In this document: positions 1 to 51,117 of the stretch, piece by piece
How the letters are laid out: every line of letters begins with the position of its first letter
How positions within the stretch are numbered: position 1 is the stretch's first letter
Source: Spirochaetia bacterium
GTDB lineage: Bacteria > Spirochaetota > Spirochaetia > CAKZLE01
Length of the DNA: 51,117 nucleotides
Reading direction: 5' to 3'
Assembly: GCA_021736385.1 (NCBI GenBank)
Contig: JAIPFY010000017.1
Location: 1 to 51,117, forward strand
Notes under the pieces: generated by a model
Database searches by the model: none
Seen by the model: only the letters and a program-made list of their open reading frames with translations
What the model was told of the DNA's origin: nothing
Position numbers and translations under genes: made by a program

Positions 1-73
1 GGGCTTCCTTTGATAGTGATCTGAGAATCTCAGTGATTTCTTCAATACTTGGTATCTGTTTAGGTGTTAACAT
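1..73 (-). CDS. Partial CDS running off the left edge, unknown function
   Basis: An ATG at 73 on the minus strand opens a frame that stays open to the window edge. The 24 visible residues begin MLTPKQIPSIEEITEILRSL and are too few to assign a family. There is no Shine-Dalgarno sequence before the ATG. Instead a strong sigma70-like promoter (-35 TTGGAA, 17-nt spacer, -10 TATACT) ends six bases before the ATG, which predicts a leaderless transcript and supports this as a genuine start. It lies 44 bp downstream of the methyltransferase gene on the same strand. Confidence 0.45.
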   Translation of the reverse strand, partial: MLTPKQIPSIEEITEILRSLSKEA

Positions 74-108
74 ACGTTTAGTATATCACAGTGTAATCCA
101 GGTTCCAA
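74..108 (-). promoter_or_regulatory. Promoter abutting the ATG at 73
   Basis: On the minus strand, -35 TTGGAA (108-103), a 17-nt spacer and -10 TATACT (85-80) are followed by only six bases before the ATG. A start point about seven bases after the -10 box would coincide with the first base of the codon, so the mRNA should be leaderless. Confidence 0.6.
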
Positions 109-117
109 GCTAATTCA

Positions 118-1344
118 CTACACTACATAAACAGAGCTATGTTTTTTATGAGATAATGGTCTGAGACCGGGTATCCCCCGGGTGAACGGGGCCATCTGGG
201 AACTCGTAGAGACCACGATCATCTCGCTGAAAACGTCGTTTTTCAGCTGTTTTATCCCATTGGTCACCTGGTCGTACCATGAGACTCCGGGTATGGGATC
301 ACCCATGATGACCAGAGCTCCTCCAGGGGGAGTGACCGATCGTCCCCTCGCAGTCAGAAACTCTGTAATACTGTGTGTGTGGATCAGATCTATCAGAACC
401 TGCGGGGCCACCTGTGTGATCGCTCGGGCTGTCGTGCACAGGGCGAGGAGATCTCTGCTGCCCAGACGGATGTGCGTGATCCCCGGATGGATGCGAAGGG
501 CTGCCATCGCGATATGACCCTGTCCGGGGTTCCAGATCTCCAGAGTCTCAGCTGTGCTGTTTCTCAGCAGTCGGCCGGCAAGCTCGACCTCATAGGGGAC
601 CGTATCGAAACCGGGGATGTTGTATACCGTCTTGAGCGGGTAGGTGACTCCCTTACAGGTGAAATGGTGTTCACCCCTGAGGTAGGCACCGGGGAACGAA
701 GGATCCGCCGCTCGTACCGATGCATCATCAGCTGCGATGATCATCACCGTATGCCGCTTCCCATCCACTCTGGATCGGATCACGGCACCTGCTTCACCGC
801 AGAGCCTTGCTGCCGTCTCTTTGAGGGTGTCGACGATGACGAAGGCGAACACCCCATCTACGGAGAGTTGTGCGAGACCGTTGGTGATGAATCTCTTGAG
901 CACCGGCTCTCCGGCTTTCGCCGGTATGTTCGTCAGGATCAGATCGAACGACCGGTCTACCCGCTTCAGCGCCTCATATGGGGGAGTGCAGAGGGCAGGA
1001 TCGAGGATGAGTGAATCAAGTCCCGGGACGGTGGTGATCGCCAGGTCGTTCGCTTCGGCGTTCCTGCGGGTCACAGCCAGTGCCAGAGCATCCCGATCAG
1101 AAGCTGTGACTTCCAGATGCGGGTACAGAGCCTTCATGGCTAATGCGATCGTGCCCACTCCGCAGCCAGCGTCAAGCAGACTCGTGAAGGCTGTGATATC
1201 GAGATGTTCGAGGATGGTGTGAAGGAACAGATCGGAACCGGTATCGACGGCATTGCTGCTGAACAGGCCCATCGAGAGTGCGAAAGAGAGGTCCTTACCG
1301 CCAATGCGGTATCGGACCTTCTTATTGATCAGATGCTCGATCAT
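118..1344 (-). CDS. RsmC/RlmG-like double-domain methyltransferase
   Basis: The 408-residue product has an N-terminal class I SAM-methyltransferase domain with the glycine motif LDAGCGVG at residues 57-64 and an acidic strand end around S82-D83. The usual NPPF/NPPY catalytic motif reads NIPA (139-142). Residues about 230-408 look like a second, degenerate copy: IWNPGQGHIAMAALR (270-284) resembles a decayed SAM-binding loop. This tandem layout is known in the RsmC/RlmG rRNA guanine-N2 methyltransferases, where one half is catalytically dead. Which nucleotide or protein is the target is not clear. The ATG at 1344 is preferred to an upstream in-frame start because it lies four bases after the efp stop, suggesting coupled translation. 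Confidence 0.6.
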   Translation of the reverse strand: MIEHLINKKVRYRIGGKDLSFALSMGLFSSNAVDTGSDLFLHTILEHLDITAFTSLLDAGCGVGTIALAMKALYPHLEVTASDRDALALAVTRRNAEANDLAITTVPGLDSLILDPALCTPPYEALKRVDRSFDLILTNIPAKAGEPVLKRFITNGLAQLSVDGVFAFVIVDTLKETAARLCGEAGAVIRSRVDGKRHTVMIIAADDASVRAADPSFPGAYLRGEHHFTCKGVTYPLKTVYNIPGFDTVPYEVELAGRLLRNSTAETLEIWNPGQGHIAMAALRIHPGITHIRLGSRDLLALCTTARAITQVAPQVLIDLIHTHSITEFLTARGRSVTPPGGALVIMGDPIPGVSWYDQVTNGIKQLKNDVFSEMIVVSTSSQMAPFTRGIPGLRPLSHKKHSSVYVV

Positions 1345-1348
1345 GCTG

Positions 1349-1912
1349 TTAGTTGTTGACTCGCTCAAGGTACTCTTTGGTCTCGGTATTGACCAGGATC
1401 TTCTCACCCTGTTTGATGAATATGGGCACTTTGACCTTCAGACCGGTCTCAGTCACCACGATCTTCGAAGCACCGTTGACCGTATCGCCCTTGACGGCAT
1501 CTTCTGCCTCTGCGACTTCATATACGACCTTGAACGGGATCACGATGTTCAGTGGTCTTGACTCCCACATGGTCACGCGGTAGCTCTCTCCGTCTTTCAT
1601 CAGGAACTGGTAATCCTCAAACGACTTCATGGGGATCTCGAACTGTTCGAAGGTCTCGGTATCCATGAAGTGGTACATCTCTCCATCGTTGTACAGATAC
1701 TGGCAGTCTTTGTCATCCACCATGATATCTTCTACTGACTCCTGGGTCTTGATGGTCTCACGCAGCACCTGCCCTGTGGTAGGACTCTTCATCTTCACCC
1801 GAACGAAGGCTGAACCTTTACCAGGATTCACGAACTCTCTGTCCACTACGATGAAGGGCTGTCCTTTGACCAGTAAAGCCATTCCTTTGTCTATCTGACC
1901 TGCTTTAATCAT
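1349..1912 (-). CDS. efp: Translation elongation factor P
   Basis: The 187-residue protein matches EF-P along its whole length: an N-terminal KOW-like domain followed by two OB-fold domains. EF-P relieves ribosome stalling at polyproline stretches. The loop that reaches the peptidyl-transferase centre reads NPGKGSAF, with the modifiable lysine at K32, the type that is beta-lysylated by EpmA. A putative epmA gene lies just upstream on the same strand, which agrees with this loop type. A good Shine-Dalgarno (AAGAGGTGA, 1924-1916) precedes the ATG. The methyltransferase gene starts four bases after its stop codon. Confidence 0.97.
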   Translation of the reverse strand: MIKAGQIDKGMALLVKGQPFIVVDREFVNPGKGSAFVRVKMKSPTTGQVLRETIKTQESVEDIMVDDKDCQYLYNDGEMYHFMDTETFEQFEIPMKSFEDYQFLMKDGESYRVTMWESRPLNIVIPFKVVYEVAEAEDAVKGDTVNGASKIVVTETGLKVKVPIFIKQGEKILVNTETKEYLERVNN

Positions 1913-2041
1913 TATTCACCTCTTGGTATAGCTGTAGTATCGCGGTATCCATTACAGGCACGATACATGCCGGTACGATAGTGCGTCATGACGGATCGTA
2001 TCGGCCGGGGGGCCTACGTCCCTCGATGTCCTGAAGGAGGA

Positions 2042-3049
2042 TCATGACTCATATCTTTCTGTGCGATAGAGAATTCTATCAGAGAAGGGAAATAAAATCA
2101 CCCCCTGGATAGTCTTGATCGCATGTATTGCCATGAAAAGTCGGTCCACTCCGAGAGCTACACCCGAACAGCGGGGGAATGCCGCATCGAAGATCGTATG
2201 ATAGCTGTCGTCGATATCGGGGATGACCCCGCCTGATGCCGTACGCTGTTCGATCAGTGACGCATATTCCTGTGCGAAGAAGGCAGCTACCTCTGTGCTG
2301 TCGGTCTCCTCGGAGTAGCAGTTAGCCAGTTCCACACCGCCGCCGTAGAGTTCCCATCGTTCCCGGTAGGGGGTACCTGCCTTGCGTTTTGCCAGAGTGC
2401 GGATCTGATGGGGGTAATCGGTGAGGACCAGGGGGTGATCCTGAGGCAGTCCCGGTTCGATGAAGGTGAGGAATATGCGGTTGAACTCATCCTCCCAGGT
2501 GGTTCTCATGGCTGTCGGGGTGAGACCGAGCTTCTCTGCTGCCGTACGGATCTGTGAGAAGGACTGGACCTTCTCGAGGTCTATCCCGACACCGTCCCAG
2601 AATGCCTGAGCCATACTCATGCGTCTGAACGGCGGGAGCATATGCTCAGGGGTATGGGGCTGGGCAAGGCTGCCGAAGAGCTCTTCGGTCTCTGCGATGG
2701 AGTCGATATAATCAGCTTCCATGGTATACCATTCGAGCATGGTGAACTCGGGATTGTGCAGGGGCCCGATCTGCTCGCTGTTCCTGAAGCATCGTGCGAG
2801 CTGGAAGATATTCCCCGATCCCCGGGCGATCAGCTGCTTCATATGGATCTCGGGTGACGGGATGAGGTAGCAGGTCCTGTGGGGATGGAAATCGCTGCGA
2901 AACTGCGTCTCGAAGTTCTCGATGGAAGTCTCCGGTATCAGCGTCGGTGAGAGTACCGGGGTCTCGACCTCCAGATAGTCACGGGTGATGAAATGGTTGC
3001 GAATACCCTGATTCAACAGGCTTCTGTTACGTACTAGCTCTCTATCCAT
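2042..3049 (-). CDS. epmA: EF-P (R)-beta-lysine ligase, GenX/PoxA type
   Basis: The product (335 aa from the ATG at 3049) is the catalytic core of a class II lysyl-tRNA synthetase without the N-terminal anticodon-binding domain. That is the defining feature of EpmA, which attaches beta-lysine to EF-P. Motif 2 is visible at about 82-108 (FQLARCFRNSEQIG then HNPEFTMLEWY) and motif 3 at 296-303 (GVALGVDR). It lies 129 bp upstream of efp on the same strand. The aminomutase EpmB, which makes beta-lysine, is not in this window. An upstream TTG start is less likely: a promoter (TTGCTC, 17 nt, TAGTAT) ends seven bases before the ATG, so the message is probably leaderless and has no Shine-Dalgarno. 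Confidence 0.88.
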   Translation of the reverse strand: MDRELVRNRSLLNQGIRNHFITRDYLEVETPVLSPTLIPETSIENFETQFRSDFHPHRTCYLIPSPEIHMKQLIARGSGNIFQLARCFRNSEQIGPLHNPEFTMLEWYTMEADYIDSIAETEELFGSLAQPHTPEHMLPPFRRMSMAQAFWDGVGIDLEKVQSFSQIRTAAEKLGLTPTAMRTTWEDEFNRIFLTFIEPGLPQDHPLVLTDYPHQIRTLAKRKAGTPYRERWELYGGGVELANCYSEETDSTEVAAFFAQEYASLIEQRTASGGVIPDIDDSYHTIFDAAFPRCSGVALGVDRLFMAIHAIKTIQGVILFPFSDRILYRTERYES

Positions 3050-3085
3050 GGCAGGTATACTACCAGAACGAAAAGTACTGAGCAA
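3050..3085 (-). promoter_or_regulatory. Promoter abutting epmA
   Basis: Minus strand: -35 TTGCTC (3085-3080), 17-nt spacer, -10 TAGTAT (3062-3057), then seven bases to the ATG. The predicted start point is at or one base before the ATG. Confidence 0.5.
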
Positions 3086-3233
3086 GAGTGCTGCACCTCT
3101 CAGGCTGTACAAGGAGTGATGACTATCTTATACTACCAAGAAGTGCTAAGGTACGTAGTACGATCGTGTATATAGACAGCAGGGTGGCCGGAGGGCACCG
3201 GACTGATCAGACACCGAACAGGAGTAGATACTG

Positions 3234-6188
3234 ATGGATGAGTTAGCAATAGGTGATACGCTGCATGGATTCACTCTGATCTCGAAGACGGATCTTCCCG
3301 AACAGCATGGGACAGGACTTCGGTTCAGACATGATGCGACAGGGCTCGATCTCTTTCAGGTCGCCAATGATGATCCGGAGAATCTCTTCTCGTTCATCTT
3401 CAAGACCCCGCCGAGGAACAATGCGGGGACTCCTCATATCATAGAACACTCCGTGCTTGCCGGGTCGAAGAAGTATCCGGTGAAAGACCCCTTCCTCTCT
3501 CTGATGAAGGGCAGTGCCCATACCTTCCTCAATGCGATGACCTATCCCGACAAGACCGTCTATCCTGTGGCTTCTCCCCTGAAGAAGGACTACTACCACA
3601 TGCTGTCAGTCTATGCTGATGCGGTGTTCTTTCCACTGCTGCGGAAGGAGACCTTCAAGCAGGAGGGGATACGCATCACCGTGGATCCCAAGGGGGCCCT
3701 CAGCTATGACGGGATCGTCTTCAACGAGATGAAAGGGGCCTACTCGGATCATGATTCGATCGTATCGGAGCACTCTGTCAGATCGCTGTTCCCGGATACT
3801 GCCTACGGATTCGACTCCGGCGGGGATCCCAAGGAGATCCCGAAACTGACCTATGACGGTTTCAAAGGGTTCCATGCCGAATTCTACCATCCGTCAAACT
3901 GCAGGGTCTTTCTCTATGGTGACATCCCCATCGAAGAGCAGCTGCAGTTCCTGCAGTCCCAGTACCTCAAGGACTTCACTGCCATCAAGTTCTGTCATGA
4001 AGTCAATGACCCCAAGCCCTGGGACAAACCGGTCTACCAGGAGTTCACCACGCCGCTCAATGACGGGGAGAGCACGCAGGCTAAGTCGACGATCACCATG
4101 AACTGGGCAGCCTGCTCCATCCTCGACCCGCTGGATGTCATGACGCTGGAGGTGCTTACCGAAGCGCTGCTGGGAAACCCCGGAGCCCCGCTGTATAAGG
4201 CGATCATCGATTCAGGTCTCGGTACTGACATCTCATCGATCAGCGGGATGGACTCTGATTTCAAGCAGGTGGTCTTCTCACTGGGTATCCGGGGTACTGA
4301 CCCTGACAAGCGTGAGGTGTTCGAACAGCTCATGCGCGGTGAACTCTCATCGCTGGTTAAGCAGGGGATCTCCGCTGAGCTCGTCTTTCAGGCTATCAAA
4401 CGCATAGAGTTCCAGCAGCGGGAGATCAGGGGCGGGATCCCCACAGGACTGCGGGTGATGTCTCGTGCGGCGAGGGGCTGGCTCCATGGAATGACACCTG
4501 AGGCGACGCTGGTGTTCACGCCGGTCATGGAGCGACTCAAGGCGGTCATCGCAGCTGATGAGAGCCCGAAGGGCTATCTCTCCCAATGGATCCGCACCCA
4601 CCTGCTGGAGAACCGGCACTGTTCGGTCGTGGTGGTACGCCCTGATGCAGCTCACAGTGCGGCTGTGGAGGATGAGCTCGCAGCACAGCTTGCCGCCATC
4701 CAGAAGAAGATGACCAAGAAGGAGCTCAAACTCCTTGCCGATGAACAGCAGCGGTTCCTCGATTTCCAGCGGCGTCCAGACGCTGCTGAGGATGTCGCCA
4801 GGATCCCCAGGCTCACCAGAGAGGATCTGCCTCCTGAGATCAGTACGATCGATGTGGAGCGTACTGCAGTCGATTCGGTCCCCTGTTATCAGCAGAGACT
4901 GTTCACCAACGGTATCGTCTACCTCGATATGGCTTTCGATCTGTCTGATCTTCCTGCAGCTGCATATGACTACCTTCCTCTGTTCAGCAGACTGCTCTAC
5001 ATGACTGGTATCCCGGGATTCTCCTATGACCGGCTCTCAAGGCTGCTTGCAGAGAAGACCGGCAGTTTCCATATCACGCTCGATGTGGGGACCCCTGAGG
5101 TGCAGCGGCACCTCATCGTCAGGACCAAGATGCTCAAAGAGGATGTGCGTGAAGCGGTTGATCTGATACGAAAGGTCCTGCTGACTTCCGAGCTGTGGGA
5201 TCTCAAACGGATCAGGGACATCATCAGGGAACAGCGCAGCGATTTCTCTACCAGCGTGATCCCTTCCGGCAGCTCGTATGCGATGCTGCGGGCGTCTTCC
5301 AGGATCTGTCCCGCTTCGCTGCAGGAGGATCGGTGGAAGGGTCTCGGTCAGTGGCATGTGTTGAATATGATCGATGATGAGGATGAGAAGGCCCTGCTGG
5401 AACTTGCGAAGACGTTCGATGAGCTGCGTGATACCATCCTGGTGAAGAACCGACTCACACTGAACGTGAGTTGTGATGAGAGCGTGCTCGAAGAGGTGAA
5501 GGAGGATCTGAGGCTGTTCACCGATGAGCTTCCTGCAGGGTATGAAGCAGCTTCCGAGGCCGGTGTATCGTTCGACCTTCCGCCGGTCTCCTCCGGAGAA
5601 GTCTTTCTGGTCCCTTCTCAGGTAGCCTATACCGCTCTGGTCTGTAAGTCAGATGTGTTCGGTTCTCCTGAGCAGACCGCTCAGTCGATCCTTGCCCACA
5701 TGCTCAGTACGAAGCAGCTGTGGGATGCGATCCGTGTGCTCGGCGGGGCCTACGGCGCCTCTGCCAGTGTCGATGTGATCGAAGGACTGTTCATGTTCTC
5801 CTCCTACCGTGATCCCCGTATCGCCGACACCTATATCGATTTCCAGCAGGCTCTGCAGGCTGTGAGCTCAGGTGAACTCGACTCTGAGAGTGTGGAACTG
5901 TCAGTCATCTCGCTGGTCGGGAAGGATATGAGACCGATGAGTCCGGGAGAGAAGAGCTATATCGGGTTCAAGCGAGAGCTCTACGGTATCACCGACGAGA
6001 TCCGAAGGAAGCGAAGAGCCCAGCTGCTGGCAGCAGGGCGTGATGATATCATCGAGGCTGCACGGCTGCTGCATGAGTACATGACGCAGCGACAGTCACT
6101 GGCCGTATTGTGCAGTCAGGACATGTACATGAAAGATAAGAAACGACTGCCTGCCTGTCTGAACGAGGTCTCGGTCCTGCCGTTGTAG
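3234..6188 (+). CDS. M16C presequence-protease-like zinc metallopeptidase
   Basis: This 984-residue protein is an insulinase-family M16C peptidase of the PreP/Cym1 type, which degrades short unfolded peptides inside a clamshell chamber. The inverted zinc motif HxxEH is at residues 68-72 (HIIEH), and the third ligand is most likely E165 in FNEMKGAY. The full length fits the family's four-domain layout, with an internal coiled linker near 480-510 (QKKMTKKELKLLADEQQ). There is no signal peptide, so it probably acts in the cytoplasm on peptide debris. The ATG follows a clear AGGAGT ribosome-binding site (3220-3225). The gene is monocistronic, divergent from epmA and convergent with the hydrogenase-like gene only five bases away. 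Confidence 0.92.
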   Translation: MDELAIGDTLHGFTLISKTDLPEQHGTGLRFRHDATGLDLFQVANDDPENLFSFIFKTPPRNNAGTPHIIEHSVLAGSKKYPVKDPFLSLMKGSAHTFLNAMTYPDKTVYPVASPLKKDYYHMLSVYADAVFFPLLRKETFKQEGIRITVDPKGALSYDGIVFNEMKGAYSDHDSIVSEHSVRSLFPDTAYGFDSGGDPKEIPKLTYDGFKGFHAEFYHPSNCRVFLYGDIPIEEQLQFLQSQYLKDFTAIKFCHEVNDPKPWDKPVYQEFTTPLNDGESTQAKSTITMNWAACSILDPLDVMTLEVLTEALLGNPGAPLYKAIIDSGLGTDISSISGMDSDFKQVVFSLGIRGTDPDKREVFEQLMRGELSSLVKQGISAELVFQAIKRIEFQQREIRGGIPTGLRVMSRAARGWLHGMTPEATLVFTPVMERLKAVIAADESPKGYLSQWIRTHLLENRHCSVVVVRPDAAHSAAVEDELAAQLAAIQKKMTKKELKLLADEQQRFLDFQRRPDAAEDVARIPRLTREDLPPEISTIDVERTAVDSVPCYQQRLFTNGIVYLDMAFDLSDLPAAAYDYLPLFSRLLYMTGIPGFSYDRLSRLLAEKTGSFHITLDVGTPEVQRHLIVRTKMLKEDVREAVDLIRKVLLTSELWDLKRIRDIIREQRSDFSTSVIPSGSSYAMLRASSRICPASLQEDRWKGLGQWHVLNMIDDEDEKALLELAKTFDELRDTILVKNRLTLNVSCDESVLEEVKEDLRLFTDELPAGYEAASEAGVSFDLPPVSSGEVFLVPSQVAYTALVCKSDVFGSPEQTAQSILAHMLSTKQLWDAIRVLGGAYGASASVDVIEGLFMFSSYRDPRIADTYIDFQQALQAVSSGELDSESVELSVISLVGKDMRPMSPGEKSYIGFKRELYGITDEIRRKRRAQLLAAGRDDIIEAARLLHEYMTQRQSLAVLCSQDMYMKDKKRLPACLNEVSVLPL

Positions 6189-6193
6189 CGAAA

Positions 6194-7519
6194 CTATCTG
6201 TCGAGGGTGTCTCCCCATACTTTGTGAATATCATCCCTCTGGGTGATACTCCGCAGTCTGAGGACGACACACTGGCTGACCGTCGCATGGCCTTTGGCGA
6301 TATCTTCGGCCAGGGCATGGCACGAGGGTGCACCGCACAACCCGCAGTCGATACCCGGGAGGGCTTTCTTGATCTCCAGATACCGGTCCATCTTCTTCAG
6401 TGCAGCCCCGATATCATCATCGAGCTGATAGGCGGATTTTGCTTCGATGCGTTCTTTCTTGATGTGTTTCACCAGATATGATGCCTGACGCCTGATCATG
6501 GTCTGCTGCTCAGGGGTGATCTCTCTCATATGCTGTGATCGATGGGTAAGCCGTTCTTTTGCAAGGAAGCGGTTCCCCGGAGCCAGTACACCTCCCGCAC
6601 AGCCCTCTGCACAGGAACGAAGCTCAAGGAAATCGATGTTGGTGATCTCGTCGTTCTCAAGCCGTTCGAGGAACTCTATGACGTTATGGATCTCATCGAT
6701 CGCCAGAGTCCTCCCGGGGACGGTGCTGCTCTCCCCTGCGGTGAGACTCCACATGCACGCTTCGGGTGTGAGCGGCGGGATCGGGGTGAACCTGGCGGTC
6801 TTCGCCAGCAGCTTCTTGTTCTTGGCGATACTCTTCTGTACCAGATTATAGAGGTAGTCCATGTTGATCACCCCGGTGAATATCTCATGATGGTCGGGGT
6901 TCTCAGGTGATTTGATGCTGGCGATCTTTGCGGCACAGGGGGTGACGTAGAAGATACCGATGTCCTCAGGCGGGATCTGCCGGTCGATCAGCTTGTTCCG
7001 TATGTACATCGCGGTGATCTCGACCGGTGGTCGCAGCAGGTTCAGGTGTTTGACCAGAGAAGGGTATTTGATCTGGATGAGCCGTACGATCGCAGGACAG
7101 TAGGTGGAGATCACCGGTTTGTCATCGGCATAGGTGCTGAACCGGTTGCCGATGGTCTTGAGGATGTCCACACCGAACTCTGCCTCGTAGATATCGGTGA
7201 ACCCGATATCCCGCAAGGCCGTATAGATGTAGTTCTCCGGGATATCATCAGCGAACTGTCCGATGAAGACCGAAGGCAAGATCGCGATACGCTGGTTGTA
7301 GCTGAAGATCTTCTCGAAGTCATCCTGCTCCACGACGATAGCCCCATAGGGACAGGCATCCATGCACTGACCGCAGTCCACACACCGGTCAGGATTGACA
7401 TGGGCTTTCCCGTGAGAGAGCCTGATGGCTTCGGTCGGACAGTTCCTCATGCATCTCGTACAGCCTCTGCAGAGATCTTCACGGACTGTCAGTGCGTGAT
7501 GGAAGCTCTTTGAGTTCAC
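6194..7519 (-). CDS. [FeFe]-hydrogenase-like Fe-S protein, putative sensory type
   Basis: The 441-residue protein starts with two [4Fe-4S] ferredoxin motifs (C17/20/23/27 and C46/49/52/56). It continues with a hydrogenase large-subunit C-terminal domain and ends with an Fe-S domain (C392, C395, C400, C417). H-cluster-type cysteines are visible: C141 in STYCPA (L1), C195 in TPCAAK (L2), C303 and C307 in SCAEGCAGG (L3). The proton-relay cysteine of true hydrogenases (first C of TSCCP) is a tyrosine here (Y140). This suggests a sensory or non-catalytic member resembling HfsB/HydS-like proteins. Translation starts at GTG 7519 inside a GTGA overlap with the upstream HATPase gene, with an AAGGAG site before it. 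It is the last gene of a DRTGG-HATPase-hydrogenase-like trio. Confidence 0.85.
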   Translation of the reverse strand: MNSKSFHHALTVREDLCRGCTRCMRNCPTEAIRLSHGKAHVNPDRCVDCGQCMDACPYGAIVVEQDDFEKIFSYNQRIAILPSVFIGQFADDIPENYIYTALRDIGFTDIYEAEFGVDILKTIGNRFSTYADDKPVISTYCPAIVRLIQIKYPSLVKHLNLLRPPVEITAMYIRNKLIDRQIPPEDIGIFYVTPCAAKIASIKSPENPDHHEIFTGVINMDYLYNLVQKSIAKNKKLLAKTARFTPIPPLTPEACMWSLTAGESSTVPGRTLAIDEIHNVIEFLERLENDEITNIDFLELRSCAEGCAGGVLAPGNRFLAKERLTHRSQHMREITPEQQTMIRRQASYLVKHIKKERIEAKSAYQLDDDIGAALKKMDRYLEIKKALPGIDCGLCGAPSCHALAEDIAKGHATVSQCVVLRLRSITQRDDIHKVWGDTLDR

Positions 7520-7938
7520 GGGGTATGCTCCTTGAAGTTCACTCTCATGTGGATGGAGGTGCCCTGCTCGGATGAGGATATATCCAGTGAGTCTGAGTTG
7601 TTCTTGATATTCGGCAAGCCCATACCTGCGCCGAAGCCCATCTCACGTACCTCTGATGAGGCTGTCGAGTAGCCTTCTGACATGGCGAGCTCTATATCGG
7701 AGATCCCCGGTCCGCAATCACTGACCACGATATCTATATGTTCAGGGGTGATCGTACAGGATATGCTCCCACCGAACGAATGTGCGACCACGTTCACCTC
7801 AGCTTCATACAGGGCTACCACGACACGCTTGATGACCTTCGGGGGGATGTTCAACTGTTTCAGCAGGCGCTTGATCTCACTCGCTGCCTGACCTGCATGT
7901 GAGAAATCTCCTGCCGGGATGGAAAATGACTGGTTCAT
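7516..7938 (-). CDS. RsbW/SpoIIAB-like ATP-binding (HATPase_c) protein
   Basis: The 140-residue protein is a stand-alone GHKL ATPase domain like anti-sigma serine kinases. The N-box is E45-x3-N49, the G1 box is DCGPGISD (74-81), and the glycine lid is GFGAGMGLPNI (101-111). Such proteins bind ATP and phosphorylate or sequester a small partner. In this trio it probably passes a signal between the DRTGG protein and the hydrogenase-like Fe-S protein. The ATG at 7938 has a GAGGGGT ribosome-binding site and lies 13 bp after the DRTGG gene; its stop overlaps the start of the hydrogenase-like gene (GTGA), so the three are translationally coupled. The partner sigma or anti-anti-sigma factor is not visible here. 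Confidence 0.82.
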   Translation of the reverse strand: MNQSFSIPAGDFSHAGQAASEIKRLLKQLNIPPKVIKRVVVALYEAEVNVVAHSFGGSISCTITPEHIDIVVSDCGPGISDIELAMSEGYSTASSEVREMGFGAGMGLPNIKNNSDSLDISSSEQGTSIHMRVNFKEHTP

Positions 7939-7951
7939 ACACCCCTCATCT

Positions 7952-8296
7952 CTAGTACACAGGTTTCAAGCCGCTCTCATGCAGCAGATAGCTGGCTCTG
8001 AACATGGAGTAGGGTGTCGTCATGATCACCATTTCATGTTCGTTGGCAAGGTCTATCATGTTCTTTGTCGGCTGTTTCCCTCTTACGAAGAGGATCTGTG
8101 TGATATCGGACATCTCTGCAGTCCTGATGGACTGGATGTTCGACAGACCGGTGATCAGCAGGATATCCTCATCGAGCAGGGTAAGCACCTCACTCATGAG
8201 ATCCGAAGCGAATCCAAGATGGACTTCTCTGTCAAGAAACGCATCACCGCAGATGATTCTGCCGTTGATGACCTCTACTACCTCTTTCAGCTTCAT
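7952..8296 (-). CDS. DRTGG-domain protein
   Basis: The 114-residue product resembles a single DRTGG domain, a small alpha/beta ligand-binding or regulatory module also found in phosphotransacetylases and in CBS-domain proteins. It opens with MKLKEVVEVINGRIICGD and has no catalytic motif I can name. The ATG at 8296 is chosen over an upstream in-frame start because AGGAGT precedes it by eight bases. It is the first gene of the operon with the HATPase and hydrogenase-like genes. DRTGG-HATPase-Fe-S hydrogenase clusters are known near hydABC in anaerobes, but no hydABC genes are in this window. Confidence 0.75.
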   Translation of the reverse strand: MKLKEVVEVINGRIICGDAFLDREVHLGFASDLMSEVLTLLDEDILLITGLSNIQSIRTAEMSDITQILFVRGKQPTKNMIDLANEHEMVIMTTPYSMFRASYLLHESGLKPVY

Positions 8297-8345
8297 GGCC
8301 GAAACTCCTGTGTGCACGTGCGTTGGGACGATGCTTGATGATGGA

Positions 8346-8365
8346 AGACCGCATGGCTGCGGTCT
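8346..8365 (-). other. Perfect 8-bp inverted repeat in the DRTGG-fumarase divergent region
   Basis: AGACCGCA-TGGC-TGCGGTCT forms an 8-bp stem with a 4-nt loop. If the minus promoter at 8409-8381 is used, the hairpin lies within the first 30 nt of the DRTGG operon mRNA. It is not followed by a T-run, so it is not an intrinsic terminator. It could be a 5' stabilising stem or an operator half-site pair. Confidence 0.55.
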
Positions 8366-8380
8366 GTGTCCTTCCTGACC

Positions 8381-8409
8381 ATTATCGATATTATATCCTG
8401 ATTCATCAA
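8381..8409 (-). promoter_or_regulatory. Promoter of the DRTGG-HATPase-hydrogenase-like operon
   Basis: Minus strand: -35 TTGATG (8409-8404), 17-nt spacer, -10 GATAAT (8386-8381). A TATAAT box also overlaps the spacer (8394-8389). The leader would be about 80 nt and contains the hairpin at 8346-8365. Confidence 0.45.
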
Positions 8410-8420
8410 CCCCATCTCTT

Positions 8421-8447
8421 TTGCAAAAGTGGTGAATTCAGTATAGT
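8421..8447 (+). promoter_or_regulatory. Promoter abutting the fumarate hydratase alpha gene
   Basis: -35 TTGCAA (8421-8426), a short 15-nt spacer and -10 TATAGT (8442-8447) lie six bases before the ATG at 8454. No Shine-Dalgarno is present between them, so the transcript is predicted to be leaderless. Confidence 0.4.
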
Positions 8448-8453
8448 TATGCC

Positions 8454-9314
8454 ATGAGAGAAGATGAAACAGTACAGAAGATCGAACAGCTCGTATATGA
8501 ACGGCTGCTCATCGCCGGAGTAGAACTCCCGGAGGACGTGCACGCGGCACTCAGGAGTGCCGCTGCAGGTGCGGAGGACTCGGTCATCCTCCAGGCCATA
8601 CTCAAGAATCTCGAGATCGCAGAACAGACCCGTCTGCCGATGTGTCAGGATACGGGTATGGCAGTGGTATTCCTTGGCATAGGAGAGGAGCTCTCGGTAT
8701 GCCTTGGTGACATCCGAAGAGCCGTCGATCGGGGTATCGCACGTGCGTATACCGATGGGAGTTTCAGGAAGTCAGTGGTGGAAGAACCGGTGTTCCAGCG
8801 GACCAATACCGGGAACAACCTGCCTGCTGTCTATCATGTGGAGATCGTAGCAGGTGACCACCTGAGTGTCGACATCCTCATGAAGGGCTTCGGCAGTGAG
8901 AACTGCAGCAGCCTGAGGATGCTCAATCCAACGGCAGGTGAAGACGGGGTGGTAGATGCCGTCGTGAGCATCATGAGAGCGGCAGGGGGGAAACCCTGTC
9001 CCCCGGTAGTCCTTGGTGTAGGGATCGGGGGGACCTCTGACCGGGCTGCGGTGCTGTCAAAGAAGGCCCTGCTTCGCGAGGTCGGCTCTACCCACCGGGA
9101 TTCGCGCTATGCGGCTCTCGAGCAGCGCATCCTCGAAGCGGTCCAGGCTCTGGGCATCGGGCCGGGGGGATTCGGCGGTGAGCCGACTGCCCTCGGAGTG
9201 ATGATCGAACAGGAGGCCACCCATATCGCCGGACTGCCGGTAGCAGTGAGTATCAACTGCTGGGCTGACAGGAAGGTCCATATCGAACTCGACAGGGAGG
9301 GCCGGGAACTATGA
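8454..9314 (+). CDS. Class I fumarate hydratase (or tartrate dehydratase), alpha subunit
   Basis: The 286-residue protein is the Fe-S alpha subunit of the two-subunit hydro-lyases that interconvert fumarate and malate, or dehydrate tartrate. Likely [4Fe-4S] ligands are C64 (in MCQDTG), C151 (in GSENCSS) and C182 (in PCPPVVLGVGIGGT). The oxygen-sensitive class I type fits an anaerobe. The gene overlaps the beta-subunit gene by four bases (ATGA at 9311-9314). Sequence alone does not separate fumarate from L-tartrate specificity; fumarate is the commoner role. The start has no ribosome-binding site but a -10 box six bases upstream. It is divergent from the hydrogenase-like trio. Confidence 0.9.
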   Translation: MREDETVQKIEQLVYERLLIAGVELPEDVHAALRSAAAGAEDSVILQAILKNLEIAEQTRLPMCQDTGMAVVFLGIGEELSVCLGDIRRAVDRGIARAYTDGSFRKSVVEEPVFQRTNTGNNLPAVYHVEIVAGDHLSVDILMKGFGSENCSSLRMLNPTAGEDGVVDAVVSIMRAAGGKPCPPVVLGVGIGGTSDRAAVLSKKALLREVGSTHRDSRYAALEQRILEAVQALGIGPGGFGGEPTALGVMIEQEATHIAGLPVAVSINCWADRKVHIELDREGREL

Positions 9315-9838
9315 AGTATCAACTACAGCTGCCGCTGTCACAGGAGGCAGTGAGCAGACTGCGCATCGGTGATGAGGTGATCCTTTCGGGCTCGATGCTC
9401 GTGGGAAGGGATCAGGTGCATAAACGGATCGTACAGTCACTCATCGATCACGGCACCTCGCCGGTAGATCTGGTCGGTCAGACGATCTACTACATGGGAC
9501 CGGCCCCTGCCCCGAACGGGCAGATCATCGGCTCCTGCGGTCCGACGACCGCCTCACGTATGGATCCCTTCGTCCCGGATCTGCTTCGAGCAGGACTCAC
9601 CGGTATGATCGGAAAAGGTCCGAGAAGCACAGAGGTGGCAGAGGCGATCAGAAGCGCTCGAGCGGTCTACTTCGCTGCATATGGCGGTTGCGGTGCGCTC
9701 TATGCCCAATGCGTCCAGCGTATCGAGCTGCTTGCGTTCGAGGACCTTGGTCCGGAGGCACTCTTTCGTATCCATGTCAGAGATTTCCCGGTCATCACGG
9801 CCATAGACCCGCTAGGGGATCAGATCTATACCGTATAG
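9311..9838 (+). CDS. Class I fumarate hydratase (or tartrate dehydratase), beta subunit
   Basis: The 175-residue protein matches the C-terminal swivelling domain of class I fumarases. GPAPAPNGQIIGSCGPTTA (57-75) and IGKGPRS near residue 100 are the typical substrate-binding segments. It completes the active site with the alpha subunit, to which it is coupled by an ATGA overlap. Its 3' end overlaps the convergent diguanylate cyclase gene by 13 bp, so the two messages are antisense to each other there and there is no room for a terminator between them. Confidence 0.9.
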   Translation: MKYQLQLPLSQEAVSRLRIGDEVILSGSMLVGRDQVHKRIVQSLIDHGTSPVDLVGQTIYYMGPAPAPNGQIIGSCGPTTASRMDPFVPDLLRAGLTGMIGKGPRSTEVAEAIRSARAVYFAAYGGCGALYAQCVQRIELLAFEDLGPEALFRIHVRDFPVITAIDPLGDQIYTV

Positions 9839-11730
9839 CTGATCTTCTCATTGATGATGACCCGATTTTTGCCGTTCGCTTTGGCGACAAGCAGGGATTC
9901 ATCAGCGAGCCTGATGAGGCTGTCGATGACCAGTGGCCCCTTCTGATGTGTAGCGATCCCGATGGAGTAGGTGATCTGGTGCTCAGGGGGTATGTCTATG
10001 AGGGTATGGGTGGCGGCCTGCAGCTGTTTGCAGATACTCCTGTTGAGCTGCACCCTGCTCTCGAGGATCCTCTGGGCGATGCGGTAGGCCCCGTGCTGAT
10101 CGGTCTTCGGCAGGAACATGACGAACTCATCACCACCGAGACGGAATGCCGAATCAGCCTTCCTGCAGAAGTCCTTCAGCACAGAGGCGAACTCCGAAAG
10201 GACCCTGTCGCCGATCTCATGGGAGAAGGTGTCATTGTAGTACTTGAAGTTATCGAGATCGATATAGAGCACGGAGAAGGCTGTCGACAGATCCTCTGCA
10301 TAGCGTTCATATCGTGAGATCTCCTGTTCTGCTCTTCTCTGCAGCTCATTTCGGTTCCACAGCCCTGTGAGTTCATCCGTCGATGCCAGTCGCGACAGCC
10401 GTTCGTTCACCTCATGCAGTTCACGGGTCCTCTCTGTGATCCGTTTCTCCAGATCATTGGTCAGTTCCCTGCTGATATTCAGTGCCTCTATGTAGCGGTT
10501 GGAGAACTCGAAGGAGTGGGCAAGCACGAAGAAGAAGAGCCCGAAGGGGATGAGGTTGTAGGTGAAGAAGGCGGAGAAGGCGGGTATCAGATAGAAGAGG
10601 ATCTCGTTCAGGACCGTTATACCCAGAGCCGCACCGCCGATGATGATGATCAGAGAGGTGTTCTTTCTCTGCAGGGAACCGATGGTCATGACTATCATCC
10701 AGTAGAGGGCATACAGGCTGATGATCCCCATGAAGAGATCGAGAAAGGCGTTATAGAACAGAACCTGGGAGAAGAGGATGATGAGCGAGTAGAGACCACC
10801 GAGTCCTGCAAAGCTGTAGGCTGCTCTCCTGTTGAAGATGGCACCGAACGCGTAATGGCTGTAGAGGGCAAAGACCAGGAATCCCAGGGAGATGGTCAGA
10901 TACTCGATCTTCATCTCCAGTTCATAGGGGAAGTCCGGGAAGACCTGCAGGATCGGTATGGTATTGGTCAACAGCGATCGTGCTGCAATGATCAGGCAGA
11001 AGAGACCGAAGAGGAAGATGCTCGAATCTCTGTTGTCCTTCCCGTAGAAGGAGAGCAGGAAGATACCCATGAGAAAGAGGATCCCTGAGAGATAGACGGA
11101 GACCGAATTCTCGATGATGAAACTTCGGGTGATCGACTGCGGGGTACCGAAGGAGATATCCTGTACCAGACCCCCTTTTCGGTGGTGGAAGTTCGCTATC
11201 TGGAGTATGAGCTGCAGGTCTGTCTCCTGTGTATGAAAGGTGGCCGTTGCGGGTCTGAACTGCGGGGTAGTGGTGCTCCTGCTGGTACCGACGGTCCCTG
11301 CAGAGAGGAGCAGGCTGTCATCGATGAACAGGTTATAGGAACTGTAGATCGATTTGAGCTCCAGGGCATAGTATCCCGGCTCAGGAAGTTTGATGTGCAT
11401 CACATAGGTCCCGAAACCGGTTCGTTCCAGGGACTTCCCCTCAGGCCCCAGATAGGTATGCCACTGAGACGGTACTTCGATATACCCGCCGCCTGCCTCT
11501 GCCGGATGCTCTATCGTCTTCAGTTCCTGAGCCCTCATGAGGACCTCAGGATAGAATTCCCATGTTCCCTGAAGAGCGAAGGTCCCGATATCGTCATACG
11601 GGATCGATGAGAGATCGAGAGTCCCCTGCGGTATGGGTTGATATTCCTTGATCGCCACCGTCTGGGAGATCAGAGCCGCAAAGGTGAGGATCAGATAGAT
11701 GATACCGGCGAACAGAACGATCTTTCTCAT
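9826..11730 (-). CDS. Membrane diguanylate cyclase with 7TMR-DISM-like sensor
   Basis: The 634-residue protein begins with a membrane anchor (MRKIVLFAGIIYLILTFAAL). An extracytoplasmic jelly-roll sensor of the 7TMR-DISMED2 kind follows (about 45-210, starting near LQGTWEFYP), then about seven transmembrane helices (220-420), a coiled coil and a GGDEF domain. GGDEF is intact at 532-536 and a product-inhibition I-site (RKAD) lies five residues before it, so active c-di-GMP synthesis with feedback is expected. The start at 11730, not the longer upstream frame, is chosen because a near-consensus promoter (TTGCCA, 17 nt, TATACT) ends six bases before this ATG. It is divergent from the FKBP gene and convergent with the fumarase genes. 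Confidence 0.9.
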   Translation of the reverse strand: MRKIVLFAGIIYLILTFAALISQTVAIKEYQPIPQGTLDLSSIPYDDIGTFALQGTWEFYPEVLMRAQELKTIEHPAEAGGGYIEVPSQWHTYLGPEGKSLERTGFGTYVMHIKLPEPGYYALELKSIYSSYNLFIDDSLLLSAGTVGTSRSTTTPQFRPATATFHTQETDLQLILQIANFHHRKGGLVQDISFGTPQSITRSFIIENSVSVYLSGILFLMGIFLLSFYGKDNRDSSIFLFGLFCLIIAARSLLTNTIPILQVFPDFPYELEMKIEYLTISLGFLVFALYSHYAFGAIFNRRAAYSFAGLGGLYSLIILFSQVLFYNAFLDLFMGIISLYALYWMIVMTIGSLQRKNTSLIIIIGGAALGITVLNEILFYLIPAFSAFFTYNLIPFGLFFFVLAHSFEFSNRYIEALNISRELTNDLEKRITERTRELHEVNERLSRLASTDELTGLWNRNELQRRAEQEISRYERYAEDLSTAFSVLYIDLDNFKYYNDTFSHEIGDRVLSEFASVLKDFCRKADSAFRLGGDEFVMFLPKTDQHGAYRIAQRILESRVQLNRSICKQLQAATHTLIDIPPEHQITYSIGIATHQKGPLVIDSLIRLADESLLVAKANGKNRVIINEKISYTV

Positions 11731-11736
11731 CTTCCC

Positions 11737-11765
11737 AGTATAGGTTCCTATCACTGATGTGGCAA
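11737..11765 (-). promoter_or_regulatory. Promoter abutting the diguanylate cyclase ATG
   Basis: Minus strand: -35 TTGCCA (11765-11760), exactly 17 nt, -10 TATACT (11742-11737), then six bases (GGGAAG) and the ATG. The geometry matches the promoter at 74-108. Confidence 0.65.
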
Positions 11766-11804
11766 TAGAATTTGTACCACTGCCTGACAACTGCATCATG
11801 ACCC

Positions 11805-11833
11805 TTTCCATTCTATGGTCTTTTTGATACAGT
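11805..11833 (+). promoter_or_regulatory. Promoter of the FKBP lipoprotein gene
   Basis: -35 TTTCCA (11805-11810), 17-nt spacer, -10 TACAGT (11828-11833). It leaves a leader of about 32 nt carrying the AGGAAGG ribosome-binding site, in contrast to the leaderless divergent gene. Confidence 0.45.
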
Positions 11834-11871
11834 AGTAGTTCGACCGAATCTTTTTTATAGGAAGGCAAATG

Positions 11872-12621
11872 ATGAAACATGGGATAAAGATAGTATCAGT
11901 GATCATGGTACTGCTTGTCATTGGCGCCGCAGGGTGCTTTGCAGGTGGTTCAAGCGAGAAAGCGGAGGCTCCCAGTGAGCTGAAAGCCCCGGAGACACTG
12001 CTGGAGCGATTCAGCTATGCGTTCGGCTATATGTTCACTGAAAGTTATGTGGATCAGGGAATAGATTTCGCACCTGAATACTTTGCACAGGCGATGGCAG
12101 ATGCCCTTGAGGGCACGGAGAGTCTGTACTCTGAAGAAGAGCTCGAGGCCATCCTCACCGAGTACCAGATGGAGCTCATCGCAAAGCAGGAAGCGGCTCA
12201 GGCTGAAGCCGGTGCTGCCAATCAGAAAGAAGCTGATGACTTCCTTGCCACGAACAAGACCCGGGCAGGTGTGACGGAGACTGCGAGCGGCCTGCAGTAT
12301 GAAGTGGAAGTAGCAGGTGACGGAGAGATACCACAGGCTGATGATGTGGTGACGGTGCATTACACCGGTTCCTTCCTCAACGGACAGGTCTTCGAGAGCT
12401 CCAAGGAGAGCGGGAACCCTGCGACCTTCATGCTCAGTGCTGTGATCCCCGGCTGGGTAGAGGGCGTACAGCTGATGCCTGTCGGCAGTACCTACCGGTT
12501 CTTCATCCCACCGGCACTCGCCTACGGCGAAGCAGGTTCACAGCCGGTCATCGAACCGAACCAGCTGCTGATCTTCGAGATCGAGCTGCTGAGCATCGAT
12601 ACGGACAAGATGGAAGAATAG
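11872..12621 (+). CDS. FKBP-type peptidyl-prolyl isomerase lipoprotein (Mip/FkpA-like)
   Basis: The 249-residue protein has a lipoprotein signal peptide with lipobox IGAAGC, so the mature protein would be lipidated at C22. A Mip-like dimerisation region follows (SYAFGYMF to about residue 115, ending in a helical linker rich in Gln, Ala and Glu). The C-terminal FKBP domain spans about 130-242: VTVHYTGSFLNGQVFESS is the core, and IPGWVEGVQLMPVGS and PPALAYGEAG are further family landmarks. It should assist proline isomerisation and folding of envelope proteins. Of the two adjacent ATGs, 11872 is preferred (six-base spacing from AGGAAGG). A strong terminator follows. The next genes downstream are outer-membrane proteins, possible clients. 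Confidence 0.93.
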   Translation: MKHGIKIVSVIMVLLVIGAAGCFAGGSSEKAEAPSELKAPETLLERFSYAFGYMFTESYVDQGIDFAPEYFAQAMADALEGTESLYSEEELEAILTEYQMELIAKQEAAQAEAGAANQKEADDFLATNKTRAGVTETASGLQYEVEVAGDGEIPQADDVVTVHYTGSFLNGQVFESSKESGNPATFMLSAVIPGWVEGVQLMPVGSTYRFFIPPALAYGEAGSQPVIEPNQLLIFEIELLSIDTDKMEE

Positions 12622-12646
12622 TATGACCCTGCATCGATAGTGATAT

Positions 12647-12690
12647 CAGAGAGACCCTTGTAACCAAGGGTCTCTCTGTTTGTTTATGGG
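12647..12690 (+). terminator. Intrinsic terminator after the FKBP gene
   Basis: A perfect 14-bp stem (12647-12660 with 12665-12678, containing AGAGACCCTTG and CAAGGGTCTCT) with a TAAC loop is followed by TTTGTTTATGG. Confidence 0.85.
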
Positions 12691-12755
12691 GTAAAGTAGC
12701 CTGACAAAAAACTTCACAAACAACACTATCAAAGAGACAATATTGGATATACAAT

Positions 12756-14429
12756 ATGAAGAATAATCGCACGTTCAAGACAGTTGCGATATGGTGTGTC
12801 CTGCTCATCACAGGACCGTTCATCTCGTTATATGCTGAGGCAATCTCACCGGTACAGCTGGTCGGTATCGACATGGAGGTCAAAGGGCTCACGAGTGCTC
12901 AGAGACTGTTACGACAGATCGGGGTGACCTCTGAGGTCTACGAGTTCGACAGCTATGATGACCTTGAGAAGTTCATCGTCTCTCTGCAGCAGAAGATGAC
13001 CAACAAGCGAATCTTCGATGAGATCAGCTATGAGCTGATACCGGAACTCTCGGATGACCTGTCGGTCAAGCGGTATCGGGTATGGTTCTACGTCGATGAT
13101 GCCTTCACCACGCTGGTGATCCCCTATGCGAAGTACGACTCGAACTACGGGGCAAAAGCCGGGGTCAAGCTCTTCGATCATAATGTGCTCGGTACGCTCT
13201 CAGAGCTCGCGATGACCTCGACGATCAGGCAGAACGATCTCTCCTGGGATGAGCCGGTGTACTTCACCTCTCTCACCTGGAACAGGATACCGTTCTTCGG
13301 TACGACCCTCGATACTGCTGCAGAGCTGAACATCAGGCAGACTGCAGACGGCTTTACCGATGGGGATCTGCTCACCTCTTTCAACTTCTCAGACCTCAGT
13401 CTGCTGAACCACCGGTTCAACATATCAGCGCAGATCCATACCTTTCAGCTCGATCAGGAGTATTGGGGAGACTCTGAGATCGATATCTCCTTCTCGATCC
13501 ACGACATCATGATCACTGAAACCCATAACCTTGCTCTGAGCACGACGGTCAGTATCGATCAGAACGGTCATGGGTTCGATGACTTCGCCTATACCCTGTT
13601 CACCGGCGCATCCGTCTCGGGCATCGATATGCTCGTGACCGATATCACGTTGAATACCGGGCTCAACTTTGCAGTCGACCCCTACAGGATATCCTCCGAA
13701 CTGACGAGTATCTACTTCGGTGCCAGTGATTCCTATGCGCTTCCCTTCGGTGTGAGCTATGCGACCGGAATCAAGTATGTGATCGATTTTGCTGATCCCC
13801 GGCAGTATGTCACCTTCGATAACTCTCTCTCCTACGGCAGGATCGACTGGAAGCATAACTACCGGGAGGGTCTCTCCCTTTCTCTTTCGAACAGCCTGAC
13901 GTACAGGAGTCACTATCTGTACGAACCACCTGCAGTCTTTCCCAGCTATACCGCTTTTCATGCCAAGGCGTTCGCGATTCTCTTCGATTCGATGAATATC
14001 GGATCACGATTCACCGGGTTCTACTCCACGGTCGATCCGGTAGCCTTCATGAACAGCACTGCAGAGATCCCTGCTCAGTACATGCGGGGGATCCTTGATG
14101 AGGATTTCCCTTCCTATACCGGCCGGTACGGGGGGATCCTCAATCTGAATGTGATGGGGACGCTCATCGATCTCGACGGTATCGCCGAGTTGATCGTCTC
14201 CCCCTTCCTTGATGTCGGTATCTTCGAGGGAGAGGAGCCCGGAGCAGGGCTTCGTACCGAGTACAGCGGCGGGATCGAGTTCTACGGGATCTTTGATTCC
14301 TACCAGAGCTATCCGTTCAATGCATCGATCGGGTTGGATCTCAGCGATGTCTCAGCCTGGTTCGCCCGGACTTTGGGTGATGGTACGATCGGGTACGAGA
14401 TCATGATGTCTCTGAACCTGTTCTACTGA
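12756..14429 (+). CDS. Omp85-like outer-membrane barrel with a single POTRA domain
   Basis: The 557-residue protein has a signal peptide ending near SLYAEA. Residues about 33-120 have the beta-alpha-alpha-beta-beta order and signature of a POTRA domain (NKRIFDEISYEL, then YRVWFYVDDAFTTLVIPYAK). The segment YDSNYGAKAGVKLFDHNVLG resembles the POTRA-barrel junction of Omp85/BamA relatives. The rest is alternating polar and aromatic beta-strands ending in LNLFY, a typical terminal aromatic signal. With one POTRA it is not canonical BamA; an accessory insertase, or a surface protein tied to the Wzi-like barrel encoded 32 bp downstream, is possible. No good ribosome-binding site precedes the ATG. 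Confidence 0.65.
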   Translation: MKNNRTFKTVAIWCVLLITGPFISLYAEAISPVQLVGIDMEVKGLTSAQRLLRQIGVTSEVYEFDSYDDLEKFIVSLQQKMTNKRIFDEISYELIPELSDDLSVKRYRVWFYVDDAFTTLVIPYAKYDSNYGAKAGVKLFDHNVLGTLSELAMTSTIRQNDLSWDEPVYFTSLTWNRIPFFGTTLDTAAELNIRQTADGFTDGDLLTSFNFSDLSLLNHRFNISAQIHTFQLDQEYWGDSEIDISFSIHDIMITETHNLALSTTVSIDQNGHGFDDFAYTLFTGASVSGIDMLVTDITLNTGLNFAVDPYRISSELTSIYFGASDSYALPFGVSYATGIKYVIDFADPRQYVTFDNSLSYGRIDWKHNYREGLSLSLSNSLTYRSHYLYEPPAVFPSYTAFHAKAFAILFDSMNIGSRFTGFYSTVDPVAFMNSTAEIPAQYMRGILDEDFPSYTGRYGGILNLNVMGTLIDLDGIAELIVSPFLDVGIFEGEEPGAGLRTEYSGGIEFYGIFDSYQSYPFNASIGLDLSDVSAWFARTLGDGTIGYEIMMSLNLFY

Positions 14430-14461
14430 TCACCTATGATGTATAGGAGTGTAGTGACGTG

Positions 14462-16153
14462 ATGAAACGATCTATCGCGGCAGGTTGTCTGCTGCTTATG
14501 CTTGCAGGGACTGCGTATGCCCGACAATATACCAGTATCGATCTGGATGATCCTGTCTACAAGGTCCTCGATTCTCTAGAACTCAGAGGTCTTATCCCTC
14601 CCATGCCGGAGGTGAAGCCCTATACCCGTGCTCAGGTCATCTCAGCTCTTGCATCGGCAACAGGAGCGGGGAGCAGTCTGTCAGAGCATGAGCGTGTGCT
14701 CATTGAATCTGAGCTCGAGCGACTCCAGTATCGCGGGGGGGCGCTGTTCGAAAGCGGCAGAATAACCACCGATACCCTCTCAGGTGAGGGTATCTTCGAG
14801 ATGGGTGCATCTATCTCATCACTGCAGTCGGTCCCTCTGAACAGTCTGAAGGAGTATGATTCGAGGAATATGGTCACCGCCTATATGAGAGGTGATATCT
14901 CCTCGTTCATGTCCTTCAACATGGAAGCGGGAGTCAGGATCGATAAACGTGATACGGCAGCCTGGCCTCCCTATACCTTCACCAACCCGGGAGAGGGGCA
15001 CTACTTCACCTACGGTACCGGGGATGTGAACAACAACGTGGGGTATCCTGATGCTTCGTATGAGGGATTTGCCAATGGGTTCGAGACGTCCCCTGAGGTG
15101 ACTCTCTCGCTGTTCGATGACTCACTGATGATCAGATGGGGTATGCTCAAGAGAGACTGGGGGATGGGTTCGGGGAATCTGGTGATCTCTGATTCGGCAC
15201 GCTCGTTCGATGCTGTCGAAGGACGCATAGAGCTTGCTCCCTGGGTCTCCTATTCCTTCCTCACCGGTACGCTCACCCGATACAAGGATCCTGACGGGGG
15301 AAGACCTGATACCTATCAGAACATGTTGACGACCAAGCGGATCGAGATCGAACTGCCGTTTGGTATTGAAGTCGCTCTGCATGAGACGGTCCTCTGGATC
15401 AAGCGGTTCGAGTTGGGATATATGAATCCGTTCATGATCACGACCCTCTATCAGAACATCCTCGGTGATTATGACAACATGTTCGCCGGTGTCGATCTCT
15501 CCATCTCGCTGTTCGATACAGCGACCCTCTATGGGTCGATCATGACCGATGAGATGCATCATGCGAATCCCGTGCTCTGGTTCAAAGAGGCCCGTGACAT
15601 CTTCGCCATGCAGCTGGGTCTGCACAGTGCGCTCCAGTTCGTGCCGATGGGTTCTGCACGGCTGCAGTATACCCGGATCGAACCGTTCTTCTACACCCAC
15701 AGACCGATGGAATACCCGACCTATGAAGAGGCTGTCTCTACAGAGTATATGAACAAGGGAGAGCCGCTGGGCTACTACCTTCCGCCGAACTCCGATGAGT
15801 TCAAGCTGGAGCTCTCCGGTATGGCAGGCCCCGATCTCTCGGTTTTGAGCACGGTGCAGTATATACGGCATAGTGGACAGTATGGTTCTGCGATGGATGA
15901 GCCTATCGATTATGCACGGTATGAAGCAGGAGGGTATGACCAGAAGGCTTTCATGCTCTATCTGGTCGAGCATACCTTCATCGGGTCTCTCTCTGCTGCA
16001 TACAGCATCCCTGAGAGTCCTGTCGCGTTGTCTGCCGCCTACGCCTACAGTCATTCGTTTCTGAGAGAATATGATACTCCCGGTGGTTTCACGGAATGGG
16101 AGTCCTTCGGTAATCATATCCTCCAGCTGGGAGTCACGATCTATGGTGACTAG
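14462..16153 (+). CDS. Wzi-like capsule-assembly outer-membrane protein
   Basis: The 563-residue protein has a signal peptide (cleavage near AYA-RQ, residue 20). Its N-terminal helical plug region begins with YTSIDLDDPVYKVLDSLE and includes KPYTRAQV, typical of proteins annotated as Wzi-family in many phyla. A landmark KRDWGMGSGN lies at about 230-239, and the C-terminal half is beta-barrel. Wzi anchors or assembles surface polysaccharide. The next gene encodes the phosphoglycosyl transferase that starts such polymers. GTG at 14459 is an alternative start (AGGAGT is eight bases before it, 11 before the ATG). Four more distant relatives occur between 19.5 and 39.2 kb. Confidence 0.7.
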   Translation: MKRSIAAGCLLLMLAGTAYARQYTSIDLDDPVYKVLDSLELRGLIPPMPEVKPYTRAQVISALASATGAGSSLSEHERVLIESELERLQYRGGALFESGRITTDTLSGEGIFEMGASISSLQSVPLNSLKEYDSRNMVTAYMRGDISSFMSFNMEAGVRIDKRDTAAWPPYTFTNPGEGHYFTYGTGDVNNNVGYPDASYEGFANGFETSPEVTLSLFDDSLMIRWGMLKRDWGMGSGNLVISDSARSFDAVEGRIELAPWVSYSFLTGTLTRYKDPDGGRPDTYQNMLTTKRIEIELPFGIEVALHETVLWIKRFELGYMNPFMITTLYQNILGDYDNMFAGVDLSISLFDTATLYGSIMTDEMHHANPVLWFKEARDIFAMQLGLHSALQFVPMGSARLQYTRIEPFFYTHRPMEYPTYEEAVSTEYMNKGEPLGYYLPPNSDEFKLELSGMAGPDLSVLSTVQYIRHSGQYGSAMDEPIDYARYEAGGYDQKAFMLYLVEHTFIGSLSAAYSIPESPVALSAAYAYSHSFLREYDTPGGFTEWESFGNHILQLGVTIYGD

Positions 16154-16176
16154 CAGCTACCCGGAGAAGAGTACAG

Positions 16177-17547
16177 ATGGAAAACAGTAAAGATTTCAAG
16201 TTCTTTGTCTTACGGCTCGCTGCAGACTCGGCAGTGATCCTCGGATCGTGGTTCGTTGCCTATTATGTGAGGTTCCATATCTTCGAGGGCGGTATACCCG
16301 GTTTGCTGCCCTTCTTCTCAAGAGTATCACTGCTTGTGCTCCTGATCTATATCTACATGATCAATCGGAACGGGCTGTATGCCGGACTGCGCAGCTCCTC
16401 ATGGGTGCAGGAGCTGCAGCTGCTGCTCTACAGTGCCCTGGTCTCCGATGTCTCCATCGTGTTGATGTTCTACTTCTTCTTCCCAGAGCGTGTGAGCCGG
16501 CTGACGCTGATCCTGTTCGGGGTCATCAGCCTGCTCGGGGTGACGGTAGAGCGGAAGCTGGTGAATCGGTATCTCAACCATGTCAGAAGGAAGGGCAGGA
16601 ACCGAAAGACGGTACTGTTCGTAGGCTACGGCCATCATCTGAGGGAGTACTATGATCGGCTGCAGCTGAAGGGTGATGCAGGTCTTGCTGTCATCGGCCA
16701 GGTCGACAGCGGGAATGAAGAGCTTCCGGGTGTGACGCAGTATACCGAGGAGGTCCTGCAGCTGGTACACGAGAGACGGCCGGATGTCATCGTCATCGGG
16801 TATCCTGCCTCAGAGTACCGGAGAGCACAGGCACGGGTCAACGAACTCGCAGAGGTCTTTGCCAGTGTGATCTTCATCCCCAGCATGGTCCTCTCCTCGC
16901 TGAGTACCAGATTGTCCAACTTCTATAATATCCCTGTGGTCCATGTGAACCATATCAACTTCACCCATTTTGACCGCATAAAGAAACGGACTATGGATCT
17001 GCTGCTCTCGAGCATCGGGCTGATCCTGCTCAGCCCGTTCTTCCTGGTCATCGCAATCCTGATCAAGCTCACCTCACCTGGGCCGGTCTTCTATGCGCAG
17101 GAGCGGGTGAGTATTGATGAGAAGCTCTTTGACATGATAAAGTTCCGCTCCATGAGGGCTGAGCCGTCATCGGAAAGGCTGCAGTGGACGGTCAAAGATG
17201 ACCCCCGGTGTACGGCTATCGGCAGGTTCATGCGCAAGACGAGTATCGATGAGCTGCCGCAGCTGATCAATGTCCTCAAAGGGGAGATGAGTCTCATCGG
17301 TCCCAGACCTGAACGGAAGGAGTTCGTGCAGCAGTTCAACAGCGAGATCCCAGGGTATCCTCTCAGGCATAAGGTGAAGACCGGGATCAGCGGCTGGGCT
17401 CAGGTGAACGGTCTGCGGGGGGATACGTCCCTCACTGAACGTATCGATAGTGATCTCTACTATATTCGAAACTGGAGTATCGGTCTTGATCTCAAGATCC
17501 TTGTCATGACCGTCTTCAAAGGATTCGTTAACAAGAATGCATACTGA
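16177..17547 (+). CDS. Polyprenyl-phosphate sugar-1-phosphate transferase (WbaP/WcaJ-like)
   Basis: The 456-residue protein has four or five N-terminal transmembrane helices, a Rossmann-like central domain (about 145-250), and the C-terminal monotopic phosphoglycosyl transferase catalytic domain from about 268. Landmarks there are KKRTMDLLLSSIGLILLSPF (re-entrant helix), SPGPVFYAQERVS, KFRSMR, the catalytic-region pair around SIDELPQ, and LIGPRPERKEF. It should transfer a sugar phosphate from a nucleotide sugar to undecaprenyl phosphate, starting O-antigen or exopolysaccharide units. Which sugar is transferred cannot be read from sequence. It is preceded by a GGAGAAGA ribosome-binding site and overlaps the following GT4 gene by 11 bp. 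Confidence 0.93.
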   Translation: MENSKDFKFFVLRLAADSAVILGSWFVAYYVRFHIFEGGIPGLLPFFSRVSLLVLLIYIYMINRNGLYAGLRSSSWVQELQLLLYSALVSDVSIVLMFYFFFPERVSRLTLILFGVISLLGVTVERKLVNRYLNHVRRKGRNRKTVLFVGYGHHLREYYDRLQLKGDAGLAVIGQVDSGNEELPGVTQYTEEVLQLVHERRPDVIVIGYPASEYRRAQARVNELAEVFASVIFIPSMVLSSLSTRLSNFYNIPVVHVNHINFTHFDRIKKRTMDLLLSSIGLILLSPFFLVIAILIKLTSPGPVFYAQERVSIDEKLFDMIKFRSMRAEPSSERLQWTVKDDPRCTAIGRFMRKTSIDELPQLINVLKGEMSLIGPRPERKEFVQQFNSEIPGYPLRHKVKTGISGWAQVNGLRGDTSLTERIDSDLYYIRNWSIGLDLKILVMTVFKGFVNKNAY

Positions 17548-18709
17548 ACTGGAGATCTTTCAAGAGGTGTTCCCGGACTACCGGGAACTCGATGTCACCT
17601 TCGCCCACTACTGGCTGGTGACCTGGAGGGGCGGGGAGAAGGTGCTCAAAGCGCTTCTGGATCTCTTTCCCCGTGCTGCAGTCTATACCATGTTCTATGA
17701 TCAGGAGGTCTGTGGACCACATCTGGAGGGGCATCCGGTCTTCTCTTCCCGTTATGATCACCGGATCCTGAGAAGACACTACCAGAAGCTCTTTCCCCTC
17801 TATCCCCGGGCTGTGGGAAGTCTCGGACCGGTGCCTTCCGGTGATCTGCTGATCTCGAGTGAATCGGGACCGATCAAAGGCATAGCCCGGGCAGATATAA
17901 ACATGCCTCACCTGTGTTATATCCATACACCCATGCGGTACTGCTGGGGAGGTACCGATGATTACCTGAATACCCTTCCGGCTGTTGCAAGGCCGCTTGC
18001 CCGTACGATGTTCGAACGGCTACGGGTATACGATACGACTACCATCGATAACGTGAGTGAGTATGCAGCGAACTCGGAGCATGTACGCTCACGGGTGCAG
18101 CAGTACTACCACAGGGATGCGAAGGTGATCTATCCTCCCATCGCAGATGAGCTGTTCAACGAACCGAGGTATGAGCAGAAGAGACCGGGTAAGCACTATC
18201 TGAGTTTCGGTGCGCTCACCCCCTATAAACGGATAGATCTGCTCGTCGATGCGTTCAATCAGAGCGGGGAACCCCTCGTGGTCATCGGTTCGGGTAGTGA
18301 ACTGAAGAAGTTACGCTCCCGTGCCCATGAGAACATCACCTTCCTGGGTTCAGCTCCCTGGAGCGTGGTCCAGGAGGCGATCATGGATGCCAAAGCCCTG
18401 CTGTTCCCGGGAGTGGAAGATTTTGGTATGATACCGCTGGAAGTGATGTCTTACGGGCTGCCGGTGCTCGCCTATGCGAAGGGTGGAGCTCTGGAGACCG
18501 TGATCGATCATCCTGAGGATACCGGTACTTCCACCGGCTGTCTCTTCTACGAACAGACAGTCCCTGCGGTACTGGAGGTCATCGAACGGTTCGAGGCGAT
18601 CGAGCGATCATTCGACAGAGCCTTCATCTTCACGCATGCCTCAGGTTTCAGAGAGCATGAGTTCAAGAAGCAGATGCTCCTGATGATCAGAGCCATGCTC
18701 GAAGGATAG
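17537..18709 (+). CDS. GT4-family glycosyltransferase
   Basis: The 390-residue protein has the two-Rossmann GT-B fold of family 4. The C-terminal nucleotide-sugar site contains an E-x7-E motif (EDFGMIPLE) followed by GLPVLAYAKGGALETV. The N-terminal half contains HYWLVTWRGGEKVL, and CYIHTPMRYCW lies near 130. It starts inside the end of the phosphoglycosyl transferase gene, so it is likely translated with it and may add the second sugar of the repeat unit or a modification. The acceptor and donor are not predictable. Confidence 0.87.
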   Translation: MHTELEIFQEVFPDYRELDVTFAHYWLVTWRGGEKVLKALLDLFPRAAVYTMFYDQEVCGPHLEGHPVFSSRYDHRILRRHYQKLFPLYPRAVGSLGPVPSGDLLISSESGPIKGIARADINMPHLCYIHTPMRYCWGGTDDYLNTLPAVARPLARTMFERLRVYDTTTIDNVSEYAANSEHVRSRVQQYYHRDAKVIYPPIADELFNEPRYEQKRPGKHYLSFGALTPYKRIDLLVDAFNQSGEPLVVIGSGSELKKLRSRAHENITFLGSAPWSVVQEAIMDAKALLFPGVEDFGMIPLEVMSYGLPVLAYAKGGALETVIDHPEDTGTSTGCLFYEQTVPAVLEVIERFEAIERSFDRAFIFTHASGFREHEFKKQMLLMIRAMLEG

Positions 18710-18719
18710 AGGAATAATC

Positions 18720-19529
18720 ATGAAACGAACGATACAGCTGATAGTGATCAGCTTCTGCATAGGCAGTGCAGCACTCCTGTCTGCTTCCCCCATCTCACGG
18801 TATATTCCACAGCTGGATGAGGGGCAGCTCGATCGTCTCAAAGCGGGAGAACTGCTCTCCAATGACAGCCAGAAGTCTGACTCCCTGAAGCTGCTCGGGC
18901 AGGAGACGCTCATCGCCGAGGCGGTAGAGCAGGTCCCGCTGGAGGCTGATACCCTCTTTGTCGAGTGCCTGACACTCATCCCGTATCCTGAGTATATGGG
19001 ATCCCTGGATGAGGAAGAGCTGCTGCTGAAGATCTTCAACACGCTCAGAAGTGTGTCGACCCAGGAGGGGATCACCTATATCTCACACAGAAAAGGGAAC
19101 AAACCGGCAACACTGATCTCTTCCTCCCATGTCACGAACAGGGTCGGGAGCCGAACGGTCCTGCCGGATGTGGTAGTACAGCAGCTGCCTGAAGAAGATA
19201 CCCTCATCGTCTTTCAGGATGATACCTCGTTTCGTAAGAACTTCTATGAGTACCACTACAGGACCCGCGGTGATGAGATCTATGTGGAGATGACCAATAA
19301 GACGGACATGAAGGTGTTCGGGCTGATCCCTGCTGTGAAGCGTGATGTGCTGCAGATCACTTTGTCGCTCATAGCTGCTGATGAGGGGATCATTGCCTAT
19401 TCGGTAGCCGTTGCCCCGCACCAGCGACCTGTGATCGATATCCTGGTCTTCTCAGTCCATCTTCCCAGTGCCTTCCAGCGAAGGCTGGTCGCTGTGCAGG
19501 AGTGGTTCACCGCCCGGCTGCAAGAGTGA
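18720..19529 (+). CDS. Secreted protein of unknown function
   Basis: The 269-residue protein has a signal peptide (cleavage near LSASP). No catalytic motif is visible. The mature part has mixed alpha/beta character and ends in an amphipathic segment (FQRRLVAVQEWFTARLQE). It reminds me of a spirochaete-type domain of unknown function (possibly DUF6675), but I cannot confirm that. A GAGGAAT ribosome-binding site precedes the ATG, ten bases after the GT4 stop, so it closes the 12.8-19.5 kb operon. Its last 23 bp overlap the end of the convergent Wzi-like gene. Confidence 0.7.
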   Translation: MKRTIQLIVISFCIGSAALLSASPISRYIPQLDEGQLDRLKAGELLSNDSQKSDSLKLLGQETLIAEAVEQVPLEADTLFVECLTLIPYPEYMGSLDEEELLLKIFNTLRSVSTQEGITYISHRKGNKPATLISSSHVTNRVGSRTVLPDVVVQQLPEEDTLIVFQDDTSFRKNFYEYHYRTRGDEIYVEMTNKTDMKVFGLIPAVKRDVLQITLSLIAADEGIIAYSVAVAPHQRPVIDILVFSVHLPSAFQRRLVAVQEWFTARLQE

Positions 19530-21225
19530 TACGGGCTCCGAGCGTCAGCTGCAGGTCTGAGACATGGGGATGAGACATGAGGTTCTCTGGCTCCCATCGA
19601 TGGATCCAGTCGAGCGCTCCTGAGAGGGTCGTCCATGTTCCGATGGGGGCTTCTGCCCTCATAGAGATGATCAGCTGATGTTCTACCGCATCCTTGGAGG
19701 GATCTGCGGGGTCGACGGTCGTCGGGGAGATCAGAGATGCCGGATCGGGCTCCTCATCGCTGCCGCTCATCCACTGAGAATCCTGATCGATACACCCCTG
19801 TGCAAGATAGGTCAGCCTCATTCCCAGATCCCAGGAGTCGATCGAGGTGGTCCCGGCATCGAGTGCGACGATGATCGTATCGGGACCCCAGCTGAACCCC
19901 AGCACATCTTCATCGAAGAGGTTGCTTCCTGATCGGTTGAATGCTCTGTTCGCCACGATGAAATCGATCGGATAGGTGAGCCCGTGATCTCTCAGGTACA
20001 TATATGGATCGGTATAGGCAGCTTCAAGGGTAAGAGAGAAGATTCGGCTGGATCCTATGGGTCTGATCAGGTGTATGCCGCCCAGGCAGGCCAGGGCGTT
20101 GGGATACGAGCCTTCCCCTGTGCTGCTCTCTCCAGGTACGGCGAACTCATCCACTGCGAACTGGCCGTAGAGATAGGCTCCTTGAGCGAGTGTGTACTGC
20201 AGGTCAAGACCGGCGATGGAGTTTGCATTCCCGGGGATGTAGAGGTTGTGGTAGAAGGAGAAGGGGTTGAGGGTACTCAGGAAGATCCCCTCTCCCTGAT
20301 ACATGATCGCCTCACTGACGGTTATGTTCAGACGGTCCCACAGTGTGAACTCGAACCGGTGTGCGATGAACAGTTCGACTCCACTGATGGGATCACTGAA
20401 TCCTGGAGCAGCAGATCCTTCATCAGCTGTACTCAGGTAGGCAGAAGGCGGGATGAAGGAGATGATCAGCGAGGTGGCTTTCATCCATTCGTTGAAGGCT
20501 GTCGCTTTGAAGAACTCATGGTAATCCATATGATCCCCGACCAGCAGGTTCCCTGTGATCCCGTTCCCCCATCTGATGCGGTCCCTTCCCAGCTGTATGT
20601 TCCAGTGGTCAGATCCCATCGAGATGAACCCCCTCCAGGGGAAGGATGCATCCAGGTTATCTGCAGAGCGGTCAAGGATCAGGTTGGTCGAGATGGGCGG
20701 ACCGAAGAACCCTGAGGAGTCTGTGGTCTCGGTCACCTTGTCATAGAAGCGGTTGTTCTGGATGTTCATATCGAAGAATCCATAGAACGCGTTCGGGAAG
20801 CTGAACTCAAGAGCAAGATCGACGGGTGCACTTCTGCTGGTATGATCGATGACCCACTCCTCATCCTGATCGAAGAACTCTGACCTGTCGGTATGCAGGT
20901 ATACCTCCGGTGCTGCCTGGAGACTGACCTGCAGGTTCGGTCGTGCGGTATGCAGCTGCTTCTGCAGATGTTCATATATCGGCAGAGCTTCAGTCCCAAG
21001 TGATTCCTTCGGGATGCGGCTGAACAGGCTGCGCAGTTCAGCTTCACTCCACGGCCCTGAATCTGAGGGGGGAGCTATACCCGACAGGACACTGAGCAGC
21101 AGCAGCTGCCGGTATGCAGGGGAGGAGACAGGATAGATCTTCTGCGACTGATCGGCTGCAGCACTCATAGCCAGTGCAGAGAACAGGAGTATGAGAGTTG
21201 TGAGCTTCTTCAGGACTTGCTTCAT
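19507..21225 (-). CDS. Wzi-like outer-membrane barrel, paralogue 2 (SGPWS family)
   Basis: The 572-residue protein has a signal peptide (cleavage near AAA-DQ, residue 24), the family N-terminal plug motif SDSGPWS (54-60), and the signature GRDRIRWGNGITGN (213-226). A barrel follows with LNPFSFYHNLYI and LYGQFAVDEF segments. These motifs recur in the proteins encoded at 33.7, 35.7 and 37.4 kb and, more loosely, in the Wzi-like protein at 14.5 kb. The start at 21225 is chosen because GAGGGAT precedes it, whereas the ATG at 21237 has no site. It lies at the distal end of the polysaccharide cluster, on the same strand, with its own TATAAT box near 21267. Confidence 0.7.
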   Translation of the reverse strand: MKQVLKKLTTLILLFSALAMSAAADQSQKIYPVSSPAYRQLLLLSVLSGIAPPSDSGPWSEAELRSLFSRIPKESLGTEALPIYEHLQKQLHTARPNLQVSLQAAPEVYLHTDRSEFFDQDEEWVIDHTSRSAPVDLALEFSFPNAFYGFFDMNIQNNRFYDKVTETTDSSGFFGPPISTNLILDRSADNLDASFPWRGFISMGSDHWNIQLGRDRIRWGNGITGNLLVGDHMDYHEFFKATAFNEWMKATSLIISFIPPSAYLSTADEGSAAPGFSDPISGVELFIAHRFEFTLWDRLNITVSEAIMYQGEGIFLSTLNPFSFYHNLYIPGNANSIAGLDLQYTLAQGAYLYGQFAVDEFAVPGESSTGEGSYPNALACLGGIHLIRPIGSSRIFSLTLEAAYTDPYMYLRDHGLTYPIDFIVANRAFNRSGSNLFDEDVLGFSWGPDTIIVALDAGTTSIDSWDLGMRLTYLAQGCIDQDSQWMSGSDEEPDPASLISPTTVDPADPSKDAVEHQLIISMRAEAPIGTWTTLSGALDWIHRWEPENLMSHPHVSDLQLTLGARITLAAGR

Positions 21226-21400
21226 GTGATCCCTCATCTATGTATCTACAGGTAGTCAGACTCATTATAGTATAGATTTCATCATGTTACAGCAGGAACA
21301 GGTGTATTCGGGTGGGGAAACTGGTGACACCTCTGATCAGACAGCTCAGATCTTCTATACGTGATCAGATAACTCGGGAATGATCTGAGCCCTTGGGGGA

Positions 21401-22534
21401 TCACTGCTGTGTCTTCAGTACCTGCTGGAGTATATCCACATGAGCCGCTACTTCCTGCTCTATGGTATACTTCCGGGCGATCTCAAGCGATCGCCTGTTC
21501 ATATCAGGATCCTCTCTGATTGCCAGGATGGTATCCCGCATCTGCTGGTAGTCCGGTTGATCGATACCGACGATATAGCCATTCTCATTCTGAGCGATCA
21601 GATCATAGGATGCCCCTACATAGGGGGAGGTGACTACCGGTAGTCCGTTGGCGATCGCTTCGTTCACTACCAGTCCCCAGGTATCCATCCAGGACATCAG
21701 CATCAGTAGATGTGCTGCCCTGTAGTAGGTCCAGAGCGTCTCTCTTCCCTGATAGGGTACCAGAGTCACGTTCGTAAGTGTATGTCGATCTATGAAGGAT
21801 CTGTACTCATCCTGAAGAGGACCCTCTCCGATGAAGACGAACTGGATCTGGTCGTCTCTGGCCACCAGCGCGGTATTGAGCAGGTAGGCAAGGTTCTTCC
21901 GAGTGATGAACTGCCCGATCGATAGTACGATCATACGGTCAGAAGGCAGTCCCAGACTCGCTGCATAGGCCTGTCTCTCTGTCTCCGGGACAGGGGCTTT
22001 CAAGACTTCTGCATCGCGTATGCTCGAGAAAGGATAACGGACGATCTTTCCTGGATCGACGTTATGATGTAACAGGGTCTTCTCTGCGTTGATCCCACTG
22101 GCCAGATGGATATCGCCCATTGCCAGCAGGCGATTCTTCACAGCTCGTTTGAGTGGTGACTCCTGCTCATTGATAAAACCGCCGTCTGAGTTGATCAGCA
22201 GCGGCTTGCCTGCCTTACGGGCATACCGCATCGTGATGATCTCCCCGATGCCGGTATAGCTTCCGACGATGTAGCAGTCGAACTCATGACTTTTGAGATA
22301 GTGATGCAGGCTGGGGTTGTAGCGTATCTTCTGATGCAGTTTCACTTCGGGCAGTACTTCATAGGTGTAGTCATGGTCATAGTCGGTGATATCCCAGGAT
22401 CGATTGTACTCTCCCTTCTCGAAGAGGTAGAGCACGGTCAGTGCAGTATACTTCGAGAGGTCGTTGAAGAATTCCACCCGATAGGGAGCGGGGAGGTTCG
22501 TGACATACAGGATGCGCTTATCGGTTTTGTTCAT
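21401..22534 (-). CDS. GT4-family glycosyltransferase
   Basis: The 377-residue GT-B enzyme starts with a Rossmann strand and donor/acceptor loop (RILYVTNLPAPYRVEFF). Its C-terminal donor site reads DTWGLVVNEAIANGLPVV. The first residue of the usual E-x7-E pair is Asp here, a conservative change. It is the last gene of the minus-strand polysaccharide operon and overlaps the preceding glycosyltransferase gene by 17 bp. Its role is addition of one sugar to the lipid-linked repeat unit; linkage and donor are unknown. Confidence 0.87.
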   Translation of the reverse strand: MNKTDKRILYVTNLPAPYRVEFFNDLSKYTALTVLYLFEKGEYNRSWDITDYDHDYTYEVLPEVKLHQKIRYNPSLHHYLKSHEFDCYIVGSYTGIGEIITMRYARKAGKPLLINSDGGFINEQESPLKRAVKNRLLAMGDIHLASGINAEKTLLHHNVDPGKIVRYPFSSIRDAEVLKAPVPETERQAYAASLGLPSDRMIVLSIGQFITRKNLAYLLNTALVARDDQIQFVFIGEGPLQDEYRSFIDRHTLTNVTLVPYQGRETLWTYYRAAHLLMLMSWMDTWGLVVNEAIANGLPVVTSPYVGASYDLIAQNENGYIVGIDQPDYQQMRDTILAIREDPDMNRRSLEIARKYTIEQEVAAHVDILQQVLKTQQ

Positions 22535-23642
22535 GTATCAGCTCCCTATAGAGTTCTTCAGTCTTGTCTACGGTTGCGTTGAAACTATAGCCGGTCAGAA
22601 GTCTGTTCCCTTTCGTTATGAGGGCCTCTCTTGCATCGGGATCCTGCCTGATCAGATCGACTGCGGCAACTACCGTTTCCGGCTGTTCGGTGTCAAAGAA
22701 GAGGGCCCCGTCTTGAGCGACTTCTCTGAAGCATGTGTTATCTTGAAGCAGCACCGGGCATTCGCATGACCATGCCTCCAGGATCGGGATACCGAACCCT
22801 TCATACAGCGATGGGTACAGGAATACCTGAGCTCCGGCATAGAGCCTTCTGAGCTTCTCATCATCGATCTCTTCTCTGTGCACAAGATGCGTGATCCCAC
22901 AGGTGTCAAAGAGCGCAAGCTCCTGATCAGTGAACGGGGGACCTCCAACACAGACCAGATGAAGATCCTGCTCGTTCAGATATGCTGCCAGTGCTGTGAG
23001 GGTTGGGATGAAGTTCTTGTACCAGTCCCGTTGACCGACAAAGAGCAGGTAGGGATAGGGAAGCTCATCGTGATCAACGATCGGGTCGGGTTGCCGGTCA
23101 TGTTCTTCTTGAGAGGATTCAAAGGGGTTCCCGTGATAGATCACGGTGATCTTCTCTTCTGGAAGACCGAACACGTTGATGAAATCCTCTTTTGTGTTCT
23201 CTGAGATCGCGATGATCCTGTCGGCTGCATCGCATACCAGTCTCTTGTTCCTTGAGGTCTTATCATCGGCAGGAATATCATCGGCATAGCGCTCATGAAT
23301 GATATCATGAGCAGTGATGACAAGTCTGGTCTTTTCAGGTAGCCAGGAGAGGATGTAGGGGTTGTAGTAGGTCAGGTGCACGATATCAGGTCGCCAGAGC
23401 TTCACGTAGAGGTAGGTCTCGATCCTGTTAAGTCCCTCGTATACTTTGTTCATGAAGGCGCTGGACGTGATGGTCTTGACCTTCTTCCCGGTAAGCAGGG
23501 AGAGGTAGTGATTCACCGAACCGATCACGGGAACCTGTATGCTGTGCTTTCGTCGTAATCCTCTGATCAGTTCATAATGATATCGGGAAATACCGCCGTA
23601 GCGCTGAGATCTGAAGATCTGGTAATCATAGAGGATTTTCAT
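22518..23642 (-). CDS. GT4-family glycosyltransferase
   Basis: The 374-residue protein has a GT-B fold with an intact donor motif EGFGIPILEAW and FREVAQDGALFFD downstream. The N-terminal part contains GGISRYHYELIRGL, often seen in mannosyl- and rhamnosyltransferases. Its start codon overlaps the flippase stop (TGATG at 23644-23640), showing tight coupling. It acts in repeat-unit assembly at the cytoplasmic face. Confidence 0.88.
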   Translation of the reverse strand: MKILYDYQIFRSQRYGGISRYHYELIRGLRRKHSIQVPVIGSVNHYLSLLTGKKVKTITSSAFMNKVYEGLNRIETYLYVKLWRPDIVHLTYYNPYILSWLPEKTRLVITAHDIIHERYADDIPADDKTSRNKRLVCDAADRIIAISENTKEDFINVFGLPEEKITVIYHGNPFESSQEEHDRQPDPIVDHDELPYPYLLFVGQRDWYKNFIPTLTALAAYLNEQDLHLVCVGGPPFTDQELALFDTCGITHLVHREEIDDEKLRRLYAGAQVFLYPSLYEGFGIPILEAWSCECPVLLQDNTCFREVAQDGALFFDTEQPETVVAAVDLIRQDPDAREALITKGNRLLTGYSFNATVDKTEELYRELIHEQNR

Positions 23643-25009
23643 CAGGGGCTGTCCTCCTGCTCTGTCGAATGATTCCTCATCTTTGTATTTTTCAGATCGG
23701 AAATGACCTGAAGTGCCTGGATCGTACCGAAGATGGTAAAGGGCAGCAGGGAGACGCTGGTACCAAGGATGACCCCTGCATTACCGAAGCTATGGGCAAG
23801 AACCACGGAGACAGGGATATTCACCGCTGCACCTATGGTTGAGGTGATCAGCTGCAGTGTGAGCTTATGCACTCCATTGAGAAAATAGGCAAATATGGCA
23901 TTCCAGGTAGAGACCAGGACGAACAGTCCCGTGAATAGGCGCAAGTAGAGCGGTATCGGGATCTCCGCTCCTATCCAGAGCCGAATGAGTCCGGGAGAGA
24001 TCAGGATCAGTACCACTACCGCGAAGAACAGCGGTACCATATAGCTGATGAGTCGTCTCAAGGTCTTGGTGATGAACGAGACATCGTTATGTGCATAGGC
24101 ATGGGTGAAGGCTGACCAGACAGGGGTAAGGATGATTCCGGCTACGATCGTCGTAAGGCTGAAGATCTTATAGGTGAGCTGGTATGATACGACTTCAGAG
24201 GCTCCCAGTACTTGGGTGATGATCATGTTGTCGGTGGTGAACATGATGACACCGGCGGCCTGAATGAGGAAGAACTTGAAGCTCACACCCATGAGAGCCG
24301 GGTAGTATGCTTTCCGTATGCATCTGATCGAGGGGGCAATATCTGCATAACGACGCAGGAATAGCAGGTAATTGACCGATACCCCGACAAGGAGATAGGA
24401 CCCGCTGTAGATGATCCCGAGTGCCAGTAGAGACCCCCCTCCTTCGATATCAGGGATGGTGAGTATCATGACAAGTATCATGACATTCGACAGCAGTTGC
24501 ACCAGCATGCCCAGTTCCGCATCCTGCCTGGCATAGGCCACTGCATTGATGGTAGTCAACCAGAGGCGCAGCAGGAATGCAGGGATCATGATACAGAACA
24601 GCAGAGAGACTGTCTTGCCGGGCAGCACTGAAGTCTCTACCCCGAGAGCGGTGTTCCAGTCGATTAGCAGCTGTACTGCAGAGATCAGGATGATCGCAGC
24701 AAGGACCGCTTTGAACAGGAGGGCATACGCAGTGCTGACCATCGCTTTCGCATCCTGGATCCTGTTCTTGGCAAGCAGATCGGCCAGATTGTTCCTCAGG
24801 CCGTTTGCGATACCGAAGTCTACGATGTTGAACCAGTTCAGTATCGAGATGATCGTGAGCCAGACCCCATAGAGACTGCTCTCCCCGATGTACGAAAAGA
24901 CTAATCTGGTGATATAGAACGAGATGAACATGTCGGTCGCTTTGAACAATCCGAGAATGATCGATTGTCTGTTGAGTGAATCTGCTGCTTTGATACCTCT
25001 GATCACCAT
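23642..25009 (-). CDS. Wzx-type oligosaccharide flippase
   Basis: The 455-residue polytopic protein has about 12-14 transmembrane helices and the general look of the polysaccharide transporter branch of the MOP (MATE-like) superfamily. It begins after a short cytoplasmic stretch with FISFYITRLVFSYIGES. It should move the undecaprenyl-linked repeat unit from the cytoplasmic to the periplasmic face. It sits between the GT2 gene (four-base gap) and a GT4 gene (one-base overlap), as expected for a Wzx/Wzy locus. The substrate is the oligosaccharide made by the neighbouring enzymes. Confidence 0.85.
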   Translation of the reverse strand: MVIRGIKAADSLNRQSIILGLFKATDMFISFYITRLVFSYIGESSLYGVWLTIISILNWFNIVDFGIANGLRNNLADLLAKNRIQDAKAMVSTAYALLFKAVLAAIILISAVQLLIDWNTALGVETSVLPGKTVSLLFCIMIPAFLLRLWLTTINAVAYARQDAELGMLVQLLSNVMILVMILTIPDIEGGGSLLALGIIYSGSYLLVGVSVNYLLFLRRYADIAPSIRCIRKAYYPALMGVSFKFFLIQAAGVIMFTTDNMIITQVLGASEVVSYQLTYKIFSLTTIVAGIILTPVWSAFTHAYAHNDVSFITKTLRRLISYMVPLFFAVVVLILISPGLIRLWIGAEIPIPLYLRLFTGLFVLVSTWNAIFAYFLNGVHKLTLQLITSTIGAAVNIPVSVVLAHSFGNAGVILGTSVSLLPFTIFGTIQALQVISDLKNTKMRNHSTEQEDSP

Positions 25010-25013
25010 GTAC

Positions 25014-25841
25014 TCACTGCCTTTTGATCCTCTCTTTTATCTGTTCGAATCGAGCATCTCCAAGAAGATCCCTGGCTGTGGATTTCGGTACTTTACAGCA
25101 CAGCGTATAGCAGTATTTCCGTACTGCCTGAACTCTTCCCACATACTCCTTCTGGATATGATACTCTTCTTTCATGAGTTTCCACAGGTCTGATGAGGCT
25201 CCTCCGGTGGGGAAGGTGCTCAAAACAGCATCGACTGCAGTGAAAGTGACTCCCTGTAGGTAGTATCTGAGCAATAGCTCAAAGTCACCTGATATCCTGT
25301 ATCTGGTATTGAAGTTTCCATGGGCAGAGAAGACTGTGTTTCTGATGAAGCAGGCCGGATGTGAGATCGTCATACCTCTGGTGAGGTTCTCATGGGTATC
25401 CTGCGAGAGCTCATAGGTCTTGTCAGAATCAATGGAAGATACGATACGTACATGACCATACACAATATCTGTCTCAGGCTGTTCGATGAACTTCGTGTAG
25501 ACCGTATGTAGTGCATCTTCTTCATACCAGTCATCACTGTTCATGAAGGCGACGACGTGACCTTCTGCCAGAGAAAGTCCTTTGTTCATGGCGAAATAGA
25601 GACCCTCATCGGGTTCCGATATCCATCTCATAGTGCCATTGAATCGCGGTTCATTGGATCTGATCATCTCAACAGTCGAATCGGTCGAAGCACCATCGAC
25701 AACGATATACTCGAAGTCGAACTCAGGAGACCGTTGACGCAGTACAGAATCGATGCATCGTTGCAGTGTCTTACTGCTGTTATAGCATACGGTGATGATC
25801 GAGAAGAAAGGCTTTGGGGCGCTGTCGGTTCTGTCAGTCAT
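25014..25841 (-). CDS. GT2-family glycosyltransferase
   Basis: The 275-residue protein has a GT-A fold: FFSIITVCYNSSKTLQRCI at the N terminus, IVVDGASTDST as the nucleotide-binding loop, and the metal-binding motif within MNSDDW. It resembles WcaE/colanic-acid-type GT2 enzymes. The ATG at 25841 is chosen over the longer frame because AAGAGGT lies seven bases upstream. The start overlaps the end of the O-antigen ligase gene by 8 bp. The C-terminal tail is basic and may associate with the membrane. Confidence 0.88.
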   Translation of the reverse strand: MTDRTDSAPKPFFSIITVCYNSSKTLQRCIDSVLRQRSPEFDFEYIVVDGASTDSTVEMIRSNEPRFNGTMRWISEPDEGLYFAMNKGLSLAEGHVVAFMNSDDWYEEDALHTVYTKFIEQPETDIVYGHVRIVSSIDSDKTYELSQDTHENLTRGMTISHPACFIRNTVFSAHGNFNTRYRISGDFELLLRYYLQGVTFTAVDAVLSTFPTGGASSDLWKLMKEEYHIQKEYVGRVQAVRKYCYTLCCKVPKSTARDLLGDARFEQIKERIKRQ

Positions 25842-27153
25842 GTAGATACCTCTTCTGCAGAATTTCCTGATCCTTCTCATGGTCATACCCGTACAGGGCG
25901 AAGGTGAGGACGATCCAGGGAAGCACGAACGTCACGAGGCTTAACAGCATAGCACAGTAGAGGAAGATGATCATGAACAAAAAGATGGATTCATGTTCTT
26001 CATCTCCGTCCAGCGGCAGGCATCGTATCAGATAGCGCAGGACGAGGAACCCGGTGAACAGCAGGAAGATCAGTCCTGCGACCCCGCCGACAAGAAGGAT
26101 CTCCATATACAGATTATGAACCTCTTTTGCATCTCCTATGGTCTGTGCCATATAGGCCGGGGTATTACCAAGTCCGATACCTGTAAAAGGGTGCTCTGTA
26201 ATGCCGATTGCCGCCTGCTTAAGGAGGAGGAATCGAGTGGTGGATGAGTTGAGATCATCGAGTTGTTCCTGTGTAGAGCGAACAGAAGCTCCTTTGACAG
26301 GTACCTGTAAGTTGAGAAAGAAGGTTTCATTCATACGAATAGTGAATCTGCTCTGGTAGTCGGAAGGTATGAACAGCAGGGCCAGGGTGACACTCAAGAT
26401 GGTGATGGCGATGGCATACCGTCTGATGATCGGTTGGGAGGTGTGTGGGTCATGTCGGAAGAATGGGGAGATGAGCATGAGCAGCAGGAATCCCAGAATA
26501 CCCATACGAGACATGGTAGAAGCGATTCCCACTACGATGATGATGATGTACAGGAGCCTGAAGCGAATAGATCTGAGGGTGATCAGTGCCCCGAGACCGA
26601 ACAGGAGTACCAGAGCCTGGTAGTTCGGATCCTTCAGCAAGCCTTCAGCCCGGGGTTGGCCTCGAAACAGGGAAGGTTCATCCAGAAGGGGAAGTACCTC
26701 ATAGAACTGGCCGATGCAGATGATCGAGGTGATCACCGAGCAGACGATCCAGATGATGAAGAAAGTCCGTATAGCCTTATTATCGATCAGTAGTACCGAA
26801 TACATCAGCAGTGCGACCATCGCGTTCATCCCTATGATGATCGCGTTTGTCAGTACTGCAGTACTCAGTCCTGAGGATACTGCCGAAGAGATCGAGAAGG
26901 TGATATACAGCAGTACCGAGAACAGGATGAGCTCTTTTCTCACTCGAATGGCTCTAATACCGATCAGTACTATGGCGATCGGATAGAGCACAATGGCTGA
27001 GAGCTTCTCAAAGGATATGACCATAGTGTGCACCGTGAAGAGCTCGATACTGACGAACTGCGATATGATCAATACCAGGAATATGATGAGCATGCCGTAC
27101 CGTTCTCTCGTCTGAGCAGCGGTAGTGTGAGCGGAGATGGTAGTGTTTCTCAT
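25834..27153 (-). CDS. O-antigen ligase/polymerase (Wzy/WaaL family), copy 1
   Basis: The 439-residue membrane protein has about ten to twelve helices and the large periplasmic loop characteristic of the Wzy_C/WaaL family. Conserved landmarks are GIGLGNTPAYM and EVHNLYMEILLVGG near residues 325-355, where family members carry the catalytic-loop His. Being embedded between glycosyltransferase genes, it is the better candidate for the repeat-unit polymerase (Wzy). A paralogue of near-equal length is encoded at 31.9-33.2 kb. Ligase and polymerase activities cannot be told apart from sequence. Confidence 0.82.
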   Translation of the reverse strand: MRNTTISAHTTAAQTRERYGMLIIFLVLIISQFVSIELFTVHTMVISFEKLSAIVLYPIAIVLIGIRAIRVRKELILFSVLLYITFSISSAVSSGLSTAVLTNAIIIGMNAMVALLMYSVLLIDNKAIRTFFIIWIVCSVITSIICIGQFYEVLPLLDEPSLFRGQPRAEGLLKDPNYQALVLLFGLGALITLRSIRFRLLYIIIIVVGIASTMSRMGILGFLLLMLISPFFRHDPHTSQPIIRRYAIAITILSVTLALLFIPSDYQSRFTIRMNETFFLNLQVPVKGASVRSTQEQLDDLNSSTTRFLLLKQAAIGITEHPFTGIGLGNTPAYMAQTIGDAKEVHNLYMEILLVGGVAGLIFLLFTGFLVLRYLIRCLPLDGDEEHESIFLFMIIFLYCAMLLSLVTFVLPWIVLTFALYGYDHEKDQEILQKRYLHD

Positions 27154-27176
27154 AGTCGACTCCGTGTTGAGTTTTG

Positions 27177-28280
27177 TTACGAATAGTATCTATAGAGTCT
27201 TTCGAGCTCTGCGATACTGTCGTAGTTCAGGAAGAATTCTGCTCTTTTGAGCAGATGTTGCTGGATCTTCTTGTAGTGGTCCTCATCATCCAGCAGCTTT
27301 CTGATATGATCCAGGGTGCTTTCGGGTGAATCGACAGGGACTACACAGAGCTCACTGTCGACGATCTCCGGTAATGATGTCTTATCTGATACCAGAGAGG
27401 GAGTCCCGACTGCAGCAGCTTCGATCGGTGGCATCCCGAATCCTTCATACAGGGAGAAGAGTACCAGTGCATAGGAATGGGTATAGAGCCAGGACAGCAG
27501 GTCATCATTCACAGCGGTCAACGCAAGAAAGCGATCGGTGTGAGTAGCTCTGCTCAGAGCCTGATCTACAGGATCATCCTCCTCGAATCGGTTCCCGGCC
27601 AGTACGAAGTGAAGATCGGGGTATTCGGCCATGAGGGTATCGAATATCTTGATGGTAAAAGAGAGGTTCTTATGGGTTTTGCGATTCCCGACATAGAGAA
27701 AGCACCGCTTGGCTTCGAAGAAGTCCTTGATCTCTGCAGGCACCTGATAATCAGCATGCTGCTGCAGCATGGATCTGAATCGGGTATAGACAGTAGTGGT
27801 CTTCTGCCCGGCGCTTCGGAACAGGCTGGTGACATCGGCTTGTGTGAATGCGGAGACCGTGGTGATATGCCGGCATCTGCGGATGTTGTATGCGAGGAAC
27901 AGATAGAGATAGCACTTGGCGGGAAAGCGATAGGGCAGGCGGAGAGGGATGATATCATGGATCGTCAGGATGCTGTTCTTCGGGATGATACACGGGGCGT
28001 TGGTATGGGTGAAGTGTATCAGATCGTATCTCTTCGCAAGATCCCTGAACTCTCTGACCCCTGCAAAGACTTCCTGCAGTGAGTATGCTCTGAGTTCGGA
28101 GCTGATGATGTGTACTCCCCGTGAGGTAAGGTCTTCTCTGAGCTCTTCCAGGTGGTCCTTATAGGCAAGTACGGTGTACTCGATCTCTGTATGGGATCTG
28201 ATATGGCGAATGAGGAATTCGATATATCGTCCGATGCCGGACATGCCGTACGCCCGACTGTCAATCAAGATACGTCTCAT
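27177..28280 (-). CDS. GT4-family glycosyltransferase
   Basis: The 367-residue GT-B protein opens with RRILIDSRAYGMSGIGRYIEF, a form common in mannosyltransferases. LTIHDIIPLRLP lies near residue 105, and the donor motif EGFGMPPIEAAAVGTPSLV lies near 280. It overlaps the preceding GT4 gene through an ATGA (28280-28277) and is 23 bp before the ligase/polymerase gene. GDP-mannose or GDP-fucose donors are available from the locus, but the assignment is only a guess. Confidence 0.88.
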   Translation of the reverse strand: MRRILIDSRAYGMSGIGRYIEFLIRHIRSHTEIEYTVLAYKDHLEELREDLTSRGVHIISSELRAYSLQEVFAGVREFRDLAKRYDLIHFTHTNAPCIIPKNSILTIHDIIPLRLPYRFPAKCYLYLFLAYNIRRCRHITTVSAFTQADVTSLFRSAGQKTTTVYTRFRSMLQQHADYQVPAEIKDFFEAKRCFLYVGNRKTHKNLSFTIKIFDTLMAEYPDLHFVLAGNRFEEDDPVDQALSRATHTDRFLALTAVNDDLLSWLYTHSYALVLFSLYEGFGMPPIEAAAVGTPSLVSDKTSLPEIVDSELCVVPVDSPESTLDHIRKLLDDEDHYKKIQQHLLKRAEFFLNYDSIAELERLYRYYS

Positions 28281-29425
28281 GCTTCACCTCGTTGTTCTGG
28301 GGTATCAGCGAATCCCAGGAAGATATCAAGTGCCCGAACTTTCTCTTCGATGGTGAATCGTGTGCTGAAGGTATGATAGGCATGTTCGCTCATAGTCCGG
28401 TAAGTCTGTGCGTCCATGGCTGCGACCGTCTCTGCACATGAGTGCAGTTCATCGTTCTCTCTGAACAGGATCCCGTCCTCGCCATGGGTTATGATCTCCG
28501 GTACCCCGCCGATGCTTCTGGCGATCGTCGGCAGTCCATGTTGAAAGGCTTCGAGGATGGTGGTCGGCAGGGCATCATTGATCGAGGGGTGGAAGAAGAA
28601 GTCTGCTGTCTCATAGAAGGTATGAATCCGTTTTCTGTCCATATCTGCATGCAGGTGTATCTCGAACAGTCCCTGGGCATCCTGAACAGCAGCGTTGAGG
28701 CTGCTGCGTACTACCGGGTCCTCCTGATTGTAGATCATGTGACAGATCACGCTCTTCTTGGTCTGCGCTGCAAGCAGTCTGCAGAAGACGAGAGTCGAAA
28801 GAGGGTCCTTCCCTTCGGAGATCTGTCCGACGAACAGGATCGTCAAGGTCGTTTTCGCAGAAGCTCTTGGTATCAGTGGTCTGCTTGGGAGTCCGTTATA
28901 GATGACCCTGATTTTTTCAGGGGGGACTCCTGACTGTCCCAGACTGGTCTTGACGGCCTTCGAGACCGCAGCAAATGTTTCGATCCTGCTATGGTAGAGC
29001 CGAAACAGCAGCTTCAGCCCTTTCTGGGAGCTGATATCATCATGTACGAGCAGAGCTCTGCGAGTCTTTCTGAAGGCTTTGACGAACAGGATATCCCCGG
29101 TGTTGTTTCCCACCACGATGGTGAAGTCCTTCCTGATAGAAGCTGAATGTGCTGTCAGGGAAAAGGAGATCACACGCCATGCTTTCTTCACCAGAGCAAG
29201 TGGACTCTTCTGTCTTCTTGCCCCCGCAGGCAGCAGCGAAGGTACCGCCCGGGTCTCAGCAACTGGAAGAGACCCGAAGAATGCTGAGAGCTGCGGGGTG
29301 TCGGCATGCCAGATAGTCACATGGCTGCTGATCCTGGAAGCATGCAGATAGTCAGCAAGTACATGTTCTGCCCCGCTGATGACCTGAGATCCTACAATGA
29401 TCAATATGTTCGGTTTATCTTTCAT
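28277..29425 (-). CDS. GT4-family glycosyltransferase
   Basis: The 382-residue GT-B enzyme begins with NILIIVGSQVISGAEHVLAD, has the inter-domain strand IRVIYNGLP, and ends its donor site with DALPTTILEAFQHGLPTIA, in which the first Glu of the E-x7-E pair is Asp. It is the first full glycosyltransferase gene after gmd and fcl. Its first 11 bases overlap the end of a 43-codon small frame (29415-29546), so it may be translated by coupling to it. Confidence 0.86.
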   Translation of the reverse strand: MKDKPNILIIVGSQVISGAEHVLADYLHASRISSHVTIWHADTPQLSAFFGSLPVAETRAVPSLLPAGARRQKSPLALVKKAWRVISFSLTAHSASIRKDFTIVVGNNTGDILFVKAFRKTRRALLVHDDISSQKGLKLLFRLYHSRIETFAAVSKAVKTSLGQSGVPPEKIRVIYNGLPSRPLIPRASAKTTLTILFVGQISEGKDPLSTLVFCRLLAAQTKKSVICHMIYNQEDPVVRSSLNAAVQDAQGLFEIHLHADMDRKRIHTFYETADFFFHPSINDALPTTILEAFQHGLPTIARSIGGVPEIITHGEDGILFRENDELHSCAETVAAMDAQTYRTMSEHAYHTFSTRFTIEEKVRALDIFLGFADTPEQRGEA

Positions 29426-29546
29426 AACGAATCACTACCACCTCATGCATGCTTGGATCACTGACTTCCCAGTCAATGTACAGCCAGCCTTCGGCATCCG
29501 GAGTCTTCTCGTTCAAGACGATACAGGGACTTCGAAAGCATGGCAT
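29415..29546 (-). CDS. Possible small ORF (43 aa) between fcl and a GT4 gene
   Basis: An ATG at 29546 opens a 43-codon frame ending at TAA 29417-29415, 11 bases inside the next glycosyltransferase gene. The C-terminal half (GWLYIDWEVSDP, then MHEVVVIRYER) looks like real protein rather than random translation. I see no ribosome-binding site, and an in-frame stop lies shortly upstream. It could be a tiny gene coupled to its neighbour or the C-terminal remnant of a lost gene. No family is recognised. Confidence 0.3.
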   Translation of the reverse strand: MPCFRSPCIVLNEKTPDAEGWLYIDWEVSDPSMHEVVVIRYER

Positions 29547-29576
29547 GCAACGACTTTTTTATATCGGATCGAACAG

Positions 29577-30509
29577 TCAGAGGTTCGCAAGGAAATCAGC
29601 ATAGGTACGGGACAGCCCTTCTGTCAGTGATACCCTATGGGTCCAACCGAGATCTGAAAGCCTGCTCACATCAAGGAGCTTTCTGGGAGTGCCGTTCGGC
29701 TTGCTGGTATCCCAGATGATTTCACCCTGAAAGCCGGTGATCTCAGCGATCTTCTGTGCAAGATCCCTGATAGAGATCTCCTTAGCTGTACCCACATTGA
29801 CGAACTCCCCGATATCGGTTTGATCAGTGTGCTCCATGAGGTAGACACTGGCATCTGCCAGATCATCTGAGTACATGAACTCCCGCAGGGGTGAACCATC
29901 TCCCCAGAGTGTCACGGGGGTGTTCTGCATCTTCGCTTCATGGAACTTACGGATAAGCGCCGGCAGCACGTGCGAATTCTGCAAGTCATAGGTATCTCCC
30001 GGCCCGTACTGGTTGGTAGGCATGACCGAAATGAAGTTGGTTCCGTATTGGTCATTATAGTGCTTGCATAATCGGATGCCTGCGATCTTAGCGATCGCAT
30101 ATGCCTCATTTGATACTTCCAGCGGTCCGGTCAGCAGATATTCTTCTTTCATGGGTTGTGGTGCCGATCTGGGGTAGATACATGAAGAACCCATGAACAG
30201 TAGTTTCTTGACTCCCGATGTATATGAGCTGTGTATGACATTGCTTTCAATCATCAGGTTCTCATAGATGAATTGTGCAGGGTAGGTACTGTTTGCTCCG
30301 ATCCCGCCGACTTTTGCGGCGCAGAGATAGACCTGATCCGGCCGGTTATGGGCAAAGAACTGTTCCACATCCTGTTGCCGTGTCAGATCCAGTTCCCTGG
30401 AACTTCTGGTAATAATGTTATGATAACCGGCCTCTTTCAGCCTTCGAAGGACTGCTGAACCTACCAGCCCGTGATGGCCTGCTACGAAGATGGTCTGCTG
30501 CCTATTCAT
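29577..30509 (-). CDS. fcl: GDP-L-fucose synthase
   Basis: The 310-residue short-chain dehydrogenase has the NADP-binding loop [10 protein letters not shown] (residues 11-20), GSSCIYP, and the catalytic YxxxK as [17 protein letters not shown] and [14 protein letters not shown] are further landmarks shared with Fcl/WcaG. It performs the epimerisation and reduction of GDP-4-keto-6-deoxymannose to GDP-L-fucose. The ATG at 30509 overlaps the end of gmd by 8 bp; an alternative longer frame adds only eight residues. Together with gmd it supplies fucose for the polysaccharide. Confidence 0.94.
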
Positions 30510-31587
30510 AATGTTTACATGTCTCATAGCCATAAGCTGTCATGGCTTTTTCGCGTCGTGCCTCTGCAAGATCATGGTTCACCATCATGCTGCAGAGCTC
30601 CTCCATTCCCAATGTCGCTTCCCATCCCAGTTGCTCCCTGGCTTTTGTGGGATCCCCGATAAGGAGATCCACCTCTGTGGGACGAAAGTAGCGGGGGTCG
30701 ATCTGTACACGGATCTTCCCTGTCTCAGGGTCTATGCCCTTCTCATTCACTCCCTCTCCTTCCCACTTCAGGTAGACACCGGTCTGAGCAAAGGCTAGAG
30801 ATACGAAATCCTTTACTGTAGTCGTCTTTCCGGTAGCTATGACATAGTCTTCCGGGGTATCCTGCTGGAGCATGAGCCACATGGCTTCGACGTAGTCACC
30901 GGCAAATCCCCAGTCGCGTCTGGCCTGCAGGTTCCCAAGATATACGCAGTCTTCAAGACCTTCGTGAATACGGGCTGCAGCTCGTGTGATCTTTCGGGTG
31001 ACAAAGGTCTCCCCTCTCCGCGGACTTTCATGGTTGAACAGGATGCCGTTACAGGCGAACATCCCATAGGCCTCTCGATAGTTTACTACGATCCAGTATG
31101 CATACAGTTTAGCGGCAGCATATGGGGATCGGGGGTAGAAGGGGGTAGTCTCTCGTTGAGGCACTTCCTGAACCCTTCCGAACAATTCACTCGTCGAAGC
31201 CTGATAGAATCTCACCTGTCTCTCCAGTCCCAGGAACCGTATCGCCTCCAGTAGACGTAGAGTCCCGAGTCCGTCAGTATCTGCAGTATATTCAGGGACC
31301 TCGAACGAGACTTTAACATGGCTTTGAGCGCCAAGATTATAGATCTCATCAGGGTCGATCTCCTTGATGAGTCGTATGAGATTGCTTGAATCGGTAAGAT
31401 CTCCGTAGTGCAGGATGAACCGGGTATGTGCGACATGCGGATCCTGATAGATACTGTCGATCCGATCAGTGTTATATGATGAAGCTCTTCGTTTTATACC
31501 GTGAACCATGTAGCCCTTGCTTAGAAGGAGTTCTGCAAGATAGGAACCATCCTGCCCTGTAATACCTGTGATCAGTGCTGTTTTCAT
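30502..31587 (-). CDS. gmd: GDP-mannose 4,6-dehydratase
   Basis: The 361-residue protein matches Gmd throughout. It has the cofactor loop [11 protein letters not shown] (residues 8-18), [12 protein letters not shown], the catalytic T-E pair in QASTSELFG, YxxxK as YAAAK, and [16 protein letters not shown]. It converts GDP-D-mannose to GDP-4-keto-6-deoxy-D-mannose, the precursor used by Fcl. It heads the 21.4-31.6 kb operon. No Shine-Dalgarno precedes the ATG; a perfect TATAAT lies nine bases upstream, so the leader is predicted to be at most about three bases. Confidence 0.96.
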
Positions 31588-31596
31588 AGTAATGAG

Positions 31597-31623
31597 ATTA
31601 TATGATTAATCAAAAAAAGTCAC
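31597..31623 (-). promoter_or_regulatory. Promoter of the gmd polysaccharide operon
   Basis: Minus strand: TATAAT at 31602-31597 and a possible -35 GTGACT at 31623-31618 (15-nt spacer). The spacer contains the perfect palindrome TGATTAATCA (31612-31603). A related segment recurs at 33406-33460. Confidence 0.55.
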
Positions 31624-31639
31624 GTATGCAGCATTGAAA
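31610..31639. repeat. Dispersed repeat at the gmd promoter, copy 1
   Basis: Shares with 33428-33457 the block AAAAGTCACGTA (31615-31626) plus flanking CAA and ATTG-x-AA at matching positions. Similarity continues at lower identity through the -10 region to the CTCAT just before the gmd start. Confidence 0.55.
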
Positions 31640-31875
31640 TAGCAGATACTGTTATGAACCTGTCGGTGTTATTCTCATTGAATGATAGAGGATATCTGTA
31701 AACGGGTCACAGGTTTTGAATGACTCATCGCAGGAGTGTGGCTATGTACCATGGCAGCGGGGAGTTTCCTGCTTCAGAATGGCTGTCGAAAATTATAATC
31801 CCTCAATGTATCAGGGTGTGTACCGTGTTGATTGGGAGGGGCGGTGCTGGGGTGCTGTCTCTCTTCAAGGGTTCG

Positions 31876-33189
31876 TCACTTGCTGATTGTCTCTCTGTTA
31901 TGCTCATATCCGTAGAGGGCAAGGATGAAGATGATCCAGGGAAGTACGATGGTCACCAGACTTAGAAATGACCCGCAGAGGATGAAGACTATGATAGCGA
32001 CCAGAATCGTCTCGCTGGTCTCATCCCCCTTGAGAGGAAAGGAACTGATCACGAATCTGAGGATGAAGAACCCGGCGTATAGCAGGAACAGCAGCCCTGT
32101 GAGACCTCCGACAAGGAGCATGTGCAGGAAGGAGTTATGGACTTCAAGGCGCATGCCGACTGTCTCAAGCATATAATCAGGGGTGTTGTAGAGACCGATA
32201 CCTGTCAGTAGATGATCGAAGGATCCGATCAGAGCCTGCCTGCCAAGGATGAACCGGGCAGGAGCAGATGATTCTGATCTGGTCACAGTCTCAGACAAGC
32301 TGCTTGCTGCAGCTTCTGAGATGGAATCTTGAAAAGCCGTGAGAGTCGTCTGGATCCTACCGCTGAAGACCGATCGGAAATCGGTCGGGAGCAGAAGAAG
32401 AAGTAGGATCAGCCCTCCTACGACAAGAAGGACAGAGATTCTTGCAGATATGCTGTTCTTTCCAGTTCCTTCCTTCTGAGGGGTCTTACGCAAGAACAGT
32501 GAGCCTACGGTCAGTATGAGGTATCCCAGGAATCCCATTCTGGAACCTGTGGAGACGATTCCGAGGACGATGATCACGATGAACAGGTAGCGATAGCGTA
32601 TGCGGTGAAGAGTCAATAGTGAACCATACCCGATCAGCAGTAGTACGGACTGGTAATTCGGGTCTTTCAGAAGTCCTTCTGCTCTCACGATGCCTGTGCG
32701 AATCGTATCTTCATCGACCAGTGGTATCAGATGCAGGAATTGACCGATACAGATCACTGCAGAGAGTACGGCACAGATGATCCAGAGTTTGAAGAACGTC
32801 TGTACAGAATGGGTATCGGCATGCAGAGCAGTATATATGAGCAGTGCCGTCGCTCCATTTATGGCTATGATCAATCCTGAAGAAAGGAGCCGAGGGCTGA
32901 ACGAGCCTGAATTCAGGTAGAATAGTGTGAAGGACAGATACATCAGCACTGCGAAGAGTATCAGTTCTTTGTTCAGTCTGAGGTTTCTGATCCCCAACAG
33001 GTATATGGCAAGAGGATAGAGTGTCAATGCTGAGAGTTTCTCGACGGAGATCACCACATCGAACAGGGTAAAGAGTTCGATACTGACAAACTGTGATACG
33101 ATCAGTACCAGAAATATGATCAGCATCCCATACCATTGTCTTGAATGATGTGCTGTAGAAGCGGTCCAGGATGCGGTAAGAGATTGCAT
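31876..33189 (-). CDS. O-antigen ligase/polymerase (Wzy/WaaL family), copy 2
   Basis: The 437-residue polytopic protein is a clear paralogue of the one at 25834-27153. Both contain GMLIIFLVLI near the N terminus, SQFVSIELFT, a KSLL/EGLLKDPNYQ-type segment (EGLLKDPNYQ in both), GIGL-x-NTP-x-YM and EVHN. It lies outside the main operon, upstream of gmd and separated from it by 287 bp. One copy may polymerise and the other ligate, or they may serve different glycans. ATG 33189 is preferred to TTG 33195 because GGAG lies just upstream. Confidence 0.82.
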   Translation of the reverse strand: MQSLTASWTASTAHHSRQWYGMLIIFLVLIVSQFVSIELFTLFDVVISVEKLSALTLYPLAIYLLGIRNLRLNKELILFAVLMYLSFTLFYLNSGSFSPRLLSSGLIIAINGATALLIYTALHADTHSVQTFFKLWIICAVLSAVICIGQFLHLIPLVDEDTIRTGIVRAEGLLKDPNYQSVLLLIGYGSLLTLHRIRYRYLFIVIIVLGIVSTGSRMGFLGYLILTVGSLFLRKTPQKEGTGKNSISARISVLLVVGGLILLLLLLPTDFRSVFSGRIQTTLTAFQDSISEAAASSLSETVTRSESSAPARFILGRQALIGSFDHLLTGIGLYNTPDYMLETVGMRLEVHNSFLHMLLVGGLTGLLFLLYAGFFILRFVISSFPLKGDETSETILVAIIVFILCGSFLSLVTIVLPWIIFILALYGYEHNRETISK

Positions 33190-33427
33190 ATTCAACTCCA
33201 GTACATGATCAGGATGTTACGTAGTACGAAAAGTATCCTTTGATTCCCCGACTATACTATTACCGATCAGATCAATGTCTTTGACATCTACTACCGTACG
33301 TAGTCGGTGTTCTTAGAACCTGGTATCGGGGGTTCCCACCATCAGCGCATGCTTATAGAACACGCAGGTTCATACAGCATAGCTTTCTTTTTTATACAGG
33401 ATCCCGTCCATGAGCTTACAAGACATC

Positions 33428-33457
33428 TCAATAAAAGTCACGTAGAACATATTGGAA
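33428..33457. repeat. Dispersed repeat related to the gmd promoter, copy 2
   Basis: AAAAGTCACGTA at 33433-33444 with the same flanks as copy 1 (31610-31639), in the same orientation. Read on the minus strand, it continues TTGA, then TGTAAGCTCAT where gmd has TATAATCTCAT. The -10 box is therefore degraded, suggesting a duplicated and decaying promoter. Confidence 0.5.
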
Positions 33458-33649
33458 AATCTCTTCACAGGACCTGCTGGACTGCCGTGCCCCCGTTCGT
33501 CGCAGTTATACGATGTGATCTCTTTATGGCAGTGTTGAGAGAAGTACTCTCTGGGGTGTTGATATATGAAAAGTATGAATTAACAGGTCTAATATGGGTA
33601 TCAGTGGTTAATATGATGTTAATCGACCCTGATAGCACTGTATAAGGTG

Positions 33650-33679
33650 TTGAAAGTGGATTATATCAACGTGTATACT
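33650..33679 (+). promoter_or_regulatory. Promoter of Wzi-like paralogue 3
   Basis: -35 TTGAAA (33650-33655), 18-nt spacer, -10 TATACT (33674-33679). It leaves a leader of about 30 nt with an AGGGGG ribosome-binding site. Confidence 0.5.
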
Positions 33680-33714
33680 TCTGGTGTATCCTCTTCAGAG
33701 AACAGGGGGCAGTG

Positions 33715-35421
33715 ATGAAACAGGTGTTGGGAATGCTAGTGCCCGCAGTTGCGTGCAGCGTATCGCTATCTGCCTATAACCTGCAGAAGGTCTATCAGGT
33801 CGATGATCCTCTCTACCGGCAGATACGCACCTTGCTTATCTCTTCCGGGGTCTCAGAGCCTTCGACTTCAGGACCCTGGAGCGCAGCAGAACTGCTATCG
33901 ATGCTTGAACCCCTTGAGGAGAAGGGACTTGGGGCATCATCAGCTGCACTGAAGAAGAGGATCACAGACCAGCTGGTCACCGGTGAGACCCTGACAGGGC
34001 AGGAGGGCTTTTCGATCTGGTCAGAACCGACTGTCACCACTGAGATGTATCTGCATACCAATCCTACCAGTGATATGAATGACATCCTCTCACCCTATGG
34101 CTATGGGGAGCAGGAACCGTTCGTGAGCGTCCCTGTCGAGTTCTGGATGCATGATACCGTCTATGGTGTCTTCGATCTAAACTACCAGAAGCGGGCATAT
34201 CCCTCTGATGACTATAGCTATGATACCCTGCAGACGAATATCTTTCTCGGGTCGAACAGTGTCGAGAATTATTTTCCCTTTCATGCACTCATGTCCTGGG
34301 GGAATGAGCATGAACAGCTGGTGATCGGGCGTGACAGACTTGCCTGGGGAAGCGGTGAGAGCGGGAACTTCATCATCGGGCCAGAAGCCGATTTTGAAGA
34401 TTTTATCCACTATACCTTCTTCGGGAAACCCTTCTCCTACACCTGTCTCTTCACGCAGTTCGATCGGGTCGATGGTGCCACCGGCAGGGTTGCTCCGACA
34501 CGGTTCGGCGGGATCTCTCAGATCTTCATCAGCCATCGTTATGAGATCTCTCCGACTCCTTCGGTACGATTCGCCCTGACAGAGAGTTCCCTGTTCGCTG
34601 CAGATGGACTTGATATCCGAATGTTCTCTCCTCTGATGTTTCTCCATAACTACTATAACTTCGATATCAGCTCCGGTGGGCAGGGTAACAACATCATGGG
34701 CTTTGACCTCGCGGTGACAGTCAGTCCCGGTTACAGCCTCTATGCGCAGGCGGTAGTGGATCAGATCCAGTTCAGTAATGAGATGCTCTCGGGTATCACA
34801 GAGGATACCCTGCCTGATGCCTTCGGTCTGATGCTGGGTCTGCGCAATGAGCAGGTACTTTCCGGCGGGACTCTCAGTACGGTCGTCGAAGGGGTCTACA
34901 CCTCTCCCTACCTGTATCTGAATACCCGGTTTGGTTCTGAAGATGAAGATTACTCGGACTATGATGGTATCATCGCGAACAACACCGACTCCGCCCATGC
35001 CCGGTTCCTGGGATACGCATACGGCCCTGATGCGTTGGTCGGTCTGCTCGGATTCGACTACCGCTCCTCTGCTGATCATGAGCTCAGTGGCCGTGCGGTC
35101 TATATGCTGCACGGTGCGAACCGTCTTATCCCGAATCATGAAATCCCGGAACTGGAGACCGGAGAAGAGGCCTTCAGGGCCCAGAGTCCAACCGGAAGTG
35201 CAGAAACGGGGGTCCGTCTCTCTCTGGGAGGAGCATATGTGGTATCACCCTCCCTTTCACTACAGGCTCAAGCGGTCTGGACCGGGTACTGGAACTATCT
35301 CAATGGCACAGAACTGGATGAATCCCATGCACTGCAGGCACTGTCGGGTTCGAACTGGCATGATATGAGAGTGACGCTGGGAGTCAGCATGACCCCGTCG
35401 TCAGTCCTTCTGAGTCCCTAG
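33715..35421 (+). CDS. Wzi-like outer-membrane barrel, paralogue 3 (SGPWS family)
   Basis: The 568-residue protein has a signal peptide (cleavage near SLSA-YN, residue 20), the plug motif PSTSGPWSAAEL (49-60), and GRDRLAWGSGESGN (205-218). Barrel strands include SPLMFLHNYYN and LYAQAVVDQ. Its C-terminal nine codons and stop lie inside a 51-bp segment nearly identical to the 3' end of the HAD gene region at 39.3 kb, and a decayed HAD fragment runs antisense just beyond it. ATG 33715 is chosen over GTG 33712 for its spacing from AGGGGG. Its role is probably polysaccharide-related surface assembly; this is inferred from family and context. Confidence 0.68.
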   Translation: MKQVLGMLVPAVACSVSLSAYNLQKVYQVDDPLYRQIRTLLISSGVSEPSTSGPWSAAELLSMLEPLEEKGLGASSAALKKRITDQLVTGETLTGQEGFSIWSEPTVTTEMYLHTNPTSDMNDILSPYGYGEQEPFVSVPVEFWMHDTVYGVFDLNYQKRAYPSDDYSYDTLQTNIFLGSNSVENYFPFHALMSWGNEHEQLVIGRDRLAWGSGESGNFIIGPEADFEDFIHYTFFGKPFSYTCLFTQFDRVDGATGRVAPTRFGGISQIFISHRYEISPTPSVRFALTESSLFAADGLDIRMFSPLMFLHNYYNFDISSGGQGNNIMGFDLAVTVSPGYSLYAQAVVDQIQFSNEMLSGITEDTLPDAFGLMLGLRNEQVLSGGTLSTVVEGVYTSPYLYLNTRFGSEDEDYSDYDGIIANNTDSAHARFLGYAYGPDALVGLLGFDYRSSADHELSGRAVYMLHGANRLIPNHEIPELETGEEAFRAQSPTGSAETGVRLSLGGAYVVSPSLSLQAQAVWTGYWNYLNGTELDESHALQALSGSNWHDMRVTLGVSMTPSSVLLSP

Positions 35422-35440
35422 GTGAGCAGGGTAGAGAGGG
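35390..35440. repeat. 51-bp direct repeat, copy A
   Basis: Matches 39305-39355 with one mismatch (position 35400). It contains the last codons of the plus-strand Wzi-like gene and, in the opposite strand, the last codons of the HAD remnant (35418-35585). Confidence 0.9.
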
Positions 35441-35585
35441 GCTCCCCGGGGAGTTGCCACTCGATTGTGTCGCTGCCCTGTCTGTGTTTACTTTCTGTAC
35501 AGAGATGGTCGAGACCTGCCATGCAGGTTTCGATATGCTCGAAGAGAGATCCTATCGCGTCTCTGAACGTGCTCCTTGAGAACAT
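35418..35585 (-). pseudogene. Remnant of the HAD phosphatase 3' end
   Basis: A 55-codon minus-strand frame aligns without gaps over most of its length to the C terminus of the HAD protein encoded at 39333-40025. MFSRSTFRD matches motif IV MIGDSLSSD, then HIETCMAGLDH matches GIDTCLVDLDH, and both end PLSTLLT/ALSTLLT at TAG. The catalytic GD of motif IV is lost and the N-terminal two-thirds are missing, so it is a decayed fragment. The end is nearly identical in DNA (51-bp repeat) while the rest has diverged. Confidence 0.75.
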
Positions 35586-35682
35586 ACGACACTATGACCG
35601 TGCATAGAGGTGCTCCTCAGCTAGTTTAAGTGATTGAATCATGATACTATGGCGATTATGTCCACATGAGAAAGTAGGTACT

Positions 35683-37365
35683 ATGAAATCACACAGAACA
35701 CATATATTGACTATGATCCTTTTTCTGGTGACGGTGACGATCGGTGCAGAGAACCTGCAGAACATCATCCCTCTGGGCTCTTCGGTCTACGGGGACCTCG
35801 ATATCGTCTATCTTGATGCCGGCTACCATCTGCCCTCTACCTCCAGACCGTGGTCCTATGGGGAGGCTCAGCAGCTTCTTGACCGTGTCGACCGTTCATC
35901 ACTCTCCACTCCGGCAGCGGTCCTGTACGATACCCTGTACGAGGAACTGTTCACCACTGATCTTCGGTTCTCTCTGGACGATGACTATCAGCTGGGGGTC
36001 GGCATGATCCTTTCGGGTGAAGCCTATTACCATACCAATGAGGATGATTTTGATCTTGAGGGAGACTGGATCTATGGTTATGCACAGCGATCACCTCTGA
36101 TGAGACTCTCTCTCGATATCGCGATGCACGACTGGTTCTACACCTACTGTGATCTTGCATACCAGAAGAACCGGTTCGCTTCAGAGGATGATGATCTCTA
36201 TGATCCTGAGGCTGTACAGCCGATGGTCTCCTCGTTCCTCTATAAGGATACCTTCAGTACCAACTACTTCAGTATGAAGCATGTGGACTTCGAGACCCCC
36301 TACCGGGCCTTCGTTTCTGCAGGTTCCGATGGGTGGAATCTGCAGTTCGGTCGTGATCTCTACTCCTGGGGACCGGGGAACACCGGGAACTTCGTGATCA
36401 GTGATAATCTTGACTTCTATGATGCCTTCCGCTTCGTCTCGTATCATGAACACTTCAAGTATGAGATACTCTATGCATTCTTCGATTATGCCGCATGGGA
36501 TGATGAAGCTGATGAATACCCTACGAACGAGCATGCATCAAACGGTGTGGAGATGATGCTGGCTCACCGACTGGAGTTCTCTCCGCTTCACTGGTTGAGC
36601 TTCGCGATCTCAGAGAATGTCATGTATGAGCATTCGTTCATCGATCTTCGCTATCTCAACCCGGCCTATATCTTCCATAACCTGAACAATCGTGACATGT
36701 TCAATGCCATTGCCTATGCAGAGGTGAATATGACCCCCCTGCCCGGACTGAATATCTACGGTCAGTTCGTCATCGATCAGGCACGGGCTCCTCTTGAGGG
36801 AAACAGCCAGCCGGGGGCTTTCGGGTACATGCTGGGAGGGACCTATGTGAATCCGGCAGGGGCGGGCCTGCTTAGGACCAACCTTGAGCTGGTCTATACC
36901 GACCCCTACCTCTATCAGCGTGACGGGGTCGATTTCAAGGTCGATCAGCGGCACTTCATCATCGATAGTGAACATTATATCTCCCAGTATGTCGCGTTCA
37001 TGGGGTACTCGACCGGGGGCGATACGATCGCAGCAGAGCTCTCGAGTGAGTACCGGGAAGCTGGGCTTGGCACTTTCAGTGTGACGGTACAGACCGGGCT
37101 TCATGGTGAGGTGACACTCGATACCGTCATTGGAAGTACCGATGATTTTACCAATGCCGGTGATCGTGCCCCCAGCGGAGATGTGATCACCCAGGATCTG
37201 GTGATCTCCACTGCCGGGCAGCTGGAACTTCCCTCATTTGAGAGGCTGGGACTCTGGTATGAGATCGACTGGCTGCTCAGGAGGACCTATACCAGATCGA
37301 CTGAACTCTACAGCGACCTCGAACAGGACCTGCAATGTGTTCTCGGGGTCTCGGTCTCCCTGTGA
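35683..37365 (+). CDS. Wzi-like outer-membrane barrel, paralogue 4 (SGPWS family)
   Basis: The 560-residue protein has a signal peptide (cleavage near TIGA-EN), the plug motif PSTSRPWSYGEA (51-62), and GRDLYSWGPGNTGN (223-236). Its barrel strands include LNPAYIFHNLNN and IYGQFVIDQ. It is convergent with paralogue 5, with a palindromic terminator between them. The ATG at 35683 follows a weak AGGT site; the longer frame from 35641 has no signal-peptide-like start. As for its relatives, the polysaccharide-assembly role is inferred. Confidence 0.68.
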   Translation: MKSHRTHILTMILFLVTVTIGAENLQNIIPLGSSVYGDLDIVYLDAGYHLPSTSRPWSYGEAQQLLDRVDRSSLSTPAAVLYDTLYEELFTTDLRFSLDDDYQLGVGMILSGEAYYHTNEDDFDLEGDWIYGYAQRSPLMRLSLDIAMHDWFYTYCDLAYQKNRFASEDDDLYDPEAVQPMVSSFLYKDTFSTNYFSMKHVDFETPYRAFVSAGSDGWNLQFGRDLYSWGPGNTGNFVISDNLDFYDAFRFVSYHEHFKYEILYAFFDYAAWDDEADEYPTNEHASNGVEMMLAHRLEFSPLHWLSFAISENVMYEHSFIDLRYLNPAYIFHNLNNRDMFNAIAYAEVNMTPLPGLNIYGQFVIDQARAPLEGNSQPGAFGYMLGGTYVNPAGAGLLRTNLELVYTDPYLYQRDGVDFKVDQRHFIIDSEHYISQYVAFMGYSTGGDTIAAELSSEYREAGLGTFSVTVQTGLHGEVTLDTVIGSTDDFTNAGDRAPSGDVITQDLVISTAGQLELPSFERLGLWYEIDWLLRRTYTRSTELYSDLEQDLQCVLGVSVSL

Positions 37366-37373
37366 CGAAGAAA

Positions 37374-37397
37374 GGCCCTCTGCAGCTGCAGAGGGCC
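37374..37397. terminator. Bidirectional-type terminator palindrome between convergent barrel genes
   Basis: A perfect 24-nt palindrome (GGCCCTCTGCAG and its complement) lies between the two stop codons. On the minus strand it is followed by TTTCTT, so it best serves the minus gene; on the plus strand there is no T-run. Confidence 0.65.
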
Positions 37398-37419
37398 CGG
37401 TACTGATCATCAGTATTGA

Positions 37420-39165
37420 TCAGAAGCTGAAGGTCGTCCCGATGGCAAGCTGCATATCAGATTCGGTACCGTTCGCTGCCAGATTGTTGAAATTCATCTT
37501 CTGTATCCAGTCGAACTGCCCGTAGACTTCAAGCTGCGGCAGGATATGATACCCGCCTTTGAGTTCTACCATGATAGTGGTCTCTACTGCATCTCTGGTT
37601 TCTCCGAGTGCATTATCGGTATACTCACTATCGGTGGGGGTCTCTGCCTGACTCGGGTCAGGATCGGTATCTGAGCCTTCTGCCCAGTAGGTATACAGGT
37701 CATTCACCCCGTGGAGCATCCCGAAGAGGGTCCCCTCCACATAGTACTGCTTGAAGACCTTGTAGCCAGCTGTCAGGTTCAGCACTACCGCATCACATCC
37801 GTATTCATACCCCAGGAAGTCTTGAGCGATCGATATGTTGCCATCGGGAGAGAAGCTTCTGACCCCGACCACGTAGTTGATGCCATTGAGATCGGTCTGA
37901 TCCCCTCCTTTCCCGTTACCTCTGAGGTAGAGGAATGGGTCGGTGAAAGCACCTTCAAGGAGGCCGTAGACCACCCCGTCACCTGCGGTATAGGCGGTCT
38001 TGATACCTGCGAGGTAGCCCATGGCGGTAGGAAGAGAACTGCTTCCTGTACTGTCTTCTCCCGGCAGGGGGAACTCATCGACGGCGAACTGTCCGTAGAT
38101 GCTCCAGTTCCTGAAGGGTGCTGCTTCGAGCTCCAGGGTGAGCAGGGAGTTCGAGTTGGCCCTGATGTAGTTGTCATGGTAGATCATCAGCGGGTTGAGC
38201 AGTCCGAGGGAGAGGACTCCCTCTTCTGACATGTACATCATCGACTCTGAGAGGGCGAAGTTGACCGTGTCATCGAACATCCTGAATTCCAGTCGGTGGC
38301 CGACGAACATCTTCAGGCCCTCAAGAGGGGCTGCCTGGCCAACAGGTTCATTGTCTGCATAGTTCACCGGGTGCGGGAAGAAGGAGTAGAGACTGGTGAA
38401 CTTATAGCTGTCATGGAAGGTGGTGAATCTCAGGAGGTCCTGATACTTCAGGTGTCCTCCGATCATCAGGTTCCCGGTCTCACCGGCTCCCCACGCTACA
38501 TTGTCCCTGCCGAACTGCAGGCTCCAGTGATCCCCTCCCACTGCAGCGAAAGCCCGGTAGGGCATGTTCATGTCCAGATCGGTGATGACTGAAGGCGGTA
38601 CCATGAGGATGTTGGTGGTCACTGCCGCATCACCGAAGAGGTCGCTGCTGTCATTGGTCTCTCGGAACGGATTTAGTCCCACGATGAGATCGATATCACC
38701 ATAGAAGAGGTCTGATGCCCAGGTCTCGAAGGATCCGGTATACAGGGGTTCTCTCTCTTCGAAGTCGTATCTCCACAGCTGCTCACTGGTATACACATCA
38801 GTATTGGTGTGGTAATAGGCTTCGACTGCCAGGGTGGAATCGAACGACATGGCAAGAGAATCAGAGACACGGTTCTCCTCAGCCTCGTTGAGAGAGCTTG
38901 AGGCAAACTCATAGAGGTTCTCTGCCGGGCCTGAGAGGCTCTCGAGGTCGATCTTCTTGAGCATCAGCCTCAGTTCTGCGGCACTCCATGGCCCTGAAGT
39001 CGAGGGGAGACTCAATCCCTGATCGATATAGAGGTACTCGATGGCCTCGAATTCCTGAGAATCTATGGGGAAGATCTTCTGATAATTATCAGCAGCCAAC
39101 GGGCTGATGATCACACAACACATGATACTGATACATATCATACTCTTTATAACAGTGTTTTTCAT
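37420..39165 (-). CDS. Wzi-like outer-membrane barrel, paralogue 5 (SGPWS family)
   Basis: The 581-residue protein has a signal peptide (cleavage near PLAA-DN, residue 25), PSTSGPWSAAEL (54-65), and GRDNVAWGAGETGN (219-232). Barrel strands include LNPLMIYHDNYI and IYGQFAVDEFPLPGED, the latter nearly the same as in paralogue 2. The C terminus ends in a phenylalanine, as usual for barrels inserted by BamA. A good AAGGAG ribosome-binding site precedes the ATG. It is transcribed toward paralogue 4 and away from the HAD gene region. Confidence 0.7.
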   Translation of the reverse strand: MKNTVIKSMICISIMCCVIISPLAADNYQKIFPIDSQEFEAIEYLYIDQGLSLPSTSGPWSAAELRLMLKKIDLESLSGPAENLYEFASSSLNEAEENRVSDSLAMSFDSTLAVEAYYHTNTDVYTSEQLWRYDFEEREPLYTGSFETWASDLFYGDIDLIVGLNPFRETNDSSDLFGDAAVTTNILMVPPSVITDLDMNMPYRAFAAVGGDHWSLQFGRDNVAWGAGETGNLMIGGHLKYQDLLRFTTFHDSYKFTSLYSFFPHPVNYADNEPVGQAAPLEGLKMFVGHRLEFRMFDDTVNFALSESMMYMSEEGVLSLGLLNPLMIYHDNYIRANSNSLLTLELEAAPFRNWSIYGQFAVDEFPLPGEDSTGSSSLPTAMGYLAGIKTAYTAGDGVVYGLLEGAFTDPFLYLRGNGKGGDQTDLNGINYVVGVRSFSPDGNISIAQDFLGYEYGCDAVVLNLTAGYKVFKQYYVEGTLFGMLHGVNDLYTYWAEGSDTDPDPSQAETPTDSEYTDNALGETRDAVETTIMVELKGGYHILPQLEVYGQFDWIQKMNFNNLAANGTESDMQLAIGTTFSF

Positions 39166-39304
39166 TATATGCTCCTTCAGTTTGTTGATAGTGTATCACT
39201 CTACGGATCATTATACAAACTGAAAGAGAGTAAAAGTTGACATTGTGTAACAGGGTAGAGGACTCTTCAGATAGTCCTGCCGTGAAGCTGGAACCGATGG
39301 AGTT

Positions 39305-39355
39305 TGACCCCGTCTTCAGTCCTTCTGAGTCCCTAGGTGAGCAGGGTAGAGAGGG
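39305..39355. repeat. 51-bp direct repeat, copy B
   Basis: Nearly identical to 35390-35440. Here it holds the 3' end of the intact HAD gene on the minus strand. On the plus strand it still encodes TPSSVLLSP-stop, the C terminus of Wzi-like paralogue 3, without an intact barrel gene in front of it. Confidence 0.9.
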
Positions 39356-40025
39356 CCTTCAGGGAATCCACCACCATCGTGGGGGCAGGTCCTGCCTGTG
39401 TCTCCTTGGTGTAGCTGTGGTCGAGGTCTACCAGGCAGGTGTCGATCCCGAAGGCAGCGCCTCCTGCGATATCAGAGGAGAGGCTGTCGCCGATCATCAG
39501 AGCCCGATCCTTCGCTGTATGGCCTGCCTGGCTGAAGAGCACCTCGAAGATCCTGGGATCGGGTTTCTGGTAGCCGGTCTCCTCTGAGATGATGATCGGA
39601 TCGAAATAGCCCCTGATCCCTGATGCATCGAGCCTGCCGTGCTGGGTCTTCGCGATACCGTTGGTGAGCAGGGCCAGGCGGTACCGTCCTGTGAGGGCTT
39701 CGAGCAGCGTCATGGCACCATCGATCAGGAACCCTGTCTGCCCGAGTCGCTCAAGATACAGCGATGAGGCGGCAAGAGGGTCAAGCGCTCTTCCAGATGC
39801 AGTGAACAGACGGGAGAACCGTTCTGCTTTCAGCTGTTTCCCATCGATGGTGCCCTGTTCGAACTCCTTCCAGATCTGGTGGTTGATCGTTCGGTAGGAT
39901 TCATGGAACTGCTCACTGTAGGGGGTGTGCAGGTCCCTGCACATCGCAGTGAAAGCCCACCGCTCTGCGATGTCATAATCGAAGAGAGTCCCATCAGCAT
40001 CGAAGATCAGCAAGTCATAATTCAT
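39333..40025 (-). CDS. HAD-superfamily phosphatase, YjjG-like nucleotidase
   Basis: The 230-residue protein has all four HAD motifs: DADGT with nucleophile D9 and acid D11, LLTNG (motif II), the lysine in GYQKPDP (motif III), and MIGDSLSSD (motif IV). The helical cap between motifs I and II and the overall length fit the YjjG/5'-nucleotidase subgroup acting on nucleoside monophosphates. The substrate cannot be fixed from sequence. ATG 40025 is preferred, with AAGGAG about 11 bases upstream. A decayed copy of its 3' third lies at 35418-35585. Confidence 0.85.
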   Translation of the reverse strand: MNYDLLIFDADGTLFDYDIAERWAFTAMCRDLHTPYSEQFHESYRTINHQIWKEFEQGTIDGKQLKAERFSRLFTASGRALDPLAASSLYLERLGQTGFLIDGAMTLLEALTGRYRLALLTNGIAKTQHGRLDASGIRGYFDPIIISEETGYQKPDPRIFEVLFSQAGHTAKDRALMIGDSLSSDIAGGAAFGIDTCLVDLDHSYTKETQAGPAPTMVVDSLKALSTLLT

Positions 40026-40187
40026 AGGGTTCACGGCTCCTTGAACTGGTATTACCCTCATGGTGACACAGAAGATGGTGAGTTTCCAGTAGGAACAGAT
40101 TGTTTGAAACCTTTTTTACCTGTGTTTGTTTACCTGTTGTATAGTGAGACTGACAAATCATCTGAAACGCACAGGAGAGCTGTAGAT

Positions 40188-40739
40188 ATGAATGCTGACC
40201 TCAAATGGATGCAAAAACTGTTTCTCGGGATCTGTACTATGGTCATCGGTGCTTTCATCATCTTTCAGACAAAAGGATTCACCATGTTCCTGGCCATCGC
40301 CATCGGTATCTATGCGGTGGTCAATGGTATTATGACTCTTTCTGCAGCCTATAAAGCGAAACTGTCAGATCAGATGAAGCGTGCCCTGTTCGTCCGAGGT
40401 GCAGCATCCTGTCTGATCGGTCTGCTGGCCCTGCTGCTCCCGGTCCTCTTCGTCAAGATCACCTGGACCTTCGTGCTCTATCTGCTGGGTATCCAGCTGC
40501 TTGTCTCAGCGATCCTGCAGATCTACCTCTCTGTCGAGATGAGAAGACTTTCTCTCCCGATAGCTGCTTCTGTCGTGGAAGTGGTGATCTCTGTCGTATT
40601 GGCCTTCCTGGTCTTCACGATGCCGCAGGAGATCGGTATGACGATCGTCCGTGTCGCAGGCTTCATCGTCTTCTCCTATGGATTGGTGCTGGTGGTACAC
40701 TCCTTCCGGACGCACAGGGTCTCCGATAGAGTCCTGTAG
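40188..40739 (+). CDS. HdeD/DUF308-like membrane protein
   Basis: The 183-residue protein has six predicted transmembrane helices in three hairpins, with the small-residue-rich pattern of the HdeD/DUF308 family (LFLGICTMVIGAFIIF, then IAIGIYAVVNGIMTLSAAYK). In enterobacteria HdeD is linked to acid resistance; elsewhere the role is unknown. AGGAGAG precedes the ATG at 40188. It is divergent from the HAD gene and lies upstream of the his leader, with no obvious terminator between. Confidence 0.7.
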   Translation: MNADLKWMQKLFLGICTMVIGAFIIFQTKGFTMFLAIAIGIYAVVNGIMTLSAAYKAKLSDQMKRALFVRGAASCLIGLLALLLPVLFVKITWTFVLYLLGIQLLVSAILQIYLSVEMRRLSLPIAASVVEVVISVVLAFLVFTMPQEIGMTIVRVAGFIVFSYGLVLVVHSFRTHRVSDRVL

Positions 40740-40773
40740 GGACTCGAATATTCCCTAAGCATCATGTACTCTC

Positions 40774-40803
40774 TTGACAATCATGAGGCTTATTAGATAA
40801 GGT
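40774..40803 (+). promoter_or_regulatory. Promoter of the histidine operon
   Basis: -35 TTGACA is a perfect consensus (40774-40779). The -10 box is either GATAAG (40796-40801, 16-nt spacer) or TAAGGT (40798-40803, 18-nt spacer). Either puts the start point within a few bases of the hisL ATG at 40811, so the leader peptide is read from a leaderless or nearly leaderless message. The AAGG here could alternatively serve as a ribosome-binding site if transcription starts further upstream. Confidence 0.6.
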
Positions 40804-40810
40804 ATAGGCG

Positions 40811-40864
40811 ATGAATAAATATACAGAAAACAGAATACATCACCATCATTTCCTCTTCTCATGA
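40811..40864 (+). CDS. hisL: his operon leader peptide
   Basis: A 17-codon frame reads MNKYTENRIHHHHFLFS and stops at TGA 40862-40864. Four consecutive histidine codons (40838-40849) are the sensing element of a transcription attenuator: ribosome stalling there when charged tRNA-His is scarce should free the downstream segment to form the antiterminator. It lies directly between the operon promoter and a terminator hairpin, in front of hisG. Confidence 0.92.
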   Translation: MNKYTENRIHHHHFLFS

Positions 40865-40866
40865 AC

Positions 40867-40917
40867 CATGAAGTGCGAATGTGATTGGTATATACCGAAA
40901 GGTCTCCGCATTTCATG
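40867..40917 (+). promoter_or_regulatory. Antiterminator of the his attenuator
   Basis: CATGAAGTGCG (40867-40877) can pair with CGCATTTCATG (40907-40917) over 11 bp with one G-U pair. The second segment includes the left arm of the terminator, so the two structures exclude each other. The first segment can also pair with TCATG (40859-40863) at the end of hisL, giving the 1:2 pause-type hairpin when the leader is fully translated. Confidence 0.8.
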
Positions 40918-40932
40918 CGGAGCTTTTTTTTT
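40904..40932 (+). terminator. Attenuator terminator before hisG
   Basis: CTCCGCAT (40904-40911), loop TTC, ATGCGGAG (40915-40922), one C, then nine T residues (40924-40932). It is a strong intrinsic terminator lying 66 bp before hisG, hence regulatory. Confidence 0.93.
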
Positions 40933-40998
40933 GGGTACAGGAAATGGAGTCTTCTGCAGCAGGAGTCTCATACAGAGTGAAAAACCTTGGAGGATATG

Positions 40999-41877
40999 AT
41001 GTTTACAAGCGAGTCAGTGTTACGGGTAGCAGTACAGAAGAGCGGAAGGCTGAGTGAGAAGTCACTCGATATCATCAGTCAGTGCGGGATAGATTTCAAT
41101 AACGGGTCACGGGTGCTCAAGTCCAGAGCTGAGAACTTTCCCATCGAGTTCCTCTATCTTCGTGATGATGACATTCCCGGGTACGTCTATGACGGCATTG
41201 CCGATATCGGGATCGTGGGAAGGAATGAGAAGGACGAGAAGGGCTACGATGTGACGGTCGTGAGGGACCTCGGGTTCTCACGCTGCAGATTATCGATCGC
41301 TGTCCCCAACAGCTTCGCCTATACCGGCCTTGCAGACCTCGAGGGGAAGCAGATCGCTACCTCCTATCCAAACATCCTGAAGACCTGCCTCAAGGACCAG
41401 GGAGTCTCCGCGGGGATCCATGAGATCAGCGGTTCTGTGGAGATCGCTCCTGCGATCGGTCTCACCGATGCGATCTGTGACATCGTGAGTACCGGTAGTA
41501 CCCTGATCAGTAATGGCCTGAAGGAAGTGGAAGTGCTCTACCGATCATCAGCGGTGATGATCGCCAGAGAGACCCTTGCCCAGGAGGATCCTGAGAAGCA
41601 GAAGATCCTCGATCGACTGCTGCTGCGGATCGATGCGGTCATGAGAGCGCGTCACTATAAATATATCATGTTCAACCTCCCCTCCGACAAGGTGGTTCAG
41701 GTCAAGCAGATCATCCCGGGGATGAAGAGCCCGACGGTCACCCCGCTGCTGGATGACAACTGGAGTTCGGTCCAGACGGTAGTGCAGGAAGATGACTTCT
41801 GGGATGTCTTCGAGGCATTGAAAGCGATCGGTGCTCAAGGTATTCTGGTCACAGGCATCGAACAGATGACCCTGTAA
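40999..41877 (+). CDS. hisG: ATP phosphoribosyltransferase, long form
   Basis: The 292-residue protein catalyses the first, committed step of histidine synthesis (ATP + PRPP). It is the long form: a catalytic part beginning VLRVAVQKSGRLSEKS, then a C-terminal ACT-like regulatory domain (about 220-292, including SPTVTPLL and GAQGILVTGIEQM) that normally gives histidine feedback. No HisZ partner is needed. The PRPP loop is around DIVSTGSTL. ATG 40999 is preferred because GGAGG lies five bases before it; TTG 40987 and ATG 40996 are less well spaced. Its sequence resembles Bacteroidota HisG in my memory. Confidence 0.95.
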   Translation: MFTSESVLRVAVQKSGRLSEKSLDIISQCGIDFNNGSRVLKSRAENFPIEFLYLRDDDIPGYVYDGIADIGIVGRNEKDEKGYDVTVVRDLGFSRCRLSIAVPNSFAYTGLADLEGKQIATSYPNILKTCLKDQGVSAGIHEISGSVEIAPAIGLTDAICDIVSTGSTLISNGLKEVEVLYRSSAVMIARETLAQEDPEKQKILDRLLLRIDAVMRARHYKYIMFNLPSDKVVQVKQIIPGMKSPTVTPLLDDNWSSVQTVVQEDDFWDVFEALKAIGAQGILVTGIEQMTL

Positions 41878-41890
41878 GAGGAGCAGTCCC

Positions 41891-43213
41891 ATGAAGGCAG
41901 ACATCGCTGTATATGAGAATCCGAGTGAGGCTGAGATCGGGGAGATCCTGAGACGACCGGCTGAAGAGCGTGCATCACTGGAAGATCTGGTGAAGGGCAT
42001 CATAGACCGGGTCAGGAACGAAGGGGATGCAGCCCTGATCGAGTATGCACGTACCTTCGATGCGGTCACCTTGAGTCAGCTGGAAGTGCCTGAGGAACAG
42101 ATCGACGAAGCAGAACAGCTCGTATCAGAAGAACTCAAGTGTGCCATCAGGCGTGCCTATACGAACATCCATAGCTTCCATGCTGCACAGCGATCAGAAG
42201 AAGTCCCGGTGGAGAGTGAGCCGGGAGTGACCTGCTGGCGAGAGACGCGGGCGATCGAACGGGTCGGGATCTACATCCCGGGAGGGACAGCTCCGCTGTT
42301 CTCCACCGTACTCATGCTCGCGATCCCTGCAGCGATCGCCGGGTGCCGTGAGATCGTACTGTGCACCCCGACTGATGCAGACGGGAAGGTACACCCTGCG
42401 GTACTCTATGCTGCGAGACTCAGTGGAGTGACACGCTGCATCGCCTCAGGCGGTGCTCAGGCGATCGCAGCACTGGCCTATGGCACTGAGAGTGTACCGA
42501 AAGTCGACAAGATCTTCGGCCCGGGTAATCAGTTCGTCACTATGGCGAAACAGCTGGTATCGGTCAGTCAGGTCGCGATAGACATGCCGGCAGGCCCATC
42601 GGAAGTGCTGGTCATAGCTGATGAGCACGCTGATCCTGTCATCGTGGCTTCTGATCTGCTCAGCCAGGCAGAACATGGGATGGACAGTCAGGTGATCCTG
42701 CTCACTACCTCCTTCAGGGTACTCGAAGAGGTGCGGATCGAGCTCGATACACAGCTCTCCCAGCTTCCCCGTGCCCGGTTCGCCGCAGCCTCCCTGTCAC
42801 ACAGCTCCATGGTACGGGTGGGCTGTCTTGAGAGAGCTTTCGAGCTCTCCAACCGGTATGCCCCCGAACACCTGATCCTGAACCTTCAGGAACCCGATAG
42901 CTGGCTCGAGCGGATCGAGCATGCCGGGTCGGTCTTCGTCGGTCCCTGGACACCTGAATCGGCAGGAGACTATGCCTCCGGGACCAACCATACGCTGCCG
43001 ACCTCAGGATGGGCACGCTCGTACTCTGGAGTGAGCCTTGAGAGTTATATCAAGAAGATCACCTTTCAGCGGATCACCCCTGCCGGACTGAGCGCATTGG
43101 GACCGGCTATAGAGATCATGGCATCCACTGAGGGGCTTGATGCCCACAGACAGGCAGTGACCTGCAGATTACAGGCCATCAACGCACAAGAAGGAAGTAA
43201 GGCACAGCGATGA
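41891..43213 (+). CDS. hisD: Histidinol dehydrogenase
   Basis: The 440-residue enzyme performs the last two oxidations, from histidinol to histidine. Landmarks are VGIYIPGGTAPLFSTVLML, the NAD-binding region near SGGAQAIAALAYGTESVPK, FGPGNQFVT, the zinc-site region DLLSQAEHGMDSQ, and RYAPEHL. The segment CWRETRAIERVGIYIPGG is of the type I associate with Bacteroidota. GAGGAG precedes the ATG, 13 bp after hisG. It overlaps hisC by four bases (ATGA, 43210-43213). Confidence 0.96.
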   Translation: MKADIAVYENPSEAEIGEILRRPAEERASLEDLVKGIIDRVRNEGDAALIEYARTFDAVTLSQLEVPEEQIDEAEQLVSEELKCAIRRAYTNIHSFHAAQRSEEVPVESEPGVTCWRETRAIERVGIYIPGGTAPLFSTVLMLAIPAAIAGCREIVLCTPTDADGKVHPAVLYAARLSGVTRCIASGGAQAIAALAYGTESVPKVDKIFGPGNQFVTMAKQLVSVSQVAIDMPAGPSEVLVIADEHADPVIVASDLLSQAEHGMDSQVILLTTSFRVLEEVRIELDTQLSQLPRARFAAASLSHSSMVRVGCLERAFELSNRYAPEHLILNLQEPDSWLERIEHAGSVFVGPWTPESAGDYASGTNHTLPTSGWARSYSGVSLESYIKKITFQRITPAGLSALGPAIEIMASTEGLDAHRQAVTCRLQAINAQEGSKAQR

Positions 43214-44289
43214 AAGTTATACGTACCATAGCATTGCAGCAGCTGGTGAGAAAGAATATCTGGTCCATGAAACCCTATTCTTCAGCACGCAGTGAATATT
43301 CAGGAAGCGCTGAGGTGTTTCTTGATGCGAATGAGAACTATCGTGACTATGTGGGGGACAGAGGCAGGAATCGGTACCCTGATCCCCTCCAGCGGCAGCT
43401 CAAAGAGAAGATCTCAGAAGTCTTCTCCATCGGTATCGACCATCTGTTTCTCGGGAACGGCAGCGATGAGGCTATCGATCTGCTCTACCGGGCTTTTGCA
43501 GAACCGGGAAGTGATTCAGCGATGATCCTTCCCCCCACCTATGGCGTCTACTCAGTCTTCGCACACCTCAATGATGTGGGGCTGATCTCGATTCCGCTTC
43601 GTTCTGACTACTCGATCGATGTGGGGCAGATAGAGAAGGAGATCGAGGAAGACCCCTCAGGCATGAAGCTGCTGTTCATCTGTTCGCCGAACAACCCAAC
43701 CGGTAACGACATCCCTCTCGAAGATATCGAGCACCTGCTCGCCATCTTCCCCGGGATCGTCGTAGTGGATGAAGCCTACCAGGATTTCAGCAGCAGAGCC
43801 TCGGCGGCATCCCTGCTGGATGCGTATGAGAACCTGGTGGTCCTGCGGACCCTCTCGAAAGCGTGGGGACTGGCGAATGCCCGTCTGGGCATGGCCTTCG
43901 CCTCACCACAGATCATCAGGATCCTGACGAACATCAAATACCCCTATAACATCAGCGGTCCTGCACAGGAGACAGCCCTGCAGGCCCTCGATCATGTGCG
44001 GGAAGTCAGGGAGGGTGTCGCTGAGATACAGGCTGCACGTACTGAGATGATCGATGCCTTCGGTCGTATCAGCTATGTCGAGTGCGTCTATCGCTCAGCA
44101 GCGAACTTCATCCTCCTGAAGGTCTCTGATGCAGACAGGCTCTATCAGGAGCTCAAGGATCGGGGGATCATCATCAGAAACAGAACACACGAGCCCGGCT
44201 GCACAGGATGTGTCCGGATCACGGTAGGATCGCCTCAGGAGAACCTGAGGCTGCTGGAAGCGCTGCGCACCCTGGAGGGAACCCTATGA
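43210..44289 (+). CDS. hisC: Histidinol-phosphate aminotransferase
   Basis: The 359-residue class I/II PLP aminotransferase converts imidazole-acetol phosphate to histidinol phosphate. The PLP lysine is K217 in TLSKAWGLANARLG. Other landmarks are LDANENY (38-44), LGNGSDEAIDLLY, CSPNNPTGN (158-166) and VVDEAYQDF. It is coupled to hisD and hisB by ATGA overlaps at both ends. Confidence 0.96.
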   Translation: MKVIRTIALQQLVRKNIWSMKPYSSARSEYSGSAEVFLDANENYRDYVGDRGRNRYPDPLQRQLKEKISEVFSIGIDHLFLGNGSDEAIDLLYRAFAEPGSDSAMILPPTYGVYSVFAHLNDVGLISIPLRSDYSIDVGQIEKEIEEDPSGMKLLFICSPNNPTGNDIPLEDIEHLLAIFPGIVVVDEAYQDFSSRASAASLLDAYENLVVLRTLSKAWGLANARLGMAFASPQIIRILTNIKYPYNISGPAQETALQALDHVREVREGVAEIQAARTEMIDAFGRISYVECVYRSAANFILLKVSDADRLYQELKDRGIIIRNRTHEPGCTGCVRITVGSPQENLRLLEALRTLEGTL

Positions 44290-45440
44290 GACCTGTACTG
44301 TTCATCGACCGCGATGGTGTGATCCTCAAAGAACCTTCGATCGACTTTCAGATCGATTCTCTCGAGAAGATGGAGTTCGTCCCCGGGGTGATCTCAGCTC
44401 TCACTGCCATCAGGAAGCGGACTGACTACTATCTGGTGATGGTATCGAATCAGGACGGGATGGGGACGGCCTCCTTCCCTGAAGAGATCTTCTGGCCGGT
44501 ACAGCAGAAGATGCTCAAGACCCTCAGTGGTGAAGGGGTGGTCTTCGATGCGATCCACATCGATCCTACGATGCCAGAGGAGCAGGCTTGGACGAGGAAA
44601 CCCGGGACGGGGATGCTCGAAGAGTATATGGCAGACGGGCAGAACCTCTATGACCTGAGTCGTTCCTATGTGATCGGCGACCGCACCTCCGATATCGAGC
44701 TGGCACGTAACATAGGATGTACGGCCATCTGGATGGCAGGGGAGGGACGTGAAGAGGACCTCAGGCAGGCCGGGAGTGATGGGTCTGACCTCAGTGCCAG
44801 CTGTACGCTCATCAGTGATGATTGGGGCCGTATCAGTGCGTATCTGATCGCGAAGGGTACGGCGAGGGCGGCTTCGCTGCATCGGAAGACCAGAGAGACC
44901 GACGTGATGATCTCTCTGGATCTTGATGGTACCGGGGAGTCTGACATCTCTACGGGACTGCACTTCTTCGACCACATGCTCGATCAGCTGGCCAGACACT
45001 CAGGTTGTGATCTTACGATCAGGGTGACCGGTGATCTGGAGGTGGATGAGCATCATACCATCGAAGATACTGCGATCACCCTCGGACAGGCTTATCTTGA
45101 AGCCCTCGGAGACAAGAGGGGGATCTCACGGTATGGGTTCCTGCTTCCCATGGATGACTCCCTCGCTCAGGTCGCCATAGACTTCTCAGGCAGACCCTGG
45201 CTGGTCTGGGATGTGGTCTTCGACCGGGAGCGGGTCGGGGATGTCCCCACCGAGATGTTCTACCACTTCTTCAAGTCCTTCTGTGACGAAGCCAGATGCA
45301 ATCTGAACATCGCAGCGAGCGGGAATAATGCACACCATATCATCGAAGCCGTATTCAAGGGCTTTGCCCGGGCGATCAAAGGGGCAGTTGCCAGGGACTT
45401 CGAGAATATGAGACTGCCCTCCACGAAGGGATCGTTATGA
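44286..45440 (+). CDS. hisB: Bifunctional histidinol-phosphatase / imidazoleglycerol-phosphate dehydratase
   Basis: The 384-residue fusion has an N-terminal HAD-type histidinol-phosphatase (DRDGV with D8 and D10; MVSNQDGMG; YVIGDRTSDIELA). From about residue 200 it continues as imidazoleglycerol-phosphate dehydratase (GLHFFDHMLDQLARHSG, DEHHTIEDTAI, the second metal site near NNAHHIIEAVFKGFARA). The Cys/His zinc ligands of the E. coli phosphatase half (in CPHLPADECDC) are all replaced here (DPTMPEEQAWT). This fusion is known from gammaproteobacteria and Bacteroidota. ATG 44286 lies in an ATGA overlap with hisC. Confidence 0.95.
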   Translation: MRPVLFIDRDGVILKEPSIDFQIDSLEKMEFVPGVISALTAIRKRTDYYLVMVSNQDGMGTASFPEEIFWPVQQKMLKTLSGEGVVFDAIHIDPTMPEEQAWTRKPGTGMLEEYMADGQNLYDLSRSYVIGDRTSDIELARNIGCTAIWMAGEGREEDLRQAGSDGSDLSASCTLISDDWGRISAYLIAKGTARAASLHRKTRETDVMISLDLDGTGESDISTGLHFFDHMLDQLARHSGCDLTIRVTGDLEVDEHHTIEDTAITLGQAYLEALGDKRGISRYGFLLPMDDSLAQVAIDFSGRPWLVWDVVFDRERVGDVPTEMFYHFFKSFCDEARCNLNIAASGNNAHHIIEAVFKGFARAIKGAVARDFENMRLPSTKGSL

Positions 45441-46057
45441 ACCAGCAGGTAGCGATCGTCAAATACAATGCGGGTAACATCTGGTCCATGAGCTGTGCCC
45501 TCAAGCGTCTTGGGGTGGACTACATCGTCACCGATGATCCCAAAGAGCTCTCATCGGCACAGAAGGTGATCTTCCCGGGAGTGGGAGAGGCCAGTACCGC
45601 CATGCGGTACTTGCGTGAGCGGGGGCTCGATGAGGTCCTGCGTGATCTGAAGCAACCGTTTCTCGGTGTCTGTCTCGGTCTTCAGCTGATGTGTTCGCAC
45701 AGCGAAGAGCATGATACCACCTGCCTGGGTATCTTCGATGAACCAGTCAGGCGATTCCCTGTCGGGCTGAAGGTCCCCCATATGGGGTGGAACACCCTCT
45801 TCGATCTCAAGAGTGACCTGTTTACCGGCATCACTTCCGAGTCCTATGTCTATTTCGTTCACAGCTACTATGCGGCTGCCGGTCCTGATTCCATAGCTCT
45901 GTGTGATTACATGCTGCCCTTCAGTGCGGCACTGCAGAAAGATAACTTCTTCGGGGTGCAGTTCCACCCGGAGAAGAGCGGGGCGATCGGAGAACAGATC
46001 CTGAAGAACTTCCTTGCCCTTGAATCTGATACTAAAAGCGAGGCTGACCATGTTTGA
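45437..46057 (+). CDS. hisH: Imidazole glycerol phosphate synthase, glutaminase subunit
   Basis: The 206-residue class I glutamine amidotransferase has nucleophile C79 in LGVCLGLQL and the catalytic pair H177/E179 in GVQFHPEKSG. It releases ammonia that passes through HisF. It overlaps hisB (ATGA) and hisA (8 bp), consistent with strict co-translation. KVPHMGWN is the usual interface segment. Confidence 0.96.
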   Translation: MNQQVAIVKYNAGNIWSMSCALKRLGVDYIVTDDPKELSSAQKVIFPGVGEASTAMRYLRERGLDEVLRDLKQPFLGVCLGLQLMCSHSEEHDTTCLGIFDEPVRRFPVGLKVPHMGWNTLFDLKSDLFTGITSESYVYFVHSYYAAAGPDSIALCDYMLPFSAALQKDNFFGVQFHPEKSGAIGEQILKNFLALESDTKSEADHV

Positions 46058-46805
46058 TGTGATCCCTGCCATAGACCTCATCGACGGGGCCTGTGTACGA
46101 CTCACCAAAGGTGATTATTCCCGGAAGAAAGTCTACTCTGGAGATCCGCTCGAGGTGGCCAAAGCGTATGAGGCGATCGGTCTCAGACGACTGCATCTGG
46201 TGGATCTGGATGGAGCGAGATCCGGAGGGATCGTGAACCATAAGGTCCTCGAACGGATCGCGACACAGACCGGTCTGATCGTCGATTTCGGCGGTGGGAT
46301 CAAACGCGATGAAGATATCAAGCAGGCCTTTGAATGCGGTGCTGCCATGGTGACCGGCGGGAGTATCGCCGTGAAAGACCCTGAGAGATTCCTCGGCTGG
46401 CTGAAGACCTATGGTCCGCAGCGCATCATTCTCGGGGCTGATGTCAGTGACGGGTTCGTCGCCGTCTCCGGATGGCAGGAAGCCTCGGAAGTCACAGGGG
46501 AACAGCTGATCCTCTCGTATGCGAAAGAAGGCCTGAAAAAGGTGATCAGTACCGAGATATCACGTGACGGGATGCTCAGCGGTCCATCGTTCGAACTCTA
46601 TGCGAGTATCACAGAAGCTCTGGACGATCAGGGATTCACGGATCTGGAACTGATCGCAAGCGGAGGGGTCTCCTGTTTCGATGACCTGCTCAAGCTTGAA
46701 GCGCAGGGACTCTCAGGAGTGATCGTCGGGAAAGCTATCTATGAGGGAAGGATCACGCTTGAGAAGATCGCCGAGTTCCAGCGCAGCTGCAACCCGGACG
46801 TATAA
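46050..46805 (+). CDS. hisA: ProFAR isomerase (HisA)
   Basis: The 251-residue TIM barrel catalyses the Amadori rearrangement of ProFAR. D8 in IPAIDLIDG is the catalytic base; the second acidic residue lies in LGADVSDG (near 130). HLVDLDGARSG and the phosphate loops VDFGGGIK and IASGGVS are present. ATG 46050 is the proper start, overlapping the end of hisH; a longer frame from 46014 lies entirely inside hisH. Confidence 0.96.
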   Translation: MFDVIPAIDLIDGACVRLTKGDYSRKKVYSGDPLEVAKAYEAIGLRRLHLVDLDGARSGGIVNHKVLERIATQTGLIVDFGGGIKRDEDIKQAFECGAAMVTGGSIAVKDPERFLGWLKTYGPQRIILGADVSDGFVAVSGWQEASEVTGEQLILSYAKEGLKKVISTEISRDGMLSGPSFELYASITEALDDQGFTDLELIASGGVSCFDDLLKLEAQGLSGVIVGKAIYEGRITLEKIAEFQRSCNPDV

Positions 46806-46814
46806 GGAGCGATT

Positions 46815-47567
46815 ATGTTAGCAAAGAGGATCATCCCCTGTCTTGATGTGAAAGACGGAAGGACAGTGAAAGGGGTGAATTTCGTGGACCTCAGAGATGC
46901 AGGGGATCCTGTGGAACTGGGATCCCTCTATGCACAGAAAGGTGCTGATGAGCTCACCTTCCTGGACATCACCGCCACAGTCGAGAAACGCAAGACCCTC
47001 TCACAGCTGGTGAAGCGGATCGCAGAGCATATCCATATTCCCTTCACCGTAGGCGGCGGGATCAGGACGGTCGATGATGTGCGGGTGATGCTCGAGTGCG
47101 GGGCTGACAAGATATCGATCAACAGTGAGGCGGTGAAGAACCCCTCGATCATTGATGCGATGTCCATGGAGTTCGGCAGTCAGTGCGTGGTCTGTGCGGT
47201 CGATACGAAGTATAACGGCAGATTCTGGGAAGTCTATGTACATGGCGGAAGGACCCCCACGGGGATCAGGACGCTCGACTGGGTGAAAGAGGTCGAATCC
47301 AGAGGGGCAGGAGAACTCCTGCTGACCTCCATGGACCATGACGGGACCAAGGACGGCTTTGCCCTGGAGCTTACCCGGGAGGTCAGTTCTCTGGTCTCTG
47401 TCCCTGTGATCGCCTCAGGTGGCGCCGGGACCATGGGACACTTCGTCGATATCTTCACCGAGGGAAAAGCTGATGCAGCACTCGCTGCAAGCATCTTCCA
47501 CTTCCATGAGATCGATATAGCCGAATTGAAAGAATACATACGCTCACATGATGTGGTCATACGCTGA
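46815..47567 (+). CDS. hisF: Imidazole glycerol phosphate synthase, cyclase subunit
   Basis: The 250-residue TIM barrel partners HisH and makes IGP and AICAR. D11 in IPCLDVKDG and the aspartate in CAVDTKYNG (about 130) are the catalytic acids. FTVGGGIR and IASGGAGTM form the phosphate sites. AAGGAG precedes the ATG, nine bases after hisA. Confidence 0.97.
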
Positions 47568-47597
47568 TCAATCTGCTGAGCCGATAGGAGAGAACAG

Positions 47598-48224
47598 ATG
47601 ACGATAGGTGACAGAACAGTAGATTTCTCAAAGAGCCCTGATAAGCTCGTCCCGGCTGTGGTACAGGATGCGGTGACTGCCAAAGTCCTCATGGTCGGCT
47701 ACATGAATGAAGAGTCTCTGCAGAAGACCCTCGATACCAAACTGGTGACCTTCTTCTCACGAAGCAGGAAGACCCTCTGGACCAAGGGAGAGACTTCGGG
47801 GAATGTCCTCAACCTCAGGGATATCAAAGTGGACTGCGACGGTGACACGCTCCTGGTCCAGGCGGTACCTGCAGGTCCGGTATGTCATACCGGTGATGAT
47901 ACCTGCTTTGCAGAAGTGAATGACCCCAAAGAGCATGAGGGTGTGGAATTCCTCTCGTATCTCGAGAGTGTGATCCAGGACAGGAAGAAGCATCCTGCAA
48001 ACGGTTCCTATACCAACCATCTCTTTGACAAGGGGATCAACAAGATCGCGCAGAAGGTAGGCGAAGAGGCCGTGGAGCTGGTGATCGAGGCAAAGGATGA
48101 CAACAAGGATCTGTTCCTTGGAGAGGCTGCTGATCTGATGTATCACTATCTGGTGCTGCTTGCAGAGAAGGGCTATACCCTGGAAGAGATGCTGGCAGTC
48201 CTGCAGTCCAGACACTCACGCTGA
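47598..48224 (+). CDS. hisI: Bifunctional PR-AMP cyclohydrolase / PR-ATP pyrophosphatase
   Basis: The 208-residue fusion (HisIE) has the cyclohydrolase first ([21 protein letters not shown], metal-binding DCDGDTLL and [12 protein letters not shown]) and the pyrophosphatase from about residue 115 ([28 protein letters not shown]). It performs steps two and three of the pathway. AGGAGAG precedes the ATG, 30 bp after hisF. It closes the operon; I see no clear intrinsic terminator after it. Confidence 0.96.
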
Positions 48225-48287
48225 CCAGGATTTCTCTGATTTTCTGCTTTACTTTTCATCGCTCACTCATTATGCTATTGGTATAAG

Positions 48288-48304
48288 ATTGTAATCAATA
48301 CAAT
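48288..48304. promoter_or_regulatory. Inverted repeat upstream of a barrel gene
   Basis: ATTGTA-ATCAA-TACAAT lies just before a TATAAT box (48309-48314) preceding the gene at 48333. It could be an operator overlapping the -35 region; the evidence is only positional. Confidence 0.35.
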
Positions 48305-48332
48305 GAACTATAATGAAGAGTAGGGGAAAAAT

Positions 48333-49205
48333 ATGAACAGTAAGATAGCAGTAGCAGCAGCAGTCATCCTGCTGGCAGCAGGGGCTGCATTCGCAGCGCC
48401 TGCAGAATCCTGGATCAATGAACCTGATGCACCGGTACAGGTATTCGGTGAGTACGAGGGAGGGTTCTTCGGAGTGACCGGTCATACCATCCAGATTGGT
48501 ATTGATGGAAATGAGTTCAATTATGTGACTGAAGGTGGGCAGGATGTGCTCCTGCCCTTCTCACGGTTCACCCTCGGGGCTACCCTCTATGATCGACACC
48601 GGGTCTCCTTCCTCTACCAGCCTCTGGAAGTGAATACCACGGTGCGCTACCGAGAGAATCGAACGATCAACGATGTGACGTTCCCAGAAGGTACTGCGGT
48701 AGATATGAAGTACGGCTTCCCCTTCTATCGGGTCTCCTACTCCTACGATGTGCTTGAAGATCCCCATAGAGTCCTGGGGTTCGGGGCAGCAATCCAGATC
48801 CGCAATGCATCAATCGTCTTTCAGGCAGACAATAATGATTCGACAGCTGATGATCTCCTGACGGTCTCCCAGAATGTCGGTATCGTCCCTGCACTGCATC
48901 TCTATTCCCGCTACGAGTTCCCCTTCGGTCTGAATCTCACAGCTGATATTACCGGTTCCTATGCCTCTTCGCAGTTCTTCAATGGGGCGAGCTTCGAGTT
49001 CGAAGGATCACTCCTTGATGCATCTCTGCGTATGGGGTACCAGCTCAAGGGGAACATGGAAGTGTTCGGGAATCTGCGATTCCTCGGCGGTACCTCCAAG
49101 GGTACCAGCCAGTTCGATGCCTCTTCCTGGTCAGTCTCTGAAGAACGCTATACAGCCAACAATCTGGGTACCCTGGCTGTGACTATGGGTGTGACTGTCA
49201 GATAA
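48333..49205 (+). CDS. Small outer-membrane beta-barrel protein, unknown function
   Basis: The 290-residue protein has a clean signal peptide (MNSKIAVAAAVILLAAG, cleavage near AFA-AP). Its mature sequence alternates polar and aromatic residues in about 10-12 strands, consistent with a small barrel. No family-specific motif is recognised. AGGGGAA precedes the ATG and TATAAT lies at 48309-48314. A long hairpin terminator follows. It is not obviously linked to the his operon upstream. Confidence 0.7.
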   Translation: MNSKIAVAAAVILLAAGAAFAAPAESWINEPDAPVQVFGEYEGGFFGVTGHTIQIGIDGNEFNYVTEGGQDVLLPFSRFTLGATLYDRHRVSFLYQPLEVNTTVRYRENRTINDVTFPEGTAVDMKYGFPFYRVSYSYDVLEDPHRVLGFGAAIQIRNASIVFQADNNDSTADDLLTVSQNVGIVPALHLYSRYEFPFGLNLTADITGSYASSQFFNGASFEFEGSLLDASLRMGYQLKGNMEVFGNLRFLGGTSKGTSQFDASSWSVSEERYTANNLGTLAVTMGVTVR

Positions 49206-49228
49206 GCACGCTACCAGCAGATCTCATG

Positions 49229-49269
49229 AGCAGGATCCCTCGTGTCATAGTGACAGGAGGAATCCTGCT
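49229..49269 (+). terminator. Hairpin after the small barrel gene
   Basis: A long imperfect stem: AGCAGGAT (49229-49236) with ATCCTGCT (49262-49269), then CCTC with GAGG, then TGTCA with TGACA around a TAG loop. Two mismatches interrupt it. It is followed by TGTCTGTG rather than a solid T-run, so it is a weak or Rho-assisted terminator. Confidence 0.55.
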
Positions 49270-49614
49270 TGTCTGTGTCCCATATGCTACTTCCCTATCT
49301 CTGATCTTCAGGCGGGTCGTCTGTCAAACAGGAGCAGCATGAGGATGGAGAATCCGAGGGAGAGCTCACATGCTGCCCTCTGGTACCTCGTATATCGTCT
49401 CTGACACAGGAAGGGCATTCGAACAATGCTGTGAGCTGCTGTAGAGGACTATGGTAGCCCACGCATCAGCTAAAGGGATCTGTATACACGGCTGCTGTAC
49501 AGAGATGTCTCTATGGCCGGGGCAGAGGGTGAAAGCAGTGATAAGCTTTTGAAATGGCATGTACCAGGCTCTCTTGTACCAAAAGAGACATATGAACAGC
49601 TAACCCGTACTATT

Positions 49615-49647
49615 GGCAGAACTCACGAATCGATCGTGAGCTCTGCC
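49615..49647 (-). terminator. Hairpin downstream of the surface-protein gene
   Basis: A 14-bp stem with a 5-nt loop (core CTCACGA and TCGTGAG). Its one imperfection is a G-U pair in minus-strand RNA but an A-C mismatch in plus-strand RNA, suggesting it functions in the minus transcript. It lies about 70 nt after the surface-protein stop codon and has no T-run. Confidence 0.45.
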
Positions 49648-49717
49648 GGATCATACGGAATAGTTTGGTACTACATACCCTGTCTGCAAGGCCTAAGCCT
49701 CACAGACCAGGTCAGGA

Positions 49718-51117
49718 TCAGAAGTATCGTACGGCGCGGACTAGCAGCTTATCTGTTTTATGATTCACATACCAGGAAAGAGACCCGTTAAACAAGACAG
49801 AATGAGCACACCAGTCTGGAGTATAAGAACCACCCTGTGTTGACTCGGAAGAGGTCCAATAAGAAGCATAATACGGTGCCTCACTGACTGTTATGAAATT
49901 GCCTATAAGCAATCTGCTGTCTCGCAGTCTATTCAGCTCATACCATGAAGGCAGGAACCAGTCGGTATGGCCGCCCCCGGTATACGCACGAGCGACTCCT
50001 GCTGCATAGGTTACGGCTGAAGCTCCCTGCCCAGCAATGATCTTATCGGTATTTGCAGCTCCGGTACCGATTGATATATCTGTCCCAATACTAGTTTCCA
50101 TGTCATCTGACCATTTGACACCTTGAGTGACACTTGGAGAATCTTCTTTCGCCGCGATCAGACCGTGGACCTCCCCGGGTACGTAGCCTGTGTCTGTAGT
50201 GGAATAGATGTATCCCACGACTCCACCTTCATAGTAGTCTCCGATCGAGAGGGCCGCTTCAGCTATGGGAATCTCCTTCATCGGACCAGCATAGGTCGTA
50301 TCAGTCTCTTTCATTCGGAACTGGACCTTTGCAGCGGTCGTGGCATCAGCATCCGGTACAATCATGGCCCTGCCACGGCTGTCTATCTCAATATCAGCAT
50401 AACTGCCGAATGCAGTGCCATCCAATGCGATTCGCGCTTCGACCCCTTCCAGATTCTGGGTAAACCCTGTGAAGTTGATGATCGTCGGATCCGAAGGCAG
50501 TGAAGGGTAATAGCCAAGGATAGTACCTGATATGGCAGTTCCTGAGCCCTTACTGATGGATGCTGTTGCCGGGCTGGTTTTGCTACCCTGGTAGTTAGCA
50601 CCACCTGCAGTGGCCGTGACCGTGATCGCTGATCCGATGTCAGCAGACACAAGAGTGTAAGTCGTACTGGTTGCCCCGCTGATGGCAGAGCTGCTACGGT
50701 ACCATTGATAGGTCGGGGTACCGGCATCCGTGAGGTTTGGATCAGCTGTCAAGGTCTCACCGTAGACCGTATTCCCGGTGATCGTGATGCTCCCTGATAT
50801 CGTGGCTCTTTCGATGGTGAGGGTGGCACTGAGATCGGAGATCAGTTCATAGTTTACACTGTCTCCGATAAAGTGCGCTGTTCCCTCGTAGGTACCGGCA
50901 TTGGTCTGTGAGTTATTGCTGTAGCTGACAGAAACACCTGTGGGAAGAGTCCCTGAGATCAGCAGTGATTGTGCAGACCCATCATAGGTCACTGTTGGAT
51001 CAGCAAAGCTGATCGTACTCATGTCATAGGTAGCCTTACTGATGGATGCTGTTGCCGGGCTGGTTTTGCTACCCTGGTAGTTAGCACCACCTGCAGTGGC
51101 CGTGACCGTGATCGCTG
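49718..51117 (-). CDS. Repeat-rich surface protein with DUF1566-like C terminus, partial
   Basis: The frame is open to the right edge, so the N terminus lies outside; an internal ATG at 51022 is not the start. The visible part alternates Ig-like modules (ADPNLTDAGTPTYQWYRSS, ending GGANYQGSKTSPATASISK) with an MBG/YDG-type module (VTYDGSAQSLLISGTLPTG). A linker domain follows, then a C-terminal domain (about the last 170 residues: GDYYEGGVVGYIYSTTD, HGLIAAKED, WFLPSWYELNRLRD, SYWTSSES) of the DUF1566/Lcl type with a probable C-type-lectin-like fold. It is likely a large adhesin. An 83-bp stretch repeats exactly 486 bp apart, showing recent module duplication. Confidence 0.8.
   Translation of the reverse strand, partial: AITVTATAGGANYQGSKTSPATASISKATYDMSTISFADPTVTYDGSAQSLLISGTLPTGVSVSYSNNSQTNAGTYEGTAHFIGDSVNYELISDLSATLTIERATISGSITITGNTVYGETLTADPNLTDAGTPTYQWYRSSSAISGATSTTYTLVSADIGSAITVTATAGGANYQGSKTSPATASISKGSGTAISGTILGYYPSLPSDPTIINFTGFTQNLEGVEARIALDGTAFGSYADIEIDSRGRAMIVPDADATTAAKVQFRMKETDTTYAGPMKEIPIAEAALSIGDYYEGGVVGYIYSTTDTGYVPGEVHGLIAAKEDSPSVTQGVKWSDDMETSIGTDISIGTGAANTDKIIAGQGASAVTYAAGVARAYTGGGHTDWFLPSWYELNRLRDSRLLIGNFITVSEAPYYASYWTSSESTQGGSYTPDWCAHSVLFNGSLSWYVNHKTDKLLVRAVRYF
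50549..50631. repeat. Tandem module repeat in the surface-protein gene, copy 1
   Basis: Identical over all 83 visible bases to 51035-51117. The 486-bp period equals 162 codons, one Ig-like plus one MBG-like module, so the reading frame is preserved. Confidence 0.95.
51035..51117. repeat. Tandem module repeat in the surface-protein gene, copy 2 (cut by the edge)
   Basis: Exact match of 50549-50631 up to the end of the window. More copies may follow outside. Confidence 0.95.

Follow-up and report, generated by a model that had tools for sequence, protein, structure and literature searches.

Anatomy of the region upstream of hisG

The analysed DNA, hereafter the window (the whole stretch at its full length of 51,117 nucleotides), contains a complete Spirochaetia histidine operon, hisGDCBHAF-IE, whose genes are placed in a row behind the element described here and were each assigned by NCBIfam profiles over their cut-offs (Table 1). 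The spirochaete origin proposed in the initial annotation, which had been made from the letters without database searches, agrees with the closest named relative, a Spirochaetia MAG of the same family with 84% HisG identity, and hisG is indeed present downstream of the element.

Attenuation of the his operon is textbook knowledge in enterobacteria, and the initial annotation had recognised the corresponding components at this locus. The perfect TTGACA can be read directly, the 17-codon leader with its CAT CAC CAT CAT run was found as described, and both the 11-bp antiterminator and the terminator stem ending in nine Ts were recovered, with region 3 as the common strand that makes the two helices mutually exclusive. 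The pairing between regions 2 and 3 (2:3) consists of 11 contiguous pairs including one G-U. A further competing pairing (1:2), absent from that annotation, joins approximately positions 40842-40858, which cover the end of the His run and the codons downstream of it, with approximately 40870-40889. Of the features of the attenuator class, a leader ORF with His codons, exclusive helices sharing a strand and an intrinsic terminator upstream of biosynthetic genes are present, the choice of helix by ribosome position is present as a computed property, and a rise in read-through at scarce charged His-tRNA is predicted.

Table 1 Features of the his attenuator region and operon in the window.
Feature	Position	Strand	Basis or remark
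-35 element TTGACA	40774-40779	+	sequence; TTGAC at fixed distance from leader ATG in 68/78 relatives
-10 element TAAGGT	40798-40803	+	weak match, 18-nt spacer; predicted +1 at 40810-40811
hisL leader ORF MNKYTENRIHHHHFLFS	40811-40864	+	17 codons, ATG 40811 to TGA 40864; predicted leaderless
Four His regulatory codons CAT CAC CAT CAT	40838-40849	+	partly also 5' side of pairing 1:2
Region 2, antiterminator 5' strand, CATGAAGTGCG	40867-40877	+	11 bp with 40907-40917
Region 3, CGCATTTCATG	40907-40917	+	common to antiterminator and terminator
Terminator hairpin CTCCGCAT-TTC-ATGCGGAG, regions 3 and 4	40904-40922	+	terminator scan, folds
Nine-T tract TTTTTTTTT	40924-40932	+	sequence; predicted termination zone
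GGAGG upstream of hisG	40989-40993	+	hisG start at ATG 40996 or 40999
hisG	40996-41877	+	long form with C-terminal domain; NCBIfam TIGR00070 and TIGR03455
hisD, hisC, hisB (bifunctional), hisH, hisA, hisF, hisIE	41891-48224	+	NCBIfam matches over cut-off for each

Conservation of the leader and predicted position of the transcript start

A search with the HisG of the window in 395 genomes of the class Spirochaetia returned 80 matches at E 1e-60 or better, and the upstream regions of all 80 hisG loci (L001-L008, L043-L114) were read. A His-rich short ORF precedes hisG in 78 of these 80 genomes, with a stop codon approximately 20-41 nt ahead of a terminator and hisG behind it, and every leader contains at least three His within six residues except L078, which has two. 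The terminator was present in all 75 distinct leaders examined. Outside the His run the peptides diverge (e.g. MNKYTENRIHHHHFLFS, MERTRRHHHSLS, MTNRKHHHHHFLT, MKTNQNRVHHHHHLCNRP), as would be expected if only the His codons were under selection. The conserved His runs that the initial annotation had suggested looking for thus exist, and leaders lacking the run or the alternative pairing were not encountered. Two loci of genus g32 (L108 and L112; genomes G383 and G244) are without leader and terminator, and their hisG lies closely behind another reading frame.

The leader mRNA had been described initially as nearly leaderless. In the window, the weak -10 element TAAGGT, which was missed by a generic promoter scan, leaves 7 nt before the ATG and thus predicts a 5' UTR of 0-1 nt. 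Comparison of the 78 Spirochaetia leaders revealed TTGAC-to-start distances of 35, 36 and 37 nt in 29, 35 and 4 cases (68 in total), of 40 nt in one and of 47-65 nt in nine; where several in-frame starts were possible, the start nearest to the 37-nt distance was chosen, a bias that touches a minority of loci. Among the 68 leaderless-type leaders, the -10 bases are well defined (T at -12 in 87%, A at -11 in 87%, T at -7 in 88%), the base at -1 is C or T in 97% and an A occupies position 0 in 99%, while a Shine-Dalgarno motif (GGAG, AGGA or GAGG in the Shine-Dalgarno window) occurs in none of them. The window itself is one base off, with a G at -1, unlike nearly all of its relatives. As a pyrimidine at -1 and a purine at +1 constitute the usual initiator, we infer that transcription starts at the A of the AUG. 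Taken together, the TTGAC spacing of 35-37 nt, the -10 element at -12 to -7, the pyrimidine at -1 and the lack of a Shine-Dalgarno motif predict a start at the AUG (1 nt before it in the window), and across about 80 related spirochaetes the start of the messenger seems to coincide almost always with the first codon of the leader.

We also considered an ordinarily leadered His attenuator, in which transcription would begin further upstream and AAGG (40799-40802) would serve as a Shine-Dalgarno sequence 8 nt before the ATG. The spacing of this AAGG is workable, nine of the 78 relatives have longer 5' UTRs, several of them with GGAG or AGGA motifs, and the trp leader of the same genome carries AAGGAG. 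However, the AAGG in the window overlaps the -10 element, and both the 35-37 nt spacing in 68 of 78 relatives and the absence of Shine-Dalgarno motifs from all 68 argue against this reading, which we regard as unlikely. The same spacing supports the nearly leaderless transcript of the initial annotation.

The arrangement does not appear to be confined to hisL. A strict leaderless pattern (TTGAC, TANNNT, ATG) was found at 68 sites in the source genome compared with 17 for the reversed control, i.e. about 50 sites above control, many of which head long open frames, and leaderless initiation looks common in the source lineage from these pattern counts. No leader peptides for other amino acids were recognised among the leaderless-pattern sites of this genome. 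Start-site mapping has shown leaderless mRNAs to be common in Leptospira (PMC5243855), and together with this enrichment it makes leaderless initiation a familiar feature within the phylum. One further locus, L005 (G057:C147), has its predicted transcription start on a GTG (VDKQDRNTEKHHHTHNT) with an in-frame ATG upstream of the predicted +1, and is a candidate leaderless GTG leader.

Alternative helices and their computed dependence on ribosome position

In the window, the 2:3 stretch folds at -18.2 kcal/mol compared with a shuffle mean of -9.2, and the terminator stretch at -18.1 compared with -8.6 kcal/mol, with 0 of 200 dinucleotide shuffles as good in either case; the 1:2 pairing of the window alone is no better than shuffles (z -0.2 to -0.7). 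In the set of 75 distinct leaders, the spacer that separates the stop codon from the terminator pairs with the terminator 5' arm at -13.6 kcal/mol (-9.7 for shuffled spacers) and with the His-codon stretch at -14.1 kcal/mol (-10.8 for shuffled spacers). Pairs could not be counted column by column, since four leaders aligned with MAFFT matched up poorly around region 2. A partner-swap test was used instead, with one leader from each of 39 clusters, which reduces relatedness, and 10,000 partner permutations. For 2:3, own partners reached -13.4 kcal/mol and swapped partners -10.5, and the real pairing was matched by none of the 10,000 permutations; for 1:2 it was matched by four. The arms change between groups yet stay complementary, as in CATGAAGTGCG/CGCATTTCATG of the window and ACCAGGAGAGGTGGTTTT/AAAGGTCGTCCTTCCTGGT of L069. 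The compensatory pairing upstream of hisG that had been proposed as a check is therefore present in relatives, with covariation of both alternative helices.

Folding in both states, likewise proposed initially, was carried out on the growing transcript at completion of the terminator hairpin (window end 40923), and the ribosome edge was placed at a distance of 12 nt, counted from the first A-site base. In these model folds, a ribosome stalled at the second His of the window leaves the antiterminator at a probability of 0.83 and the terminator at 0.15, whereas a ribosome at the stop codon gives 0.00 and 0.96, as does the ribosome-free transcript. In the folds run over all distinct leaders, the terminator of the window falls from 0.93 with the ribosome at the stop codon to 0.21 with it stalled at His. 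The choice of helix in the window is thus predicted to depend on ribosome position. For the 75 distinct leaders, terminator probability averages 0.97 in the ribosome-free state, 0.63 with the ribosome at His and 0.93 with it at the stop codon, compared with 0.91, 0.86 and 0.92 for shuffled spacers; the computed switch is strong (difference >0.3) in 27 leaders and weak (≤0.3) in 48. When the T tract is included at equilibrium, the terminator prevails even in the His-stalled state (0.82 for the window, and likewise in most leaders). Since the T tract extends the terminator and hides the switch at equilibrium, the folds at hairpin completion were used, and antitermination would have to be kinetic.

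The same equilibrium folds, which favour the terminator in nearly all states, would also suit a plain constitutive terminator or read-through brake next to an incidental His run. In that case, however, one would not expect 78 of 80 relatives to keep a His-rich leader at this site while the residues around the run diverge, nor a region 2 that is complementary to both of its neighbours with covariation, nor position-dependent switching that is much weaker in shuffles, and we consider this explanation very improbable. A different cis-regulatory RNA acting through the terminator, such as a T-box or riboswitch, deserves mention since his genes of Firmicutes and Actinobacteria are under T-box control (PMC9413887). 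Against it, the window and 18 hisG loci yielded no Rfam match at gathering score, the T-box model RF00230 included, the best sub-threshold matches were at chance level, and the predicted leader of about 120 nt is filled by the ORF and the three pairings, which leaves such an RNA with hardly any probability. The His_leader model RF00514 likewise had no match at this score in the window and the 18 relatives, and was not listed around the element when matches up to E 10 were admitted; the element is thus not a member of this Rfam family.

Overall, we are highly confident that the his operon is preceded by a ribosome-mediated transcription attenuator (hisL), read from a leaderless transcript. The enterobacterial logic suggested by the initial annotation is supported by the comparison with relatives, and from it the following response to histidine can be predicted. 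RNA polymerase would start at the leader AUG or one base before it, so that the first ribosome would load on the 5'-terminal AUG rather than via a Shine-Dalgarno sequence. With charged His-tRNA present, the translating ribosome would reach the stop codon (40862-40864) and cover region 2, region 3 would pair with region 4, and transcription would end at the T tract. With charged His-tRNA scarce, the ribosome would stall on the four His codons and keep this stretch from pairing with region 2, and the freed region 2 would pair with region 3, allowing the polymerase to continue into hisG. When no ribosome has loaded, the His-codon stretch could hold region 2, and the terminator would form by default.

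The conserved spacing indicates that a leader peptide can be locked to its transcription start across dozens of genomes. It is possible, although we consider it less likely than not, that selection has joined promoter, start site and leader start codon into a single element in two or more HisG lineages of Spirochaetia, and that leaderless loading times the first ribosome such that read-through depends on initiation as well as on histidine. As Shine-Dalgarno starts occur at the same place in close relatives, these loci offer a natural test of whether leaderless initiation alters the timing or sensitivity of attenuation. In addition, a function can be assigned to many small genes that had no annotation.

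Precedents, probable evolutionary origin and further leaders

The initial annotation had presented the element as a rarity outside the enterobacteria. Its occurrence in spirochaetes is supported, but the rarity was overstated, because his attenuators have already been predicted in Firmicutes, namely in the Bacillus cereus group, Eubacteriales and Erysipelotrichales (PMC9413887); these resemble the window in having three to five His codons and a terminator with antiterminator before the his operon, and differ in belonging to another phylum. Signs of leader-peptide attenuation of amino-acid operons have been reported for Flavobacterium psychrophilum (PMC9723704), and a paper of 2010, which stated that leader-peptide systems had previously been shown only in Proteobacteria and Actinobacteria, added hisS/hisZ leaders in bacilli (PMC2965389). 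For spirochaetes, no description of his attenuation was found in the literature searched, although an earlier listing is possible, and the present results would extend this form of control to the phylum.

The hisL of E. coli and Salmonella (RF00514) shares with the window a His run in a short ORF, competing helices, a terminator before hisG and the same kind of operon. In contrast, E. coli hisL has seven His codons and is leadered (general knowledge and PMC3896937), whereas the leader in the window has four, measures about 120 nt and is predicted to be leaderless. For the leaderless start, the closest parallels are found outside histidine biosynthesis. In Sinorhizobium meliloti, trpL is a ribosome-mediated attenuator whose transcript likewise has the leader-peptide AUG at its very 5' end, but it concerns tryptophan, precedes trpE(G), belongs to an alphaproteobacterium and is not a his element (PMC7298713). 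The ilvBNC leader of Corynebacterium glutamicum is similarly discussed as leaderless, with a hairpin that takes the role of anti-antiterminator once initiation is prevented (PMC11857589), but concerns branched-chain amino acids in Actinobacteria. Since both his attenuators beyond enterobacteria and leaderless attenuators have precedents, the new part is the conserved leaderless start.

The HisG proteins of families f1, f3, f17 and f8 cluster with Bacteroidota HisG in a single clade (99/96) that lies well away from other sampled Spirochaetia HisG, and that of f4 (L008) falls with Bacteroidota on a long branch. Bacteroidota his loci with close HisG relatives (L032-L034, L036, L039-L041) also carry His-rich leader ORFs (MIHHHSI, MYLNLHHHHHHFIHAQKAQN), while TTGAC at the leaderless distance was absent from the Bacteroidota His leaders examined. 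The Bacteroidota ORF appears to lie behind a short 5' UTR and lacks the leaderless spacing of spirochaete hisL. As HisG groups with Bacteroidota, several of which have His leaders with other spacing, the operon has probably moved between phyla; the likeliest course, judged from these sequences, is that an already attenuated his operon was transferred and that promoter and start were remodelled later. This suggests an attenuated operon common to Spirochaetota and Bacteroidota with a remodelled translation start. Three loci of family f42 (L191, L192 and L194), which came from a phylum-wide pattern search too loose for counts, have leaderless His leaders with terminators (e.g. MKRITMNHHHHHGYSSRGA) before a distant hisG lineage, which points to a repeated origin or spread of the arrangement. 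At L017 (G049:C135:16700-17411), a hisG relative broken by several TGA and one TAA lies downstream of the His-rich ORF LVRHHHHSIFP and represents a decayed gene, a poor assembly or recoding.

Two further leaders were noted in the source genome. A trp attenuator (L190; G000:C1 ~32322, minus strand) consists of TTGACA-17-TACTAT, AAGGAG before the ATG, the leader MNILMSHNAIRICSASWWCSSR and the terminator GACCCCGGGAACGGGGTC with a T tract, closely followed by trpE. Its leader peptide has a 5' UTR with a Shine-Dalgarno sequence, whereas hisL is predicted to be leaderless, so the two provide a natural paired comparison within one genome. A probable ilv leader peptide, MFLLLLILPVMIITLLPSAIIPVIVLPSVILVIIRLINLVLISL, is encoded at G000:C7 ~26035 on the plus strand (L189 8036-8170) and is followed by a hairpin with T tract, the acetolactate synthase small subunit and ilvC. 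Finally, at L193 (G161:C6:270-1800), a leaderless-type promoter and a leader with a His run (MFMKTVGFKQHHHHSHAAPSRTF) precede a sodium:solute symporter (PF00474) with no obvious terminator in between, and this symporter may transport histidine and be regulated in a different way.
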